This document shows positions 1 to 64,000 of a DNA stretch of 64,000 bases, piece after piece. This DNA comes from an uncultured Bryobacterales bacterium. Its GTDB lineage: Bacteria > Acidobacteriota > Terriglobia > Bryobacterales > UBA6623. The DNA is taken from positions 2,056,471-2,120,470 of the forward strand of contig OX638379.1 in the NCBI GenBank assembly GCA_951813605.1. The letters run 5' to 3'. Each line of letters opens with the position of its first letter. Within the stretch, counting starts at the first letter, position 1. A program made the position numbers and the translations under genes. Under the pieces are notes generated by a model, which saw only the letters and a list, made by a program, of their open reading frames with translations, searched no databases and was not told the origin of the DNA.

Positions 1-1
1 T

Positions 2-2560
2 ACACAGACAAGAATGGGCGGCCTCGAAATGTCGTCGAGGGACACCCTTTTGCGAGGCGGGCAGTCAGGACCCGCACTTGAGCCGAGGGCTCCAGAACGA
101 AGCCTCTTGATCCGCGCGGTGCGCTATACGGACGAACGGTTGAGGATGCCGCCCACGGGACAGCTCTCGGACGAAGAGATCAAGGTCCTGACCAAGTGGG
201 TCGAGGACGGCGCAGCTTGGCCCGCCAGCGCCGCGAACGCGGTGACAGAAATGGACGGCAAGTTCGCGGTCACCGCCGACCACCGGAACTTCTGGGCGTT
301 TCGGGCGGTCGAAGCTCCCGAGCCGCCTACCGGCAAAGGGACCGCGATCGACCGCTTTATCGATGCCAAGCTGCAGCAAGCGGGCGTATCCCCCGCCCCG
401 CCCGCCAACAAGCTAACGCTGATACGGCGCGTGTTCTACGGACTCGTGGGCCTGCCGCCCACCCCTGCAGATGTCGATGCCTTCCTGGCCGACGCCTCTC
501 CGGACGCCTTCGCAACTCTGGTGGACCGACTACTCGCATCCTCGCATTACGGCGAACGGTGGGGCCGCCACTGGTTGGATGTCGCCCGGTATTCCGACGA
601 CCGACTTAATTCCACCCAGGACGAACCCTATCCGAATGCCTGGCGGTACCGCGACTGGGTGATCCGGTCCTTTAACGAAGACATGCCCTACGACCTGTTC
701 GTCAAGGCGCAACTTGCCGGCGACCAGCTCGCGGCAGGCGAGATGGGCCGCTGGTCCCCCGAAGACCTCATTGCCGGCCTTGGCATGTTCGGCCTGAGTC
801 CAAAGTTTCAAGACGACAGGATCGACGTCACGGGACGGGGCTTCATGGCGTTGACGATCGGTTGCGCTCAATGTCATGACCACAAGTTCGACCCGATACC
901 GACAGAGGATTTCTATGCGCTGCTCGGTGTCTTCAACAGCAGCGAACCTCACGAGCACCCCTTGGCGAGCGAGGATCTAGTCCAGGCTTACACGACGACG
1001 AAAGAGCGGGCCGACGAGGCCACAAAGCAACTAGAGAGCTTTCTGGACACCCAGTCAAGGCAGTTGGTGGACGTGCTGGCGGCTCGAACTCGAGACTACA
1101 TCGTCGCGGCATGGAGTGTGTTCGGACCGGAGCGGCTGCCGGTGGCGGCTACGGCGAGCGCACGCCGACTGGACGCCGAGACCCTTGAGCGCTGGACTGA
1201 TTACCTTTCAGGCTGGCCGAAGCAGCATCCACTACTCGATGAGTGGAAATCGCTGGTCCGGAACGAAGGCCCATTGGAAGCGGTGGAGCGATTCGCTGCC
1301 GACATCGAGGAGAAAATCCTGCACTTGATTGCGGAGAAGAAACGGATCGAACGCGAGAATGAAATCCGTTTGCGAGGGGATCGATCCGGCACAAACATTC
1401 GGCGGACCGCGCTGCTTGCACTGCCTAGGGACGAATTCTACCTGTGGAACGATGTCGCGTCTGCGAACAGTCGCACATTGCCCCAGCCGGCCAAGACGGG
1501 CATCCTTTACTACAGCGGCGACGGTCTAGAGCGATTCCTTCCCGGCGTCTGGAAGGAGCATGTCGCCCGAAGCCGCCGGATCATTGCCGAACTGGAGGAG
1601 CTGGTCCCGGCCAAATACCCGTTCCTCCACGCGCTCGCTGACAAGAAGCAGCCGGCCAACGAGCACGTGCACATTCGCGGCAGCGCCGACAACCTCGGGG
1701 TTGAGGTGCAGCGTCGATTCCTGCAAATCCTGTGCGACGGTGAGCCGGAGCCGTTCAAGGGCGGCAGCGGCCGCTTGGAACTGGCACGCGCCATTGCCTC
1801 GCCAAGCAACCCGCTAACAGCGCGTGTCATGGCGAATCGGATTTGGATGCACCATTTCGGCAGGGGCATCGTCGGCACGCCGAGCAATTTCGGGATGATG
1901 GGCGAGCGTCCGACTCATCCGCAGCTCCTCGACTATCTGGCCACTCGATTCATCGAGAGCGGTTGGTCGGTGAAGGCGCTCCACCGGGAAATCCTGCTGA
2001 CGGACGCCTACCGGCGAAGCAGCCGGGACGTGTCGGCCAGTTCGGAGACTGACCCCGAGAACCGATTGCTGTGGCGAGCCAACCGCCGGCGCTTGGACGC
2101 GGAGAGCTTGCTCGACTCGATGCTCGCCCTTTCGGGGAGTCTTGCTTCGGATCCAGGTGGACCGCCTCGCCCGTGGGACATCGAAGGAAACCAGAGCCGC
2201 ACGGTTTACAGGTTTGTCAGCCGACGCCGCCTGGACGTGCGCCTGGGGTTGTTCGACTTTCCGAACCCGAATCGCACGAGCCCGCAACGATTCGGGACAA
2301 ACACGCCCTTACAAGGGCTGTTCTTCCTCAACAGCGATCTGCTGGCGGAGCAAGCGCAGGCGTTGGCCGAACGCCTCGAGATGGATGTCGGCACGAACGT
2401 CGACGCCCGGATCCGGCGCGGCTACCGGCTTGTGTTCGGGCGAAACCCGACTGGCGAAGAGCTGACCCTGACGCGACGGTTCGCCGTCCGCTCCGATGAC
2501 GGCTGGCCGAGTCTGACCCAGACCTGGCTGAGTTCGAACGAGTTCTTGTATGTCAACTAG
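2..2560 (+). CDS. DUF1549/DUF1553 (PSCyt1-PSCyt2-PSD1) protein, 5' partial
   Basis: The reading frame is open to the left edge, so the N-terminus, including the first haem-binding CxxCH of the PSCyt1 domain, lies outside the window. What remains (852 aa) starts in the typical PSCyt1 tail (GGLEMSSRDTLL, RMPPTGQLSDEEI). It continues into DUF1549 (about 110-330) with a second haem-type motif CAQCH near residue 287, and ends in DUF1553 (about 570-830, with MANRIWMHHFG and NTPLQGLFFLN). Members of this family are exported and found mainly in Planctomycetota, Verrucomicrobiota and Acidobacteriota, almost always beside a DUF1501 gene, as here (11-bp overlap). The biochemical role is not established; links to polysaccharide degradation or surface redox chemistry are inference. 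Confidence 0.93.
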   Translation, partial: TQTRMGGLEMSSRDTLLRGGQSGPALEPRAPERSLLIRAVRYTDERLRMPPTGQLSDEEIKVLTKWVEDGAAWPASAANAVTEMDGKFAVTADHRNFWAFRAVEAPEPPTGKGTAIDRFIDAKLQQAGVSPAPPANKLTLIRRVFYGLVGLPPTPADVDAFLADASPDAFATLVDRLLASSHYGERWGRHWLDVARYSDDRLNSTQDEPYPNAWRYRDWVIRSFNEDMPYDLFVKAQLAGDQLAAGEMGRWSPEDLIAGLGMFGLSPKFQDDRIDVTGRGFMALTIGCAQCHDHKFDPIPTEDFYALLGVFNSSEPHEHPLASEDLVQAYTTTKERADEATKQLESFLDTQSRQLVDVLAARTRDYIVAAWSVFGPERLPVAATASARRLDAETLERWTDYLSGWPKQHPLLDEWKSLVRNEGPLEAVERFAADIEEKILHLIAEKKRIERENEIRLRGDRSGTNIRRTALLALPRDEFYLWNDVASANSRTLPQPAKTGILYYSGDGLERFLPGVWKEHVARSRRIIAELEELVPAKYPFLHALADKKQPANEHVHIRGSADNLGVEVQRRFLQILCDGEPEPFKGGSGRLELARAIASPSNPLTARVMANRIWMHHFGRGIVGTPSNFGMMGERPTHPQLLDYLATRFIESGWSVKALHREILLTDAYRRSSRDVSASSETDPENRLLWRANRRRLDAESLLDSMLALSGSLASDPGGPPRPWDIEGNQSRTVYRFVSRRRLDVRLGLFDFPNPNRTSPQRFGTNTPLQGLFFLNSDLLAEQAQALAERLEMDVGTNVDARIRRGYRLVFGRNPTGEELTLTRRFAVRSDDGWPSLTQTWLSSNEFLYVN

Positions 2561-3935
2561 ATGCACCCGCCGCGACCTGCTGCGGCTCACCGGTTCCGGC
2601 CTGGGCATGGTTGGGCTTTCGAAACTGCTCGCCGACCAATCCGGCGCGTCGCCCCTGGCTGCCAAGCCGCCTCACTTCCCTGCCAAAGCAAAGCACGTCA
2701 TCCACCTGTTCCTGAACGGCGCTCCGTCGCAAGTGGACAGCTTCGACTACAAGCCGGAATTGACCAAGCATCACGGCAAGCCGTACCCCGGCGGTAATCT
2801 CCGCACGGAGCGCAAGACGGGCTCCCTGATGCGTTCGCCGTTCGAATTCAGTCCGTCCGGCGAAAGCGGCATTCCGATCAGCGAGATATTTCCACGGCTA
2901 GGCTCCGTCATCGACAAGTGCCTAGTGATCAACTCGATGCACACGGACGTGCCGTTTCACGAACCGTCGCTGTTCATGTTCAACTGCGGGCAGCGCATCG
3001 CGGGACACCCGTCCTACGGTTCCTGGCTGACCTACGGTCTCGGTACCGAGAATCAAGACCTTCCCGGGTTCGTCGTGATGTGCCCGGGCCTGCCGGTCGT
3101 CGGACCCCAACTCTGGACTTCTGCCTATCTTCCGGGTGCCTACCAAGGAGCCTACGTGCGGAACACGGAGCTGGAGCCGGAAAAGCTCGTTCCGTTCCTG
3201 CGGAACCGAAGCCGTTCCCGCGCTGCCCAGCGCGAGCAGATGGACTTGCTCGGCAGGCTCAATGCGATCCACCTCGGCCGTGACGGGCCCGCGCCGCAAC
3301 TTGAGGCGACGATTCACTCCATGGAGGTCGCCTTCCGGATGCAAGCGGAAGCGACAGATGCCTTCGATATCCGAAAGGAATCAGAGAAGACCCGCGAGCG
3401 CTACGGAGACAGCGAGTTCGCGCGGGGCTGCCTGATCGCCCGCCGCCTGGTGGAGCGCGGCGTGCGGGTTGTGCAGGTGTATTACGGCAACATGCAGCCG
3501 TGGGACACTCACGAAGATATCCAGCGCATGCGGACTTTGGCGGCCAAGTCGGACGGAGCGATGGCAGCATTGATTCAAGATCTTGAAGCCAGCGGACTCC
3601 TCGGCGAGACCATCGTGCTGATCGGGGGCGAGTTCGGGAGGACGCCAACCGTGGAAGTCGCAGGCGTAACCAAGCTGCATGCAGGCCGGGACCACAACAA
3701 CCACGGATTCAGCGTCGTCGTTGCGGGGGGAGGCTTCCGGCGCGGCGTCCGCTACGGTGCAACCGACGAGTTCGGATTCAAGGCAGTCGAGAAGCGCGTC
3801 CACGTCCGCGACCTGCACGCGACGATGCTGCACCAGATGGGCCTCGACCACGAGCGACTCACCTACCGTCACAGCGGACGCGACTTCAGGTTGACCGACG
3901 TCGAAGGCGAAGTGATCCAAGCCTTGCTGGCCTGA
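2550..3935 (+). CDS. DUF1501 family protein (alkaline-phosphatase/sulfatase fold)
   Basis: This 461-aa protein starts with a twin-arginine-like leader (TRRDLLRLTGSG) and enters the DUF1501 domain at HVIHLFLNGAPSQVDSFDYKP. The domain runs to the C-terminus; metal-site-like stretches GGEFGRTP and DHNNHGFSVVVAGGG are visible. DUF1501 proteins share the alkaline phosphatase/sulfatase superfamily fold but have no proven substrate. The ATG overlaps the end of the upstream DUF1549/1553 gene, so the two are translationally coupled and probably co-exported as a functional pair. The ATG at 2550 is chosen because the Tat motif follows directly. Confidence 0.93.
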   Translation: MSTRCTRRDLLRLTGSGLGMVGLSKLLADQSGASPLAAKPPHFPAKAKHVIHLFLNGAPSQVDSFDYKPELTKHHGKPYPGGNLRTERKTGSLMRSPFEFSPSGESGIPISEIFPRLGSVIDKCLVINSMHTDVPFHEPSLFMFNCGQRIAGHPSYGSWLTYGLGTENQDLPGFVVMCPGLPVVGPQLWTSAYLPGAYQGAYVRNTELEPEKLVPFLRNRSRSRAAQREQMDLLGRLNAIHLGRDGPAPQLEATIHSMEVAFRMQAEATDAFDIRKESEKTRERYGDSEFARGCLIARRLVERGVRVVQVYYGNMQPWDTHEDIQRMRTLAAKSDGAMAALIQDLEASGLLGETIVLIGGEFGRTPTVEVAGVTKLHAGRDHNNHGFSVVVAGGGFRRGVRYGATDEFGFKAVEKRVHVRDLHATMLHQMGLDHERLTYRHSGRDFRLTDVEGEVIQALLA

Positions 3936-4010
3936 CCTGCTGCGCCATCCACGCACTGGCCGATGCCGGCTCCATGGAACCCACCCGGTGATGGGAGACA
4001 ATGAAGCTTA

Positions 4011-4730
4011 ATGCGGATTGACGGCAGGCGTCTAGACCAAGCGCGACAGACCCGGATCCAACCCGGAATCCTGGCCACTGCCGAGGGGTCGGCCCTGATC
4101 GAATCAGGCAACACCAAGATCATCTGCGCGGCGACAGTCGATGACAAGGTGCCAGGATTCCTTCGAGGGACTGGCCGGGGGTGGGTCACCGCCGAATACG
4201 GCATGCTCCCCCGTTCCACAAACACCAGGAAGGCACGCGAGGGATTGCGGGGTCGCCCGTCCGGGCGCACATCCGAGATCCAGCGATTGATCGGCCGTTC
4301 CCTTCGGGCGGCGGTCGACTTGGAGCGCCTCGGCGAGAGGACCATCATCGTCGATTGCGACGTGTTGCAGGCCGACGGCGGTACGCGTACGGCATCGATC
4401 ACGGGCGGCTGGGTGGCCCTGGCCATCGCCATTCAGCAATTGGTGCCGTACGAAGCGATTCGGACCACGGCCATCCGGCGCTATGTGGCAGCGATCAGTG
4501 TCGGCATTGTGGATGGCACCACTATGCTCGATCTTTGCTACGAAGAGGATTCGCGAGCGGGGGTTGACATGAATGTCGTGATGACCTCGGAAGGCGAATT
4601 CGTCGAGGTGCAGGCCACGGCGGAAGGGCAAACCTACACAAAGGGACAGCTAGATGCCCAATTGCAACTTGCCCAGAGCGGCATCGAATCCCTGATAGCT
4701 GCGCAGCGCAAGCTAGTAGATTTCTCGTGA
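4011..4730 (+). CDS. rph: Ribonuclease PH
   Basis: A 239-aa protein of normal RNase PH length. It trims the 3' ends of tRNA precursors by phosphorolysis in the cytoplasm. Visible family features are the N-terminal RIDGR, the phosphate/RNA-binding segment [16 protein letters not shown] with RKAREG, and the active-site block [20 protein letters not shown]-terminal EVQATAEG is also typical. It is followed after one base by rdgB, a pairing common in bacteria, and then by a ROK kinase overlapping rdgB, which makes a three-gene operon. The ATG lies 75 bp after the DUF1501 stop. Confidence 0.97.
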
Positions 4731-4731
4731 A

Positions 4732-5313
4732 ATGCTTGAACTAGTCTGTGCTACTTCAAACAAACACAAGCTCTTAGAGTTTCAGAGAGCATCCGGCCCT
4801 AGCGTGCTGGTTCGAGGCTGCGAATCCCACGACTGCCCTGAAACCGGCACCTCATTCGAGGCAAATGCCATCCAGAAAGCTCTTTGCTACAGCCACTGGT
4901 CGAGGGCCGAGTGGCTCTTTGCCGACGACTCGGGGCTAGTAGTCGACGCTCTGGACGGAGCACCGGGAATCCTGTCGGCTCGTTACGCGGGACCCGGCAG
5001 CAATGCCCTTGCGAACAATCGCCTTCTCCTGCGAAGGCTCGAGGAGGTGCCGCGTCCCCAGCGCACCGCCCGTTTCGTTTGCGCAATCGCCCTGTTGCGC
5101 AACGGGTCGCTCGCGGAGACGTTTCGCGGCCAAGTCGAGGGCTTCATCTTGCGCCGGCATTCCGGCAATTACGGCTTCGGTTACGACCCGCTGTTCCACT
5201 ACGCGCCGATGGGCAAGAGTTTCGGTTGCCTGCCCCCCGACGTCAAGTGGGAGCACAGCCACCGCGGCAGAGCCTATCGGGCTATGCTCGATTGGATTCA
5301 CGAGAGGCGATGA
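4732..5313 (+). CDS. rdgB: XTP/dITP diphosphatase (HAM1/RdgB family)
   Basis: A 193-aa nucleotide-pool sanitising enzyme that hydrolyses dITP, XTP and related non-canonical purine triphosphates. The family pattern is complete: ATSNKHKLLEF at the start, FADDSGLVVDALDGAPG carrying the metal-binding acidic residues, SARYAGPG, then GFGYDPLF and a C-terminal SHRGRAYRA. It starts 2 bp after the rph stop and its own stop overlaps the next start (ATGA), consistent with one transcript. Confidence 0.96.
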   Translation: MLELVCATSNKHKLLEFQRASGPSVLVRGCESHDCPETGTSFEANAIQKALCYSHWSRAEWLFADDSGLVVDALDGAPGILSARYAGPGSNALANNRLLLRRLEEVPRPQRTARFVCAIALLRNGSLAETFRGQVEGFILRRHSGNYGFGYDPLFHYAPMGKSFGCLPPDVKWEHSHRGRAYRAMLDWIHERR

Positions 5314-6314
5314 GCGGCGAGTCTCTTTTTCTGGCCTTCGAAACCGGAGGCTCCAAGCTAGTAACCGGCGTTGCGGGCTCGGACCGGCGGATTCGCAGAT
5401 CGGCGACGGTAAGGCGGGGCCCATCCGACAGGGCGCCTCAGAGCATGCGCCGCATCATCGCCGCTTCCGAGCGGCTGCTTTCGGATGTGCCGGACGCAAT
5501 TCAGAGGTTAAAGGCCATCGGTTTCGGGTTCGGCGGCACCGTGCGAAGGTCGAGCAACAGCCCCCATTTGTGCCTGCACGAGGAAGGCTGGGACGAGGTT
5601 GATGTCGTCAGCGAGTTGACGCGCCGATTCGGGGTTCCCGTCTTCGTAGAGAACGATTGCAAGCTAGCCGCGCTCGCGGAGGCACACTTCGGGGCTGGCA
5701 GGGGGGCACGGTCGTTGTTCTATATAACCCTCGGAACGGGCGTCGGTGGTGGGTATGTGCTCGGGGGCGAGATCGTCGCCTTTGGGGACCTGGGTGAAGC
5801 CGAGATTGGGCACATCGTCGTCGAGCCCGACGGCCCCGAGTGCTGTTGCGGCAGCCGAGGATGCGTCGAGGCTCTATGCTCCGGACCGGGTCTGGCGAAG
5901 TTGTGCGGGTTTCTCGCCAGACGTCACCCCGAAGAATGGGAATCCTCTGACCTGTCTGCACGTGCCCGGGAATCGCCAGTGATGAGCGAGCTAATCGTTC
6001 AATCCTGGGAGGCGGGCGACCACTTCGCTCTCCGCGTAGTGGAGCACTCCATGGATCGGCTGGCAACCGCATTGGCAGCTACAGTCAATCTGCTAGTGCC
6101 GGAGCGTATCGTAGTGGGCGGAGGCCTGGGCACCTCCAGTGCGCGACTCTTAGACCTGCTTAACGAACGCGTCGAACCATTGGTCGTGCCTTATTTCCGT
6201 GATAGCTTCACTATCGTGGCTTCACAGCTCAGGGAGAGCGTCGTGACCCAGGGCGCAGCAATCCTTGCTTCACAGCGCGCCGCGCGGGCCAGGCATGACG
6301 ATTCGAAGGAATAG
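5310..6314 (+). CDS. ROK family sugar kinase
   Basis: A 334-aa ROK protein. ATP-binding starts with FETGGSKL, the central loop reads ITLGTGVGGGYVLGGEI with catalytic-type ENDCKLAALAEA upstream, and the ROK zinc-binding motif CCCGSRGCVEAL sits near residues 177-188. No helix-turn-helix precedes the kinase domain, so it is an enzyme (glucokinase, N-acetylglucosamine kinase or similar) rather than a NagC-type repressor. The substrate cannot be read from sequence. The ATG at 5310 overlaps the rdgB stop by 4 bp and is preferred over upstream in-frame codons that lie inside rdgB. Confidence 0.92.
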   Translation: MSGESLFLAFETGGSKLVTGVAGSDRRIRRSATVRRGPSDRAPQSMRRIIAASERLLSDVPDAIQRLKAIGFGFGGTVRRSSNSPHLCLHEEGWDEVDVVSELTRRFGVPVFVENDCKLAALAEAHFGAGRGARSLFYITLGTGVGGGYVLGGEIVAFGDLGEAEIGHIVVEPDGPECCCGSRGCVEALCSGPGLAKLCGFLARRHPEEWESSDLSARARESPVMSELIVQSWEAGDHFALRVVEHSMDRLATALAATVNLLVPERIVVGGGLGTSSARLLDLLNERVEPLVVPYFRDSFTIVASQLRESVVTQGAAILASQRAARARHDDSKE

Positions 6315-6926
6315 CTTGCGGACCGATCTTCCCGGTTTCGTCGCGCTTCCTGGCAAGGGCGGTCCGATGCAGTTCGATTAGGACGTCAACAGCAGTCCTG
6401 TTTGATCCAATTGTCTCTATAACAGTAATTTAGAACTTCATCTTCAAGTGATACGCATATAGGAAAATCGGCGGGAGCGCGCTAAGCCAAGAGTCCTAAA
6501 TAGGTCCTGGTCGTCGTATTTTGCCCTGGGGCCTGCGCCTCAACGTCGGTCCGGCTCCGACCCGGTTTCGACGCAACTGCAACGTGCTTTCGCAAGACAA
6601 ATCTTTTCGCCACAGCAACTTAAGAATTCCAGCCAAGCGGACTAGATTGAACGGGCCGAAAACGCTCGCTTTATAGAGGCCCTTGCAGGGACACTCGCGA
6701 GTTCAGATTGTCCCAGGGCGGGCGCAGGGCAGATCAGGCTCTCGATGCCATCCTAGACAAGACATGTTGCATCGCTGGCGCGGCCAGTCGCGCCTGAGGG
6801 AGCGTCCCCGCGGGCCAGCAGGTCGTCGAAGTCTAGGGGTACCGATGCAGAGGAGGATGCGTCCAGCGATTGGCACGCGATGAGCGAAGTCTCTGCCAGC
6901 CCCTTGCCGATGTGTCCGCGCGACCT
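6315..6926. other. Intergenic region, no supported gene
   Basis: About 610 bp between the ROK kinase and the convergent transhydrogenase gene. It contains a locally AT-richer patch (about 6400-6470) and one short open frame (6683-6883) with no recognisable motif. No tRNA, repeat or convincing terminator was seen. Confidence 0.6.
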
Positions 6927-8219
6927 TCACCAATGCCGCAGCGCGTCGCGGAACATGAGAGCTAGGTCCTGCTCCGAAAAGGCGCGGGGCGAAAGCTTGG
7001 TAACACGGTGCTGCGGGAGGGTGCCCTGCACAAGTTCCGGGATATCCGAAACGGTGTAGCCGAGTTCCTCTAGCCCGCTAGGCGTGCCAAGACGCCGCAT
7101 GAACGAAATGATGGCGTCGGCGAGCGTGTCGCCAGCATCCTCGGGAGGGACTCCCTCGACATCCTCGCCAAGAGCAGCCGCCGCTTCCAAGTGGCGTCGA
7201 GGGTCCGCGGGAGCTGTGAATCGAAAGACTGCCGGTGCGTTGAGTATCACAGAAATGCCGTGCGGCACCATCGCATGACGCGTGGGATAGCCTGGCATGC
7301 GAAATTCCCTGACCATGCCGGAAACCGGGTACGACATGCCGTGCGGCAAGTGAACGCCAGCGTTGCCGAATCCGATCCCCGCGTAGGAGGCTGCAAGGAG
7401 CATCATGCCGCGCGCTTCGTCATCGTCGGGCTGCTTGACGGCTCTCGGCAGGTATGTCCGCACCATGCGCAACGCTTCAAGAGCCCACAAGTCACTGATC
7501 GGATTCGCCCCCTGATAGGCGGGCCGAAACTTCGGGCGCGCGGGTGCCAGCCTCTTGCGGAAATCCATTGCAGTAAAAGACTCGACAGCGTGAGAGAGCA
7601 CGTCAAGGCCAGTCGAGGCGGCTACAGCAGGAGGCAGTGTACGGGTATTGTCGGGATCCAGCAGGCCCAATGTGGGCTTGAGGCCGCGATCCGCGATGCC
7701 CGTCTTGGCATGCATGTGCTCGAGGTCGAAGATCGCAACGCCCGTCGTTTCGCTTCCAGTGCCAGCTGTGGTAGGAACCGCGAACAGCGGCTTCAACGGA
7801 CCTGGAACTGGCACCCCCTTGCCGATCGGCGGATTCACGTATTCGAGGAAGTCGGCTGGATAGGTGGAGTAGAGATTCGCGGCCTTGGCGGTGTCGATGA
7901 CAGAGCCGCCCCCGACCGCCACGAAGGCGTCCGGCTCGACTTGGTCTGCCATCCGGATTGCGTCCTTGAAGGATTGGTCCGTCGGCTCTACTTTCACGCC
8001 GTCGAACACAGTGACGCGTATGTCGGCCGCATCCAAAGAGGCCAGCGCTGTGGTGACCGGCTGGAGGTCCCGCAAATGGGGGTCCGTCAGCAAGAGAACT
8101 TTCTGGATCCTCCGGTCCTGCAGGTCGTAGCCGAGTTCCCGGGTGACACCCGGGCCGAAGCGTATGTTTGAAGTCGCGAGTTCGACCGCGCTCTCGTTGG
8201 ATCCCTCGGATTCCGTCAT
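6927..8219 (-). CDS. Hydroxyacid-oxoacid transhydrogenase (iron-containing alcohol dehydrogenase family, ADHFE1-like)
   Basis: A 430-aa group III (iron-type) dehydrogenase. The NAD(P)-binding pocket GGGSVIDTAKAAN and the metal/substrate segments TAGTGSETTGVAIF, LDVLSHAVESFTA and GVHLPHGMSYPVSG are present. The insert RPAYQGANPISDLWALEA and the phrase YPVSGMV are characteristic of hydroxyacid-oxoacid transhydrogenase, which couples oxidation of 4-hydroxybutyrate to reduction of 2-oxoglutarate and is best known from mitochondria. It is followed 6 bp downstream on its strand's upstream side by a glutaredoxin-like gene, suggesting one transcript. A general alcohol dehydrogenase is the alternative. 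Confidence 0.85.
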   Translation of the reverse strand: MTESEGSNESAVELATSNIRFGPGVTRELGYDLQDRRIQKVLLLTDPHLRDLQPVTTALASLDAADIRVTVFDGVKVEPTDQSFKDAIRMADQVEPDAFVAVGGGSVIDTAKAANLYSTYPADFLEYVNPPIGKGVPVPGPLKPLFAVPTTAGTGSETTGVAIFDLEHMHAKTGIADRGLKPTLGLLDPDNTRTLPPAVAASTGLDVLSHAVESFTAMDFRKRLAPARPKFRPAYQGANPISDLWALEALRMVRTYLPRAVKQPDDDEARGMMLLAASYAGIGFGNAGVHLPHGMSYPVSGMVREFRMPGYPTRHAMVPHGISVILNAPAVFRFTAPADPRRHLEAAAALGEDVEGVPPEDAGDTLADAIISFMRRLGTPSGLEELGYTVSDIPELVQGTLPQHRVTKLSPRAFSEQDLALMFRDALRHW

Positions 8220-8225
8220 GGTTTG

Positions 8226-8456
8226 TCAGGGCTTGCGAATGCGCGCGACGCAGGCGGGATCGAAACGGTGACGGAACAGCTCGCGTCCGCTCTCGACAGC
8301 GACAGGAATGTCCAGTCCGTAGCAGTCGCGAAGGCTAGACTCGGAGTCCACGTCAACCTCTTCGACTTCTATGCCCGGCGCCGCTGCCTTTAGTGCGCGC
8401 AACGCTTCGTCGCAAAGCCGGCAACCGGGGCGGGAGTAGAGCGTGACGCGTCGCAT
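8226..8456 (-). CDS. Glutaredoxin-like small thiol protein (DUF836 type)
   Basis: A 76-aa protein with a thioredoxin-fold opening VTLYSRPGCRLCDEAL; the CRLC pair at residues 12-15 is the redox site. The cis-Pro region DIPVAVESG and a C-terminal helix complete a minimal glutaredoxin-like domain. It sits 6 bp ahead of the transhydrogenase gene and 51 bp after the rhomboid gene on the minus strand. Specific partner unknown. Confidence 0.85.
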   Translation of the reverse strand: MRRVTLYSRPGCRLCDEALRALKAAAPGIEVEEVDVDSESSLRDCYGLDIPVAVESGRELFRHRFDPACVARIRKP

Positions 8457-8507
8457 CCCCTTTTCAATTCCAGTATGACAGCGGTTCAGTTTCCGACTCG
8501 GCCCTGA

Positions 8508-9203
8508 TCAGCTTCTCCAGGTCCGGGTCCAGACGCGTCGCCGGCGGCGCAGCAGGACCAGTCCCACGCCCGCGAGGAATCCACCGATGTGCGCCCACCA
8601 CGCAACGCCTCCCTGGCCTGCGGCGCCCCATCCGCTCACGACCTGGATTCCGAGCCAGTAAGTGAGCATCAGGAACGCAGGCAGCGCAAATGTGGGGCCG
8701 AAGAAGATGAAAATGGGAAGCCAAACGGTGACACGCGCCCGCGGGAAGCGTACCAGGTATGCACCCATCACGCCGGCGATCGCGCCGCTGGCACCCACCA
8801 TGGGAATCGATGAATCGGGATCCGAGAGGAACTGCGCGATAGCTGCCAGCACCCCGCAGGCGAGATAGAAGAGCAAGAACACGACGTGCCCAAGCTCGTC
8901 CTCCACGTTGTCTCCGAAGATGGAAAGGAACCAAACGTTGCCTATCAGGTGCATCCAGCCGCCATGCAGAAACATCGACGTGAGGACAGGAAGCAGGCTC
9001 GGCAGCAACGGCACGTTCCCGATAAGCGCCGATTCGACCCGCGCGGGCACCAGCGAATACGCGGCCAGGAATGCCTGCTCTTCCCGCGCAGCACCGAACC
9101 ACAGCGAGAACTGGTACGAGAAGACCGCCACGTTGATCGCGATCAGCGTCCAAGTGACGAACGGCACCGTCAGGCGCGGCGCGTCATCCCGAATTGGAAT
9201 CAT
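8508..9203 (-). CDS. Rhomboid family intramembrane serine protease
   Basis: A 231-aa membrane protein with about six to seven hydrophobic segments. The catalytic serine lies in GASGAIAG (Ser139) and the partner histidine in AHIGGFLAG (His205). The conserved HGGWMHLIGNVWFL loop and helix (about 80-93) is present. Rhomboids cleave substrates inside the membrane. The C-terminus is Arg-rich and cytoplasmic. Its minus-strand neighbour upstream is a PfkB kinase 16 bp away. Confidence 0.93.
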   Translation of the reverse strand: MIPIRDDAPRLTVPFVTWTLIAINVAVFSYQFSLWFGAAREEQAFLAAYSLVPARVESALIGNVPLLPSLLPVLTSMFLHGGWMHLIGNVWFLSIFGDNVEDELGHVVFLLFYLACGVLAAIAQFLSDPDSSIPMVGASGAIAGVMGAYLVRFPRARVTVWLPIFIFFGPTFALPAFLMLTYWLGIQVVSGWGAAGQGGVAWWAHIGGFLAGVGLVLLRRRRRVWTRTWRS

Positions 9204-9219
9204 CGGCCGAATCCCGACA

Positions 9220-10173
9220 CTAGGAAACGACCGTGCGGCTGGCGAAGTCCGGATTGGACCGGCGCTCGCCGCTCGCGATGAGGCGACGCGCCGCTCCCAA
9301 GCCGCGAATGCCGCCTTGCGCTCCCAGCGCTTTGCAATTCAGCGCTGCCATCGCATTGGACAGTTCCAGCGCATCCTCGATCGAGTAGCCCTTGACCACG
9401 GCGAAGCAAAAGGCTCCGTGGAACACGTCACCCGCACCGGTCGTGTCCTGGCAGTTCACCACGAACGCCGGGGAGTAGTGGTATTGACCGTCGACGAGTG
9501 CCATAGCCCCGTACGGGCCGAGGGTCATGGCGGCGACCTTCATGCTGTACTCCTTCTGGATGAGTTCCAGAGCAAAGAACGGATCCCGCTGGCTGGTCCA
9601 CTCGACCGGGAAATTCGTGCTGGCGATCAAGTAGTCCACGTACGGCAGGACCTTGTCGAATCCGTGGTATATCGTATCTACGTCAACCGTTACCGGGATG
9701 CCGTGCCCGTGTGCGATCCGAGCCGCGTGCTCTACCGCCGCCGTGTCGTGTCCGTCAATATGCAGCAGCTTGGAGCAAAGGATTTGCTCGGGAGCGATCT
9801 GCTCAGGGACTATCCTCAGGCAGTCGGGACGTTGCCAGAGAATTGTGCGTTCGCCGGTTGTTTGATCAATCACGATGTAAGCGGATTGATTGGGGCAATC
9901 GCGCCGCAACTGGACGTGTGCGATGTCAATTCCGGATTTCTCCAGGCTTCGCATCAGGATGCGGCCGCCCTTGTCGTCGCCGACGCTCCCAATGTACTTG
10001 GTGCGGAGACCGAGCCTGACACAGGCCACCATGGCGCTGGCGACCTGTCCGCCCGGAGAAAGTATCTCCCTGACAAAAGGGGCCTTGCCGCCGTAAGCCG
10101 GGAACTGCGGGACCAGCAGCAGGGTGTCCGTGGCGTTTAGCCCAACGCCTACGACGTCGAAAGTCTTGTCCAT
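9220..10173 (-). CDS. PfkB family carbohydrate/nucleoside kinase
   Basis: A 317-aa ribokinase-fold protein. The N-terminal GVGLNATDTLLLV and GGQVASAMVACVRLG are the PfkB signature 1 region. Signature 2 with the anion hole and catalytic Asp is DTTGAGDVFHGAF (about residues 243-255). The start is taken at MDKTFDVVGVG because the longer frame upstream is Arg-rich, non-conserved, and runs into the fucosidase gene. The substrate cannot be told; fucosidase next door (11 bp away) makes a sugar substrate plausible, by inference only. Confidence 0.9.
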   Translation of the reverse strand: MDKTFDVVGVGLNATDTLLLVPQFPAYGGKAPFVREILSPGGQVASAMVACVRLGLRTKYIGSVGDDKGGRILMRSLEKSGIDIAHVQLRRDCPNQSAYIVIDQTTGERTILWQRPDCLRIVPEQIAPEQILCSKLLHIDGHDTAAVEHAARIAHGHGIPVTVDVDTIYHGFDKVLPYVDYLIASTNFPVEWTSQRDPFFALELIQKEYSMKVAAMTLGPYGAMALVDGQYHYSPAFVVNCQDTTGAGDVFHGAFCFAVVKGYSIEDALELSNAMAALNCKALGAQGGIRGLGAARRLIASGERRSNPDFASRTVVS

Positions 10174-10184
10174 GCCCTGGTTCC

Positions 10185-11726
10185 CTACTCCGGAGACGCC
10201 GCGCCGAATTCGATCTTGATTACGAAAGCGTGCCGGCAAGGGAGCTCTTCGGGAGTCATCGGCGGCACGGATATCTCCACGCCGTCGGAATGCTGGCTCC
10301 ACTCCAGATCACCGGGCACTCCTAGCATGGTTGCCTTGGCCCCGGATCGGCTACGGACGCCGTTGAGCTTCAACGAGCCCCTCGGGAAGCCCGGCACGAT
10401 GGCATACAGGTCGTCTCCCTTGCGAGTGAAGAACGCCATCTTGCGGGCCATGCCTTCTCGCGGTTCCAAGCCAGCCAGTTCTAGGATGTCGTATTGCTGG
10501 CGGTACTGCTTGTATCCCTGCTCGGGACGCTTGCCCTCCGTCCACTGCGCGGAGGTCTTCCAAGGTCGCGTTCCGTAAATCGCCTCTCCGTTCACGGACA
10601 GCCAAGCCCCGAGCTCGAGCAGGCGCGCTTGTTGCAGCAGCGGAATGCGTCCGTCCGAGGTCGGTCCGACATCCAGTAACAGGTTTCCTCCCCTGCTCAC
10701 CAAATCTGCAAGCACCCAGACCAGTTGCTTCGCTGTCATGTAGTTGCCGATCGGTTCATTGCGGTTGTATCCAAACGAGTGCCCTATCCCGCGATTCTCC
10801 TCCCATGAGTGCGAACCGTCGGCCATGCCCGCTCCGTACTCCGTCGTGTAGTATCCGCCGTGCTGGTGGCGAATTCCCTTCCCCCAGCGGTCGTTGATCA
10901 CGACCTCGCTCCGGCTCGGCGCCTCATTGAACAGCCAGGCGAGCAATTCCGTGCTCTGCCACCGCTCGTGCTCGAGATCCCACTCCCCGTCGCTGAATAT
11001 CAAAGCAGGACGGTAGCGGGACACCACGTCCTTGAATTGCGGAATCATATGCTCGCGTATGTAGCGGTCCTTGTCCGAGAGCCACAGAGGATTGAACCAC
11101 TCGTACAGCGAAAAGTACAACCCCATCTTTAGGCCTGCTTCCCGCACGCTGTCTCCCAAGTCTCCGAGCAAGTCTCGCTGCGGCCCTGCCTCTACGCTGT
11201 TCCAAGGACGGCCCCAAGTCTGAGTCGCTTCCCGGCTCGGCCACAGCGCGAAACCGTCATGGTGCTTGGATGTTAGAACGACGTATCGAGCGCCCGCTCG
11301 CCGAAATAGATCCGCCCACTCCGCGGGATCGAACAATTCCGCCTTGAAAAGAGGGGCAAATTGCGGATACGCGAAGTCGTCCCCGTAGACTCGCTTGTGG
11401 AAATCGCGCGTTGCGATCGCGTTTCGACGCTGCCGTTCGTTTCGACCCTCCAGCGACGCTTTTAGGGAATGCCAGTACCACTCGGAATAGGAATCCGGAT
11501 ATGCGAACGCCGGAACTGAATAGACGCCCCAATGGATGAAAATGCCCAGCTTGGCGTCTAGGAACCAGCCTGGTGTCGGCCTGGAGTCGAGCGACGCCCA
11601 GTCTGAGGAGTAGTCATTAGCAGAAAGTGCAACGGGGGCCGGAGCGAGCGCGAATGAAGCGAGAGCGGTCCAAGTAACTACGAGTCGCCAAGGGAGTCGG
11701 AAACGAGTCGGGACAACATGTCTCAC
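10185..11726 (-). CDS. Secreted alpha-L-fucosidase (GH29)
   Basis: A 513-aa glycoside hydrolase with an N-terminal signal peptide (hydrophobic core about 14-34 ending near ALSAND). The GH29 barrel is clear: WFLDAKLGIFIHWGVYSVPAFA, YVVLTSKHHDGFALWPS, and the nucleophile segment ALIFSDGEWD. GGNLLLDVGPTSDGRIP and GEAIYGTRPW are the classic C-terminal barrel markers. It releases L-fucose from algal or host glycans in the periplasm or outside the cell. With three sulfatase genes in the window it suggests use of sulfated fucose-containing polysaccharides, which is inference. Confidence 0.95.
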   Translation of the reverse strand: MRHVVPTRFRLPWRLVVTWTALASFALAPAPVALSANDYSSDWASLDSRPTPGWFLDAKLGIFIHWGVYSVPAFAYPDSYSEWYWHSLKASLEGRNERQRRNAIATRDFHKRVYGDDFAYPQFAPLFKAELFDPAEWADLFRRAGARYVVLTSKHHDGFALWPSREATQTWGRPWNSVEAGPQRDLLGDLGDSVREAGLKMGLYFSLYEWFNPLWLSDKDRYIREHMIPQFKDVVSRYRPALIFSDGEWDLEHERWQSTELLAWLFNEAPSRSEVVINDRWGKGIRHQHGGYYTTEYGAGMADGSHSWEENRGIGHSFGYNRNEPIGNYMTAKQLVWVLADLVSRGGNLLLDVGPTSDGRIPLLQQARLLELGAWLSVNGEAIYGTRPWKTSAQWTEGKRPEQGYKQYRQQYDILELAGLEPREGMARKMAFFTRKGDDLYAIVPGFPRGSLKLNGVRSRSGAKATMLGVPGDLEWSQHSDGVEISVPPMTPEELPCRHAFVIKIEFGAASPE

Positions 11727-11795
11727 CTCTGAAACTTAGCACGCCTAGACCGGACCGAGACATTGGTTCCCCAAGGCGGTTGCTAAACTCCGGTT

Positions 11796-13046
11796 ATGCT
11801 GGCGCGATCCATCCGCGAGGCAGTGACGTCTAGTTCTGCCAACGGTGTTTGGCGCGAGCGCATCGTCGCCGCCGCTGCACTAAGTAGGGTGCGTCACGCC
11901 TTTGCACAAGCTTCCCGCGACCAGCAATGGCTGAACCGCCAGCACGTGGCGCTTTGCCGAGTGCCAGCGCCAACCTTCCAGGAAGCCGAGCGTGCCGAGT
12001 ATCTGCGACGGCAGTTTGCCGAGTTGGGACATCGGCCAGGCATCGACGCGGCCGGAAACGTTATCGTGCCGCTGGTTTATTCAAAGAAACTTCCGTTCAT
12101 CGCCGTCACGGCGCACATGGACACGACGATTGCCCCGTCCCGCCCGGATCAAATCCGAGTCGACGCCAACGGGATGATGCGCGGACCGGGCGTCACGGAC
12201 AACGGAACCGGACTTGCAGCGTTGCTTGCCCTGGCAAGATTGCTCGGGCAGCCGCTGGTCGAACACCCCGCACGTAACACCCTGCTGATCGCGAATGTGG
12301 CCGAAGAGGGGGAAGGAAACCTGCACGGCATCCGCTATGTCGCTGAGCATTCTCCCTACTCCAGCTCCATCGACCGCTATCTGGTAGTGGACGGAGCGTC
12401 GCTCGGCCACATCACGAATTCGGCCCTGGGCAGCAAGAGGTTCGACCTGGTGATCAAGGGGCGCGGCGGGCACAGCTGGAACGACTACGGTCGGGCGAAT
12501 CCTGTCCATGCCCTGGCTCGCGCCATCGGGTTGATGACACAGGCCGACCTTCCCATCCGACCGCGGACTACCCTGAGTGTGGGATTGATCCATGGAGGGA
12601 CGAGCGTCAACTCGATTCCCAGCTTGGCCCGGGCCAAGATTGATGTGCGCTCCGCGGACGAAGCCGAAATCCGGAAGACCTCGAAGATCGTCGAGTATGC
12701 GGCCCGCGCCGCAGTGCTCGCGGAGAACAAGCGCTCCTCCGATCGCTTGACCGGCTTTGAATTGCGCGAGATCGGCAGTCGTCCCGCCGCTCAGGCCCTG
12801 GCCCGGAATCCGGTGGCAGACTGCTTCAGAGCGGTTGACGCGTACCTAAGGATTCCATCCACACTCGACTGCGCCTCGACCGACGCCAATGTCCCGCTTG
12901 CGGCCGGGGTGCCAACTGTCGCGATCGGTTCCGGCGGTCGCGGGGGCGACGCGCACGCGCCGAGCGAATGGTACGACCCCCAAGGCCGAGATCTAGGGCT
13001 TCGCCGTCTCGTGCTGGGAATCGCAGGCCTGCAATCGAAGGCCTGA
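11796..13046 (+). CDS. M20 family metallopeptidase (PepT/ArgE-like)
   Basis: A 416-aa zinc exopeptidase. AHMDTTI gives the first metal histidine and nearby catalytic Asp, GVTDNGTGLAALLALA the bridging Asp, and NVAEEGEGNLHG the catalytic Glu pair. The dimerisation lid follows (KGRGGHSWNDYGRANPVHAL) and the last metal region is GGRGGDAHAPSEWY. Closest in layout to tripeptide aminopeptidase-like or other M20 dipeptidases; exact substrate unknown. No signal peptide, so cytoplasmic. It is divergent from the fucosidase gene with about 70 bp between. Confidence 0.92.
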   Translation: MLARSIREAVTSSSANGVWRERIVAAAALSRVRHAFAQASRDQQWLNRQHVALCRVPAPTFQEAERAEYLRRQFAELGHRPGIDAAGNVIVPLVYSKKLPFIAVTAHMDTTIAPSRPDQIRVDANGMMRGPGVTDNGTGLAALLALARLLGQPLVEHPARNTLLIANVAEEGEGNLHGIRYVAEHSPYSSSIDRYLVVDGASLGHITNSALGSKRFDLVIKGRGGHSWNDYGRANPVHALARAIGLMTQADLPIRPRTTLSVGLIHGGTSVNSIPSLARAKIDVRSADEAEIRKTSKIVEYAARAAVLAENKRSSDRLTGFELREIGSRPAAQALARNPVADCFRAVDAYLRIPSTLDCASTDANVPLAAGVPTVAIGSGGRGGDAHAPSEWYDPQGRDLGLRRLVLGIAGLQSKA

Positions 13047-13184
13047 AGCATGCGCCCGGCCGGCACCGCTTAGGACGCGCTCGGTCTCGGCAAGCCCGAG
13101 TCTTGTGCCTGTATAGGGAACTTCTCGACGGCCTCTCAGCGATATATCCACGGGACCGATGCCTCCGTTCCATGCTGGTGTAGG

Positions 13185-14207
13185 ATGAGTCGCGTGAGTC
13201 GGCAGCGCACCCGTTCCGAAACCATGTTGGTCCTAATTGTGTTAGCGCTCCTCGCCGCCGGAACCGCGCAGGCAGACGACAACCGCTTCATGATTGCCGA
13301 GTCGATCTATGTGGGCCCGGATGAAACGCTGGACAGAGCGACCTGCGTGGCCTGCTCGATTCGAGTTGATGGAGTCGTCAAAGACACCGCGTTCCTGTTT
13401 CTGGGAAAACTAGTGAACCACGGAACGATAGAAGGGGACGCGATCGTGATCGCGGGATCTCTCGAATCCGAAGGGCCCGTGAACGGGAATTCCGTGGTGG
13501 TTGCGGGGAATATGAACCTGCGGGGCGACGTGCGAGGTGACGCCATCACAGTGCTGGGCGGCATTCGGGTCTCCGATCCGGCGGTCAAAATCGGTGGGGA
13601 CGTCGTGACGGTCCTCGGTCGTCAATCTGGCATTTCCGCCGACGCGGTCGGCGGCACGATCGACCAAATCGGAAGCAACCGGTTCGGCCAGATGGTGTTG
13701 TCCGGCGCAATCGTTGCCTTGCTGGTCGCTGCCATCGCGATATTCGCGATCCTTTTGACACTGAACGGCGTGGCTTTTTTGATTCTCGATACCAAGCGCC
13801 TGAAGACCATAGCCAACACCTTCACGGGGAATTCGCCCGTCTGCTTCTTGGTCGGTCTCGGGACCTGCTTCGCTCTGGGGGTAGTAGGCCTGATCGTCGC
13901 GATGCTGTTACCCGTGTCCCTTCCGATCCTGCTTGTTTACCTAGTGGTGACCGTGGTGGGCTACTGCGGGATGACCTACGGGATCGGTCGCAACTTGTTC
14001 GCCGGCTTGAGACCGCTTTCCGCAACTCAGGCCGCGGCAGCCGTCATTATCTTCATCCAGCTAGTACCTGTGATCGGCTGGTTGGTGATGATCGTACTCT
14101 GGAACGTCGCCATTGGCGCGGCTGTGCTCAGCGGCTTCGGCACCGCCACCGATTGGCTAACGGCCCGAGCCGAAGGCAGAGCGTTGCATGGACGCCAAGC
14201 GACATGA
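13185..14207 (+). CDS. Bactofilin-like beta-helical domain fused to membrane helices
   Basis: A 340-aa protein: signal or anchor helix (about 14-30), then an extracytoplasmic repetitive segment (about 35-150) in which short hydrophobic-glycine turns recur (GTIEGDAIVIAGSLESEG, NGNSVVVAGNMNLRG, GDAITVLGG). That pattern is typical of bactofilin/polymer-forming right-handed beta-helices. It is followed by four or so strongly hydrophobic helices (about 170-195, 220-250, 245-270, 285-320). Two cysteines (TCVACS, about 44-47) sit before the helix. Function unknown; envelope scaffold or sensor are possibilities. Confidence 0.8.
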   Translation: MSRVSRQRTRSETMLVLIVLALLAAGTAQADDNRFMIAESIYVGPDETLDRATCVACSIRVDGVVKDTAFLFLGKLVNHGTIEGDAIVIAGSLESEGPVNGNSVVVAGNMNLRGDVRGDAITVLGGIRVSDPAVKIGGDVVTVLGRQSGISADAVGGTIDQIGSNRFGQMVLSGAIVALLVAAIAIFAILLTLNGVAFLILDTKRLKTIANTFTGNSPVCFLVGLGTCFALGVVGLIVAMLLPVSLPILLVYLVVTVVGYCGMTYGIGRNLFAGLRPLSATQAAAAVIIFIQLVPVIGWLVMIVLWNVAIGAAVLSGFGTATDWLTARAEGRALHGRQAT

Positions 14208-14765
14208 CGCGAGCTCCTCTTGTTGGGGATTCAGCGGACTGCCACCGGCCCAATCTGCGCCGTAGACAGTCTCATTTCCGACTTGGTCCTAGCTCGCGAA
14301 CGACTGGCTTGGAACAGCGACACGGCAGACGAGGGCGACTCGCCGATGTGGGAGGGATGGTTCGGCCAAGCAAGCCGTTTGGGCAGATGAAGCGACGGGG
14401 ACTTGTCCTGAAAGCAGGTAGAGATAGCAAGTCGACTGGGAGGACGCCGTTTCCCGCTAGGCGACGTGGAAGCAGTGGACACGCCTGCCTGAGGACACGC
14501 GCTCTAGGCTTCCTTCGCAAGAGCCTGCGTGGATGGCTGGGCGGTCGCCCTGCCGCGCGGTTCGCGGTCGCAGCCGCGGTCGCCAGGGTCAACGCGCAGG
14601 CCCCAAGAACTTTCTTGCAAGCACGTGCGAGGCCGGGGCTGCGCTAGTGACATGATCGACCATTGATTCGAACCAAGGCCTCCGAGCTTGTCGTTGATCA
14701 ACGCTGCCCGGGCTTCCAATGGTATTCTTGGTAAACAGTCCCCGTTCACTCGAACCACTAACTAG
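14208..14765. other. Intergenic region, no supported gene
   Basis: About 560 bp upstream of the RNase D gene. Open frames exist on both strands but their compositions are Arg/Ser/Pro-rich shadows without motifs. No tRNA cloverleaf could be formed around the tRNA-like word near 14665-14680. Confidence 0.55.
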
Positions 14766-15971
14766 TTGCGCCGCTCCAAGATCAAATCGTCCAAGAGCAG
14801 AATTCCCTATATAGACAGTGCCGACAAGCTCGCGGCTGTCACCAAAGGTTTGTTTGGGCGACCGGTGATCGCCTTCGATACGGAGTTTCTCTGGGAACGG
14901 ACGTACGCCCCGCGCCTTGGCCTGATTCAAGTAGCCGATCTCGATAATGTGTGGCTGATTGATCCGGTTGCTTTGTCCAAGCGCGAGATGCGGCCACTCA
15001 TTGACGTGTTGGTCTCCCCTGATTCGCTGAAGGTGGCTCACGCGATCGACCAAGACCAGATGTGCTTACATCACTCGTACGGCATCGTTGCCAAGCCGGT
15101 GCTGGACACGTCGATCGCCGCGGCCTTGCTCGGGATGGGAGACCAGATCGGTCTCTCGAATCTGCTCGACCGGCTGCTTCGCGTCAGTATTGACAAGGGT
15201 TACAGTCGAACCAACTGGCTAAAGCGTCCGTTGCCGACCAAAATGCTGGAGTACGCCGCGGAGGATGTCCGCCATCTGACCAAAGCCGCGGGTATCCTCT
15301 GCGAGAAACTACGCAAGCGCGGCCGCGAGGAGTGGGCTTTGGATCTCTCCACGAAAGTCGGCGAATTCGCCAAGGCGCACTTCGAGCCGGAGTCGCTGGC
15401 GCGCAGGATCGCGTTGGCGCGACGCATGGAGACAACCACGTTCGGGGTGTTCAAGGAACTGATCTCTTGGCGTGAACGGGAAGCTAGCCGACGCGACATT
15501 CCCCGGCGCTGGCTGGCGGAAGACAAGCTCCTGGTCAAGCTTGCGTCAGCTCGACCGACCAGCGCCAAGCAGCTCGAAGACTTCCGGGGTCTCGGAATCT
15601 CGAAGCGCCCGGGCAGTGCTGCAAGGGTCCTCCGCGCCATTCGTCGAGGCATGCGGACACCGCCGAAAGGATACGTGCGACCTCGGCGCAGGAATAGCCC
15701 GACGCCAAAGGAGTCAGCGGCTCTGGTGGTCTTGAGGTGCTTCCTGAATGCACTCGCCGCAGACAACGGACTCCCGCTTCGGTTGCTCGTGGACAACGAT
15801 CACATGGTGGAATTGCTCCGAGGTCAGTTCAAGAATATCGAGTCGCTACGAGATTCCGGGATACTGAATCCGCGCGTCGTGGATCTGGTCGGAGAGGACC
15901 TCGTCGCTATACTCAACGGGCAACGGGGCCTACGCCTCGTCAACGGCGTGGCAACACAGTTGGAAAGCTAG
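14766..15971 (+). CDS. rnd: Ribonuclease D (DEDDy exonuclease with HRDC domain)
   Basis: A 401-aa 3'-5' exoribonuclease acting on tRNA precursors. Exo I is FDTEFLWERTYAP, Exo II lies around AHAIDQDQMCLHHSYG and the following VLDTSIAAALLG, and Exo III is YAAEDVRHLTKA, giving the DEDDy set. One HRDC-like helical region (about 215-295, EREASRRDIPRRWLAEDKLL) follows, with a more divergent one at the end. The only start ahead of Exo I in this frame is TTG at 14766, immediately after an in-frame TAG, with no clear ribosome binding site. The start is therefore uncertain although the domain is complete. Confidence 0.9.
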   Translation: MRRSKIKSSKSRIPYIDSADKLAAVTKGLFGRPVIAFDTEFLWERTYAPRLGLIQVADLDNVWLIDPVALSKREMRPLIDVLVSPDSLKVAHAIDQDQMCLHHSYGIVAKPVLDTSIAAALLGMGDQIGLSNLLDRLLRVSIDKGYSRTNWLKRPLPTKMLEYAAEDVRHLTKAAGILCEKLRKRGREEWALDLSTKVGEFAKAHFEPESLARRIALARRMETTTFGVFKELISWREREASRRDIPRRWLAEDKLLVKLASARPTSAKQLEDFRGLGISKRPGSAARVLRAIRRGMRTPPKGYVRPRRRNSPTPKESAALVVLRCFLNALAADNGLPLRLLVDNDHMVELLRGQFKNIESLRDSGILNPRVVDLVGEDLVAILNGQRGLRLVNGVATQLES

Positions 15972-16015
15972 CGGGCATCCGCCTCCGTGCTCGATCGGGT
16001 GGCAGGGCTCGACCG

Positions 16016-16927
16016 TCAGGGCATGGTAGCGCGGCAGAGCACCAAGTTGTCCTGATCAAGATTGTGCGACCAAATGAATTCCGCCTTTCCGAAATTCTCG
16101 GCGTAGTCCCAATAGGCGCGCTGGTTCGTCACCGCGCTGGCGGGATACGTTGACGCGGAATGCCATTCAGAGTCGTCAAAGCCCGGTAATGCCCAGTCGT
16201 CCGGCACCGGGTAGTGCAACGCTCGGCAAGAGGCAGGATCGCGTCCGACACAAGGCGGCCGTTCCGGGCAGTCCGAGGTGTCCGGACCCGGCTGGACGCA
16301 ACTGCGGTCCTCAAGCGGGCTGATGTAGTAGGCTCGGCACTTCCAATCCGAACCCGTCTCCGTACCGTCGCTGAAACGGGCGATGAACCCGCCGTCGCCG
16401 ACGTTCCAGCGATCGTACTCCATTCCCACGCCGAGGTGGGTGCCCCAGTCCACGAGTTTGACAGCGAATGTAAGAGGCCGCTTCGCCCGGAAGCGCACGA
16501 CACCCGAATTGAACGGGATGAAGCCCACAGGGTCGCGAGCGACAATCGTTCCATTCACGTACAACTCGTAGTAATTGTCCCCAAAAACGTAGCCGGTGAT
16601 CTCGTCCCCGCTCGCATCGATCGTCACGACGTCGAGATCCTCGAGGTGAGTGGGGTTATGCCCGGAGCCCGCACAGTCGTTGTACAAATCAGTCGGGTCC
16701 GGGCCTTCGGCGGGGACAACAGGAACTTGCACGCGGGTACCGTCTTCCGCCACTACGATCCCGCACTTGGCTTCCATGAACCGACGAGCCCGCCCGCTAC
16801 AAGAGCGAGCGAGATTTCCGCACGAAAACGTCTCTGTGGCCAGGCCTTGCGTGAGCAGCCCCTGGTCCACGGATTCTTGGGAGTGGACCAGGGGGGCGAA
16901 CAGGATCATTGCAGCCAAGACTCGCAT
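16016..16927 (-). CDS. Secreted cysteine-rich protein of unknown function
   Basis: A 303-aa protein starting with a clean signal peptide (MRVLAAMILFAPLVHSQ). The mature part has about a dozen cysteines, including CSGRARRF, CVQPG, CPERPPCVG and CRALHYPVP, suggesting disulfides outside the cytoplasm. A middle section (DNYYELYVNGTIVARDP) and the C-terminal LPGFDDSEWHSAS resemble the jelly-roll phrases of galactose-binding-like folds. No catalytic residues are recognisable. The start at 16927 is chosen because the signal peptide begins there. It is convergent with RNase D and unrelated to the upstream dapF. Confidence 0.75.
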   Translation of the reverse strand: MRVLAAMILFAPLVHSQESVDQGLLTQGLATETFSCGNLARSCSGRARRFMEAKCGIVVAEDGTRVQVPVVPAEGPDPTDLYNDCAGSGHNPTHLEDLDVVTIDASGDEITGYVFGDNYYELYVNGTIVARDPVGFIPFNSGVVRFRAKRPLTFAVKLVDWGTHLGVGMEYDRWNVGDGGFIARFSDGTETGSDWKCRAYYISPLEDRSCVQPGPDTSDCPERPPCVGRDPASCRALHYPVPDDWALPGFDDSEWHSASTYPASAVTNQRAYWDYAENFGKAEFIWSHNLDQDNLVLCRATMP

Positions 16928-17008
16928 CCTATATAGCGTGACAGAATCCGGGCGAACGGGAGACAATCGCCCCGCTGGCTACGTGCAACGGCGATGGCAA
17001 GCCCCAAC

Positions 17009-17866
17009 TTAGAGGTCGGAGTTCGCAGAGTGCGATCCGATTTCGTATCTGCCGCGCGCGACGATGCAGGCCGGACCAGTCAGGCGGATGCCGGCGTCCC
17101 AGTCTACGGCCAAGTCCCCGCCTTGCGTGCGGATCGTCGCTTGATTCGCGACCCACCCGAGATGGCGCGCGGCGACCGCAGCACCGAGCGAGCCGGTCCC
17201 CGAGCTGAGCGTTGCTCCTGCTCCCCGCTCCCAGAAGCGGACCTCCAGGATCTTCTTCCCGACCTCGCCACGACCGATTCTCACAAAAGAAACATTCGAG
17301 CCGTTCGGAAAATGGTCGTGTCGTTCGAGAGCCTCCCCGACAGCGGCCCAGTCGAATCGGAACGAGTCGACTCGGCACACGCACTGGGGGTTGCCCACGT
17401 CCACAGCGACCACGCGATGGCGCACGCCGAGCGCTTCCAAGACCAACGCGTCGTCCAAGACGCGGCAGCTCGACTCGTCGGAGGACATCCGGAACTCGTA
17501 TTCGGGGTGCGAACGTCGCACGCGCTCGACTTCCCGCACCCCAGCCCCGGTTTCTATAAGGAATCGTGCGGGCGCGTTCCAGCACTCTGTCAGGTAAGCC
17601 GCCACACACCGCGTTCCGTTCCCCGAAATCTCCGCCTCGCTTCCATCGCTGTTCCACAGATGGGCGTTGGCGAAAGCGCTTGGGTTCTCCGATGAAACCA
17701 CGACCTCCAAGCCATCCGCTCCGACACCGAAGCGCCGGCTGCACATGCGGACGGCGAGACTCGGCATATCTTCGGGACCGAGTCCGAGGGAGTTGGTGTC
17801 TTCGCGCTCGACGATCAAGAAATCGTTGCCGGCGCCATGGGCCTTGGTGAAGGCGAGCGAACGCAT
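17009..17866 (-). CDS. dapF: Diaminopimelate epimerase family protein, second catalytic Cys replaced by Ser
   Basis: A 285-aa protein with the two-lobed DapF pattern. FTKAHGAGNDFLIV opens the protein and the first catalytic cysteine is intact in SGNGTRC (Cys87). FWERGAGATLSSGTG occupies the second site, where characterised enzymes have E-T-x-A-C-G-[ST]-G. Here the Cys is Ser222 and the preceding Glu is Ala218. DapF interconverts LL- and meso-diaminopimelate for lysine and peptidoglycan. Because substrate-binding residues persist (WNSDGSEAEI, GNPQCVC), it is probably a genuine family member, but full Cys-Cys chemistry is not possible. It starts at MRSLAFTKAHG. Confidence 0.85.
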   Translation of the reverse strand: MRSLAFTKAHGAGNDFLIVEREDTNSLGLGPEDMPSLAVRMCSRRFGVGADGLEVVVSSENPSAFANAHLWNSDGSEAEISGNGTRCVAAYLTECWNAPARFLIETGAGVREVERVRRSHPEYEFRMSSDESSCRVLDDALVLEALGVRHRVVAVDVGNPQCVCRVDSFRFDWAAVGEALERHDHFPNGSNVSFVRIGRGEVGKKILEVRFWERGAGATLSSGTGSLGAAVAARHLGWVANQATIRTQGGDLAVDWDAGIRLTGPACIVARGRYEIGSHSANSDL

Positions 17867-17999
17867 GTTCTCTAGTTTGCGCGAATCGATCGGGCCGCGC
17901 TGGGCGCAGGGCCGCATGCGGTCGGAGTCCGCCCGGCAGGGCGTAATTCACGCCCGACCGGTCCGCGGGCTAGCGTTGATAATCTGGTTCCAACGCTGC

Positions 18000-20012
18000 A
18001 TGACGAATCCATTGACCGAAGTCCAGTTCGAAGTCCCTTTCGACCGGGTCCGCGCCGAGCACGTAGAGCCGGCCATCGACCAACTCCTCGAGGAGGCGCA
18101 GTCATCGCTTGACTCGCTGGTCGCTAGCGAGGCTCCTCCGACATATGACAACACGCTGGCGGCGCTCGAGAAGCTAGTCGAGAAACTCGAGTTCGCGATG
18201 GGCGTGGTAGGGCACCTAGAAAGCGTGGCGACGTACCCAGAACTGCGGGCCGCCTTCAACGAGGTGCAGCCTAGGGTCAGTGCATTCTTCTCGAGAATTC
18301 CACTCAACGAAGGAGTGTGGAAGCGGGTGAAGGACTTCTCGAGGACCAAGGAAGCACGCAAGCTCAGCCCGACACGGAAGCGCTTCCTCGACAAGACGGT
18401 GGACGATTTCCGGAAAAGTGGCGCAGAGCTCAGCCCATCGGGTAAGGCCCGGCTCTTGCAAATCAACGTCGAACTCACGACGCTGACAACCAAGTTCGCA
18501 CAGAATGTCCTTGACGCCACGAATGCCTTCGATTTGACGATCGGGGACAAGCGTGGCTTGGCGGGCCTCCCCCAGACAGCCATTGAAGCAGCGCGAGAGA
18601 GCGCCCAACGGAAAGGCGTGAGCGGATGGCGCTTCACTTTGCAGGCACCGAGCTTCCTGGCGGTCATGACCTACCTAGATGACGAGCAGGTTCGCGAGAA
18701 AATGTACCGGGAATTCTCGCGCCGGGCAGCATCGGGCCGTCTCGACAACAGCGAGAACATCGCCAAGATCCTGGCGCTGAGGAAGGAAAAGGCTCAGCTC
18801 CTGGGATTTGCGGACTTCGCCGACCTCGTGCTCGAGGACCGCATGGCTAAGTCGGGCGCCAGGGCGCGCGAGTTCGTACAGGACCTGAGGAAGCGCACGC
18901 AGGCCGCTTTCGACCGGGAGAACGAAGAACTCGAGGGGTTCGGCCGAAGCCGGCTCCAGCCGTGGGACATTGCCTATCAAGCGGAGAAACTGCGCAAGGA
19001 GCGGTATGACTTTGACGAGGAGGACTTGCGGCCGTACTTCCCGTACGAGGGAGTGCTGCGAGGCCTGTTCGAAGTCGCGCACCGTCTGTTTCGAATCCGC
19101 ATCAAGAAACGGGTCGACCTGCCTGCATGGGATGCAAGCGTAAACACCTACGCAATTGAGGACGCGGACGGAACCCATCTGGGCTCGTACTACGCCGATT
19201 ACTTCCCTCGTGAGAACAAGCGGGACGGCGCTTGGATGGATTCGCTGATCACAGGAGAGCCAACGGCAATAGGCTTTTCGCCCCACCTAGGAGTGAATTG
19301 CGGCAATCTCACTCCCCCTACGGGCGGCAAGCCCGCATTGCTCACCCATCGCGAGGTTGAGACGATCTTCCACGAGTTCGGACATCTGCTGCACCACCTG
19401 CTGAGCCGGGTGGAAGTCAAGAGCCTCGCCGGTACGAACGTGGCTTGGGACTGGGTTGAATTGCCGTCCCAAATCATGGAGAACTGGTGCTGGGAGCGCG
19501 AGGCACTCGACCTGTTCGCGCGGCACTACGAGAGCGGAGATCCGATCCCGGATGAGCTGTTCAACAAGATGAGACGCGCGAAGAACTTCCGTAGCGCTAA
19601 CGCGCAGATGCGGCAACTTGGATTCGGGACGCTCGACCTAGCGCTCCACACGCAGTTCGTCCAGGAGCGTGACGGCGACGTTGTGGCGTTCGCCAGGAAG
19701 ATTCTGCAGAGGCACTCCCCGACGCCCTTGCCCGAGGACTATTCGATGGTTACGGCGTTCACGCACTTGTTCGCGAGCCCTGTCGGCTACGGGGCGGGCT
19801 ACTACTCGTACAAGTGGTCGGAGATGCTAGACGCCGACGCCTTCACGCGATTCGCTCGGGAAGGCGTATTCAGCGCAGAGACAGGCGACTCGTTTCGCCG
19901 AAGCATCCTGGAGCGTGGCAACAGCGCCGAACCGGATGAGCTATTCCGTGCCTTCATGGGCCGCGAACCGGATCCCGAGGCACTGCTTCGGCGACTAGGC
20001 CTCGCGGCGTAG
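18000..20012 (+). CDS. prlC: M3 family oligopeptidase A (thimet-like)
   Basis: A 670-aa zinc metallopeptidase of the size of E. coli PrlC/oligopeptidase A. The zinc motif is FHEFGHLLHHLL (HEFGH about 458-462), with the third ligand Glu in the downstream helix NWCWEREAL. The substrate-binding loop SPVGYGAGYYSYKWSEML near the C-terminus is typical. It degrades oligopeptides and cleaved signal peptides in the cytoplasm. The start at 18000 (MTNPLTEVQFEVPF) matches the family N-terminus; the open frame extends further upstream but overlaps dapF on the other strand. Followed at 4 bp or more by the glycosylase gene. Confidence 0.95.
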   Translation: MTNPLTEVQFEVPFDRVRAEHVEPAIDQLLEEAQSSLDSLVASEAPPTYDNTLAALEKLVEKLEFAMGVVGHLESVATYPELRAAFNEVQPRVSAFFSRIPLNEGVWKRVKDFSRTKEARKLSPTRKRFLDKTVDDFRKSGAELSPSGKARLLQINVELTTLTTKFAQNVLDATNAFDLTIGDKRGLAGLPQTAIEAARESAQRKGVSGWRFTLQAPSFLAVMTYLDDEQVREKMYREFSRRAASGRLDNSENIAKILALRKEKAQLLGFADFADLVLEDRMAKSGARAREFVQDLRKRTQAAFDRENEELEGFGRSRLQPWDIAYQAEKLRKERYDFDEEDLRPYFPYEGVLRGLFEVAHRLFRIRIKKRVDLPAWDASVNTYAIEDADGTHLGSYYADYFPRENKRDGAWMDSLITGEPTAIGFSPHLGVNCGNLTPPTGGKPALLTHREVETIFHEFGHLLHHLLSRVEVKSLAGTNVAWDWVELPSQIMENWCWEREALDLFARHYESGDPIPDELFNKMRRAKNFRSANAQMRQLGFGTLDLALHTQFVQERDGDVVAFARKILQRHSPTPLPEDYSMVTAFTHLFASPVGYGAGYYSYKWSEMLDADAFTRFAREGVFSAETGDSFRRSILERGNSAEPDELFRAFMGREPDPEALLRRLGLAA

Positions 20013-20051
20013 CGCTTGGTCACATGCGGGTTTTCCGCGAACGAGGCAACC

Positions 20052-20660
20052 GTGCAGCCGGCTGAACTGCTCGCGTCCACCCGCCTGCCGCCTCGGACAT
20101 TCTATGAGCGCCCGACCGAGGATGTGGCAAGGGCACTGCTTGGCTCGGCGTTGTTGCATCGAACCGCTCAAGGCCTCTTGGCGGGCCGAATCGTCGAAGT
20201 CGAGGCTTACCTCGGAAAGGGCGATCCCGCTGCCCACAGCAGCGCTGGGCTGACCCATCGCACAAGAGCAATATTCGGTCCGCCGGGGCACGCCTACGTT
20301 TACCGGATTTACGGCATGCACTGCTGCTTGAACGCCGTAGCCGAGCCTGAAGGCCTCCCCGGGTGCGTGCTGATCCGCGCACTCGAACCGATTTGCGGCA
20401 TCGAGGCTATGCAATCGCGTCGCCCGGCAGCCAGGCGGCGCGCGGATCTAGCTAACGGCCCGGGCAAGCTGACGAGCGCCATGGCGATCGGCTTGAACCT
20501 CTACGGCGCTGATTTGACCCGAGGGCAGCTGACGATTCGGATTCCCGACAATTCCCCGCCACTCAAGGTCGAAACCACATGCAGAGTGGGGATATCCAAG
20601 GCCAAGGAGCTTGACCTTCGCTTTTTCATCGCTAACAATGAGTTCGTCAGCCGACGATGA
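20052..20660 (+). CDS. Alkyladenine (3-methyladenine) DNA glycosylase, AAG/MPG type
   Basis: A roughly 202-aa monofunctional base-excision repair enzyme. The catalytic Glu is in IVEVEAYLG, the DNA-intercalating and binding parts are HSSAGLTHRTRAIFGPPGHAYVY-type (split here as THRTRAIFGPPG and YVYRIYGMHCCLN), and LANGPGKLTSAMAI follows. It excises alkylated purines. The start is set at GTG 20052, which has GAGG 5 bp upstream; a TTG at 20016 is an alternative. Its stop overlaps the Pol IV start (ATGA), coupling two DNA-damage genes. Confidence 0.93.
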   Translation: MQPAELLASTRLPPRTFYERPTEDVARALLGSALLHRTAQGLLAGRIVEVEAYLGKGDPAAHSSAGLTHRTRAIFGPPGHAYVYRIYGMHCCLNAVAEPEGLPGCVLIRALEPICGIEAMQSRRPAARRRADLANGPGKLTSAMAIGLNLYGADLTRGQLTIRIPDNSPPLKVETTCRVGISKAKELDLRFFIANNEFVSRR

Positions 20661-21919
20661 CAAGAACCCCTCGGGCAAGGCAAGTCGTTTTCCATCTCGA
20701 CATGGACGCATTCTTCGTGTCGGTGGAAGAACTGTCGGATTCCTCGCTAAAAGGGAAACCCGTGGTCGTAGGCGGAAACCCCGGCCAGCGAGGGGTAGTG
20801 GCGGCAGCGTCGTACGAGGCGCGCAAATTCGGGATTCACTCCGCCATGCCGCTTCAGGAGGCCCACCGGCGATGCCCGCAGGCGGTGTTCCTCGAGGGTC
20901 ATCCGCACAAGTACCTCGACTACTCTCGGAGGGTCAAGGCGATTCTCGGCCGTTTCTCTCCTCTTGTTGCAATGGCGTCGATTGACGAAGCGTACCTCGA
21001 TCTGACAGGGACAGACCGGCTACTCGGTCCTCCGCTGAAGGCTGCGCACACATTGCACGAGGCGGTAGCCGCCGAGACTGCCCTGCCCTGCTCCATCGGC
21101 ATCGGTACGTCTCGTCTCATCGCCAAGATCGGTTCGGGACTGGCAAAGCCGAACGGAGTGCTCTTCGTGGAGCCGGGATGCGAGGCGGCATTCTTGGCAC
21201 CGCTCGAGGTCGGACGAGTGCCTGGTGTTGGGAAGGTCATGCGTGAGAGGCTACGGAAGCTTGGAATCGCGACGATAGGCCAAGCCCAGAGCCGAGGCGA
21301 GACTTTCCTAGAGCAGCACTTCGGCAAGGCTGGGCTGGACTTGGCCGGAAAGACACGAGGACTCGACGCTGGGGCCTGGTTCAGCACGGGCTTCGCACAC
21401 GGCGAGAATCCAAAATCCATCAGCCACGAAACCACCTTTCGCCGAGACACGCGCGACCGTGCAGTGATCGACGCAACCCTCGCCAAGCTAGCGCAACTCG
21501 TGGCGAGACGGTTGCGAGAGCACGGTTTGTGGGCACGGACTGTGCAGATCAAGATCCGTTACAAGGACTTTTCCACTCGCACCAGAGCCAAGACCCTGGG
21601 GGAGGCGACACAGCTGGACAAGGTAATACTAGAGACGGTTCGGCAGTTGTTTTCCCGACACCGTGTGCCGAACCGAGCCATAAGGCTGCTCGGCGTGCAC
21701 GCCGGTTCGCTGCAATCCAGCCCGGCCTACCAAGAGAGCCTATTCGAAACAGGCGGCAGGCAGAAATGGTCGCGGGCCTTGGAGGCGGTCGACGCTCTCC
21801 GCGACCGCTTCGGCGAATCCTCGGTCGGGTTGGCCGCTTCGCTAGGGCATGCGCGCCGCGAACGAGTCCACGAGAACCCTGCCGGACTTGCGGGCCGACA
21901 TAGCGGGCGGGGCGAGTGA
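20657..21919 (+). CDS. dinB: DNA polymerase IV (Y family)
   Basis: A 420-aa translesion polymerase. The palm starts with FHLDMDAFFVSVEEL, the second metal site is SIDEAYLDLT, and the conserved YEARKFGIHSAMP and IGIGTSRLIAKIGSGLAKP follow. A QESLF sequence (about 359-363) matches the beta-clamp binding motif QxSLF, expected near the C-terminus in Pol IV. A further tail of about 50 residues follows. It is translated through a 4-bp overlap with the alkyladenine glycosylase gene, suggesting co-regulation by alkylation or other DNA damage. No LexA box was identified. Confidence 0.96.
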   Translation: MTRTPRARQVVFHLDMDAFFVSVEELSDSSLKGKPVVVGGNPGQRGVVAAASYEARKFGIHSAMPLQEAHRRCPQAVFLEGHPHKYLDYSRRVKAILGRFSPLVAMASIDEAYLDLTGTDRLLGPPLKAAHTLHEAVAAETALPCSIGIGTSRLIAKIGSGLAKPNGVLFVEPGCEAAFLAPLEVGRVPGVGKVMRERLRKLGIATIGQAQSRGETFLEQHFGKAGLDLAGKTRGLDAGAWFSTGFAHGENPKSISHETTFRRDTRDRAVIDATLAKLAQLVARRLREHGLWARTVQIKIRYKDFSTRTRAKTLGEATQLDKVILETVRQLFSRHRVPNRAIRLLGVHAGSLQSSPAYQESLFETGGRQKWSRALEAVDALRDRFGESSVGLAASLGHARRERVHENPAGLAGRHSGRGE

Positions 21920-21948
21920 GTTCCTAACTGGAACTAGTTGCGGGACCC

Positions 21949-22431
21949 TCAACCTGGCCGGAACGGAAGGACGCTCTCGCCTCGCCTGAAGGGTGGCTGG
22001 ACTCCCAGTTTGCGGGCGATTTCCTCAACATCGGCCTTTGACCAGCTGACCATTGTGTGCGCAATGCGCCCACCGGGCTGAATCAGAAACACCGTCGGCA
22101 CGTGGGTGAGGCCGTAGGCATCCGAGACCGCGAATCCGGAATCCTCGGTGTCGAAGATCTGGCGCGTTTCGTACCCGTATTCGGCGATGAATCGCTCCCC
22201 ATCGATTGCAGTGTCCTGCGACACGGCAATTGCCGTGGATCCCGAACCATCGAATCTTCCCGCGAGCCGGTCGATAAACGGCAGGCCGTATTGGCAGGTC
22301 GGGCAACTGGTCTTGAAGAACGTCAGCATGACCGGACCGGTGCCCAGCGCATCGTACAGGCTGAACTCCCCGCCATCGGCATCGGAAAGCGTGAAGTCGG
22401 GCGCTCGCGAATTCATCGGAAGTGCTGGCAT
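21949..22431 (-). CDS. Thioredoxin-fold redoxin (AhpC/TSA or TlpA-like)
   Basis: A 160-aa protein with APDFTLSDADGGEFSLYD, the active-site pair in FFKTSCPTCQYG (Cys43 and Cys46), and the cis-Pro segment THVPTVFLIQPGGRI. The CxxC spacing and general layout fit a TlpA/ResA-like thiol-disulfide protein or a bacterioferritin-comigratory peroxiredoxin relative. No signal peptide follows the start at 22431 (MPALPMNSRAPDF), so it is probably cytoplasmic. It is convergent with dinB. Confidence 0.88.
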   Translation of the reverse strand: MPALPMNSRAPDFTLSDADGGEFSLYDALGTGPVMLTFFKTSCPTCQYGLPFIDRLAGRFDGSGSTAIAVSQDTAIDGERFIAEYGYETRQIFDTEDSGFAVSDAYGLTHVPTVFLIQPGGRIAHTMVSWSKADVEEIARKLGVQPPFRRGESVLPFRPG

Positions 22432-23159
22432 CACCGTTATGATAGCGGCCCAAACTCGAGAGTGCCTCACTGGGACGTCACACCGACACGTGGAGTCGGA
22501 ATGAGTTGCGCAGCCGATAGATCGATCGATTCTGACTTGCACTCAGGAACCCAAGTGGAACGCTCCGTCTACTCGATCAAGAGCCGCACCGATTTCCTGT
22601 GAGGGCGAGCCCTACGGCCATCTTGGCTGCTTCGGGGCTTGCTCGCCCGGACCGGCCGCATTTGGAATTGCGCCATGCTTCGGATGCAATGCCCTAGCGC
22701 CGGTCGCGGCAGCGGTGCCGTTCCGTTCGATGGAACCCGCATGTGATCGGGTCCCGCTCGGAGACCGTGGCGCCCAAGCAGTTCCGTGTGCTGGCCGAAC
22801 GTCTGCACTCGACACGGCTCCATCGCCCAGCCCCGGACCGGGAATTACGGCGATACAGTCGAGCGCTCTGTGTAGCCCGTGCGGAAACAGCCGCATCCCG
22901 GGACTCGCCACAATTCCGCGCCAGGCCGGCGCTTTGCAACACTGTCGGAATTCTCGACAATCCGCCATCCGAATGCGTGCCGCCAATCGCTACAAATGCG
23001 ACAGACTGCGGAACCGGAGTCCGTACCTGTTTCTTTGCCAAGTTGGTTAGGAGGCCCTAAGGCGTTCCGAGCCATGCACGGGAGGCACGGAGGCTGGGCC
23101 AATGCGACGGCCGGAGTCCTCGAGTAGCACATCCTCCCCTTGCTACGATGACTTCATAG
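22432..23159. other. Intergenic region, no supported gene
   Basis: About 730 bp with overlapping open frames on both strands (for example about 22612-22986 minus and 22715-23050 plus). None shows a family motif, a ribosome binding site or a hydrophobic profile. They look like high-GC shadow frames. Confidence 0.55.
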
Positions 23160-23426
23160 ATGTCGAAACCTGTCCTTGGGGCAATCGTCTTCATCGGCCT
23201 GGTTCTGGGCGCGATCATTTACTCAACCATGGGACTGCGGCAGTTTACGTACGAGGTCTGCATGGAGTACAAGGGCCGCACGAACTGCGCAACCGCCTCT
23301 GGAACGACCAAGGAAGAGGCGATCCGCACGGCGACTGACACCGCGTGCGCGACGATATCCGCCGGGATGACGGAGAGCATTCAATGTGGGCGCACGCCAC
23401 CGGCCAGCGTGACGGAACAGAAGTGA
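23160..23426 (+). CDS. Small membrane-anchored protein, unknown function
   Basis: An 88-aa protein with one N-terminal hydrophobic helix (about 5-25, VLGAIVFIGLVLGAIIY) and a short soluble tail carrying three cysteines (YEVCMEYKGRTNC, TACATI, IQCGRT). The tail reads like a small periplasmic domain. Real coding is suggested by the coherent anchor plus Thr/Ala-rich tail and the clean ATG. It converges with the membrane protein gene one base downstream. No homologue recognised. Confidence 0.65.
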   Translation: MSKPVLGAIVFIGLVLGAIIYSTMGLRQFTYEVCMEYKGRTNCATASGTTKEEAIRTATDTACATISAGMTESIQCGRTPPASVTEQK

Positions 23427-23427
23427 G

Positions 23428-24057
23428 CTAGCGCCCGCGAAGCCGGTGCAAGGCGAACGACAGCCCGAGGATCAAGACTACAAAGCTAGTCACAATCCCG
23501 GTCACGATCCAGTCAACAGGCTGGCTCGATAGCGGACGGTCAAGCATCGCCGCAGCTGGTACGAGCAGAATCGCGCTCATATGAGTGACGGAGGCGAAGC
23601 GCAGGGCAGCCCGGGCATCCGGATCAAGTCGCCGGAATATCGCGACCGACCCGACAGCCGCCGCGTACGCCGCACCGAGCGCGAGACCCACCGACAAACC
23701 CGTCACATCATCAAAACGAGCGAGGGCCATTCGCGCACCGCCAGTAATCGCCACGCACCAAACAGGGGCTGGCAGGAGCGAAATCCAGTCGGCTCGTTTG
23801 TTCGTTCGGCCCCTTCGTGCCGAACGGAACGACAGCAGCGCGTGCAACAGCGCGGCGGGTATCCAAAACCGGCCGTCAACTAGCCAAGCCGTCGCGTCAT
23901 TTACCGAAAGCCGCTCGGCAAATAGCCCGCAACCGGCGGACACGGCTAGCAAGACTGGCAAAGCCACAAGGGCCAATGGAGGGCGGGAAGCGAGGAGGCG
24001 ACCGTCTCGGACGCAGAAGAGCACCACCGCCGCGCCAAATAGTAGGGTGCGATCCAT
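23428..24057 (-). CDS. Integral membrane protein, unknown function
   Basis: A 209-aa protein with about six hydrophobic segments (roughly 5-45, 60-75, 95-110, 120-140, 155-172, 182-203) separated by short Arg-rich loops (SARRGRTNKRAD, RRLDPDARA). No known motif is visible. It follows the C5 methyltransferase gene on the same strand by 14 bp, so may be co-transcribed with it, although nothing suggests a shared role. Confidence 0.65.
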   Translation of the reverse strand: MDRTLLFGAAVVLFCVRDGRLLASRPPLALVALPVLLAVSAGCGLFAERLSVNDATAWLVDGRFWIPAALLHALLSFRSARRGRTNKRADWISLLPAPVWCVAITGGARMALARFDDVTGLSVGLALGAAYAAAVGSVAIFRRLDPDARAALRFASVTHMSAILLVPAAAMLDRPLSSQPVDWIVTGIVTSFVVLILGLSFALHRLRGR

Positions 24058-24071
24058 GAACCATACCCAGA

Positions 24072-25124
24072 CTAGCCAAGCCCGAGCGCTTCGGCGATGC
24101 TGCTTGCGACAGAACTCGCCAGCGGGGGAGGCACGGCGTTGGCGATCTGACGATGCTGGTCGAGGTCGCGAACTTGCCCTGTCCGACCCCGGATCGGACC
24201 GAGCAGCACATGCTTGTCAGGAAAGCCCTGAATACGAGCGGCTTCTCGCGGAGTGATGTAGCGATCCTCTAATGGGTGGAAGAAGATTTCTCCGCAAGCA
24301 ATCGTCAGCGAGGTCAAGTTGCGGTCGAGTCTTCTGAACTTAGTCGAGTCCCTCTTGGTGAGGTTCATTAAGACACTGGGGGGAACATTCGGCACTCTGG
24401 CGAGCCACGAACCCTCCGGAACGAACGAAATCCGTTCACGGTCGCGGGGAGGCGTTACGTCCACATGGTTCGGCACTGGAGGAACCTCGTCCCTGGGGAC
24501 AGGCTGCGGCAGACCGCTGAGGACTTCGCCAACGGTTGGAGCGCTCACCGCCCGGCTCGGGAAGCGAAACGCCTGACCCGCTGGGACGCACACCAGAATC
24601 GCGCGGCGGCGCGATTGGGCGACTCCGTAGAACGCCGTGTTCAGAACACGCGCATGGACATCGTATCCGAGCGCGGCAAATTCACCCTCCAGGGTCGCGA
24701 TCGTCGATTCTCCGCCGGGCCGGCAAGAGCGCAGGAAAGCTGGCAATTGCTCGACGAGAATCGCTGTCGGCCTGAGCAGCCTTGCGAACCGAACAATCTC
24801 GTGGATCAGGCCCCCTCGGTCGTCGTGCCAGCCCCGGCGCTCGCCCGTCAGCCAAGATGACTGGCACGGCGGACCACCGTACAGCAGACTGACCCCGCCG
24901 GGGCGCATACCGAAGATCTCGAGAATCCTCTCTGGACTCACCGCACGGACATCGACCTGCCAGACGGTCTTTCGCCTGGCGTTGCGACGCAGAGTTGCCG
25001 CGCAGTGAATGTCGGATTCGATCGCACAGATTGTCTTGTAGCCGGCATTGTCGACGCCGATGTCCAGTCCGCCTGCCCCGGAAAAAAGACTGACGGCCGG
25101 ATGCTCTGCGGTACGATTCGTCAT
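24072..25124 (-). CDS. DNA cytosine-5 methyltransferase
   Basis: A 350-aa methylase with the ordered C5 motifs. Motif I is AVSLFSGAGGLDIG, motif IV YGGPPCQSSW with catalytic Cys87, and motif VI appears as LVEQLPAF instead of the usual ENV. Motif VIII is VAQSRRRAILV, and IX/X are TPREAARIQGFPD and QIANAVPPPLA. It transfers a methyl group to cytosine in a specific DNA site that cannot be predicted here. The start at 25124 is preferred: GGGAGG lies about 10 bp upstream. The gene just upstream on the same strand is vsr, and no restriction endonuclease gene is visible nearby. Confidence 0.93.
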   Translation of the reverse strand: MTNRTAEHPAVSLFSGAGGLDIGVDNAGYKTICAIESDIHCAATLRRNARRKTVWQVDVRAVSPERILEIFGMRPGGVSLLYGGPPCQSSWLTGERRGWHDDRGGLIHEIVRFARLLRPTAILVEQLPAFLRSCRPGGESTIATLEGEFAALGYDVHARVLNTAFYGVAQSRRRAILVCVPAGQAFRFPSRAVSAPTVGEVLSGLPQPVPRDEVPPVPNHVDVTPPRDRERISFVPEGSWLARVPNVPPSVLMNLTKRDSTKFRRLDRNLTSLTIACGEIFFHPLEDRYITPREAARIQGFPDKHVLLGPIRGRTGQVRDLDQHRQIANAVPPPLASSVASSIAEALGLG

Positions 25125-25350
25125 CTTCCAAGCACCTCCCAAATCTCCGGTCTGAGCACCGGTCCGAGCGGCATCTCGGCACCCTCGTCGTCGTTGCGAG
25201 GCGCCAAAGGCTCGGGAGTCGTCACCGAAAGCAGCGCACCTTTACGACTGACAGAGCTACCGCGTTTCGGAACTGCACCGCGAACTGGCGACAGTTGGAC
25301 CAGAATGAAAACATGGCACTACTTACGATACAGCAGCACAACTAGTCGGT

Positions 25351-25785
25351 CTACTCGAGTTTCGTTTTTTTATCGCTTAAACCATCCAAAAAGAACGTGA
25401 CCCTGTCGATAAGAGCGGCGGTGTCCTTGATCTCACACTCCCAGACGACCATCACGCTCCAGCCGAGTTTGTTGAGCTTCGCCTGGTTTTCCGCGTCCCG
25501 CTCCTTGTTTCGCTCCAGCTTCGGCAGCCAGTACTCTTCGCGGGACGTTGGCGCTCGCCCGTAACGGCAAGTGTGAGCGTGCCAGAAGCAACCATGCACG
25601 AAGATGATCTTCTTGCGCCCGCCAAACACCAGATCGGGGCGGCCCGGCAGGCCCTTCCTGTGCAAGCGATAGCGGTAGCCCAACCGGTGCACGAGGCGGC
25701 GAACAGCCATTTCCGGCGCTGTGTCCTTGCTTTTGATCGCTTGCATCACGCGGCGCCGCTGTTCGGGTGTGAGCCAATCCGCCAT
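25351..25785 (-). CDS. vsr: Very short patch repair endonuclease
   Basis: A 144-aa T:G mismatch endonuclease. Residue positions coincide with the characterised E. coli enzyme: Asp51 in GRPDLVFGG and His64 and His69 in FVHGCFWHAH. The N-terminal LTPEQRRRVMQAIKSKDT is the family start. Vsr nicks 5' of T in T:G mismatches created by deamination of 5-methylcytosine, so its position upstream of the cytosine methylase is functional. Start at MADWLTPEQ (25785). The 226 bp between the two genes hold no supported gene. Confidence 0.95.
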   Translation of the reverse strand: MADWLTPEQRRRVMQAIKSKDTAPEMAVRRLVHRLGYRYRLHRKGLPGRPDLVFGGRKKIIFVHGCFWHAHTCRYGRAPTSREEYWLPKLERNKERDAENQAKLNKLGWSVMVVWECEIKDTAALIDRVTFFLDGLSDKKTKLE

Positions 25786-25971
25786 GCGGCATCCACTGTA
25801 GACCAAGTGCAGTCAGGCGGGCGTTCGGGTCTTCAGGGGTGAACGCGTCCCGTTGAAATCCGGCCAGCGCGCACCCGAACACACGCGGCTGCCCATGGAT
25901 GCTTACGGCACCGTCCAGCGCTCCGTGAACGAAGACCGCTAGTCGGGCACCCTCGGTAGAATGGTGGATTC

Positions 25972-26826
25972 ATGGGAATCCGTATCGGAATCATCGGCGG
26001 CAGCGGCCTTTACCAAATGGACGCCTTGGAAGACCGTCGGGAGGTGTTCGTCGACACACCTTGGGGAAAGCCTTCCGACGCTTATGTCGTGGGGAAGATT
26101 GCCGGCCGCGAGGTGGCATTTCTGGCCCGGCACGGGCGGGGCCATCGGATCATGCCCTCGAACTTGAACTTCCGGGCAAACATCTACGGCCTAAAGAAGC
26201 TTGGAGTCGAGTACGTCCTTTCGTTCAGCGCTGTCGGTTCGTTGAGGGAGGACTTGGAGCCGATCCACTTTGTCTTGCCGGATCAGTTCTTTGATCGGAC
26301 GCGGGGGCGCGCCTCCACGTTCTACGACGACGGCTTGGTGGCGCACATCACGTTCGCCCATCCGGTCTGCTCGACCCTGTCGGACATTGTCGAGAGGGCT
26401 TGCCGAACGGTCGGAGTCACGGTGCACCGGGGCGGCACTTACTGCTGCATGGAGGGACCGGCGTTTTCGACGCTGGCGGAGTCCAATGTCTATCGAAGCT
26501 GGGGATTGGACATTATCGGAATGACCAATCTCCAAGAGGCCAAGCTCGCCCGCGAGGCTGAAATGTCCTATTGCACCGTCGCAATGGTCACCGACTACGA
26601 CTGCTGGCATCCTGAGCACGACTCGGTAACAGTCGACAGCGTCATCGAATACCTCACGAAGAACGCCGCCAACGCCCAGAAGGTGTCCATAGAGGCAGTT
26701 AGGAACATGCCGGTAGACCCGAGCCCCTATGCTTCAGCGATGAAGAATGCGATTCTCACGGACCGCGCGACGATTCCCGACCGTGTGCGCGACAAGTACG
26801 CGGTCCTCGTCGGCAAGTACCTCTAG
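25972..26826 (+). CDS. mtnP: S-methyl-5'-thioadenosine phosphorylase
   Basis: A 284-aa purine nucleoside phosphorylase-family enzyme of normal MTAP length. IGIIGGSGLYQMDAL, the phosphate site FLARHGRGHRIMPSNLNFRANIYGLK, and the substrate loop GGTYCCMEGPAFSTLAES match MTAP, with GMTNLQEAKLAREAEM and VTDYDCWHP after. It cleaves methylthioadenosine from polyamine and SAM metabolism into adenine and methylthioribose-1-phosphate. A PfkB kinase gene follows 23 bp later on the same strand, probably in one operon. Confidence 0.96.
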   Translation: MGIRIGIIGGSGLYQMDALEDRREVFVDTPWGKPSDAYVVGKIAGREVAFLARHGRGHRIMPSNLNFRANIYGLKKLGVEYVLSFSAVGSLREDLEPIHFVLPDQFFDRTRGRASTFYDDGLVAHITFAHPVCSTLSDIVERACRTVGVTVHRGGTYCCMEGPAFSTLAESNVYRSWGLDIIGMTNLQEAKLAREAEMSYCTVAMVTDYDCWHPEHDSVTVDSVIEYLTKNAANAQKVSIEAVRNMPVDPSPYASAMKNAILTDRATIPDRVRDKYAVLVGKYL

Positions 26827-26849
26827 AAGTCCCGCCCGGGAAAGACCGC

Positions 26850-27764
26850 ATGTCCTTGCTTGTAGTTGGTTCCGTCGCTTACGACGGCATCGAGACACCT
26901 CGTGGAAAAGTCGACCGCGTGCTTGGCGGCGCAGGGTCGTATATCGCCCTGGCGGCAAGCCATTTTACAAATGTCCGGCTGGTTGCCGTGGTGGGTGAGG
27001 ACTTCGCGCCCGAAGACGAAGCCGTATTGCGGCGTCGAAACGTCGATCTCGAGGGATTGGAGAGAGCACCGGGCAAGAGCTTCTATTGGAAGGGCGTGTA
27101 CTCGAGGCAAATGAACCGTCGACGCACGCTCGTAACGGAACTCAATGTCTTTGCCGATTTTCGGCCCAGGCTGCCCCGGTCCTACCGAGACACGCCCCTA
27201 ATACTGCTAGGAAACATCCATCCGGAGCTGCAAGACGTGGTGCTTGACCAAGCCCCGGACCGACAGTACGTGGCGGGCGACACGATGAACTACTGGATCG
27301 AGAGGACGCCTGGCGAGCTAGCTTCGACAATCCGGCGATGGGATGCAATTCTCGTCAACGACGAGGAGGCACGCCAGATCTCCAAACAGGACAACCTAAG
27401 GGCAGCCGCCCGCGACATCCGCTCGATGGGACCCAATACGGTCGTGATCAAGCGTGGAGAGCACGGAGCGACGCTGTTTCACGACGGCCAATGCTTTATT
27501 TCGCCTGCCTATCCGCTGGAAGACCTGATCGATCCGACCGGCGCCGGCGACGCCTTTGCAGGCGGGTTCATGGGACACCTGGCGTCACTCGGACTTGGCA
27601 ACGCGAGCGAGGCGGGCATCAAGGAACTGCGTCTCGCGATGATTTACGGCTCAGTGATGGGAAGCTTTTGCTGCGAACGGTTTGGTGTTGAGGCGCTGAA
27701 GGACCTGACCAAAGACCGCATTGAGGATCGCTTCTCTGAATTCCGGCAGCTAACTGCCTATTGA
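26850..27764 (+). CDS. PfkB family kinase linked to MTA phosphorylase
   Basis: A 304-aa ribokinase-fold protein. Signature 1 region is GGAGSYIALAASHF and the catalytic signature 2 is DPTGAGDAFAGGFMGH near the C-terminus. Several positions (KRGEHGATLFHDG) are typical of sugar and nucleoside kinases. It lies 23 bp after mtnP, so a purine- or methylthioribose-related substrate is a reasonable inference, but an adenosine kinase or generic sugar kinase cannot be excluded from the sequence alone. Confidence 0.9.
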   Translation: MSLLVVGSVAYDGIETPRGKVDRVLGGAGSYIALAASHFTNVRLVAVVGEDFAPEDEAVLRRRNVDLEGLERAPGKSFYWKGVYSRQMNRRRTLVTELNVFADFRPRLPRSYRDTPLILLGNIHPELQDVVLDQAPDRQYVAGDTMNYWIERTPGELASTIRRWDAILVNDEEARQISKQDNLRAAARDIRSMGPNTVVIKRGEHGATLFHDGQCFISPAYPLEDLIDPTGAGDAFAGGFMGHLASLGLGNASEAGIKELRLAMIYGSVMGSFCCERFGVEALKDLTKDRIEDRFSEFRQLTAY

Positions 27765-27798
27765 TTGCGACGACTGCCCGTCCGCCGCCGCACCGGTT

Positions 27799-30666
27799 TC
27801 ATCTCTCGTAGCGGATCCAGAGCGGGCTCGCCCAGGCCATTGCCTGGTTGCTCTGCTTGAGTCGCACGTAGTACATATTCCACTGGCCTTGCACAGCCGC
27901 TGAGTCTGACCAATCCAAATCGACCTCCTGGACGTTTGGCTCCATGGAGGCCACCACCTCGGGCGTTTGCAATCCAACCTGCCGGATGATTTCTACGCTT
28001 TCTATGGGCGCTGTTCCAGACGCCGCGATTCGCAGCCGAGGCGTGGCGTAGGTGGAGAATTCGTCTCCCATCAGGTAGTCGCCGGAGCGGACAACCAAAG
28101 CAATGTTGTCGTGGGCCGCGTAGGAATGCCGGCGCTTGAACCCCTCGATGATGCCATCGCGGGAATTCTCCTCCGCCAGTACGAAGGCGTAGCTGATGTG
28201 TGTCGAAACGTGGTCGCTGCTTGCCTGGAAGCCTAGGCGACGCCCTTTCTGGAACGCTTCCCAAATGAATCCTGCGGGCCGATAGCCCTGAATCGTGTCT
28301 TCCGGGCCGGTGGCCGCAGTGGGACCGCCCGACAGCTCGTAGCTTTGGCGGTGTCCTTGGAAAAGCTCCACAACCGGCTCCACTTCCCGGTCCCAGTCCC
28401 GCCAATCGGTGCCCATGTTGGTCCCCGAAGTGTGCGACGAGCAGATGCCTCCGAAGTGCTTGAGGTAGGCGAACAGATTCTGAATGTCCGGAGAGCCGCC
28501 CTCTTCCGTTCCATTGACTCGGTTCCTGCCCTGCATTCGCAGGAGCGGTCGAATGCCTCGCCGGGGCAACATGACGTTTCGGTGGCCACTGGGATAGCTG
28601 ACGCTTCGCTCGTACGTATACATTGCGCTGAACGCGCCGGGGGCGTGGTACATGTCACTTGCCTTCTGCTGGAGCCACCACAGGTAGTCGTGTCCGACGG
28701 CGTAATCGTGATCCCCCGGGCCGATCCAATCCATGTCGGCAACATCCAGACCGTAGCGCCACACCTCTTCGAACGGCCCGTCCCAGTCCCTGTGAGAGGA
28801 AAACTCCGTGTGTCGGTGGAATTCGCCTCTCAAGAAGCGCAGGGTCTTCCCGCCCGCCCGAACCCGCCGGCTCCTTAGCGCGGCGATCTGGTTCGTTTCG
28901 TCCGGATGTACCGGCGTCCCCGTAGAACGAGGCTTCGTGGCGTCGGCGGGGCCGAGTTTCGGCTCGGACCGATCACCGTCCGCCCTGAGGGTGGCGGCGA
29001 AGAGATCGCTGTCCTGGCGGTTCCGCGCCTGCAGGCGTTTGTCTCCGGCGACCACCGCTAAGAGCCCACCGTCCGGCAGAGCGACAAGCCCCGGTTGCCG
29101 GTCAAGCAAATGGTCGGATGCTCGCACCGGGATGGGAGCGGACCACTCGCTTCGGTCGTAGAACGTGGCAAAGCTTCGCCAGCGCTCTCCCCTTCCCGTC
29201 TGCAACGGGTGCTTGCGAAACAGGACCCAAGGCCTGCCAGATCCGTCAAACGCCATGCGCGGAATGCTGATCTTGTGGCGCTGGCTGGTCGCGATGCGCG
29301 GGTCGTCGTGGTAGTAGTCGACCATTGGGGCGAGGGGAGGCACCGCCGTTTCCTTCAACGAGCCGTCCCAAAGCCGGACCAGGATGTTCTTGTTGACGTA
29401 GAAAGGCGACGCCTGCTTGCCTGCCCAGCGGTCGCCGGCGTCCTTGCCCCATCCCTCGTCCGAATCTTCGAATGCCACCCAGACCCGGTCGCGCCCGTCC
29501 ACTGCGACCGAGGCCCGGGCTTCAAACCGTGGCGAGGCGGCAACGGCGATCGGATCGTCAAGCGCCCTGCCGTCGAAGCGTCGCATGTAGACGTCGTAGT
29601 TCCCGGCGCCGTACGTGTCCCATGCGATCCATGCCGAACCCGAGGAATCGGCTCCGATCGACGGTCTCCAGTCATTGGCGTCTTCCGTCGAGACTCGTAC
29701 CGGCTGTCCGCCCAAGCGACGGGCGAAGATGTCGAACCCCGTCTGGCGACGACCTTGCCACGCGTAATACTCCCCGCTCGCGACTACGTTGAAATCAGCA
29801 CCCGGATTGGTCGTCAGGCGGCGCTCGGGGCCCAGGACGCCGCTCGCGACACGATAGTCCCTCGAGTAAATGTCCCAGTTTCCGCCGCGCTGCTCGGACC
29901 AATAAACCGACGCTCGCACTCCGTCAGGCAAACCCGTCACCACTGGACGCCAAACGTCGCGCCCCGGGGGCGTCACGTAGAGGGGGTAGCTCCAGCCCGA
30001 ATCCGTGCGGCGCAAGAGGACAACCCGGTCTCCGTTCGACTCGAATTCGATCGAATCGAAGTCGCCAGCCAAGGCTGCGCCCTCGTCCACCGGCCGCCCC
30101 GGCGCGTACTCGACGAAAGCACACAGCACGGAATGGTCCGCCAAGGAGGCGCAGTCTGGGAAATCCTCTTCAATTTCGGTGGCCGCAAGCGGCACAGCCG
30201 ACGGATTCCTAGAAATCTCGACCCGACCGGCAAGCACCAATTCGGGGCGGCCCATCGACACCTGCAGCGGAGCGAACTCAAAGCTCCCCTGAGCTGTCTC
30301 CACTCGAATCTTGCGCAAATCATCCGCGTCAGACCCGCAGGGGGTTGACGGCAGGCCGATATCAACCGTGGCGGGAAGAATTCTCTCCGAGCTGCCCCCG
30401 CCCGCAAGCTTCAATGGGCTGGATTCGGACTTCGTGTTCCACGCAGCGCCGTCGGGTGCGACCCATCCGCTGGCCGTGCCGGTCCAATCTGTCGGGGCAC
30501 TATCTCCGATGCCGAGGCGCAGAGTCACCCTGCTATCGGCCATGCAATTGCCGCTAGCAGCGACCTGTGCGAGCGCATCAGCCGCGGTCGATCCCGGCGA
30601 ATCAGCTGCTTGCCGGATCGCGACGATGGCTAGGAACGCCAGCACCGCGATGAACGTCTTTTTCAT
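27799..30666 (-). CDS. Large secreted protein: beta-propeller-like N-terminal part with DUF3604/PHP-like C-terminal domain
   Basis: A 955-aa protein with an N-terminal signal peptide (MKKTFIAVLAFLAIVAI). The middle (about 250-560) contains repeating blade-like phrases such as WDIYSRDYRV, FDIFARRLGG and YDVYMRRFDG, each followed by W-R-P-S/V and A-W/V-W/Y turns, typical of a multi-blade propeller. The C-terminal third (about 600-900) begins FLRGEFHRHTEFSSHRDWDG and DMDWIGPGDHDYAVGHDY, and later has GICSSHTSG and QASSDHVS. These are histidine/aspartate metal clusters of the PHP-like DUF3604 type. Exported metal-dependent hydrolase is the likely class; substrate unknown. Confidence 0.85.
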   Translation of the reverse strand: MKKTFIAVLAFLAIVAIRQAADSPGSTAADALAQVAASGNCMADSRVTLRLGIGDSAPTDWTGTASGWVAPDGAAWNTKSESSPLKLAGGGSSERILPATVDIGLPSTPCGSDADDLRKIRVETAQGSFEFAPLQVSMGRPELVLAGRVEISRNPSAVPLAATEIEEDFPDCASLADHSVLCAFVEYAPGRPVDEGAALAGDFDSIEFESNGDRVVLLRRTDSGWSYPLYVTPPGRDVWRPVVTGLPDGVRASVYWSEQRGGNWDIYSRDYRVASGVLGPERRLTTNPGADFNVVASGEYYAWQGRRQTGFDIFARRLGGQPVRVSTEDANDWRPSIGADSSGSAWIAWDTYGAGNYDVYMRRFDGRALDDPIAVAASPRFEARASVAVDGRDRVWVAFEDSDEGWGKDAGDRWAGKQASPFYVNKNILVRLWDGSLKETAVPPLAPMVDYYHDDPRIATSQRHKISIPRMAFDGSGRPWVLFRKHPLQTGRGERWRSFATFYDRSEWSAPIPVRASDHLLDRQPGLVALPDGGLLAVVAGDKRLQARNRQDSDLFAATLRADGDRSEPKLGPADATKPRSTGTPVHPDETNQIAALRSRRVRAGGKTLRFLRGEFHRHTEFSSHRDWDGPFEEVWRYGLDVADMDWIGPGDHDYAVGHDYLWWLQQKASDMYHAPGAFSAMYTYERSVSYPSGHRNVMLPRRGIRPLLRMQGRNRVNGTEEGGSPDIQNLFAYLKHFGGICSSHTSGTNMGTDWRDWDREVEPVVELFQGHRQSYELSGGPTAATGPEDTIQGYRPAGFIWEAFQKGRRLGFQASSDHVSTHISYAFVLAEENSRDGIIEGFKRRHSYAAHDNIALVVRSGDYLMGDEFSTYATPRLRIAASGTAPIESVEIIRQVGLQTPEVVASMEPNVQEVDLDWSDSAAVQGQWNMYYVRLKQSNQAMAWASPLWIRYER

Positions 30667-31277
30667 CTCTACAGCTTACGGCAGCGGCCATTCCAATACC
30701 GCTCTAGGTCCTCCGCGTTTGACGTCGCTGCCGGAGGTCACCTTTTTAGTCGGCTCGCACATCGGTATTCATGGGCAGGCGCGACAGCGTAGTTATCTTG
30801 CAAAGACAGTGCTGAATAAACCAATATATGCTACCATTCGACGAACAATATATTTTCAATTTTCGCGGTACTAATTCGATTTTATGATAATAGTTTAAGT
30901 AGATATTAAGATGATTAATGTGTTTTCTATTCACATGATTTCATTGATCCTAGTTTCATTGGATTTGATCTTCGAGACTCATTTTCTCGGAAGAATTCAC
31001 CTTGATTCATGGTGGGCGACATACATCGTTCGGGAAACGCCTTTTGGGTCGGTGGAATGACGAGTCTGCGGCCCCCCAATGTCACGGGACTGTTGCCTTT
31101 AGGATTGGATCCGACACCCGCGAAGTTCGTCGCCTTGCAGAAAACGGTGTTGGCGACAATTAGTATCCAAAGTGCGTTAGCCGTGCCGTTGAGAGATGCC
31201 GGGAACTTCACCCAAAGTGACACGCTGAAGGAGGAACTGGCAGTCGCCGTTCCCTAACAAGAACGCCCTGCGATCCG
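30667..31277. other. Intergenic region with an AT-rich island
   Basis: About 610 bp. Roughly 30810-30960 is strikingly AT-rich (for example ACAATATATTTTCAATTTTC and TTTAAGTAGATATTAAGATG) within a GC-rich genome. Open frames overlap on opposite strands (30927-31223 minus, 31009-31257 plus) without recognisable motifs. It separates the upstream side of the 955-aa secreted gene from the 3' end of the DUF1080 gene. Confidence 0.6.
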
Positions 31278-32240
31278 TCAGCCGCGCGCAAGGGGAGTCA
31301 CGACGATTTTTCGGAATTCTATCGGGCCGTGGTCTCCTTGGAGCAAGATCGGGCCGGGCGTAGATTCGCTCGCATCTTGAGCCATCGCGGTAAGCCCCCG
31401 AATCACCTGCCGGTCGATGATCGTGGCTTGGTTCAGGTCGACCGTCACCGTGCGCCCCACCAAGCGTATATCGAATGTCTGCCACTCCGAGTGCGGCTTT
31501 GAGGCAAGCACATTAGGCACGATTCGGCTGTACACAGCGCCATTGCCGTGGATTGAAGGCTCCGTCCCGAAGTCATCGTAGATTTGCACCTCGTAGCGCC
31601 CTCGCAGGCCGATGCCGCTGTTGCCGCCTTCGGAAACTCGATACTCCACATGAAGGATGAAGTTCCAGAACTCCCGGTTCGAGGTCAGATTCTCTGCCCG
31701 TGCGACATTTCTCAGAACACCATTCTCCACGACCCAACCTTCCAATTGGCCGGGCGTGCCGGTGTGCCACTCGGCTAAACCCGAGCCGTCGAAGAGTACT
31801 ACGGCTTCCTGCTTGCTCCACTGTTCGTCGTCAGCGTCCGACACCAAATCCGGGCGTCGGCCGGTCCAACTGCGCTTCCTGTCGAGGTCCGCACGGGTTG
31901 TCTCGCCTCGCAACTCGTCCCCTTCAAACCAAGCCCTCGTGGAGCTGGCCACGACGGCACCGCTGTCAAATTCTCGGGCGACTCGGAACGAGAGTCGACC
32001 GTCAACGATGGAAGATTCAAGAAACGGCTGCAGGCGTCCGCCAACCGCGCCTACGATGGACCCCGAGATCTCGTCCGTGCCTGCCCCACTGACCTCCATC
32101 GCCATCGGCCCCTGATCACCCTCCAGCACCCAATGGCCATCGAAGCGCGAATCACGATGGGCCGCTGACTCGGGAGCGCAAGCGCCAGTCACCAAGAGCG
32201 CCGCCAAGACAGGAAGGCAAGCGGCTTCCCGACAGGACAT
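31278..32240 (-). CDS. DUF1080 (3-keto-disaccharide hydrolase-like) lipoprotein
   Basis: A 320-aa protein. Starting at 32240 gives a lipoprotein signal with lipobox LVTGAC. The C-terminal half carries the DUF1080 concanavalin-like beta-sandwich: VVLFDGSGLAEWH, GWVVENGVLRNVARAENLTS, FILHVEYRVSEGGNSGIGLRG and a terminal GPILLQGDHGPIEFRKIVV. DUF1080 proteins include 3-keto-glycoside hydrolases acting on sugars in the periplasm. The N-terminal half (about 30-130) looks like a separate beta-rich module (GHWVLEGDQG). No start with a better signal exists upstream. Confidence 0.88.
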   Translation of the reverse strand: MSCREAACLPVLAALLVTGACAPESAAHRDSRFDGHWVLEGDQGPMAMEVSGAGTDEISGSIVGAVGGRLQPFLESSIVDGRLSFRVAREFDSGAVVASSTRAWFEGDELRGETTRADLDRKRSWTGRRPDLVSDADDEQWSKQEAVVLFDGSGLAEWHTGTPGQLEGWVVENGVLRNVARAENLTSNREFWNFILHVEYRVSEGGNSGIGLRGRYEVQIYDDFGTEPSIHGNGAVYSRIVPNVLASKPHSEWQTFDIRLVGRTVTVDLNQATIIDRQVIRGLTAMAQDASESTPGPILLQGDHGPIEFRKIVVTPLARG

Positions 32241-32562
32241 ACGCGAGATTCCGTTTTCGTCGTACGCGGTGCCTACACGAGACGAAGTGGCTCCGCCCAA
32301 CTCTGCCACCTTTCGGGAACCGCCATCGACCGACCTCATAGCGTCCACAATTGGAACACATTGTTTCGTCCCGCGAAACTGTTGTCCGAACGTCGCCATC
32401 AATCAGCGAACGGGACAACCTGCAGAAGAAACCAAATGATCGCCGGCAATGGCCGGCCCGGATGGCTCGTGGCCACGAGCCGGTCGCGCTGCTAGAGAAA
32501 CTGAAAAACCCAGTGCGCTTAAATCAAGCAGCCAAGTCGTTGGCGAATGGAGAAACGGTCGG
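32241..32562. other. Intergenic region, no supported gene
   Basis: About 320 bp between the DUF1080 lipoprotein start and the formate dehydrogenase Fe-S gene's 3' end. Nothing beyond short shadow frames is visible. Confidence 0.55.
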
Positions 32563-33531
32563 TCAATCCTCCGTCGACTCGCCATCCGCGAAAGCCTTGC
32601 TGCCCTTGGACGCCCCGACAAACTGCCAGCCGAAGCGGCCCTTGATGCACAGGTTTCCCGAAGTCACTTCCTGATCCATCGGAGAGCTAGTCTTGACGAT
32701 TTGATTGTCCTGCGTGTGCAGGGTCAGCGTGCACCCCACACCGCAGTAAGGGCAGATCGTATCAGTCGTCTGTTGTTTCGACTCGTCCCATTCACCTGAC
32801 TCTCGCAAATCGTGCTCGCTCTTGAACATCAGAGCGCCGGTCGGACAAACTCCGATGCAATTGCCGCAATAGACGCATGCAGAGTCAGGAAGCGGCACGT
32901 CGAATTCGGTGGCAATCTTTGCATCGAATCCACGGCCCGCAACCGCTATAGCGAACGTGTTCTGCGCGTCCACGCCGCAAGCTTCGACGCACTTGTAACA
33001 AAGAATGCACTTGGAGTAGTCGCGAATGTACAGATCGTTGTCTATCTTGGGGGGCTGGGCTTGGGAGGCTGCGGGCCTGCCGTCGTCGCCGTAGCGCTCG
33101 GAGTCGGCACCGTAGCGCTCCATGTAGTCCTGCAGCTCGGGTGCCGTCGAGACGTCGGTGCTGGAAGCCAGAAACTCCAGTACCATGCGGCGACTAAGGC
33201 GAACTCTTTCGGAATCGGTGCGAATCGACATGCCCGGCTCCGCCTTGCGCGAGCAGGCCGGAACGAGCGTCCGCGAACCTTCCAATTCCACCACGCATAC
33301 CCGGCAGACATTGACGGGTTCGAGCGTCTCCAAATAGCAGAGCGTCGGCGTATCGACACCGCGCTGCCGGCACGCGTCGAGCAGGGTCGAACCGTCGGGT
33401 ACCGTCACGCTCGTCCCATCCACAGTCACTTCGACGGGCGGGCGGACTTTCCGCGCTGGCGCCTTCGGCACCGGTCCGCGCGGGATGGGAATCGTTAGAC
33501 TCGGCGCGTCGGCGCTGGATTGGTCACTCAC
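32563..33531 (-). CDS. Formate dehydrogenase Fe-S subunit: NuoG-like N-terminal clusters plus the split-off FdhA N-terminal 4Fe-4S domain
   Basis: A 322-aa protein. After a Pro-rich start come a [2Fe-2S] ferredoxin domain (TLCYLE, NVCRVCVVELEG, ending VPAC), a helical NuoG-like segment, and a double [4Fe-4S] module (CILCYKCVEACG and CVYCGNCIGVCPTGAL). The last 70 residues, ICPYCGVGCTL through GNLCIKGRFGWQFVGA, are the CxxCxxxC...C domain that normally opens the molybdenum/tungsten catalytic chain. Yet the protein stops there, with no catalytic domain. The start is GTG 33531, overlapping the NuoEF-type gene stop (GTGA) with an AGGAG about 7 bp upstream. It carries electrons between the catalytic and flavin subunits. 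Confidence 0.88.
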   Translation of the reverse strand: MSDQSSADAPSLTIPIPRGPVPKAPARKVRPPVEVTVDGTSVTVPDGSTLLDACRQRGVDTPTLCYLETLEPVNVCRVCVVELEGSRTLVPACSRKAEPGMSIRTDSERVRLSRRMVLEFLASSTDVSTAPELQDYMERYGADSERYGDDGRPAASQAQPPKIDNDLYIRDYSKCILCYKCVEACGVDAQNTFAIAVAGRGFDAKIATEFDVPLPDSACVYCGNCIGVCPTGALMFKSEHDLRESGEWDESKQQTTDTICPYCGVGCTLTLHTQDNQIVKTSSPMDQEVTSGNLCIKGRFGWQFVGASKGSKAFADGESTED

Positions 33532-35375
33532 TGGGTGCTCCTGGAAAAGATTGGAAAACGAGCCAAGGCCGAGTCCACTGCGCTGGCGGCCGTGTGTCCG
33601 AGACCGCAAATCGAAGCGTCGCTCATCACTTGCGAGATGTCTTTCAAGAGCAACCGTTCCTGATCGACAGAACCGATGGGGTGCCCGGAGTGCAAGCGCT
33701 CGAGAAGCTCTTGCTGTCGAACCGTCCCGACGCGACACGGGACACACTGGCCGCAGCTCTCGTCGCGGAAGAAATCGGCTATACGCAGCAGGATGCGGCC
33801 GAGATCTACGCTGTCGTCGAACGGCATGACGACCGCGGAGCCCACGGTGGCACCGATCGCGCGCATCCCTTCAAAGGTAAACGGAGCGTCGAGTTCATCC
33901 GGTGCAAGAAACGACCCGGCCGCTCCACCGACAAGCACCGCTTGGAGTCGCCCTGTGCCGGAGACGCCTCCGGCAAGGTCGATCAGATCGCGCACCGACA
34001 CACCGAACTCGGCCTCGTATACGCCTGGTCGGGCGAGGTGGCCCGAAAGGCAGAATAGCTTGGGGCCAGAGGACCGCTCGGTGCCTACTGCCGCGAATGC
34101 GTCCCCGCCCCGGAGGAGTATCGGTGGAACATTCGCTAGCGTCTCTACGTTGTTCACCAGCGTGGGCTTGCCAAACAGGCCGGCTTGAGTCGGATAAGGC
34201 GGCTTGTTGCGGGGCTCGCCGCGAAAACCCTCAATCGAGTTGAAAAGGGCCGTCTCTTCGCCGCAAATGTAGGCTCCTGCGCCCCGCCTGATCTCGATAG
34301 GGCAGCACAATTCCAGGAGACCCGCTGCGTCGAAGTCGTCAATCGCGGCCTGGAGCCGTTCCGTGGCCCTGGGGTATTCTCCGCGAACGTAGACGTAAGC
34401 CCGCTCGCAGCCCGAGGCGAACGACGCGATTGCCATCGATTCGACCACGGCATACGGATCCCCCTCCATCAGGACACGGTCCTTGAAAGTGCCGGGCTCG
34501 GATTCGTCAGCGTTGCAAACCAAGTACTTGGGTCCGGAAGCCGACGCGACGGCACGCCACTTGATGCCTGTCGGGAAGGCGGCGCCACCGCGACCCACAA
34601 GCTTTGACGCTTCGACCTGCCGTAGCACCCAATCAGCGCCCTCTTGGAGCGCGAGCTCCAGAGCATCGAGGCCGCCGCTATTCCGATAGGCATCCAAGCT
34701 CTCGGCGCCGGATGACCCGATCCGGCGCAGCAACTCAAGCGATGGTTCCCCTGCTTGAGGCACCGACGATTCGACAGGGCATGTATCAGTAAGCCCGGGG
34801 CGGCCACTGCTTAGGCAGGCCGACACGTCCGGCTCATCGGAGGGGGCAAGCACGCGATTCCAAGGCCGCTCGCCGGATCCTGTGACCAGGACTGCGGGAG
34901 AGCGCTCGCACAGGCCGAGACACGGGCTGCGGACCCAAGTCGCCGGACCATCGTCGGAGGAACTTCCCGCAGGCCCTAGGCTCCGCTCCAGCGCCGAGCA
35001 CAGCTCATTTGCGCCCTTGGCTTGGCATGCGATGTCGTCGCAGACACGGGCCACTACCGGCGAATGCCTCGCCAGCGAGAACATGTCGTAGAAGTCGGCC
35101 ACTCCGTACGCCTCGGCCGGAGGAACTTTCAGCCTCTCGCAGGCGTAATTCAGAGCGCCGGGGCTGATCCAGCCAATTCGCCCGTGAATTGCGTGCAGGA
35201 CCGGCAAAAGCAGGTGCCGCTGACCGGAGGTGCGATGACCGCTCTCTGAGGTCTGGCCTTGGGATTTGTCAGAGCGGGTCCCCCCAGCCCAACGCGACTC
35301 GGCAGGCCCGAGAAGGGCATCGACCGCCTGCCGCTCGGTTTCGCTTGGTGTGTCCGAAGTGAAGTGAAGATCCAC
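33528..35375 (-). CDS. NuoE-NuoF fusion, NAD(H)-binding flavoprotein subunit of formate dehydrogenase
   Basis: A 615-aa fusion of two electron-transfer modules. The NuoE-like thioredoxin-fold part (about 45-190) carries a 2Fe-2S set in CDDIACQAKG and SPCLGLCERSP. The NuoF-like part follows with the FMN/NADH segments GRGGAAFPTGIKWRAV, CNADESEPGTFKDR and GAGAYICGEETAL, then the [4Fe-4S] motif ESCGQCVPCRVG. In NAD-dependent formate dehydrogenases these modules pass electrons to NAD. The gene lies between the catalytic gene (about 95 bp upstream) and the Fe-S gene (4-bp overlap). GTG 35375 follows GGGAGG; TTG 35378 is an alternative. Confidence 0.93.
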   Translation of the reverse strand: MDLHFTSDTPSETERQAVDALLGPAESRWAGGTRSDKSQGQTSESGHRTSGQRHLLLPVLHAIHGRIGWISPGALNYACERLKVPPAEAYGVADFYDMFSLARHSPVVARVCDDIACQAKGANELCSALERSLGPAGSSSDDGPATWVRSPCLGLCERSPAVLVTGSGERPWNRVLAPSDEPDVSACLSSGRPGLTDTCPVESSVPQAGEPSLELLRRIGSSGAESLDAYRNSGGLDALELALQEGADWVLRQVEASKLVGRGGAAFPTGIKWRAVASASGPKYLVCNADESEPGTFKDRVLMEGDPYAVVESMAIASFASGCERAYVYVRGEYPRATERLQAAIDDFDAAGLLELCCPIEIRRGAGAYICGEETALFNSIEGFRGEPRNKPPYPTQAGLFGKPTLVNNVETLANVPPILLRGGDAFAAVGTERSSGPKLFCLSGHLARPGVYEAEFGVSVRDLIDLAGGVSGTGRLQAVLVGGAAGSFLAPDELDAPFTFEGMRAIGATVGSAVVMPFDDSVDLGRILLRIADFFRDESCGQCVPCRVGTVRQQELLERLHSGHPIGSVDQERLLLKDISQVMSDASICGLGHTAASAVDSALARFPIFSRSTQ

Positions 35376-35471
35376 CAACCCTCCCTGGTTTCCTTGAGCC
35401 TATTCGCGTTGTTGCAATGGCGGATTGGCCAGGAAACCGAACCCGCACGCCGGGCCGCAGCATACCACCGG

Positions 35472-37379
35472 CTACGGCGAACCCATCTTATCAATGCGAA
35501 TGGCTGTCGCCTTGAATTCGGCGGTTCCCGACTTCGGATCGACGGCGTCGATCGTCAGCTTGTTGGTGTCGACCTGATCGGGAAAGTGGGTTGTCATGAA
35601 CGCAAGCCCCGGACGCAATCCGGGGTCGAACCGAACCGGTGCAACAACCGATCCACGGCGGGAGCTCACGATGACCTCCTCGAACTCGTCCAAGCCATGC
35701 CGTTCGCCGTCCTCCGGAGAGAGATCCAACGTCTCCCCCCACCGAAGGGGGGAAGAGTAGAGGCCGGTTTGAACTCCGGTGTTGTACGAGTCAAGCCTCC
35801 TGCCGGTAGTCAGACGGATGGGGAATTCCTCGTCAAGCGCGTCCACAGGCGGCCTATGCTCGATAGCGGCAAATGGCGCGCGCGGGCCCACCCGAGGCCG
35901 GGCCCAGAGGCGTCCGTGCAGGAACAGCTCGCCCGGATGCGACTCGTCATAGCAGGGCCAGCGAATGCCGTCCAGCTTCTCTAGACGCTCGTAACTCATG
36001 CCCGCGTGCATCGGGCTCAGCGTGCGCAGTTCGTCCCACAAGGTCCTTGCGTCAGCCTCTCCCCAATCGTGCCCGAGGCGCTTGGCGAGATCGAAGATGA
36101 TCCGCATGTCATCGCGAGCGCCGGGCGGGGGTTGCACGGCTCGCCGCACGCGCTGCACCTTTCGTTCACTGCTGGTCACCGTGCCCTCGGACTCGGCCCA
36201 CCCCGCTTGGGCCGGCAGGACGAGGTCGGCGATCTCGGCAGTTTGGGTAAGGAAAAGGTCCTGCACCACCAGAAAGTCCAAGCCTTCCATCAGGCGGAGC
36301 GCACGGTTCTTGTCGGCTTCCGAGCTGACCGGATTCTCGCCCAGGACATAGAGTGTGGTCAGATCGCCGCGCTCCATTGCGTCAAACATCCCGCTCAGGT
36401 GCCAGCCCCTCCTGGGCGGGATCTTGCAGTTCCAAGCGGCCTCGAACTTGGCTCGAAGCTCGTCGTTTTCAAGGTGCTGGAATCCCGTGAGACGATCGGG
36501 CAGGGCTCCCATGTCGCCGCCTCCCTGCACGTTATTCTGGCCGCGCAGCGGACACAGGCCCGATCCGTAGCGTCCGACATGGCCTGTGAGGAGGGCTAGG
36601 TTGATTAACGCGCGGACATTGTCCACCGCGTTGTGATGCTCGGTGATGCCGAGCGTCCAGCACAGCTGGGCGGTGGAGGCTTTGGCGTAGGAATGAGCAA
36701 GGTCCCTAATTGCTTCGCGCGGCACCCCGGTCTCTCGTTCGGCGTACTCGAGAGTGAAGTCGCTTACCGCGTCACAATATGCGTCGAACCCGCTCGTTGC
36801 GTGCTCAATAAAGAAACGATTCTCCAAGCCGGCCTCGAGGATCTCCCGGCCTACGGCGTTGGCAAGAACGATGTCAGTGCCTACGTCGATGCCTAGCCAG
36901 CGGTCGGACCATTGGGCCGAACTGGTCCGGCGAGGGTCTACCGTAAACAGCGAGGCACCGTTGTGAATTCCCTTCAGGACGTGGTGGAAATAGATTGGAT
37001 GCGTCTCGCGGGCATTTGAGCCCCACAGGACGATCAGGTCCGTATTCTCGACTTCCTCGTACGAGCTGGTGCCGCCTCCGGCCCCGAATGCTGCCGCCAG
37101 ACCGGCGACGCTCGGAGCGTGTCAAGTTCGGTTGCAACTGTCGATGTTGTTGCTTCCAATGACACTCCGAACAAACTTCTGCGCGGCGAAGTTCAACTCG
37201 TTTGTTGTTTTCGAGCAACTGAACATTCCGAAGGATTTCGGAGCGCCGCGGTCGATAGCGAGCTGGAAGGCATTGGCAGCCAAGTCCAAGGCCTCGTCCC
37301 AAGTACTAGGTTGCAAAGACCCATCCCGCCGAACGAGGGGTTCCGTCAGACGCACACTGCGCTTGGAGTGGCTGGCCAT
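35472..37379 (-). CDS. Formate dehydrogenase catalytic subunit, selenoprotein (in-frame TGA at 37122-37124)
   Basis: Reading through one TGA joins two same-frame segments into a roughly 635-aa Mo/W-bisMGD oxidoreductase. Before the TGA: RLTEPLVRRDGSLQPSTWDEA and GSNNIDSCNRT. After it: HAPSVAGLAAAFGAGG. This is exactly the FdhF active-site context, with selenocysteine at residue 86. Later domains are intact (LWGSNARETHP, TGHVGRYGSGLCPLRGQNN, the C-terminal PDQVDTNKLTIDAVDP). It lacks the N-terminal 4Fe-4S domain, which is found in the Fe-S gene of this operon. A conventional gene finder would split it at 37122. The N-terminal start (ATG 37379 or GTG 37400) is uncertain. It oxidises formate, or reduces CO2. 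Confidence 0.85.
37085..37124 (-). promoter_or_regulatory. Bacterial SECIS element at the formate dehydrogenase UGA
   Basis: Directly 3' of the TGA the RNA can form a 6-bp stem GUCGCC/GGCGGC closed by the loop GGUCU. E. coli fdhF has the loop GGUCU flanked by GC pairs at the same distance: the GGU codon is the seventh codon after UGA in both. This hairpin recruits SelB-Sec-tRNA so the stop is read as selenocysteine. Confidence 0.75.
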
Positions 37380-37472
37380 ATGGCCTAAATCATAGCCCAC
37401 TCCCGGCCCAGGCGATTCGCAGGATTCGAGGGGGCTGGGCCCTTTCGCGGCGTAGTCTAAAATATCGGCGCG

Positions 37473-38936
37473 ATGAACAGGCAATTCTGTGCGCTCCTGG
37501 CGGTGGTGCTTGCGGGGTGCGGTCAGGCCCCGCCCGAGCGGCCTAACGTCATCATCATGATGGCGGACGATCTGGGATGGGGCGACGTCGGAGCCAACGG
37601 CGGCAAGGTAATCCAGACGCCGCACATCGACGCTCTGGCGGAGCAAGGGGTGCTACTCACCGATGGCTACGTGTCCGCGGCAGTCTGCAGCCCGTCGCGT
37701 GCCGGCTTGTACACAGGCAGGCACCAGCAGCGACACGGGTTCGAATACAACATCGCGGGGCGTGACACGGACATGGGCATGTCGATCGAGGAGACCACGA
37801 TCGCCGACATGGTGCGCGAACAGGGATATGCATCTGGATTGATCGGCAAGTGGCACCTTGGGAAGCGCAAGGAACATCACCCGCTCAGCCGCGGTTTCGA
37901 CGAGTACTACGGCATGCTGGCGGGAGCGTCGACTTACATCGATTCCAGAAAAGAGGGCGTGGAGTCATGGCCGCCAAACAATGCTCCGACGGTTCGATCC
38001 GAAGGCAACGCGATTTACGACGGACGGGACCCGGTCGAAGTGGAGGAATACATCACGGACGTCTTTCGTGACAAGGCGCTGGACTTCATCGAGAGACACC
38101 GCGCCGAGCGGTTCTTTCTCATGCTCACGCCCAACGCTCCTCACACCCCGCTGCAGGCGACCAAGGAGTATCTGGACCGGTACCGCCACCTCGAAAACGA
38201 CAGCGAGCGCATCTATTCCGCGATGGTCGCAGCCGTGGACGACTATGTCGGAGCTGTGACCGCCAAGCTGCGCGAGCACGGACTCGAAGAGAACACGCTC
38301 ATGGTGTTCCTGTCGGATAACGGATGCGCTGGATAGGTGGTCGAGCGCTGCTCGAACGGACCTCTCAGAGGCAACAAGCGCTACTACTGGGACGGTGGAA
38401 TCCGCATTCCGTTCATCGCGAAATGGCCCGCGGGCGTTCCCAACGGCGTCAAGTACAGCCAGCCAGTGATTTCGCTGGATCTGTTCGCGACGGTGGCCGC
38501 GGCTGTGGGATCGGACGTGACGGCGCAGGATAGCATCAACCTGCTCCCACACTTGCGAGGGGAAATGGACGAAGCTCCCCACGAATACCTGTTCTGGAGG
38601 GCAAAGCCCAACGTCGCGGTTCGCAAGGGCAACTGGAAACTCTGGAAAGTCAACAAGAGCGATCTCGACGCGACCGCGATCACCGACCGCGCCGCACGAC
38701 GGCTGCCGATGCAGGCTTGGCCGCAAGACTCGCCGCTTGGGCAGATGACGCTCCTGTACGACCTATCCAACGACATCGGCGAGCTGACAAACGTCGCGAG
38801 CAACAATCCGGACGTTGTGGCGGACCTTGAAGCCGCGATCGAGGCATGGGACGGGGAGATGGGCGAACCAATGTGGCCGGCATTCCGCTCGACGCTGGAT
38901 GAAATTGACGGTCAGATGGTGCATCTGTTCTTCTGA
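37473..38936 (+). pseudogene. Sulfatase lipoprotein interrupted by an in-frame amber (TAG) codon
   Basis: Two same-frame pieces of one arylsulfatase-type gene, 287 codons and then 200 codons, with a single TAG at 38334-38336 between SDNGCAG and VVERCSNGPLRG. The N-terminal half has a lipobox (LAGC, Cys16), the metal-binding ADDLGWGD and the formylglycine motif CSPSRAG (Cys72). The second half contains GGIRIPFIAKWPAG and the C-terminal subdomain. Both halves look otherwise healthy. The best explanations are a recent nonsense mutation or a sequencing error; suppression cannot be shown. It is divergent from the formate dehydrogenase gene. Confidence 0.85.
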
Positions 38937-40300
38937 TCCGCACGGCCGTGATTCACGCTACCCTTCCAATCGAGGTCGCACCCAGACGCCACGGCGCTTT
39001 TCGGGGTAGCCGATTCGACCCGCAGCCGGCCCGACAGAGCGGATCGCAAGATCATTTCAAAGATGTGGTCTGCAGTTCCGACTTGCGATGCGAGAGCTGC
39101 ATTCGGAAGCCAGAAGCGGGTCCGCGAGAGAGGTGACAACCTGTTCTCGAAAGGCGACTCACTAGAGCGGCCGGTTCTTTTCTGGCCTGAAACATGGTGG
39201 AGATCGCTACGAATAGTGCACGATGGGACGGGGCTGGCGCGAATCTGAACGGAAAATGGCTTTGAGCCGAACCAGCGAGGTTTCAGCCTGATTGCTCCGC
39301 CAAGGATCGGCGCGGAAGTGGCACGAGCCCTGATTCCCAATTGAAGGAGTAGACGTAGCTGTTCTGGCCCTCGAGGGCGGGCGGCGCGTGCCGGCCAAGG
39401 GCCCCTACATAGGCGAGACGGGACCATGATTCTCGGGCAGATCTGAAAGACGTTGCTGGAGAATCACTTGCGGTGGTTGCCGGGCTGGCGGAAAAGACCG
39501 CTTAACACCCGAGGCGGGATTTGCCATGGCAGTCAAGAACACGGTTCCTGCGAGCTGCCATGGATCCCCGCATCAAGAATCCCCCGCCTACCAGCTTCTT
39601 CGGCGGGCGCTTAACGCGCCGGCATCCCGACGCTGCCAGCCAAGCGCGCCCAGAACGGGCAGCCCGGTCCGCACAAGACGGTCGCTCCGACCCGCAGCTG
39701 CTGATCGAAGACAGGTTGGGGGCCTGGCGCCGCTACGCCTGCAGCTGGCAGAGCCGGAGCAGACGGGCTGTGGAATGAATTCGTCGAGAGCCAACAGGTT
39801 GGGGGGCGAATGACGGCGCTCGCCCCCGAATCGGGCCTGATAGCGTCAGTTCGGCAGGGCCGTTATCTGGTCGAGAAGGTCAGGCCGCCTTCATCCACAG
39901 AAGCGACCCTTGCCGATCTCTTTTGCCTGGACGACGACGCTCAGGGGGAGCCACCATCGGTTTAGTGGGAGCACGTATTCCGCAGCAGAATCGCCCGCCT
40001 CTCATCCATGATGAATCTGCTTCTATGCCGATTCCGGAACCTAGGCGCGCACTCGACTCTTTGGGAAAGACCGGACAGTCGCGCCGCACGCTCTCTAGCG
40101 GCGTTCGTCCTGACCGCCCGACCTTGTGCCAATCGCTCCGGAAACCGACGATTTAATGGGGCCATTTATCTGCTACAAACTGCTCTGAACTGCTCCGATT
40201 TGTCCCCTAGTACTCCTTGGCGATCTTACGTCGCAGGTCCGAACTCAATTTGCAAACGTTGAAATACAGTGACTTACATGCTTCTCAAGGGGTCGTGGGA
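38937..40300. other. Long intergenic region, no supported gene
   Basis: About 1.36 kb between the sulfatase and the malate synthase locus. Several open frames of 60-170 codons exist on both strands, but none shows a motif, a start signal or consistent composition. A small inverted pair CCGCC...GGCGG around 39587-39608 was noted. It may be decayed sequence at the edge of the plastic zone. Confidence 0.55.
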
Positions 40301-40347
40301 TGGAGGCGCGGGTGGGGTAGAACCCACGAATAAGGGTTTTAGTAGTC
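40301..40347 (-). pseudogene. tRNA-Cys 3'-half remnant (copy A)
   Basis: On the minus strand this reads a tRNA-like 3' end: a T-stem and loop GTGGGTTCTACCCCAC with one T-loop base missing, an acceptor CCGCGCC and TCCA at the end. The word ATTCGTGGGTTC is typical of bacterial tRNA-Cys. The anticodon arm is degraded (ACTACTAAAACC) and no 5' half is present. It lies immediately upstream of the malate synthase start and matches copy B at 42411 in the same orientation. Confidence 0.6.
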
Positions 40348-40355
40348 TATTGGCG

Positions 40356-42245
40356 ATGCCAAATTTTTCCGACGTGGTCGAGATCCGGGCGGGAGTCCAA
40401 GACCGCTACCCCGATGTTCTAACTTCCAAGGCCATAGAGGTCATCGCCGAGCTAGCTCACTTCGACAGCGATCGCAAGGCTGTGATGCAGGCCAGACTCG
40501 ATCGGCGCCGCCGGCGCGCGGAGCAGGGGGAGAGGATTCAGTTCCTGGATCCCGAGTCCACCATCCCTCGGACAAACATTAAGGTTGCTGACGCACGAGC
40601 AGGGCGGTTTACGGGATCAGCTATCCCTGGCGATCTGAAATGCCAGTGGGTGCAAGGCACCGGTCCCGGTGCAAAGCCGCGCTCGCGGTTGGAGAGCAGC
40701 ATCCGCAATGTCGCATACGCTCTTCTGTCGGGGGCGGATGGATGGATGTTCGACGGCGAGGACGCCCTAGGCCAGATCGAGACGATGTCGCTCGACAATC
40801 AGCGAAATCTTCGAATGGCGTTCTCAAAGGACCCGATCTTCTTGCAAGCGGCCGAGGGTGTCGCGGCACAGATGAACACTTGGGCGAAGGGCTTCTTTGG
40901 CAGGAAGACGATTTCGGATTGGCGGCAACAGCTCGACTTCACAACGAAGATTTTTCGGGCGCGCGGGCTGCATTTGGAAGATCGCCACATTCGTAACGCC
41001 GACGGGAGCGGCTTTTCCGCATCGATCGTTGACGCCGCGCTCTACGTCGCGAATAACCACGAGGCGTTTGCGGATCAGGGCACTAGCCTGGTTTTTTACT
41101 TGCCGAAGATCCAAACCGCTGAGGAAGCGGCGCTGTGGAACGACATCCTGAGCGGTATCGAGAGCTGCTTGGGATTGGGAAATGGCGCCATCAAGACCTA
41201 TGTTCTGGTCGAGCAGATTGAAGCTTCGTTTCAGTTGATGGAGATTCGCGCGGCCTTGGGACTCCGATTTGTCGGCTTTAACACGGGCCGCTGGGACTAC
41301 ATCAACAGCGTCGCCGACGCGATGGCTTGGGATCCCGGGTTTATCCACCCAAATATCGATGCGGTAGCGATGACATATGGCTACATGCGCAACTATGAAG
41401 ACCGCGTCCGGCGGGCGACCAACACGCGCGACGAGAAGGGCCAGTACGCGCTGTGGCAGGGCGGCATGGAGCCCAACATTCCGGTCGGGTCCGAGGCCGG
41501 CGTTTCGGCGAGCATGGCGAAGGCGAGGGCGGGCGCCGAACGGGAACAGCGGGAGGGTGCCAGCGGGAAATGGGTGGCGCACTGGAAGATGGTGCACATC
41601 ATTCGCCCGGTCTGGGACAAGGCCGGCGAAGCGAACCAGGCCGGCCGGCCGTTCCCGGCGCTGACCTACACCGATGCCGACGCCGATGGGCTAACGCTGC
41701 TTGAGCCAGCGCCACGGACGATTCGCGGGGCGAGGGACCTGATTAGCGTGGCGGTGCAGTATGGCAACGCTTTCGAGCAGGGGTTCCAGGCGGCGGCGCT
41801 CAAGCCCGCGGATTTCTTTGGCAACGACGACGTGCTCTACCTCATGGAGGACATGGCGACGGGCGAGATTCGCCTGAGCATCTTGTGGGAGTGGTTGCAC
41901 AAGACGGCCGCGCTGACGGCCGACGATCCCGAGACTGGCGCCAAGGAGGGCGATCCGTTTACGGAAGAGATGTTTACTAGGCTCCTGGCGGAAGAGTACG
42001 CGAAGCTTCAGCAGGCCAACGATGTCGATGTTCACGATGACTCGAAGCAAACGACGCTGCCGGTCGCGAAGGTGATTGTCGAGAAATACGTGAGGTTCGC
42101 CAAGAAGGCCCCTTGGATGGTCGATTTGCTCAATATCAACCTGACCGTCGAGCAGGAAGCGACCGCCGACGAACGGGCACGCGACTTCCTAGACCGATTC
42201 GCCAACGACGGCGTGCGGATCACGAATAACTTGGATTTCGCCTGA
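40356..42245 (+). CDS. aceB: Malate synthase
   Basis: A 629-aa malate synthase, condensing glyoxylate and acetyl-CoA to malate in the glyoxylate cycle. Visible markers are the central TYVLVEQIEASFQLMEIR and FVGFNTGRWDYINS followed by MAWDPGFIHPN, equivalent to the family's catalytic RWDYI segment, and the acidic MFDGEDALG earlier. The C-terminal helical plug (LSILWEWLHKTAAL) is present. The start at ATG 40356 matches a normal N-terminus; the open frame extends 29 codons further through the tRNA remnant. No isocitrate lyase gene lies in the window. It is flanked by two tRNA-Cys 3' remnants. Confidence 0.9.
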   Translation: MPNFSDVVEIRAGVQDRYPDVLTSKAIEVIAELAHFDSDRKAVMQARLDRRRRRAEQGERIQFLDPESTIPRTNIKVADARAGRFTGSAIPGDLKCQWVQGTGPGAKPRSRLESSIRNVAYALLSGADGWMFDGEDALGQIETMSLDNQRNLRMAFSKDPIFLQAAEGVAAQMNTWAKGFFGRKTISDWRQQLDFTTKIFRARGLHLEDRHIRNADGSGFSASIVDAALYVANNHEAFADQGTSLVFYLPKIQTAEEAALWNDILSGIESCLGLGNGAIKTYVLVEQIEASFQLMEIRAALGLRFVGFNTGRWDYINSVADAMAWDPGFIHPNIDAVAMTYGYMRNYEDRVRRATNTRDEKGQYALWQGGMEPNIPVGSEAGVSASMAKARAGAEREQREGASGKWVAHWKMVHIIRPVWDKAGEANQAGRPFPALTYTDADADGLTLLEPAPRTIRGARDLISVAVQYGNAFEQGFQAAALKPADFFGNDDVLYLMEDMATGEIRLSILWEWLHKTAALTADDPETGAKEGDPFTEEMFTRLLAEEYAKLQQANDVDVHDDSKQTTLPVAKVIVEKYVRFAKKAPWMVDLLNINLTVEQEATADERARDFLDRFANDGVRITNNLDFA

Positions 42246-42410
42246 TTTCCGACCGATCGGCGGCGTCCTAGCCAGCGGGCGTAGCTCGCTACGCTCTCTG
42301 CCAGCCATTCCAGCTCGGGGTCACGGAATTCTTCGTACCCCTCTTTGACGACATGAATCGACGCGGGTTTGTGGTCGCTCCCCTCGAAGTCGGCAGAACG
42401 GGTCTCCGGG

Positions 42411-42462
42411 TGGAACCTGCAGGTGGGAGTCGAACCCACGAACAAGGGTCTTGCAGACCTTT
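42411..42462 (-). pseudogene. tRNA-Cys 3'-half remnant (copy B)
   Basis: The minus strand reads AAGGTCTGCAAGACCC, an anticodon arm with GCA (Cys), then TTGTTC and the intact T-arm GTGGGTTCGACTCCCAC, ending TTCCA. Only the 3' half exists: the acceptor complement expected about 75 bp away is absent, and the acceptor side is one base too long. It shares the core AACCCACGAAyAAGGGTyTT with copy A 2.1 kb to the left, in the same orientation. Confidence 0.65.
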
Positions 42463-42836
42463 TTGTAGATTGATTCTTCTTATTGAATTTAAAGGACTTA
42501 TATGTGAATCGATACAGGCTTGGGGCCACATTGTACGCAAGAACCTCCAACCGCAGGCAGCCCTCCAGAGACTCCTTGTGCGTGTTTCGTCCGCTGATCC
42601 TCTTCAAATCGCTGATCACCCGCTGAGCCGAACTCAGGAATGCGCCAGCTTCGTAGCCTGCTTCGGGACTTCCTTCGGACTGGAATCAAAGTAGGTGTTC
42701 TTGTTCGCAATCCGCAACGGCGTTTCACCCCACCCCCTCTTACGCGATCGTCAGGCTCTGATCCAGTCTTCTCAAGGCAAGCTAAAGAGTCCACAAGAAC
42801 AGGGTCACTCCACCTGTCCATGAAAAGATAGTAACT
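42463..42836. other. Intergenic region, no supported gene
   Basis: About 370 bp between the tRNA-Cys remnant and an IS30 tail. Locally AT-rich near the remnant (TTCTTATTGAATTTAAAGG). Open frames on both strands are unsupported. Confidence 0.5.
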
Positions 42837-42933
42837 CTATCGCCGACCTGCTCAACGGCAGCCCCCGCAAGGCCCTCGGCTTCCTCCCCCCGCCGTGGTC
42901 TTCACCGAGTGCCTGTCCCGCAACACCGCCTGA
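42837..42933 (+). mobile_element. IS30-family transposase 3' remnant
   Basis: The translated sequence IADLLNGSPRKALGFLPP, followed after a one-base shift by VVFTECLSRNTA and a stop, reads as the C-terminal end of an IS30-family transposase, whose conserved LN-x-RPRK-x-LG-x-x-P phrase it resembles. Only about 30 codons survive and no catalytic DDE region or terminal repeat was found. It is a relic marking past insertion. Confidence 0.6.
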
Positions 42934-43218
42934 CGGCCGCATGCGGCCCGCCTTGGGGGCTCATGTCGGAACCCTCCCCGAGGGCGCGCCGCCACTCCTA
43001 CGCCGCCCTTGGTGCAGTGCGCAGGTCGGACCCATCCCCTCCGGCCCTCGAAAACTCACTTCTTATCAGGAAACACGAGCTCACTCTGCTGTGCTGGACC
43101 CCGCTTTGGGGTATGCTGGCTCTGGTTGCACAACTTGTTGCAACTGCCTATGCTGGTCTGAGTCTCCTCCTTCGTTGGACTCCAGCTCGGCGGTGCAATT
43201 CACACTGGAATGGATCCT
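42934..43218. other. Short non-coding stretch before the STAND NTPase
   Basis: About 285 bp. An imperfect inverted word TTGCACAACTTGTTGCAAC occurs near 43125-43145, possibly an IS end relic. No gene supported. Confidence 0.4.
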
Positions 43219-45867
43219 TCAAAATGGGCGTGAGCTATTCTGAAATTTTTCAATGAATTTAGTGCAGTACTCGTTCGACGGCTCTTTTTCTACACCTGTT
43301 CGCGCAACGTCGACCGCCCGCTCAATGTTACCTGCGTTCACAAAAAGCCAAGCAAGACGGGAACAATCCGTCGCAGAGATCAAACTGATTCTGCCGTGTA
43401 GTTTTTCAGCAACCCTTGTAAGAAGATTCCTAATTCCCGATGGCAAAGAGATTCCAGACTTGCGATTCTTGTAATAGTAGATTCTGTTGTTTAACCTGTT
43501 AGCGTCATTGCTGAAGGTTTGCAGATCAGTCGTTGGAAGCAGGGCAGATTCGCAGATCGATTGGACTTCTCCCATCATATCGTCGTCCATGCGATACAGG
43601 CGTTCAAGCTTCAACCAAGCCGAACGTTTTTCCGACGGTTTCGCATCCTGAAGAAAGCTTCTCACGTATTCCTTGGCTCTATGTCTTGCCTCGACGATTC
43701 CATCGACTTCGAGGACCAAATCAGACAGGATCAGGTAGGTTCCCGGAAATCTCCGTGCGAGATATTCCAGAACAGGAAGGTCATTGTCGAACTGGTCGGG
43801 ACCCGAGGCAGCCCGAGTCGCGACAGCCCGAATGAAGTGCTGAATTCTTGGCAGCACACTCCGACGAGCGTACTTTTTCTTGCCCGCTCCGAAATCCATC
43901 AAGAGTTTTCGGTCTTCCTCGACCAATGGCTTGATTGGGCTGACCTCTAACTCACGGCGGCCAAACATCGCGGCTGCCAGTGGTATACCTACGAATGCGG
44001 CGCCATCATTATCCGAGTGAGTGCGCTCGACTAAGGAGTATCGCACCACCTCATCGAGCGCTTTCTTCACATCGAATCGTTCCACTCCCGGACGCAGTAG
44101 AACAGCCTCGACTGCAACTTCTGGAACGTATACGTTCCAGCTGCTGAGTAGCAAGAACACGCGCTGAGCAGCATGGTTGAGAGCGGCATATGTTCTCTTG
44201 AAGAGTACATCAAGTAGATGGCCTGCGTCGGCAACAACTCGCTTTGGGGCGACCGCTCTCCTTTCTCTAGCCACTTCACCTAAGAGAATCTTTATGACAT
44301 AGGGATGCCCTTCGGCCTCCTCAATCAGTTTCTTACGAAGCCTCTGGCTTACAAGGCCTCTAATATCCAGTCGAGCAGCATGCGCGTCGATTAGCTTCGC
44401 CGCCTCTTCGTCCAGCATCCCGGAAACTCCGATTGGGTAATCGGCCTTGAAGTCTCGAAACCTTGTGGTAATCAACACCTTGTTCGGAGGCCTGACATGG
44501 GCGTCGATCCATTCGAATACATCGGAAGGGCTATTCAATGTCTCAAAATTATCGAAGACGAACAGCGTAGGGCCATCCCAGCCATCTCTCAAACACTGTT
44601 CGAAATACTTATCTGGGTCAAAGTGCTTCGACTCGCGCTCAGGATGTTCTAGAAGGACAGCCGATGCACACGTTACGTCACTCTTTTTGAATACTCGCTG
44701 CGACACGGGCTTGGGGCCGGTTTCGAGAAGGTCAATATCGCGGGCGCTGATCCACAGAACAACATTGTAGGGCGCGTCCTCCAATCTTGATATCGTTGCA
44801 ATCGCTTGGAGAGCCAAGGTCGTCTTGCCAATGCCCCCCTGGCCAGTCAGCGTCACTATCGGATGCCGATGCAGGGTCTCAAGTTCCTTGGCCAACATTG
44901 CCTCAAGTTCCGGTCGGGAAATGTAGCCGCGTGAAACTGATGGCGCGTTTGTCAATATGTTCCCTACCAGCTCTAGAGATCCTGCTCCTTCGGTTTCGCT
45001 CTCGGGAAGCTTATTCGGCGGTGCTGACCACCGTGACGCGTCTTCCTGTCGAGTATCTCCTGTCGCGTAAGAGAGCAGTTCGAAGGTTTTACTTCGATAG
45101 TTCCCGTTGGGTAGCCATACGTCCAGAAGATCGGAATCTGTGAACACGAAAGGCACTCTAATAGGGTCAGTCGATCCTTGCGCGTCAAGATACAGATAGA
45201 CTCCAGTAGGAAACTGTGGTGCCTCTCGGGTCCTCTTTAGATAAGCGAAACTAGTAGGATCATTGAGAAGAGAAGTGACACGGTACTTTCCTGAGAGGTT
45301 TTGTCTAAGACGAACCCAAGGCAGACAGAGCACTTTCGTCTTTCTTTCGACTGCGTACAAGGCCGGTTCCAATAGGGAACAGGCGTCACCGCATTGCTCA
45401 GGTCTAGGGGCACCGTGCCCTCGGGCCCTATTTCTCATCTGCACCCCAATTTCGAAAAACCGCCTCAAGGGCTCCTTGGTACTGAGGTTAGTATTGGCAC
45501 CAAGCATCTTCAATGCTCTTCTCAACTGGGATACCGCGACATACCGCCAGTCGCCTCGGCCGACTCGCTCGGTCAGATCTCTGGTGATATCGCGCGCACC
45601 TACCTCCATACACTCGGCCGATGCCCCGACCAACGCCTCGTTCAGTTCCTTGGTCCATACACCGATCGAATCGGCACGTACAAGTTCGTACTCACGGGTA
45701 TAGCGGTGTCGGCTTTCATCATTTGCGAGGCACGCCACAACGCCCGAGGTGATAACTTTCGTTAGGAACTCCAGCTTGTACATTAGCGCATGGAACAGTG
45801 CGACGTCGCTATCGTCCCTTGCGGCCGCGATTCGGTCGTTGATACCGCTGAAGAGTGACTTGCTCAT
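43219..45867 (-). CDS. STAND NTPase (NB-ARC-like) with a HEPN-like N-terminal motif
   Basis: An 882-aa protein visibly lower in GC than its neighbours, suggesting transfer. The N-terminal helical region (about 1-170) contains RNRARGH at 145-151, matching the RNxxxxH signature of HEPN RNases. A less defined middle section follows (180-330). The NTPase core then has Walker A GQGGIGKTT (342-350), Walker B VFDNFE with Asp439, and ITTRFRD as the NB-ARC sensor arginine. The C-terminal third is helical, repeat-like, without an assigned family. Such three-part proteins act as signal-triggered ATPases, many in phage defence. That role here is inference. ATG 45867 is chosen; ATG 45912 is an alternative. 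Confidence 0.8.
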   Translation of the reverse strand: MSKSLFSGINDRIAAARDDSDVALFHALMYKLEFLTKVITSGVVACLANDESRHRYTREYELVRADSIGVWTKELNEALVGASAECMEVGARDITRDLTERVGRGDWRYVAVSQLRRALKMLGANTNLSTKEPLRRFFEIGVQMRNRARGHGAPRPEQCGDACSLLEPALYAVERKTKVLCLPWVRLRQNLSGKYRVTSLLNDPTSFAYLKRTREAPQFPTGVYLYLDAQGSTDPIRVPFVFTDSDLLDVWLPNGNYRSKTFELLSYATGDTRQEDASRWSAPPNKLPESETEGAGSLELVGNILTNAPSVSRGYISRPELEAMLAKELETLHRHPIVTLTGQGGIGKTTLALQAIATISRLEDAPYNVVLWISARDIDLLETGPKPVSQRVFKKSDVTCASAVLLEHPERESKHFDPDKYFEQCLRDGWDGPTLFVFDNFETLNSPSDVFEWIDAHVRPPNKVLITTRFRDFKADYPIGVSGMLDEEAAKLIDAHAARLDIRGLVSQRLRKKLIEEAEGHPYVIKILLGEVARERRAVAPKRVVADAGHLLDVLFKRTYAALNHAAQRVFLLLSSWNVYVPEVAVEAVLLRPGVERFDVKKALDEVVRYSLVERTHSDNDGAAFVGIPLAAAMFGRRELEVSPIKPLVEEDRKLLMDFGAGKKKYARRSVLPRIQHFIRAVATRAASGPDQFDNDLPVLEYLARRFPGTYLILSDLVLEVDGIVEARHRAKEYVRSFLQDAKPSEKRSAWLKLERLYRMDDDMMGEVQSICESALLPTTDLQTFSNDANRLNNRIYYYKNRKSGISLPSGIRNLLTRVAEKLHGRISLISATDCSRLAWLFVNAGNIERAVDVARTGVEKEPSNEYCTKFIEKFQNSSRPF

Positions 45868-46372
45868 GGCAATGTGGCCGTCCCCGGGACAATCCATCGA
45901 TTTTCTGGCCATTGTTGCATAGCCGAAACTAGCTGCGCATTGAAAAGAGAAGTGCAACACAGGGCACTGGGTAGGTAGGCCAGCATGACCAAAGGTGTAA
46001 GAACCGACCTCGGGACCGCGAGTCCGAGGCAGGGAGAACTGACATGGCTGAGTGCTATCGCCAGCCGCCATTCGAATCTTCGAGCCTCAGCACCTGCCGC
46101 ACTCCCAACTGTCCACGGTTCTATAGCCACCCCAATTTGCCAGCCCCCTCAAGATGAGCAAGGCACAATTGCTGGATCGGATTCACTAGCGTGTCTCTGG
46201 CGCAGACGCGCAAGTCCGAGCGGGAGTGGCCCCCGCCCCCCGCTTTGGCATCGTATTCGAGTCTCGCTCCACCAGCCGGCTTGCCGCGCCTGCGAACCTT
46301 TGGATAGCGCACTTCTTCAGGGGTTCCCGTCATCCCGCTTGCACGGCATGCGGCAGTGCGAGGCTCTGTTCC
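45868..46372. other. Intergenic region, no supported gene
   Basis: About 500 bp upstream of the STAND gene and downstream of a sulfatase on the same strand. A 70-codon minus frame (46121-46333) lacks motifs and is not reported as a gene. Confidence 0.45.
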
Positions 46373-47857
46373 TCACTGCCCGTCCAAATAGACCGGAGGG
46401 CGCTTGTCTCGCTGCATGCTCTCATCGAAGCGGCGGGCGATCCCGTCCAGCCGCTCGACGATCTCAGGACGCTCGGACGCGAGGTTGCGAGTTTCCCCAC
46501 TATCGGCCGCGAGGTCGTAGAGTTCCGGTTCCTCGCGCATCCTGTGATGGCGGTCAAACAGTTCGGGGTTCTGCAGGTACCAGAGTGATGCCGACTGCTC
46601 TGGTGGCTCGGTTTGGCGGAGGAACAGCTTCCAATCTCCGAGTCGGATCGCTTGCAACTGCACCCCGAAGTAGTAGAAGAACGGTTCCTGCGGAAGCGCT
46701 TCTGTGTTTCCCAGCAGGAGATCGGCGATGGACCCACCGTCAACTACCCTGTCGCCAGGCACGTCCGCGTCTGCCAGTTCGGCCAGGGTCGGCAGCAAGT
46801 CGAGGATCGAAGCCGGCTCGCTCGTTTCAACGCCAGCAGCGACCCTGCCAGGCCAGCGGAAGATGCCCGGTTCCCGCATCCCTCCCTCGAATGTATTGCC
46901 CTTGCCGCCCCGCAGCCCGCCCGTACTGCCTCCGCCGTTGCGGTTCGGCCAGCGCCCGCCTGCCCGTGCAGGGCCATTGTCTGATGTGAAGACGACAAGG
47001 GTCTGCTCGTCCAGGCCGAGTTCCCGTAGCGTTCGCAGCACCTCTCCCACACTCCAGTCAATCTCCTCGACGGTGTCGGCGTACAGGCCGTGCGGTGAGC
47101 TTCCCTCGGTGTCCTCAGAGGCGTACAACGGCTTGTGCGGGAAGGTGTGAGGGAAGTAAAGGAATAACGGCCGGTTCCGGTTCTCCTCGATGAACCGGAC
47201 AGCCCTTTCCGTGTAGCGCCGTGTCAATGTGTGCTGGTTGACCGGAGCCTCCACGATTTCATCGTTCTCCAGCAGCGGCAACTTCCAGAATGCGTGCTGC
47301 GGCCGGAAAACGGTGTCGGGCTCCCACTTGGACATGTCATTGGAGTAGGGCAGTCCGTAGAAGAAGTCGAAGCCGTGGCGCTGGGCGCGGAACGGCTTGG
47401 GCCAGCCGAGATGCCACTTGCCGATCGCCGCAGTCGCATAACCTTCGTCCGACAGGATCTCGGCAATGGTGATCTCGGCGGGCGGCAGGCCCGTCAATTC
47501 GGTCGGGAACAGCACGTACGGCACTCCCGCCCGGACCGGGTAGCGACCTGTCAGCAGAGACGCTCTCGACGGGCTGCAGAACGGAGCCGCCGCGTAGAAG
47601 TCAGTGAACCGCATCCCCTCTGCCGACATGCGGTCCAGGTTGGGGGTGCGGATTGTCGGCGACCCGTAGACTCCGAGATCGCCGTAGCCGAGGTCGTCGG
47701 CGAAAATCACGACGAAGTTCGGCTGCTGGGCCGTTGAGAAAGGTGATGCGAGAACTAGCAGGACTGCGAGATGGATCCAGGACAGGCCGGGCCGGCGCCG
47801 GGGCTTCGATTGCCGCACGGAGCCGACCCTAGCCACGGCTTTTTCTGAATAGTGCAT
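46373..47857 (-). CDS. Secreted sulfatase
   Basis: A 494-aa arylsulfatase with an N-terminal signal (IHLAVLLVLASPFSTA, cleavage near AQQP). The formylglycine motif is CSPSRASLLTG (Cys94), metal ligands are in FADDLGYGD and TSDNGPARAGG, and the conserved AAIGKWHLG precedes the middle. GGLRGGKGNTFEGGMREPGIF marks the C-terminal barrel. It hydrolyses sulfate esters in the periplasm or outside. MTIP at 47869 or MHYS at 47857 could start it; the latter leaves a normal-length signal region. Two other sulfatase genes lie within 10 kb. Confidence 0.93.
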   Translation of the reverse strand: MHYSEKAVARVGSVRQSKPRRRPGLSWIHLAVLLVLASPFSTAQQPNFVVIFADDLGYGDLGVYGSPTIRTPNLDRMSAEGMRFTDFYAAAPFCSPSRASLLTGRYPVRAGVPYVLFPTELTGLPPAEITIAEILSDEGYATAAIGKWHLGWPKPFRAQRHGFDFFYGLPYSNDMSKWEPDTVFRPQHAFWKLPLLENDEIVEAPVNQHTLTRRYTERAVRFIEENRNRPLFLYFPHTFPHKPLYASEDTEGSSPHGLYADTVEEIDWSVGEVLRTLRELGLDEQTLVVFTSDNGPARAGGRWPNRNGGGSTGGLRGGKGNTFEGGMREPGIFRWPGRVAAGVETSEPASILDLLPTLAELADADVPGDRVVDGGSIADLLLGNTEALPQEPFFYYFGVQLQAIRLGDWKLFLRQTEPPEQSASLWYLQNPELFDRHHRMREEPELYDLAADSGETRNLASERPEIVERLDGIARRFDESMQRDKRPPVYLDGQ

Positions 47858-48098
47858 CGGGATTGTCATGCAAGAGCTTGCGGCCCAGTTCCAACACTTC
47901 CTCCGCGCAAGACCCCTCGCTGACCCTCTCTGCAAGGACTTTCGCGACGTTACGCCCGGCGATCTTCGCGTGCGCTTGGCTGAGCTCGAGGTATCGGCAA
48001 TCGCAGCCGTGGCCGAAGATCTTGGTGGAAGGAACTGAATCCAGCATCTCATAAGGATCGCGTCTCGTGCCGCAGCCGAGCCGATGAGGTGGTGGCAC
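47829..48098 (-). pseudogene. Amidohydrolase C-terminal fragment
   Basis: About 89 codons encoding RRDPYEMLDSVPSTKIFGHG followed by LAERVSEGSCAEEVLELGRKLLHDNPDALF. The phrases V-P-S-T-K and x-G-x(5,)-A-x-x-x-ARxxLxDNxxxLY-type ending resemble the end of TIM-barrel amidohydrolases. The N-terminal three quarters are absent; the IS110 relic lies just upstream, so insertion-linked truncation is likely. It overlaps the 5' end of the sulfatase gene on the same strand, consistent with a once-coupled pair. Confidence 0.45.
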
Positions 48099-48399
48099 AT
48101 TTGGCCTTCTATCGAACGGAACAGACGCTCCGCACGAGACCGGAAGCCAGCGGGCGGGGTGCGGTTCGCACTGAGCGGCGACTGCAGGCTAGTGCCGCCC
48201 CCGCGCCGTTCCGTCGCGGAGCAATCACTCTGAAACATCTTGGCTTCAGCAAGCGGAAGGCGCGCTCGATCCGCGCCAGCATTTGTGTTTCCTGTAAGGC
48301 TGAGAACGCGGAAAACCCCGTATTAGTAGGGGTATTGGAGGTCACGGCCCAGAGGCGGGTGGCGAGCCACCGCGGAGAGAAAGGGAGGAGCGCGGTGGG

Positions 48400-48890
48400 A
48401 TGCATGCAATGGCCTCCTCGGCAGCGGGTTGCGGCTGCCACATACGGTCGTCGCGCAGCAGGGCGTTGACGAGCGTCACGAGCGGGCGCATTCCAGCCAC
48501 CACGGCCACCTTGTGCTCCCTGCCCTTGGCAATGAGGCGGTCGTAGAGCGCCTTGGAGGCGGGGTTGCAGCGGATCGCGAAGGTCGCGGCTATGTAGAGC
48601 ATATTGCGGGGATCCCGCCAGAGTGGTTTTCAAACGGGGCGACGCCGAGCAAGGTGGTGGCGTGGCGGAGCACGAGCGAGCCCAGCTCGGGCGTGTCGGC
48701 GCGCGGGCTGGCGGCGTGGGCCGGGCCGAAGCCGGGGATGGATGGACTGCACGATCGCGCCGCGCCGGGAGAGGCTCTCGTCGCCGGCGACGCACTCGGA
48801 AGTGAGGCCGTCAAGGTCATTGACATGGCGGTCGAGGGCCGCGATGACAGTCGCGCCGGCCTTGCGGGCCGCGGCGCAGACCACCGTTCA
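48400..48890 (-). mobile_element. IS110-family transposase remnant, frameshifted
   Basis: Three reading frames in succession carry parts of an IS110/IS116/IS902 transposase. First come KAGATVIAALDRHVNDLDG and RRGAIVQSI, then SIPGFGPAHAAS, PELGS and TTLLGVAPFENHSGG, then AATFAIRCNPASKALYDRL with VAVVAGMRPLVTLVNALLRD. Two frameshifts (near 48745 and 48600) and the absence of the N-terminal DEDD domain show it is dead. No terminal repeats were identified. Confidence 0.75.
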
Positions 48891-49300
48891 TCGGGCCGGC
48901 TGCGGTGGACAACTCGGGAGCGAACCAGATATTGGCTCTAGGGTTGCTCGATACAGGTAACGATTCCGGTCCCCTGACTAGAACGCCGCATGACAGCTCG
49001 GCTTGCCCATGCCGGAAGCCGATCTTGATGTCTCTAAATCACGGTTGGTCGATATAGGGCAGCTCTGCCGTCCATTCAACGCACTCGTTGTGGTAGAGCT
49101 TCCACGCATGGTCCTTCTGCAGATCTGGGTGCGTTCAGCACCTCCTGATCAGTTCCCGTAAGATAGAGGTTTAACCTGACCCTGTAGAGGTTCGTTCGGG
49201 TTAGATTCCTAGCAAGACACCACAGGCGCCGCGCCTATCACGGCCCCGAGCGGGTTTTTAAACAGATGCGGGGAATCCGCGTCGACCAAGGAACATTTCG
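48891..49300. other. Intergenic region upstream of gnd
   Basis: About 410 bp, apart from the possible gene tail at 49039-49137. A short GC stem followed by T-run (CCCGAGCGGGTTTTTA, about 49242-49257) lies 40-60 bp before gnd but its stem is too short to call a terminator. Confidence 0.45.
49039..49137 (-). pseudogene. Possible gene tail, unidentified
   Basis: About 32 codons reading THPDLQKDHAWKLYHNE and then CVEWTAELPYIDQP before a TGA look strongly protein-like, with balanced aromatic and acidic residues. A stop lies directly upstream in frame, so at most a truncated end remains. Family not recognised. Confidence 0.25.
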
Positions 49301-50713
<1,413 letters not shown>

Positions 50714-50750
50714 GCAACCTGCCGCCGACCGAGCAGAGGCCTCTTAGCCA

Positions 50751-51632
50751 ATGAAAAAGACACTGAAAGACTTCCAACCGCACCGCGAGTTCTTCGTCGG
50801 TCTTGACTCAGACGGATGCGTGTTCGACTCGATGGAGATCAAGCACAAGGAGTGCTTCACGCCGATGTTCATCAAGCATTGGCGCCTGCAGGCGGCTTCG
50901 AAATACGCCCGGCGCGTTTGGGAGTTCGCGAACCTGTACTCCAAGACGAGGGGTATGAATCGTTTCCCGGTCTGCGCGCGCTCGCTACGGCTCCTGAACG
51001 CTTGGCCGGAGGCAGCCGCGCGGGGCATCCAAGTGCCCGGTCTCGCGCCCTTGCAGGCCTTCATCGACTCCGAATACCCTCCGAGCAATGACGGTCTCGA
51101 GGCCTATCGCAAGGCCCGTCCCGACCCGCTGCTGGAACTCACAATGGAGTGGAGCCTCGCGGTCAACGCATCAATCAAGGACATCGTGTTCGGAGTCCCA
51201 CCCTTCCCCAAGGTTCGAGAGACCCTCGATGCGATCGTCGCAAACGCGGACTTGGCCGTCGTCTCGGGAACGCCCGGGGAAGCCTTGCATCGCGAGTGGG
51301 AGGAGAACCAAATCGCCCACTACCCGCAACTCATCGCCGGCCAGGAACTCGGCAAGAAGACCGCTCACTTAGAAGCAATGGTCGGTGTCGACCGCTACCG
51401 GCGCGACAAGAAGCTAATGATCGGCGACGCCCCCGGAGACCGCAAGGCGGCCGAGGCTGCCGGGTGCCTCTTCTACCCGGTTAGCCCGGGCCATGAAGAG
51501 GAATCGTGGGACCGCCTGTGCAGCGAGGCCCTGGGACGGTTCTTCGAGGGCTCGTACGGCGGTGAGTATCAAGCGGCCCGGATAGCGGATTTCGAGGCCC
51601 TGCTTCCGGAACTTCCGCCTTGGGCCTCGTAG
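50751..51632 (+). CDS. HAD superfamily hydrolase
   Basis: A 293-aa protein with HAD motif I as GLDSDGCVFDSM, motif II within DLAVVSGTPGEAL, and motif IV as LMIGDAPGDRKAAEAAG. Motif III Lys is likely in GKKTAHLEAM. The cap region between motif I and II is unusually long and rich in Arg/Trp, so substrate cannot be predicted. Its position 37 bp after gnd suggests a sugar-phosphate phosphatase, by inference. The stretch of Ser/Thr context around DGCVFD is typical of C1-cap members. Confidence 0.85.
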   Translation: MKKTLKDFQPHREFFVGLDSDGCVFDSMEIKHKECFTPMFIKHWRLQAASKYARRVWEFANLYSKTRGMNRFPVCARSLRLLNAWPEAAARGIQVPGLAPLQAFIDSEYPPSNDGLEAYRKARPDPLLELTMEWSLAVNASIKDIVFGVPPFPKVRETLDAIVANADLAVVSGTPGEALHREWEENQIAHYPQLIAGQELGKKTAHLEAMVGVDRYRRDKKLMIGDAPGDRKAAEAAGCLFYPVSPGHEEESWDRLCSEALGRFFEGSYGGEYQAARIADFEALLPELPPWAS

Positions 51633-51687
51633 ATCAGGAGCCTGCCCCGTCCTTTTGGAGAACCGCTTCATCCGCCCGGGGCGCGAG

Positions 51688-53013
51688 TTACGAGGCGATC
51701 TTGTACAGATTGGCATGGGTGCGGATGAGCAGTCCCTCTGGCACGATCGCCGGGGTGGCCATGCACATCTCGCCCAGTTCATTAGTGCCGACCAGACTGT
51801 ACTCCGGGCCCGCCTGCACAACGAACGTCGTGCCTGCTTCATCGAGGCAAAACAGCTTGTCGTTGTAGGCCCACGGTGACGCGGTGAAATTGACGGTTTC
51901 GCGCGAAATCCTCTGCTTGCCGTAGACCTCCTCGCCCGTACGAGCGTCGTGGCAGGTCAGGAAGCCTCGATCAAAGAGAGTGTAGTAGTAGCCCTTGTAA
52001 ACAAGGCCGGAAGGGTGGTACGGGCCCCCTTGGGGTACGCTCCAGACGATGTGTTCGTTGGATGTCTGCCCTTCTGGCAGCGTGATATCCCCCGAAGCAC
52101 CGGCGCGGATCGCGTAGATCGGGCGTTCCTGGCTGTTCATGTATCCGGAAGTCACGTAGAGCAGGCCGTTTGCGGTGAACGGGCTCGGGATGGCCAGAGA
52201 CGAAAGCCTGCTCAGTTCCCAGAGCAAGGTGCCATCCGTGTCGTAGGAACGCAGTCGTTCGCGCCCCATCGTCACGATCTCGGTTCGATCACCGCTCTCC
52301 CAGACGAAGGGCGTTGACCAAGCGGTTCCCTCGTCGCGGTCCACCCGCCAGATTTCGGCACCCGTGGCCTTGTCCAATGCCAACAAGTAGGACTGGTCTT
52401 CACTGTCGTTCGTGATGTACAGCCGCCCGCCGTGCAGGGCTGGCGAAGACGCGGTGCCGTATCCCCAGCGAGTCCGGACCGGACGCCAAGACTTCGACCA
52501 GACGATCTTCCCCTGGTGGTCCAGACACCACGTGCCGAGATCGCCCACATGCGCGTAAACGTGCTCGCCGTCTGTCACGGCGGTCTCGGAGGCATAGGTG
52601 TTCTTGCGATGGCGACCCACCTGCGGCACGCCGCGGTGCAGCTCCGTGCGCCAAACATGCTCGCCGCTCTCCAAGTCGACGCAGTGCAGCATCCATCGAT
52701 GCACGTCGTCGGGCTTGGGACTTTCGACCGCACCTTCGTAGAAACCGCCCCTGGGAACGCCTTCCGGTCCGGACGCCCTCGCGGAAGTCAGGAAAACCTT
52801 GTCGCCCCAAACGATCGGCGACGACCAACCGCTTCCTCCGACGGCGGACTTCCACGCGACGTTCTCGGATTCGCTCCAGGATTCCGGAAGGCCGAACTCG
52901 TGGGCCGGCACGCCGGTCGCACCCGGACCGCGAAACTGCGGCCAGTTGGCCGCCGCTATCCGGAGAGCCAACGGGGCGGTGGCCACGGAAACGAAACTCC
53001 TGCGTGTCAGCAT
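51688..53013 (-). CDS. PQQ-like beta-propeller protein, Tat-type leader
   Basis: A 441-aa propeller. The N-terminus begins TRRSFVSVATAPLALRIAA, a twin-arginine-type leader. Repeats such as GWSSPIVWGDKVFLTS, ETAVTDGEHVYAHVGDLG, SSPALHGGRLYITND and STPFVW recur roughly every 45-55 residues, as in eight-bladed quinoprotein-like (PQQ/BamB) propellers. No catalytic residue is visible, so the role may be structural or ligand-binding. It overlaps the MaoC-like gene upstream by 7 bp on the minus strand. Confidence 0.88.
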   Translation of the reverse strand: MLTRRSFVSVATAPLALRIAAANWPQFRGPGATGVPAHEFGLPESWSESENVAWKSAVGGSGWSSPIVWGDKVFLTSARASGPEGVPRGGFYEGAVESPKPDDVHRWMLHCVDLESGEHVWRTELHRGVPQVGRHRKNTYASETAVTDGEHVYAHVGDLGTWCLDHQGKIVWSKSWRPVRTRWGYGTASSPALHGGRLYITNDSEDQSYLLALDKATGAEIWRVDRDEGTAWSTPFVWESGDRTEIVTMGRERLRSYDTDGTLLWELSRLSSLAIPSPFTANGLLYVTSGYMNSQERPIYAIRAGASGDITLPEGQTSNEHIVWSVPQGGPYHPSGLVYKGYYYTLFDRGFLTCHDARTGEEVYGKQRISRETVNFTASPWAYNDKLFCLDEAGTTFVVQAGPEYSLVGTNELGEMCMATPAIVPEGLLIRTHANLYKIAS

Positions 53014-53447
53014 CTTTTCACCATCATCCTATTCTCGCCTTGCTGCACAATTTTGTCGGCTTGGTTCAGCACCTCGTACCGGACAGTCACCACGCCGCGG
53101 TCCCGCTTGGAACGCGAAGGCCGCTTGTCTAGCACGCGCAGCCTCGCCCGGATCGTATCGCCGAGAAATATCGGCCCGGAGAAATCCCAGGACCAGTGAA
53201 GCGATGCGATCGCCTCGACCTGGAAGGAAGACCGGTGTTTCAGCCCGTCGGCAATCGCCAATCCGAGCAGGCCGTGGGCGACGCGCTTTCCGAATTGGGT
53301 CCGGCGGGCGTATTCCTCGTTGGTGTGGAGTTCGAAGAAGTCCATCGATACTGCGGCAAAGTTCATCACGTGCCAGTCGGTAACGGTGATTCCGGGTGTC
53401 TCGTGAGTCTCGCCGATCTCGATGTCATCGAAAAAGCGCTTGGGCAT
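53007..53447 (-). CDS. MaoC-like dehydratase domain protein
   Basis: A 146-aa hotdog-fold protein starting FFDDIEIGETHETPGITVT and containing the hydratase-like GKRVAHGLLGLAIADGL, where the catalytic histidine is expected. HNEEYA-type context and RLRVLDKRPSRSKRDRGVVTVRYE follow. MaoC-like proteins hydrate enoyl-CoA or related thioesters. The start is ATG 53447. It is co-transcribed with the propeller gene downstream through a 7-bp overlap. Confidence 0.88.
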   Translation of the reverse strand: MPKRFFDDIEIGETHETPGITVTDWHVMNFAAVSMDFFELHTNEEYARRTQFGKRVAHGLLGLAIADGLKHRSSFQVEAIASLHWSWDFSGPIFLGDTIRARLRVLDKRPSRSKRDRGVVTVRYEVLNQADKIVQQGENRMMVKRC

Positions 53448-53628
53448 CAAGGCAATGCAAGTATACGAAATGGGGCAGGTCGGCAGTTGGCTCCCACGCT
53501 GCCTGCGCCTGTCCGTTGCGCGGCTACCTGCATGGGACCCTACCGGCCGGCTCGCACGGCGGAAACCTGTTACGGCGGAAGCCCCGCGGCTCCGCGCAAG
53601 ACCTCTCTAGATATATTGGTTACCAATT

Positions 53629-55200
53629 ATGAGCTTGGGAATCCGCCTCTCTCTCGGTCGCCACGGCTTGGGCGCGTTCCTGGTACTGCTGGCGGCGCTT
53701 GCCGGATGCCGGCAACCCGCCCCCAATGAGGCCCTCCCGAACATCATCTTCCTGCTGACCGATGACCAACGCGCGGACGCCCTGGGAATCGCCGGGCATC
53801 CGATCCTGGAGACACCGAACATAGACCGGCTTGCGAGGGAGGGAGTCCGCTTCACCGAGGCTCACGTCGTCGCCCCGGTGTGCATGCCGAGCCGCGCCAG
53901 CTTCATGAACGGCCAGTACGAGCGGGTGCATCAGATCGGATTCTCGTCTCCCAATGTGCTGTCGGCAGCTCAGTGGGACCAGACGTATTCCGCTTTGTTG
54001 CGACGCGAGGGCTATCACGTCGGTTTCGTCGGCAAGATCGGCCTGCAGCAGTACGCGTTTCGAGGCCAGCCGTTGGAGAAATTCGACTTCTGGAGGGGTC
54101 ACGACGACTGGGCCCGGTTTTGGACCAAGGAATTCAAGCACCTCGCGATCTATCACGACGCCGGCCCCGACATCGTCACGCCGATCATGAGCGAGAGCAT
54201 CGAGCGGTTCCTGGACGACGCGCCCGCCGACAAGCCGTTCATGTTGTCGGTCAGCTTTTCCGCTCCGCACGGCTCAATCTCGGGAAGCATGCTCTATCCG
54301 GACGAGGACGGGCTGACCCGCATGACAAACGCCGCGAACAGTCATCCTAGGCTCGCCGACCACCCTGTCTACGGCGCGCTGTACCGCGACCGAGAGATAG
54401 GGATTCCCGACTCTTTCCACGACGACACCGCAAGGCACATTCCGCTTGACGTGCATCCCAGGGAAGGCAGGATGAAGACGTATTCGTACAGTTACGGAGA
54501 CGAAGAGGTTCTCCGCGAGCACCGTATTCGCTACTACCAGCTCATCCACGGCGTGGATATCGCCGTGGGCGAGCTGCGGGAGAGCTTGGAGAAGCGGGGA
54601 ATCGCCGACAGCACGGTGATCGTGTTCTCGAGCGACCACGGCCTGCTCCTGGGAGAGTACGCCATGGGAGGCAAGTCGCTGCTCTACGACCTGACGACGC
54701 GTGTTCCGCTGATCGTGTACGACCCCCGCGCTCCGCAGGAAGAGCGCGGCAACGAGATCGACGAGCTGGTGCTGAGCATCGACGTCCCGGCAACGATAGT
54801 GTCGTACGGTGGCATCGAAGTTCCGAACAGCATGCAGGGCCGAGACCTGCAACCTTTGATGGCTAGCGCTGACGGCGAGTGGAGGGACGAGATCTTCTTG
54901 GAGAGTCTTTTCCTGCTACGGACAGGGCCGTACATGGAGGCAGTCCGGACGAAGGAATGGAAGTACGTTCGCTATTTCAAGAGCGACACGTCGCAATACG
55001 CGGAAGAAGACGTCAACTTTGAAGGCCGGGAACCTGCATTCGAGCAGTTTTTCGACCTACTGAACGACCCCTCCGAGGAGCGCAATCTGATCGCAGAGGC
55101 AGGGCACGCCGAACGAATTGCTGATTTTCGCGAACGTTGCCGCACGCATTCTCAGAGCCTGGTGGAGGCTCGCGCTGACACCAAGACCTATCCTCGGTAG
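53629..55200 (+). CDS. Sulfatase lipoprotein
   Basis: A 523-aa arylsulfatase-type protein with lipobox LAGC (Cys27). The formylglycine motif is VCMPSRASFMNG (Cys85), metal sites are LLTDDQRADALG and FSSDHGLLLGEYAMGGKSLLYD. The SDHG-x-x-L-GE phrase places it among the larger iduronate-sulfatase-like members, acting on sulfated glycans. It is intact, unlike the amber-interrupted sulfatase at 37473. It is divergent from the MaoC gene by about 180 bp. Confidence 0.94.
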   Translation: MSLGIRLSLGRHGLGAFLVLLAALAGCRQPAPNEALPNIIFLLTDDQRADALGIAGHPILETPNIDRLAREGVRFTEAHVVAPVCMPSRASFMNGQYERVHQIGFSSPNVLSAAQWDQTYSALLRREGYHVGFVGKIGLQQYAFRGQPLEKFDFWRGHDDWARFWTKEFKHLAIYHDAGPDIVTPIMSESIERFLDDAPADKPFMLSVSFSAPHGSISGSMLYPDEDGLTRMTNAANSHPRLADHPVYGALYRDREIGIPDSFHDDTARHIPLDVHPREGRMKTYSYSYGDEEVLREHRIRYYQLIHGVDIAVGELRESLEKRGIADSTVIVFSSDHGLLLGEYAMGGKSLLYDLTTRVPLIVYDPRAPQEERGNEIDELVLSIDVPATIVSYGGIEVPNSMQGRDLQPLMASADGEWRDEIFLESLFLLRTGPYMEAVRTKEWKYVRYFKSDTSQYAEEDVNFEGREPAFEQFFDLLNDPSEERNLIAEAGHAERIADFRERCRTHSQSLVEARADTKTYPR

Positions 55201-55385
55201 GGAGCTGCGGCCCGACTTCGGCCAGGAGGCTGCGGTGCGATGCCGAATGCCCGCCGCGCATTCCGCGCGAGAACAGCCAATGGGACGGCGCGCACGTTTT
55301 CAGGTCTCGCAGGTGTCGTTCGCGTGCCGTCCGTGATCGTCGTTTTCTTGAATCTACTCGGGTTCCCGGCGATTGTCGTTCACTC

Positions 55386-55415
55386 TTGACTGGTGCGTCT
55401 TGTGTCAGTTATGAT
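55386..55415 (+). promoter_or_regulatory. Sigma70-type promoter for rplU-rpmA
   Basis: TTGACT at 55386-55391 and TATGAT at 55410-55415 are separated by 18 bp. Transcription would start around 55421, about 60 bp ahead of the rplU ATG. It is the clearest promoter in the window. Confidence 0.7.
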
Positions 55416-55427
55416 ACGAATTGTTCC

Positions 55428-55463
55428 GGCGCGGGCGGAGCCAATTCGGTCCGCGCCTTTTCC
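55428..55463 (+). promoter_or_regulatory. Possible L21 leader hairpin
   Basis: GGCGCGG (55428-55434) pairs with CCGCGCC (55451-55457) and is followed by TTTTCC, giving a strong stem right at the predicted 5' end of the rplU transcript. It may act as an r-protein leader or attenuator. The T-run is short and the stem is close to the start, so this is tentative. Confidence 0.45.
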
Positions 55464-55483
55464 TTGCTTAGGATCCGACCCGC

Positions 55484-55801
55484 ATGTACGCGATTATTGA
55501 AACTGGCGGCAAGCAGTACTCCGTGTCCCCGGGTGACCAGATCCGAATCGAGAAACTCGAGGGCGTAGTCGGCGACACGGTGACGTTCGACAGGGTCGTG
55601 GCCTTCTCGGACGACGACGGGAAGCTGCGCACCGGAGACGAAGCCGCAGCCACCGTGTCAGCTACCATCTCGGCACAGGACCGAGGCGACAAGATCGACG
55701 TGTTCAAGTTCAAGCGACGCAAGATGTATCGACGGCGAATGGGTCATCGTCAGGCTTACACGCAGGTGCGGATCGAGTCGATTTCCGGCCCGGAAGCCTA
55801 A
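55484..55801 (+). CDS. rplU: 50S ribosomal protein L21
   Basis: A 105-aa L21 with MYAIIETGGKQYSVSPGD at the start and the conserved KFKRRKMYRRRMGHRQAYT near the C-terminus that contacts 23S rRNA. It is followed by rpmA 30 bp later with AGGAG ahead of its start, the usual L21-L27 operon. It is driven by a strong promoter about 70-100 bp upstream. Confidence 0.98.
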   Translation: MYAIIETGGKQYSVSPGDQIRIEKLEGVVGDTVTFDRVVAFSDDDGKLRTGDEAAATVSATISAQDRGDKIDVFKFKRRKMYRRRMGHRQAYTQVRIESISGPEA

Positions 55802-55831
55802 GCGGGCCGCAGGCGACATCCAGGAGCGAAC

Positions 55832-56086
55832 ATGGCGCACAAGAAAGGTCAAGGCACTTCAAGAAACGGACGAGACTCGCACTCCAAAAGGTTGGGAGTG
55901 AAGCGCTTCGCCGGACAGCTCGTCACTAGCGGGAGCATCCTGGTCCGGCAGCGCGGGACTCGATTCCGCCCAGGACTCAACGTGGGCCGCGGAAAGGACG
56001 ACACCCTCTTCGCGAAAATTGACGGGATCGTGGAGTTTCGAAATCGAGGGCGCAAGGGCCGCATGATCAGCGTGCATCCCTCTTAG
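55832..56086 (+). CDS. rpmA: 50S ribosomal protein L27
   Basis: An 84-aa L27. The N-terminus [20 protein letters not shown] reaches the peptidyl transferase centre, and [16 protein letters not shown]-type core (here [15 protein letters not shown]) and KIDGIVEF follow. No extra N-terminal cleaved peptide precedes MAHKKG. Its 3' end overlaps the glycosyltransferase gene on the opposite strand by about 20 bp. Confidence 0.97.
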
Positions 56087-57509
56087 CCGGACTGCCCCGC
56101 GTCCCAGCAAGTCTTCCACCGAGCAACTGCAGCGGTCGGACTGCCTGACGGCCTGCAAGTGCGCCCAACCAGACTAGTACCGGCAGGTATTCCGCGAGGG
56201 TCAGCGCGTTGTCGTAGCTCCACGATCCGGTGGCCTCGTAGGCGGGAACGACGTGATACGCCAGCGGCACCAACGCCGTCCATAGAAGTAAGGCCGGGAT
56301 CGGGTGGACGGCAAGCAACGGAAGCATCCAAGTCAAGTACCAAGGAAAGCAGTTCGCCGACAGGAGCAAGAGGGCGCAGATCGCGGCTAGCTCTCCGGCG
56401 AGCGGCGGCATGCGCAGGAACCGCAGCGATCCAACCGTAATCACCAGCGCCCACTTGGCCAGGGAAGCGGCCGATTGCAAGTCCCCGCCGGTGAGGTGAA
56501 CGAGAAGCGCGAATAAGCTGTCGTTGTTGCGCCAGCCGCCCATGAGTCCCGCCAGGACATCCCGGACGGAAGCGACACTGGTCCAGTAAGGCAAGCACAG
56601 CACGAGCCCAACTCCCGCCGCCGTCGCCAAGCCCGTCCATTCGACTCGCCACCGGCGCCCGTCTCGCGTTAGCAGCAAGTAGGGAGCCAGCACCACCGGC
56701 CAGAACTTGCACAGGGTGGCAACTACGAGCAGCGCGAGCGCCCAGCTCTTCCTGCCCCGTGCGGAGATAGCCAGGGCCGCCACGACGAATGCGACGGCAA
56801 TGGCGTCGTTGTGGCCTTCGATCCAATACTCGGTCACCGCGAGAGGCGACCACAGATAGATCAATACCCACGCGCGCGACCGGCCCACCGCTCGCAGAAG
56901 GGCCATCAGTGCCAAGCCGACCCCTAGGTCCGCCAATGCGAACGGAAGCTTGAACAACCAGATCTGCTTCCACGGGTCGGGATCCAAGCGCGCGGCCAGC
57001 CGGTAGTACCACAGGTTCAGCAGCTCCAGTACCGGACCGTATGCAGAGGGCTTGTCCTTCGTGGAAACCCGCTCCCACGTCTGGTCGCGCAAGCCCTCCC
57101 ACCTAGCCTCCTCGGGGATTGCGAGATATGGGTCCCCACCGGCGTCTTGCACCAGTCCTTGCCAGCGATAACGGGCCGTGTCCTCGGAAAGGCTGGGATC
57201 CAGCGGCAGGACGGTGAGACGGAACAACAGCGCGGCCGCCCAGATCCAGCGAAACGCGATTCGAGAAGAAAGAAATGGGGCTCCGCGGGTGATCAGCCAG
57301 CAAGCGGTCACGTACGGGACCGAGAGCAGCAAGTAGAATGAAATGTATTCTGGAACGTGGTCAGCGGGCCTGCCGAGGAGCAGGATAGCCAGCAAGCCGC
57401 CCTCGATCAATGCCGCGCACGCACCTAGGCCCGTGACGAGTCTTCCCTTGCTTAGATGGGTCGGTATGCTTGCGGCCGACGCGTGATCCGAAGGGGCCAA
57501 AGTTTTCAC
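56067..57509 (-). CDS. Membrane glycosyltransferase (GT87/DUF2029-like)
   Basis: A 480-aa protein with around ten to twelve hydrophobic segments. Conserved soluble pieces are the loop [25 protein letters not shown] and the later [11 protein letters not shown], which carry acidic residues typical of GT-C polyprenyl-phosphate-dependent mannosyl/glucosyltransferases. [10 protein letters not shown] and [13 protein letters not shown]-like (here [16 protein letters not shown]) phrases fit the GT87 family. It is divergent from a GT2 gene 14 bp away, so both may build one surface glycan. Confidence 0.85.
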
Positions 57510-57523
57510 CAAGCGTAACGCAC

Positions 57524-59026
57524 ATGGGGCCGGTCGACATCATCCTGCTTGGCACCTATTTCGGGCTGATGGGGATCCTCAGCCTCTACGGGCTTCACCG
57601 CTACTCCCTCGTATACCTCTATTACCGCTATCGAAGGAATGCGCAAGGCCCTCCGGCCTGTCGCTTCCGCTCCCTGCCTCGCGTCACCGTGCAGTTGCCG
57701 GTGTACAACGAACGGTTCGTCGTCGAAGACCTCCTCGAGGCCGTTTGCGCGCTGCGGTATCCGAGGCACCTGCTGCAGATCCAGGTCCTGGACGATTCAA
57801 CTGACGAGACCGCAGCGGTGCTCGAGCGCGTGGTCGGGGAGAAGAGCGCCACGGGCGAGCCCATGGAGTACATTCACCGTTCCGATCGCGAGGGCTACAA
57901 GGCTGGCGCTCTCCAAGCGGGCCTGAAGCACGCCACAGGGGATCTGATCGCTGTCTTCGATGCGGACTTCACACCGCGCGCCGACTTCTTGGAGAACATC
58001 GTCCACTACTTCGCTGATCCGTCAGTCGGCATGGTGCAGGCTCGCTGGACCTATCGCAACCGGCGGCTGTCAGTCCTCACCCGCCTGCAGGCCATGCTGC
58101 TGGACGGACACTTCGTCCTCGAGCACGGAGCGCGCGCCCGTTCGGGGCGGTTTTTCAACTTCAACGGCACTGCGGGGGTGCTCCGCAAAGCGATGATCGA
58201 GGACGCGGGCGGCTGGCAGCACGACACGCTCACCGAAGACACCGACATCAGTTATCGGGCGCAGATGCGAGGGTGGAAGTTCGTTTACGTGCCGCATGTC
58301 CGAGCCCCGTCGGAGCTGCCGACCGACATGGCCTCCTTCCAAGTCCAGCAGTATCGCTGGGCGAAGGGACTGGTCCAGACCGGGCTGAAGCTCCTGCCCT
58401 GCCTGCTTCGGTCGAAGCTTCCGGCAGCAGTCAAGCTGGAGGGGTTCTTCCACCTGACGGCCAACGTCGCGTACCCCTTGATGCTCCTCATGGCAGCCCT
58501 GATTCTGCCGTCGATGCTGTCGCGGCATTCAAATCTTGACGGGCGGCTACTGTGGCTGGATCTTCCGGCTTTCGTAATGACTTGCTGCTCGCTCTCGACG
58601 TTCTACACTCTCGCGCAGAGCGAGCTCGGGCGGGGCGGAGTTCATCGCCACCTGCACATGATCCCGCTTCTTGTGTCCACCGGAATCGGGCTCGCCATCA
58701 GCAACTCCCGCGCTGTGCTGGGTGCGATCTTCGGCATCAGCTCTCCGTTCGAGCGCACGGCCAAGTATAGCGGCGACGCAAAGGCTGCGAGCCAGGCCAA
58801 GCGGGTGTACGGACGAAGCGGCGGGTGGCGCATCGCCGCCAATCTCGCCGCGGCCGGTTACTTCGCAGTATGCCTCGCAGTCGCGATCCAAATCAGGCAC
58901 TGGCTGGGAGTGCCGGTCATCGCCCTGTTCCTTGGAGGATTCTCCTACGCAGGGGCAACCATGCTGGCAGGTACGAGGGTCGGGAACCGGCCCGTGTTGC
59001 GCGCCGCGGACGAATCCACGCCCTGA
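57524..59026 (+). CDS. Processive-type glycosyltransferase family 2 (cellulose synthase-like)
   Basis: A 500-aa membrane GT2. A single helix precedes the catalytic domain. Motifs in order are VTVQLPVYNERFVVEDLL, DDSTDET, FDADFTPRADFLE (DAD), the acceptor-site TEDTDISYR (TED), and QQYRWAKG (QxxRW), followed by four or five C-terminal helices. It polymerises or adds sugars from NDP-sugars at the membrane. It shares a 14-bp divergent gap with the GT87-like gene. Confidence 0.93.
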   Translation: MGPVDIILLGTYFGLMGILSLYGLHRYSLVYLYYRYRRNAQGPPACRFRSLPRVTVQLPVYNERFVVEDLLEAVCALRYPRHLLQIQVLDDSTDETAAVLERVVGEKSATGEPMEYIHRSDREGYKAGALQAGLKHATGDLIAVFDADFTPRADFLENIVHYFADPSVGMVQARWTYRNRRLSVLTRLQAMLLDGHFVLEHGARARSGRFFNFNGTAGVLRKAMIEDAGGWQHDTLTEDTDISYRAQMRGWKFVYVPHVRAPSELPTDMASFQVQQYRWAKGLVQTGLKLLPCLLRSKLPAAVKLEGFFHLTANVAYPLMLLMAALILPSMLSRHSNLDGRLLWLDLPAFVMTCCSLSTFYTLAQSELGRGGVHRHLHMIPLLVSTGIGLAISNSRAVLGAIFGISSPFERTAKYSGDAKAASQAKRVYGRSGGWRIAANLAAAGYFAVCLAVAIQIRHWLGVPVIALFLGGFSYAGATMLAGTRVGNRPVLRAADESTP

Positions 59027-59154
59027 CGCCTTTCCGGCTAGCTGGGCCTCGCGTGCGAACTCGGCGACTCGATCGAGACTGGCGAAAGCCGTCCTTGCTC
59101 GCTGGCTGATTTTGCGATTGGATCAGCTCTCAGGCACAATGATGACTTGGGCGG

Positions 59155-59463
59155 ATGATTCGCTTTCGTATCCTATACATCTCGAACGCAAAGATCGAAG
59201 CGTTTCGGCTAAGGCCGCCGAGGACAGGTCCCGCGGTCTTGAGGAGATCCCACTACGAGGACGGTCCGGAAATCACCGCGTCAAGCCCGTACGAAGTGTG
59301 GCAGAGGCTCCGCGAACAATCCAAGGTCGGCGAAGCAGACGCGCCCAGGCCGATCGGTGTCGGCGACGCGCTCGAAACTGGCGACCGCTTGCTTGTGTGC
59401 AACTACTGGGGATTCGAGCCCGCCGAATGGTGGGCACCAAATGAAGCAAAGTCAGCCACTTAA
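59155..59463 (+). CDS. Small conserved-looking protein, unknown function
   Basis: A 102-aa protein beginning MIRFRILYISNAKIEAFRLRPPR. It ends DRLLVCNYWGFEPAEWWAP, an aromatic-rich phrase that looks conserved. No domain was recognised and no signal peptide or membrane helix is present. Coding is supported by balanced composition and the tight ATG. The upstream GT2 gene ends 130 bp away. Confidence 0.55.
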   Translation: MIRFRILYISNAKIEAFRLRPPRTGPAVLRRSHYEDGPEITASSPYEVWQRLREQSKVGEADAPRPIGVGDALETGDRLLVCNYWGFEPAEWWAPNEAKSAT

Positions 59464-59737
59464 GGCGGATCCCGGAAGGGCCGGGCCGGAAACAACGTCT
59501 CTCGGCCCCATGGTTGAGCCCTGCGCACGGACATTGATTCGGCCTTCTTGTTCAGGCTCCGTGCGACATCGGACGGTCAGCGGCATATCCGTTTGCCAGG
59601 TCGTCGCTCGATCGGCGCCCGGCCCGGCCGTCGCAGATCAGGCGGAAGGGCATTGGGGTACCGACAGCACTGAGCGCCCCCCTCTTTGAGTCCGGCGGCA
59701 AGCGCCGGACCACCAAATGGAACGACGGAATTGACAA

Positions 59738-61555
59738 ATGGGTCCTGCTGAAATCTGCAAGGAACGGCTGTATGCCCGGCGAGACGATCGCACGAAATGG
59801 ACGAGGCGCCACCGCCTGCTCGGCAATGCGAGGCTCGTCGGCGCCGGCCTGGGCCTAGTAGGCCTGTGGGCCGTCGAGACGTACGCGCCCTCCCTCACTT
59901 GGTATGTAGTCGTCGCGCTCGTGGCTGCTTTTCTAATGACCGGCCGGGTATTCGCGAGGTTTGAGGAAGCCATGGCCTACGCCGGTCATGCTGCCAAGCT
60001 CTACGCAGCGCCGGTCTTGGGCAAGAGACGCAGGGACCTGCCGGGCCAGACGGTCGATTCGTTGACGCTGGCGGAGGATCATCCCTTCGCCCGCGACGTC
60101 GACATCCTCGAGCCGGGCGGCTTGGTCGACTACCTGAATATCGGCTCCACGCGAGCGGGCATGGCCAGGCTGGTTAGCCTGGTCACGGAGCCCGCTTCGA
60201 ACGAAGTGATCGCAAAGCGCCAGGCGGTGATCAAGGAGCTCAAGCCGAAGCTCGACCTGCGGGAAGAGTTCTACGTGGCGGGCTCGACCAAGGTGCCGTA
60301 CATCCGCACCCACTTGATACGCGAGTGGGCGGCGCAAGAAACTGTCCAGATACCGCGGTGGCTTCCGATCGCGTGCCTAGCGCTCAGCGGCGCAGCGTTA
60401 TTGGCGGCAGGTTTCGTCGCAGCCAGCCCGTCGCCACCGACATACGTCGCGCTAGGCGTCTGCCTGCTGGCTGAAGTCGCCCTTTGGAAACGTTGCCAGC
60501 GGCACCTGACGATGAAGGTTCTGGCGGCGGAGAAGATCCATTTGGACTTCTACGAATTGCGAGAGCTACTGCGGATTCTCGAGGGGCAGGACTTTCATAC
60601 GCCAATCTTGCAGGATCTCGCCGCGAGCCTCAGAAGCGACGGAGAACGCGCGAGCCAGTCGACTGGGAGTTTCTGCCGCATCATCGGCATGTTCGAGGCC
60701 CGGCGCAACCAGGTCGTTGCGATGCTCGGCCCGCTCGTCCTCTACACGACGCAACTTGCCCTTGCAATGGAACGCTGGCGGGCGAAGCATGCGGCCAAAG
60801 TGCCCGATTGGATTGACGCTGTCGGGAAATTCGAGGCATTCTCCTCGCTCAGCTGCTTTGCGTTCGAGCACCCGTTCTACGCATTCCCGACTCTCGTCGA
60901 GAAGGGCCCGGTATTGCAGGCAGAGAGCCTAGCGCATCCCCTGCTACCCGACGACGCGGTGGAGAACGACATCGCGATGGACGGACAGCGTCCGATTCTC
61001 GTGGTCAGCGGTGCCAACATGGCTGGAAAGAGCACGCTCCTTCGCACGATCGGCATGAACGTGGCTCTGACATATGCCGGGGCACCTGTGCGCGCCCGGT
61101 TGCTGACGATATCGCCCATGAACGCGATCGCTTCGATCAGGGTGAAGGACTCGCTGCAACAAGGCATCTCGAGATTCGCGGCCGAGCTGGGACGGATGCG
61201 GCTGATGCTCAACAGCATTCGCGACGGCACCCCTACCCTGGTGCTGATCGACGAACTGTTCGCCGGCACGAATTCCTTCGACCGCTTCGCCGGAGCGGTC
61301 GCGCTGGCGGAATTCATCCTGGGCTGCGAGACCTCCCTGGCGGTGCTCTCGACGCACGACCGCAACGTGACCCGTTGGGCGGAGCGGGATTCGGTTCGCA
61401 TTAGCAATGTCCATTTCCGGGATGTCTTCGATCACGGGCAAATGACGTTTGACTACAAGCTTCACCAAGGGCCAGCCTTGCGCGGCAATGCCGTCGAACT
61501 GATGAAGCTGGCAGGGCTGCCCATTGCCGAAACACGGCCGAAACCTCGAGGCTAG
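59738..61555 (+). CDS. Membrane-anchored MutS-family ATPase
   Basis: A 605-aa protein with a membrane helix pair near the N-terminus (about 35-70) and another pair around 215-250, inside a MutS-like clamp region. The C-terminal ATPase is clear: Walker A GANMAGKSTLLR, Walker B VLIDELFAGTN, and the STHD motif. It has no N-terminal mismatch-recognition domain, so it is not canonical MutS, and it is distinct from MutS2 (no Smr domain). Related membrane MutS-like proteins are known in several phyla, function undefined. It is preceded by about 275 bp without a gene. Confidence 0.85.
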   Translation: MGPAEICKERLYARRDDRTKWTRRHRLLGNARLVGAGLGLVGLWAVETYAPSLTWYVVVALVAAFLMTGRVFARFEEAMAYAGHAAKLYAAPVLGKRRRDLPGQTVDSLTLAEDHPFARDVDILEPGGLVDYLNIGSTRAGMARLVSLVTEPASNEVIAKRQAVIKELKPKLDLREEFYVAGSTKVPYIRTHLIREWAAQETVQIPRWLPIACLALSGAALLAAGFVAASPSPPTYVALGVCLLAEVALWKRCQRHLTMKVLAAEKIHLDFYELRELLRILEGQDFHTPILQDLAASLRSDGERASQSTGSFCRIIGMFEARRNQVVAMLGPLVLYTTQLALAMERWRAKHAAKVPDWIDAVGKFEAFSSLSCFAFEHPFYAFPTLVEKGPVLQAESLAHPLLPDDAVENDIAMDGQRPILVVSGANMAGKSTLLRTIGMNVALTYAGAPVRARLLTISPMNAIASIRVKDSLQQGISRFAAELGRMRLMLNSIRDGTPTLVLIDELFAGTNSFDRFAGAVALAEFILGCETSLAVLSTHDRNVTRWAERDSVRISNVHFRDVFDHGQMTFDYKLHQGPALRGNAVELMKLAGLPIAETRPKPRG

Positions 61556-61634
61556 GGCCCTAGCTAAGCAGTTCGATTCGGACGACCAAGTCAGCTGCTC
61601 AGGCCGACGGAGACGGCGGGCCGCCGATCCGGCA

Positions 61635-62300
61635 CTACGCGGGGCGCAGGATCTCCGGATGATCGTTGCGTGGGCTGTTGACCACGGTACTGACCCGCCG
61701 CCAAGCGAACGGACCGGCATGCGGGCTCTGGGCGAGTTCTAGCAGCGCCGTATTCGAAGTCGCTGGATCCAGCCATTCTGCGTAGCGTTCGCGCGGGATG
61801 ATCGAAGGCTGTCGATGGTGAAGCCAGCGCAGAGACTCCGCCACGGGACAGGTCAGGACCGTGAAGGAATGCACCGCTCCTTCACCGCGATCCCAAGTCT
61901 CCCAAAGCCCGGCGAACGAGAACGGCTCGCCTCCGAACGAAACCCACCAAGGCTGCTTGCCCGAGCCCACACGTTGCCACTCGAACCAGCCGTTGGCCGG
62001 TACGAGACACCGGCGGCGCCGGAACGCGCTACGAAACGACGGCTTGGAATGGACAGTCTCGGAACGCGCGTTGATTAATCGGGCTCCGATCTTGATATCG
62101 CGCGCCCACGCGGGGACCAGTCCCCACCGGTGCAGCGCCAGCGAGCGCCGGCCCAAGGAATCCGCTCGGCAAACAGCGAAATTCTGGGTTGGCGCGCCGT
62201 TCCAGCGGCTGCGCACGCCGACCCGCTCGGCATTGGCGTTCAATTCGTACAGGTCGATTAGATCGTCTTCGTCTACGTCTTGAGTGAATCGCCCGCACAT
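61635..62300 (-). CDS. SRAP (SOS response-associated peptidase) family protein
   Basis: A 221-aa YedK/HMCES-type protein. Cys2 of MCGRFTQ, after Met removal, forms the covalent bond to abasic sites in single-stranded DNA. NARSETV, the conserved CLVPANGWFEWQ and HHRQPSIIP-type late segment (usually H-x-R-M-P) are visible. It protects abasic sites during replication. The gene is convergent with the MutS-like gene, an interesting DNA-repair neighbour, but not in an operon with it. Confidence 0.95.
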   Translation of the reverse strand: MCGRFTQDVDEDDLIDLYELNANAERVGVRSRWNGAPTQNFAVCRADSLGRRSLALHRWGLVPAWARDIKIGARLINARSETVHSKPSFRSAFRRRRCLVPANGWFEWQRVGSGKQPWWVSFGGEPFSFAGLWETWDRGEGAVHSFTVLTCPVAESLRWLHHRQPSIIPRERYAEWLDPATSNTALLELAQSPHAGPFAWRRVSTVVNSPRNDHPEILRPA

Positions 62301-62572
62301 AGGTCGCTAAGCCGCTCCGGGATTCTCTGCTCGTGCCCGATTGTATCCCAAGCATGACGTTCATCCGCCATCCGGAGTTGCTGGCGATGTAAGTTGGAAA
62401 GGGTCTGGTTGCCGGGTGGAACCGAATTCAAAAACGGCACGTCGTAGAATATGGGTATGCCGTGACGAGTTCCGCGAGGGAGGGGCCCCGGCAGTTAACC
62501 AAGTCCTTGCGCGATCCGTCTTACTGGGTAGCGGCCTTCGTCTAGACGGGTGGTTTGCGGATCCAAGCATTA

Positions 62573-63778
62573 ATGTCAACTCGAGGCAAGGTGTATGCAT
62601 TCGCTCTGGCCGTCGTAATGCTCGCATCCGCGGGCTACCTGGCCAAGCCGTGGCTGGCGGGGAGAGCCGACGCGGCAGTCGGCGACGAGGCGGGCTCCGT
62701 AGCCGAAGACGCCGTGCCCGTATCGGTTGAGCTTGCCGCTCGAGGGCCGATTTCCAATTCCCTGTCATCAACGGCCAATCTTCGCGCGCGCAGAGAGGTC
62801 GAGATCGCGACGCAAGCGGCGGGCCTTGTCACGGAGGTGCGGGCCGAGGAAGGCGATTTCGTCCAGACCGGCCACGTTCTGTGCTCGCTTGACGACCGGG
62901 ACCTGCGGATCGACCTGGAACTCGCCCAGCAGCGGCTCGCGCAAACGAGAATTCAGCTCGAAGCGGCAAGCATTCGCCGGGAGCAAGCCGAGGCCAAGCT
63001 GAGAAACAGGCGAGCCGAAGTTAGGAGGAACGAGGAAGCCCTCTCCCAAGGGTTGCTCGCAGAATCGGAAGTCGCGGTCCAGCGGCATGAAATCGAGGAT
63101 ATCGAGCACGATCTCCGCATCGTGGACTCCACGGTCAGGGAGAATCGTTTCAAGCAGGACGAGCTGGAAGCGCAGATCCGAAAGGTCCGGCTGCAAATCT
63201 CCCAAACGTCGATCACTGCCCCCTTCGCGGGGCGCATCACCGAGCGGAAGGTGGAACTCGGCCAGTCGCTCAGGGTCTCGGACAAGGTGTTCAAGATCGC
63301 GGCGTTCTCCCCGCTGTACGCCGAAGTGTACCTAGCCGAGAGGGATTCCCGAGAGGCCCAAGCCGGCCAGCTGGCCAGGATCCGCCTCGGCCCGCTTGAC
63401 AGCGAGGTCGCGCTCGGCCGGGTCGAGCGGGTGAGTCCGGTCGTGGACGAGCAGACGGGAACTGTCAAGGTGACCGTGCGCTTCGATCCGCCGAATCGCG
63501 GTTTCCGCCCGGGGGCATTCGTCCGCGTGGATATCCAGACCAACACGGATTCCGATGCCGTGCTGATTCCAAAGCAGGCGGTCATCGAGGAGGACGCGCA
63601 GCTTTACGTCGTTGTGATCGGCGAGGACGGCACGGCACGGCGCATAGCAGTAGACCTCGGCTACCAGAACGAAACGGACGTGCAGGTGCGATCCGGTGTT
63701 CGCGAGGGCGAGACGGTCGTGGTCGCCGGCCAAGGCCGCCTCAAGGACGGGGACAGGACCAGGGTGGTCAGCGACTAG
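62573..63778 (+). CDS. RND efflux periplasmic adaptor (HlyD/MFP family)
   Basis: A 401-aa membrane fusion protein with an N-terminal membrane anchor (about 8-27). A biotinyl-lipoyl half (EIATQAAGLVTEVRAEEGDFV), a long alpha-hairpin (about 110-205, rich in LAQQRLAQTRIQLEA), the second lipoyl half (QTSITAPFAGRITERKVELG) and a beta-barrel follow. It links the inner-membrane pump to the outer membrane. The RND permease starts 51 bp later in the same direction. ATG 62573 is chosen over the upstream in-frame ATG because it precedes the anchor directly. Confidence 0.95.
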   Translation: MSTRGKVYAFALAVVMLASAGYLAKPWLAGRADAAVGDEAGSVAEDAVPVSVELAARGPISNSLSSTANLRARREVEIATQAAGLVTEVRAEEGDFVQTGHVLCSLDDRDLRIDLELAQQRLAQTRIQLEAASIRREQAEAKLRNRRAEVRRNEEALSQGLLAESEVAVQRHEIEDIEHDLRIVDSTVRENRFKQDELEAQIRKVRLQISQTSITAPFAGRITERKVELGQSLRVSDKVFKIAAFSPLYAEVYLAERDSREAQAGQLARIRLGPLDSEVALGRVERVSPVVDEQTGTVKVTVRFDPPNRGFRPGAFVRVDIQTNTDSDAVLIPKQAVIEEDAQLYVVVIGEDGTARRIAVDLGYQNETDVQVRSGVREGETVVVAGQGRLKDGDRTRVVSD

Positions 63779-63829
63779 GCAGCCCCCGACGACAGCCCCC
63801 GCCACGCAACGCCGCCGAGCATCGAATCC

Positions 63830-64000
63830 GTGCAAATCACCCGAATAGCGATCCGAAGACCCGTCACCGTCCTCATGGCGGTGGCAGCGGTCCTGCTGTT
63901 CGGATACGTGTCCCTCGACCGGATGGCACTGAACCTGCTCCCGGAAATTTCGTACCCGTCTCTGACCGTTCAGACCGACTACGAGGACGCGGCTCCGGAA
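63830..64000 (+). CDS. RND efflux permease (AcrB/MdtB-like), 3' partial
   Basis: The first 57 residues of a large RND transporter. The GTG start gives QITRIAIRRPVTVLMAVAAVLL, the first transmembrane helix after the usual IRRPV, and MALNLLPEISYPSLTV, the start of the porter domain. It continues beyond the window. It lies 51 bp after the adaptor gene, the normal order for an efflux operon. Confidence 0.92.
   Translation, partial: MQITRIAIRRPVTVLMAVAAVLLFGYVSLDRMALNLLPEISYPSLTVQTDYEDAAPE

Follow-up and report, generated by a model that had tools for sequence, protein, structure and literature searches.

An in-frame TGA in a formate dehydrogenase gene

The window analyzed here is a stretch of 64,000 nucleotides from the genome of an uncultured Bryobacterales bacterium. 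On its minus strand, it carries a gene resembling those for the catalytic chain of formate dehydrogenase (FDH), with a TGA inside its reading frame. Is this codon read as selenocysteine (Sec) or as a stop, and what kind of enzyme do the gene and its neighbors encode? The gene and the codon are as follows.

35472 to 37379, minus strand: fdhA2, predicted FDH catalytic chain without the N-terminal [4Fe-4S] segment, 635 amino acids (aa) with Sec at residue 86
37122 to 37124, minus strand: UGA predicted to encode Sec86, the equivalent of Sec140 of FdhF, from alignment and from conservation across loci

According to a preliminary description of this DNA, the TGA lies in frame after GSNNIDSCNRT and the frame continues beyond it. 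Indeed, the frame runs from an ATG at 37379 through the TGA at 37124 to 37122 to a TAG at 35474 to 35472, yielding 635 residues when TGA is translated as U, and no further stop interrupts it. Around the TGA, the translation reads GSNNIDSCNRT-U-HAPSVAGLAAAFGAGG. A profile search found the PF00384 and PF01568 domains in fdhA2. Its context had been likened to that of the Sec residue of FdhF, and the region was aligned with Sec- and Cys-type relatives. By blastp, residues 10 to 633 of fdhA2 aligned to residues 61 to 689 of Escherichia coli FdhF with 34.6% identity; Sec86 fell on residue 140, and the RGQ and U-H catalytic motifs were aligned as well. In E. coli fdhF, the UGA is codon 140 and is followed by HGPSVAGL. 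The match of U86-H-A-P with U140-H-G-P thus puts the in-frame UGA at the position of the Mo/W ligand, followed by HxP. Among the 72 related loci readable at this position, 70 had TGA and 2 had TGC. As judged from these alignments, the in-frame TGA is confirmed as a genuine Sec codon in a formate dehydrogenase gene. Sec in a formate dehydrogenase is in itself ordinary textbook knowledge, FdhA being the selenoprotein found most widely in bacteria (PMC1794560, PMC13188914).

A hairpin downstream of the UGA

The region 3' of the TGA had been proposed to form a 6-bp stem with the loop GGUCU, at the same codon distance as in E. coli fdhF. This region was folded and compared with E. coli fdhF, and the stem and the GGUCU loop were recovered in the same register.

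37093 to 37109, minus strand: bSECIS apical hairpin, a 6-bp stem with loop GGUCU, from the fold, covariation, frozen third positions and the E. coli register

The hairpin GUCGCC-GGUCU-GGCGGC occupies nucleotides 16 to 32 counted from the U of the UGA. The loop is found at nucleotides 22 to 26 in both fdhA2 and E. coli fdhF, so the codon distance had been given correctly. The two elements differ in the stem: the SECIS of E. coli fdhF has a bulged U17 and a tighter loop (from knowledge of the family and the fold), whereas in the fdhA2 element a pairing of U17 with A/G31 is predicted, so that the 6-bp stem is uninterrupted. The folding energy (-23.8 kcal/mol for 46 nucleotides; z = -2.23, with 5 of 200 shuffles as good) corresponds to a modest z-score and is not convincing alone; the strength of the case lies in the comparison of sequences. 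When synonymous sequences were sampled under the protein sequence and the codon usage of fdhA2, the stem plus GGTCT appeared in 0.8% of the draws, a figure that applies to this single sequence.

The 6-bp stem was paired in 378 of 378 cells over 63 distinct sequences, three of which showed compensatory C-G to G-C double changes, and its covariation was 0.192, versus 0.155 ± 0.006 in shuffles. Sliding the stem by 1 or 2 bases left 16 to 33% of the positions paired; with a slide of 3 bases, which is a codon shift, the values were 66% and 84%. At the codon level, codons 93 and 94 were GGT CTG in all 68 distinct related sequences, valine 91 was GTC in 65, and alanine 95 was GCG in 63 of 66. The remaining conserved glycines of the gene were encoded by GGT in 2 to 29% of the sequences. 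The third-position entropy of four-fold degenerate residues averaged about 1.4 to 1.7 bits elsewhere in the gene, versus 0 at this site. These sequence comparisons indicate that the hairpin is constrained beyond the protein sequence. A gathering scan of the window against Rfam gave no match, and no Rfam family matched this SECIS. A covariance model built from it had fdhA2 as its sole strong match in the organism's own genome (E = 1.9e-14; next, 0.38), the selenoproteome being probed for this SECIS only, with selenoproteins bearing other SECIS types outside its reach.

Mechanical calling of open reading frames (ORFs) yields two ORFs, one of 174 aa and another of 451 aa, which starts from a TTG about 98 codons past the TGA, and the neighboring sulfatase gene carries a real nonsense codon. 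Both observations would suit a UGA that acts as a real stop, in a decaying pseudogene or between two independent ORFs. However, this reading is contradicted by the conservation of the TGA across phyla (70 of the 72 readable loci). Furthermore, conserved residues of the catalytic core continue past the TGA with no other internal stop, the stretch from the TGA to the next start codon being highly conserved and part of that core, and the hairpin is more constrained than the protein requires. We consider it extremely unlikely and retain the Sec codon.

The sulfatase gene (PF00884; window positions 37473 to 38936, plus strand) lies divergently beside the FDH operon and has a TAG at 38334 to 38336. 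It was evaluated as a second recoded gene and rejected: the internal stop is a TAG, and five Bryobacterales or Terriglobia relatives have an intact gene at the same place with Tyr at this position. The TAG therefore does not reflect recoding; it arose by a recent nonsense mutation or through an error in the assembly. Elsewhere in the window (24072 to 25806, minus strand), a C5-cytosine DNA methyltransferase gene adjoins one for a Vsr-like mismatch endonuclease, as judged from the ORF translations.

Sec machinery of the genome

The presence of selA, selB, selC and selD elsewhere in the genome had been predicted. The organism's own genome is available as one contig of 6.19 Mb, and all four were found in it.

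Genome position 1491496: selA, 437 bits
Genome position 88254: selB, 353.5 bits
Genome position 5966232: selD, 291.6 bits
Genome position 324840: tRNA-Sec (selC), 71.2 bits (gathering cut-off, 47), anticodon tca (UCA) by ARAGORN

They are dispersed in the genome, and none is close to the FDH operon. The lack of a complete Sec system, which would have spoken against a Sec codon, is thus excluded. This result also bears on whether the TGA is a sequencing or assembly error in a TGC or TGT Cys codon. Two homologues do have TGC at the Sec position, but the TGA is shared by seventy related loci, most of which come from independent MAGs and assemblies, and the genome holds a complete Sec system. An error of this kind, raised in the preliminary description, can be set aside for all practical purposes. 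SelD (L028, 274 to 2523; 749 aa) is fused behind an NADH-dehydrogenase-like domain, and the SelD motif CRGCASK is of the Cys type, not the Sec type.

A catalytic subunit split between two genes

The gene had been described as an FdhF-type catalytic gene. This holds for a catalytic chain with Sec, but fdhA2 corresponds to FdhF from residue 61 on only; the N-terminal [4Fe-4S] part is encoded by a separate gene, at 32563 to 33531. The two other genes of the operon are as follows.

33528 to 35378, minus strand: fdhB, NuoE-NuoF fusion (NADH/FMN diaphorase), 616 aa as listed from a TTG; PF01257, PF01512, PF10531, PF10589
32563 to 33531, minus strand: fdhA1, HoxU/NuoG-like protein (2Fe-2S, 4Fe-4S), 322 aa, with a C-terminal [4Fe-4S] molybdopterin domain; PF13510, PF04879

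The three genes are ordered fdhA2, fdhB, fdhA1 on the minus strand, and the GTG start of fdhA1 overlaps the stop of fdhB. The N-terminal [4Fe-4S] segment (FdhF residues 1 to 60) is missing from fdhA2 and forms the C terminus of fdhA1, two genes downstream. Accordingly, PF04879 (Molybdop_Fe4S4) was found on fdhA1 and was absent from fdhA2, the C-terminal domain of fdhA1 aligned to FdhF residues 6 to 52 (E = 1.6e-10), and the TIGR01591 model was divided between the two products, positions 50 to 672 on fdhA2 (598.5 bits) and positions 1 to 50 on fdhA1 (48.4 bits). The product of fdhA1 matched HoxU of NAD-reducing hydrogenases over about 205 residues (143 bits) but adds the C-terminal Molybdop_Fe4S4 domain. 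A NuoE/NuoF-type diaphorase is present in the operon (PF01257, PF01512 and PF10589 at 33528 to 35378), and the NuoG-like Fe-S arm is not fused to the catalytic core, the two being encoded by the separate genes fdhA1 and fdhA2. Judged by these domain matches, the catalytic subunit is split in two genes with its parts in permuted order, a feature that the first reading missed. In the literature searched, with supplementary files and most subscription papers outside its scope, we found no description of a split FDH catalytic subunit.

The A2-B-A1 order is common to the related loci, some of which, mostly from Chloroflexota and Actinomycetota, have a gap of 0.8 to 4 kb between A2 and B. In related loci with a complete A1, this protein usually ends 10 to 30 residues past the CxKG of the cluster motif. 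In several Chloroflexota MAGs, a selD-like gene (by translation) adjoins the split FDH operon (L046, 4118 to 5179; also L055 and L058).

Fused relatives exist, with about 40 to 45% identity; upstream, they have 280 to 500 open codons, the cluster motif among them. The split could thus be only apparent, with the [4Fe-4S] segment joined through an upstream start, a frameshift or splicing. However, in 60 of the 69 loci with the gene start, the open frame upstream of it is shorter than 100 codons, and an in-frame cluster motif upstream of A2 was absent from all split-type loci. The missing segment is intact on fdhA1, which ends shortly past the CxKG, and the A2-B-A1 order rules out a simple frameshift. 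An apparent split is very unlikely, and we keep to a subunit encoded by two genes.

Distribution and phylogeny of the split form

The split form was found in 22 of 297 genomes of the phylum, always with one TGA and with 64 to 100% identity, whereas the fused forms had at most 45% identity, leaving a sharp gap between the two. In a tree of 96 sequences, the 88 split sequences formed one group (100% SH-aLRT; branch length, 0.87) apart from the eight fused ones. The phyla represented include Acidobacteriota, Chloroflexota, Actinomycetota, Planctomycetota, Myxococcota and others, as assigned by record title, a list that contamination of MAGs could slightly inflate. The fdhA2 of the window grouped with Bryobacterales MAGs, the nearest being L049 (85%). 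Two of the fused sequences, L129 and L132, lie on long branches, making the placement of the fused forms unsure without affecting the separateness of the split clade; for this reason, the tree was not used for dating the split. The sequences thus place the split form in one well-supported clade spread over several phyla.

The two split-type genes with TGC (L077, 6001 to 7893; L102, 6001 to 7875) are sister Actinomycetota copies with Cys in place of Sec. In L077, the hairpin is lost (GGG CTC TCG), and no SelB over the curated cut-off was detected in its genome, the best hit (195.9 bits) being in the range of ordinary elongation factors. L102 has Cys, yet both the hairpin and SelB are kept; this may be a recent Sec-to-Cys change, with the hairpin probably a fossil. 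SelB was over the cut-off in all 22 other genomes tested, all of them with TGA. Among the fused homologues, the Cys forms L130, L131 and L133 (TGC) have GGC CTG GCC and no hairpin, whereas four of the five Sec forms have GGT CTG GCG and the fifth keeps the stem with the loop GGGCU. Therefore, the hairpin largely tracks the UGA and not the protein sequence. In the fused Sec homologue L132, in which GGGCU stands for GGUCU and the stem is kept, the base equivalent to U24 of E. coli is changed.

Comparison with known systems

E. coli FdhF shares with fdhA2 the aligned Sec, the HxPSVAGL after it, the register of the GGUCU loop and the bis-MGD pocket. It differs in being a single chain with its own [4Fe-4S] segment, the part that aligns to fdhA1 here, and in having no diaphorase. 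The fused FdhA proteins with a NuoG-like N terminus from the same phylum (L126 to L133) have the same core and cluster motif, with Sec or Cys, and GGUCUGGCG after the UGA is common to four of the five Sec forms; they are single chains of 40 to 45% identity in a separate clade. The alpha chains of the NAD-dependent formate dehydrogenases FdsABG and FdhAB are presumably of the Cys type. These enzymes (R. capsulatus, 6tga; M. extorquens, 7vw6) have the same NuoE/NuoF diaphorase, NuoG-like Fe-S arm and FdhF-like core. In R. capsulatus FdsA (6tg9), residues 20 to 302 of one alpha chain match A1 and residues 308 to 933 match A2, whereas here there are two genes in reversed order, with Sec.

A gene set with nearly equal subunit sizes encodes FDH3 of Actinomycetospora chiangmaiensis. 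As given in the main text of its report, FdhA3 (with Sec), FdhB3 and FdhC3 have 640, 614 and 316 aa, the enzyme is described as cytoplasmic and NAD dependent, its proteins were seen in proteomics, and the strain removes formate in a selenium-dependent manner; that text makes no remark on a split catalytic subunit (PMC7176365). The corresponding sizes here are 635, 616 and 322 aa. Because the subunit sizes match, FDH3 is likely a member of the same lineage.

A related Mo/W oxidoreductase acting on a substrate other than formate was also considered. Taken singly, the two halves fall short of the curated TIGR01591 cut-off of 666.25 bits, with 598.5 and 48.4 bits (the model presumes one chain), and no FdhD was detected (see below). 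Nevertheless, TIGR01591 is by far the best family for fdhA2 (next best, 382.7 bits), the closest homologues of known structure, by sequence, include formate dehydrogenases and the FdhF of a CO2 reductase, and the U-H and RGQ motifs are kept. The Se-dependent formate phenotype reported in the main text of PMC7176365, for a species whose gene set has the same sizes, points the same way. Another substrate is improbable, and the operon would encode an NAD-type formate dehydrogenase.

No FdhD detected

E. coli needs FdhD for its FDHs to be active, according to a review (PMC10609526). In the genome of the window, no FdhD was found by PF02634, nor by TIGR00129 even at E = 10, whereas A. chiangmaiensis, according to its report, has FdhD. 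Among 38 further genomes encoding the split enzyme, 28 had FdhD, and none was detected in the 10 genomes of L030, L031, L034, L037, L039, L040, L049, L105, L106 and L117. Nine of these 10, two of them rated 100% complete, fall in the window's part of the tree, although MAG incompleteness could account for single cases; the genome of L072/L122, in that same part, has FdhD. Within the phylum sample, FdhD was present in 17 of the 22 split-FDH genomes. A search for a substitute among the conserved flanking genes of relatives found only lineage-specific genes. Another sulfur donor may replace FdhD in the lineage of the window. The apparent absence of FdhD is an instance of a known open question, not a contradiction.

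Proposed mechanism and implications

Taken as a whole, the three-gene operon would encode a cytoplasmic-type, NAD-linked Mo/W formate dehydrogenase with Sec as the metal ligand and a split catalytic subunit, a reading to which we give a probability of about 90%. Its basis consists of observed features, namely, the codon, the hairpin, the Sec machinery, the domain split, the operon order and the conservation of all these.

As in the family, Sec would ligate Mo/W in the bis-MGD of this enzyme, and electrons would reach NAD through the proximal [4Fe-4S] cluster, the HoxU-like clusters and FMN. Recoding in the cell would follow the E. coli model, by homology: SelB, bound to the hairpin at GGUCU, would deliver Sec-tRNA to the in-frame UGA. 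The fdhA2 chain, with Sec and the bis-MGD pocket, would then assemble with the C-terminal [4Fe-4S] segment of fdhA1 into one active site made of two chains. Electrons from formate would pass from Mo/W-Sec to this [4Fe-4S] cluster, to the other clusters of fdhA1 and to FMN/NAD on fdhB. We infer that formate is the substrate, NAD the partner and formate oxidation the direction in the cell.

More tentatively, and with somewhat less than even confidence, these enzymes may form a multiphylum lineage of NAD-linked Sec-FDHs with an obligate two-chain active site, the proximal [4Fe-4S] cluster being provided in trans by a HoxU-like subunit, and with the Acidobacteriota subclade of the window matured without FdhD.

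With this organism, the uncultured Acidobacteriota genomes with a Sec system that appears to work increase by one. The split, permuted catalytic subunit, a variant hidden by annotation, is the useful part of the finding. An active site naturally divided between two chains would give a modular handle on formate/CO2 catalysis. Split genes of this type are prone to a double misannotation, with the UGA taken as a stop and the cluster domain labeled as a NuoG/HoxU protein. Counts of formate oxidation among the uncultured Acidobacteriota, Chloroflexota and Actinomycetota may consequently be too low.
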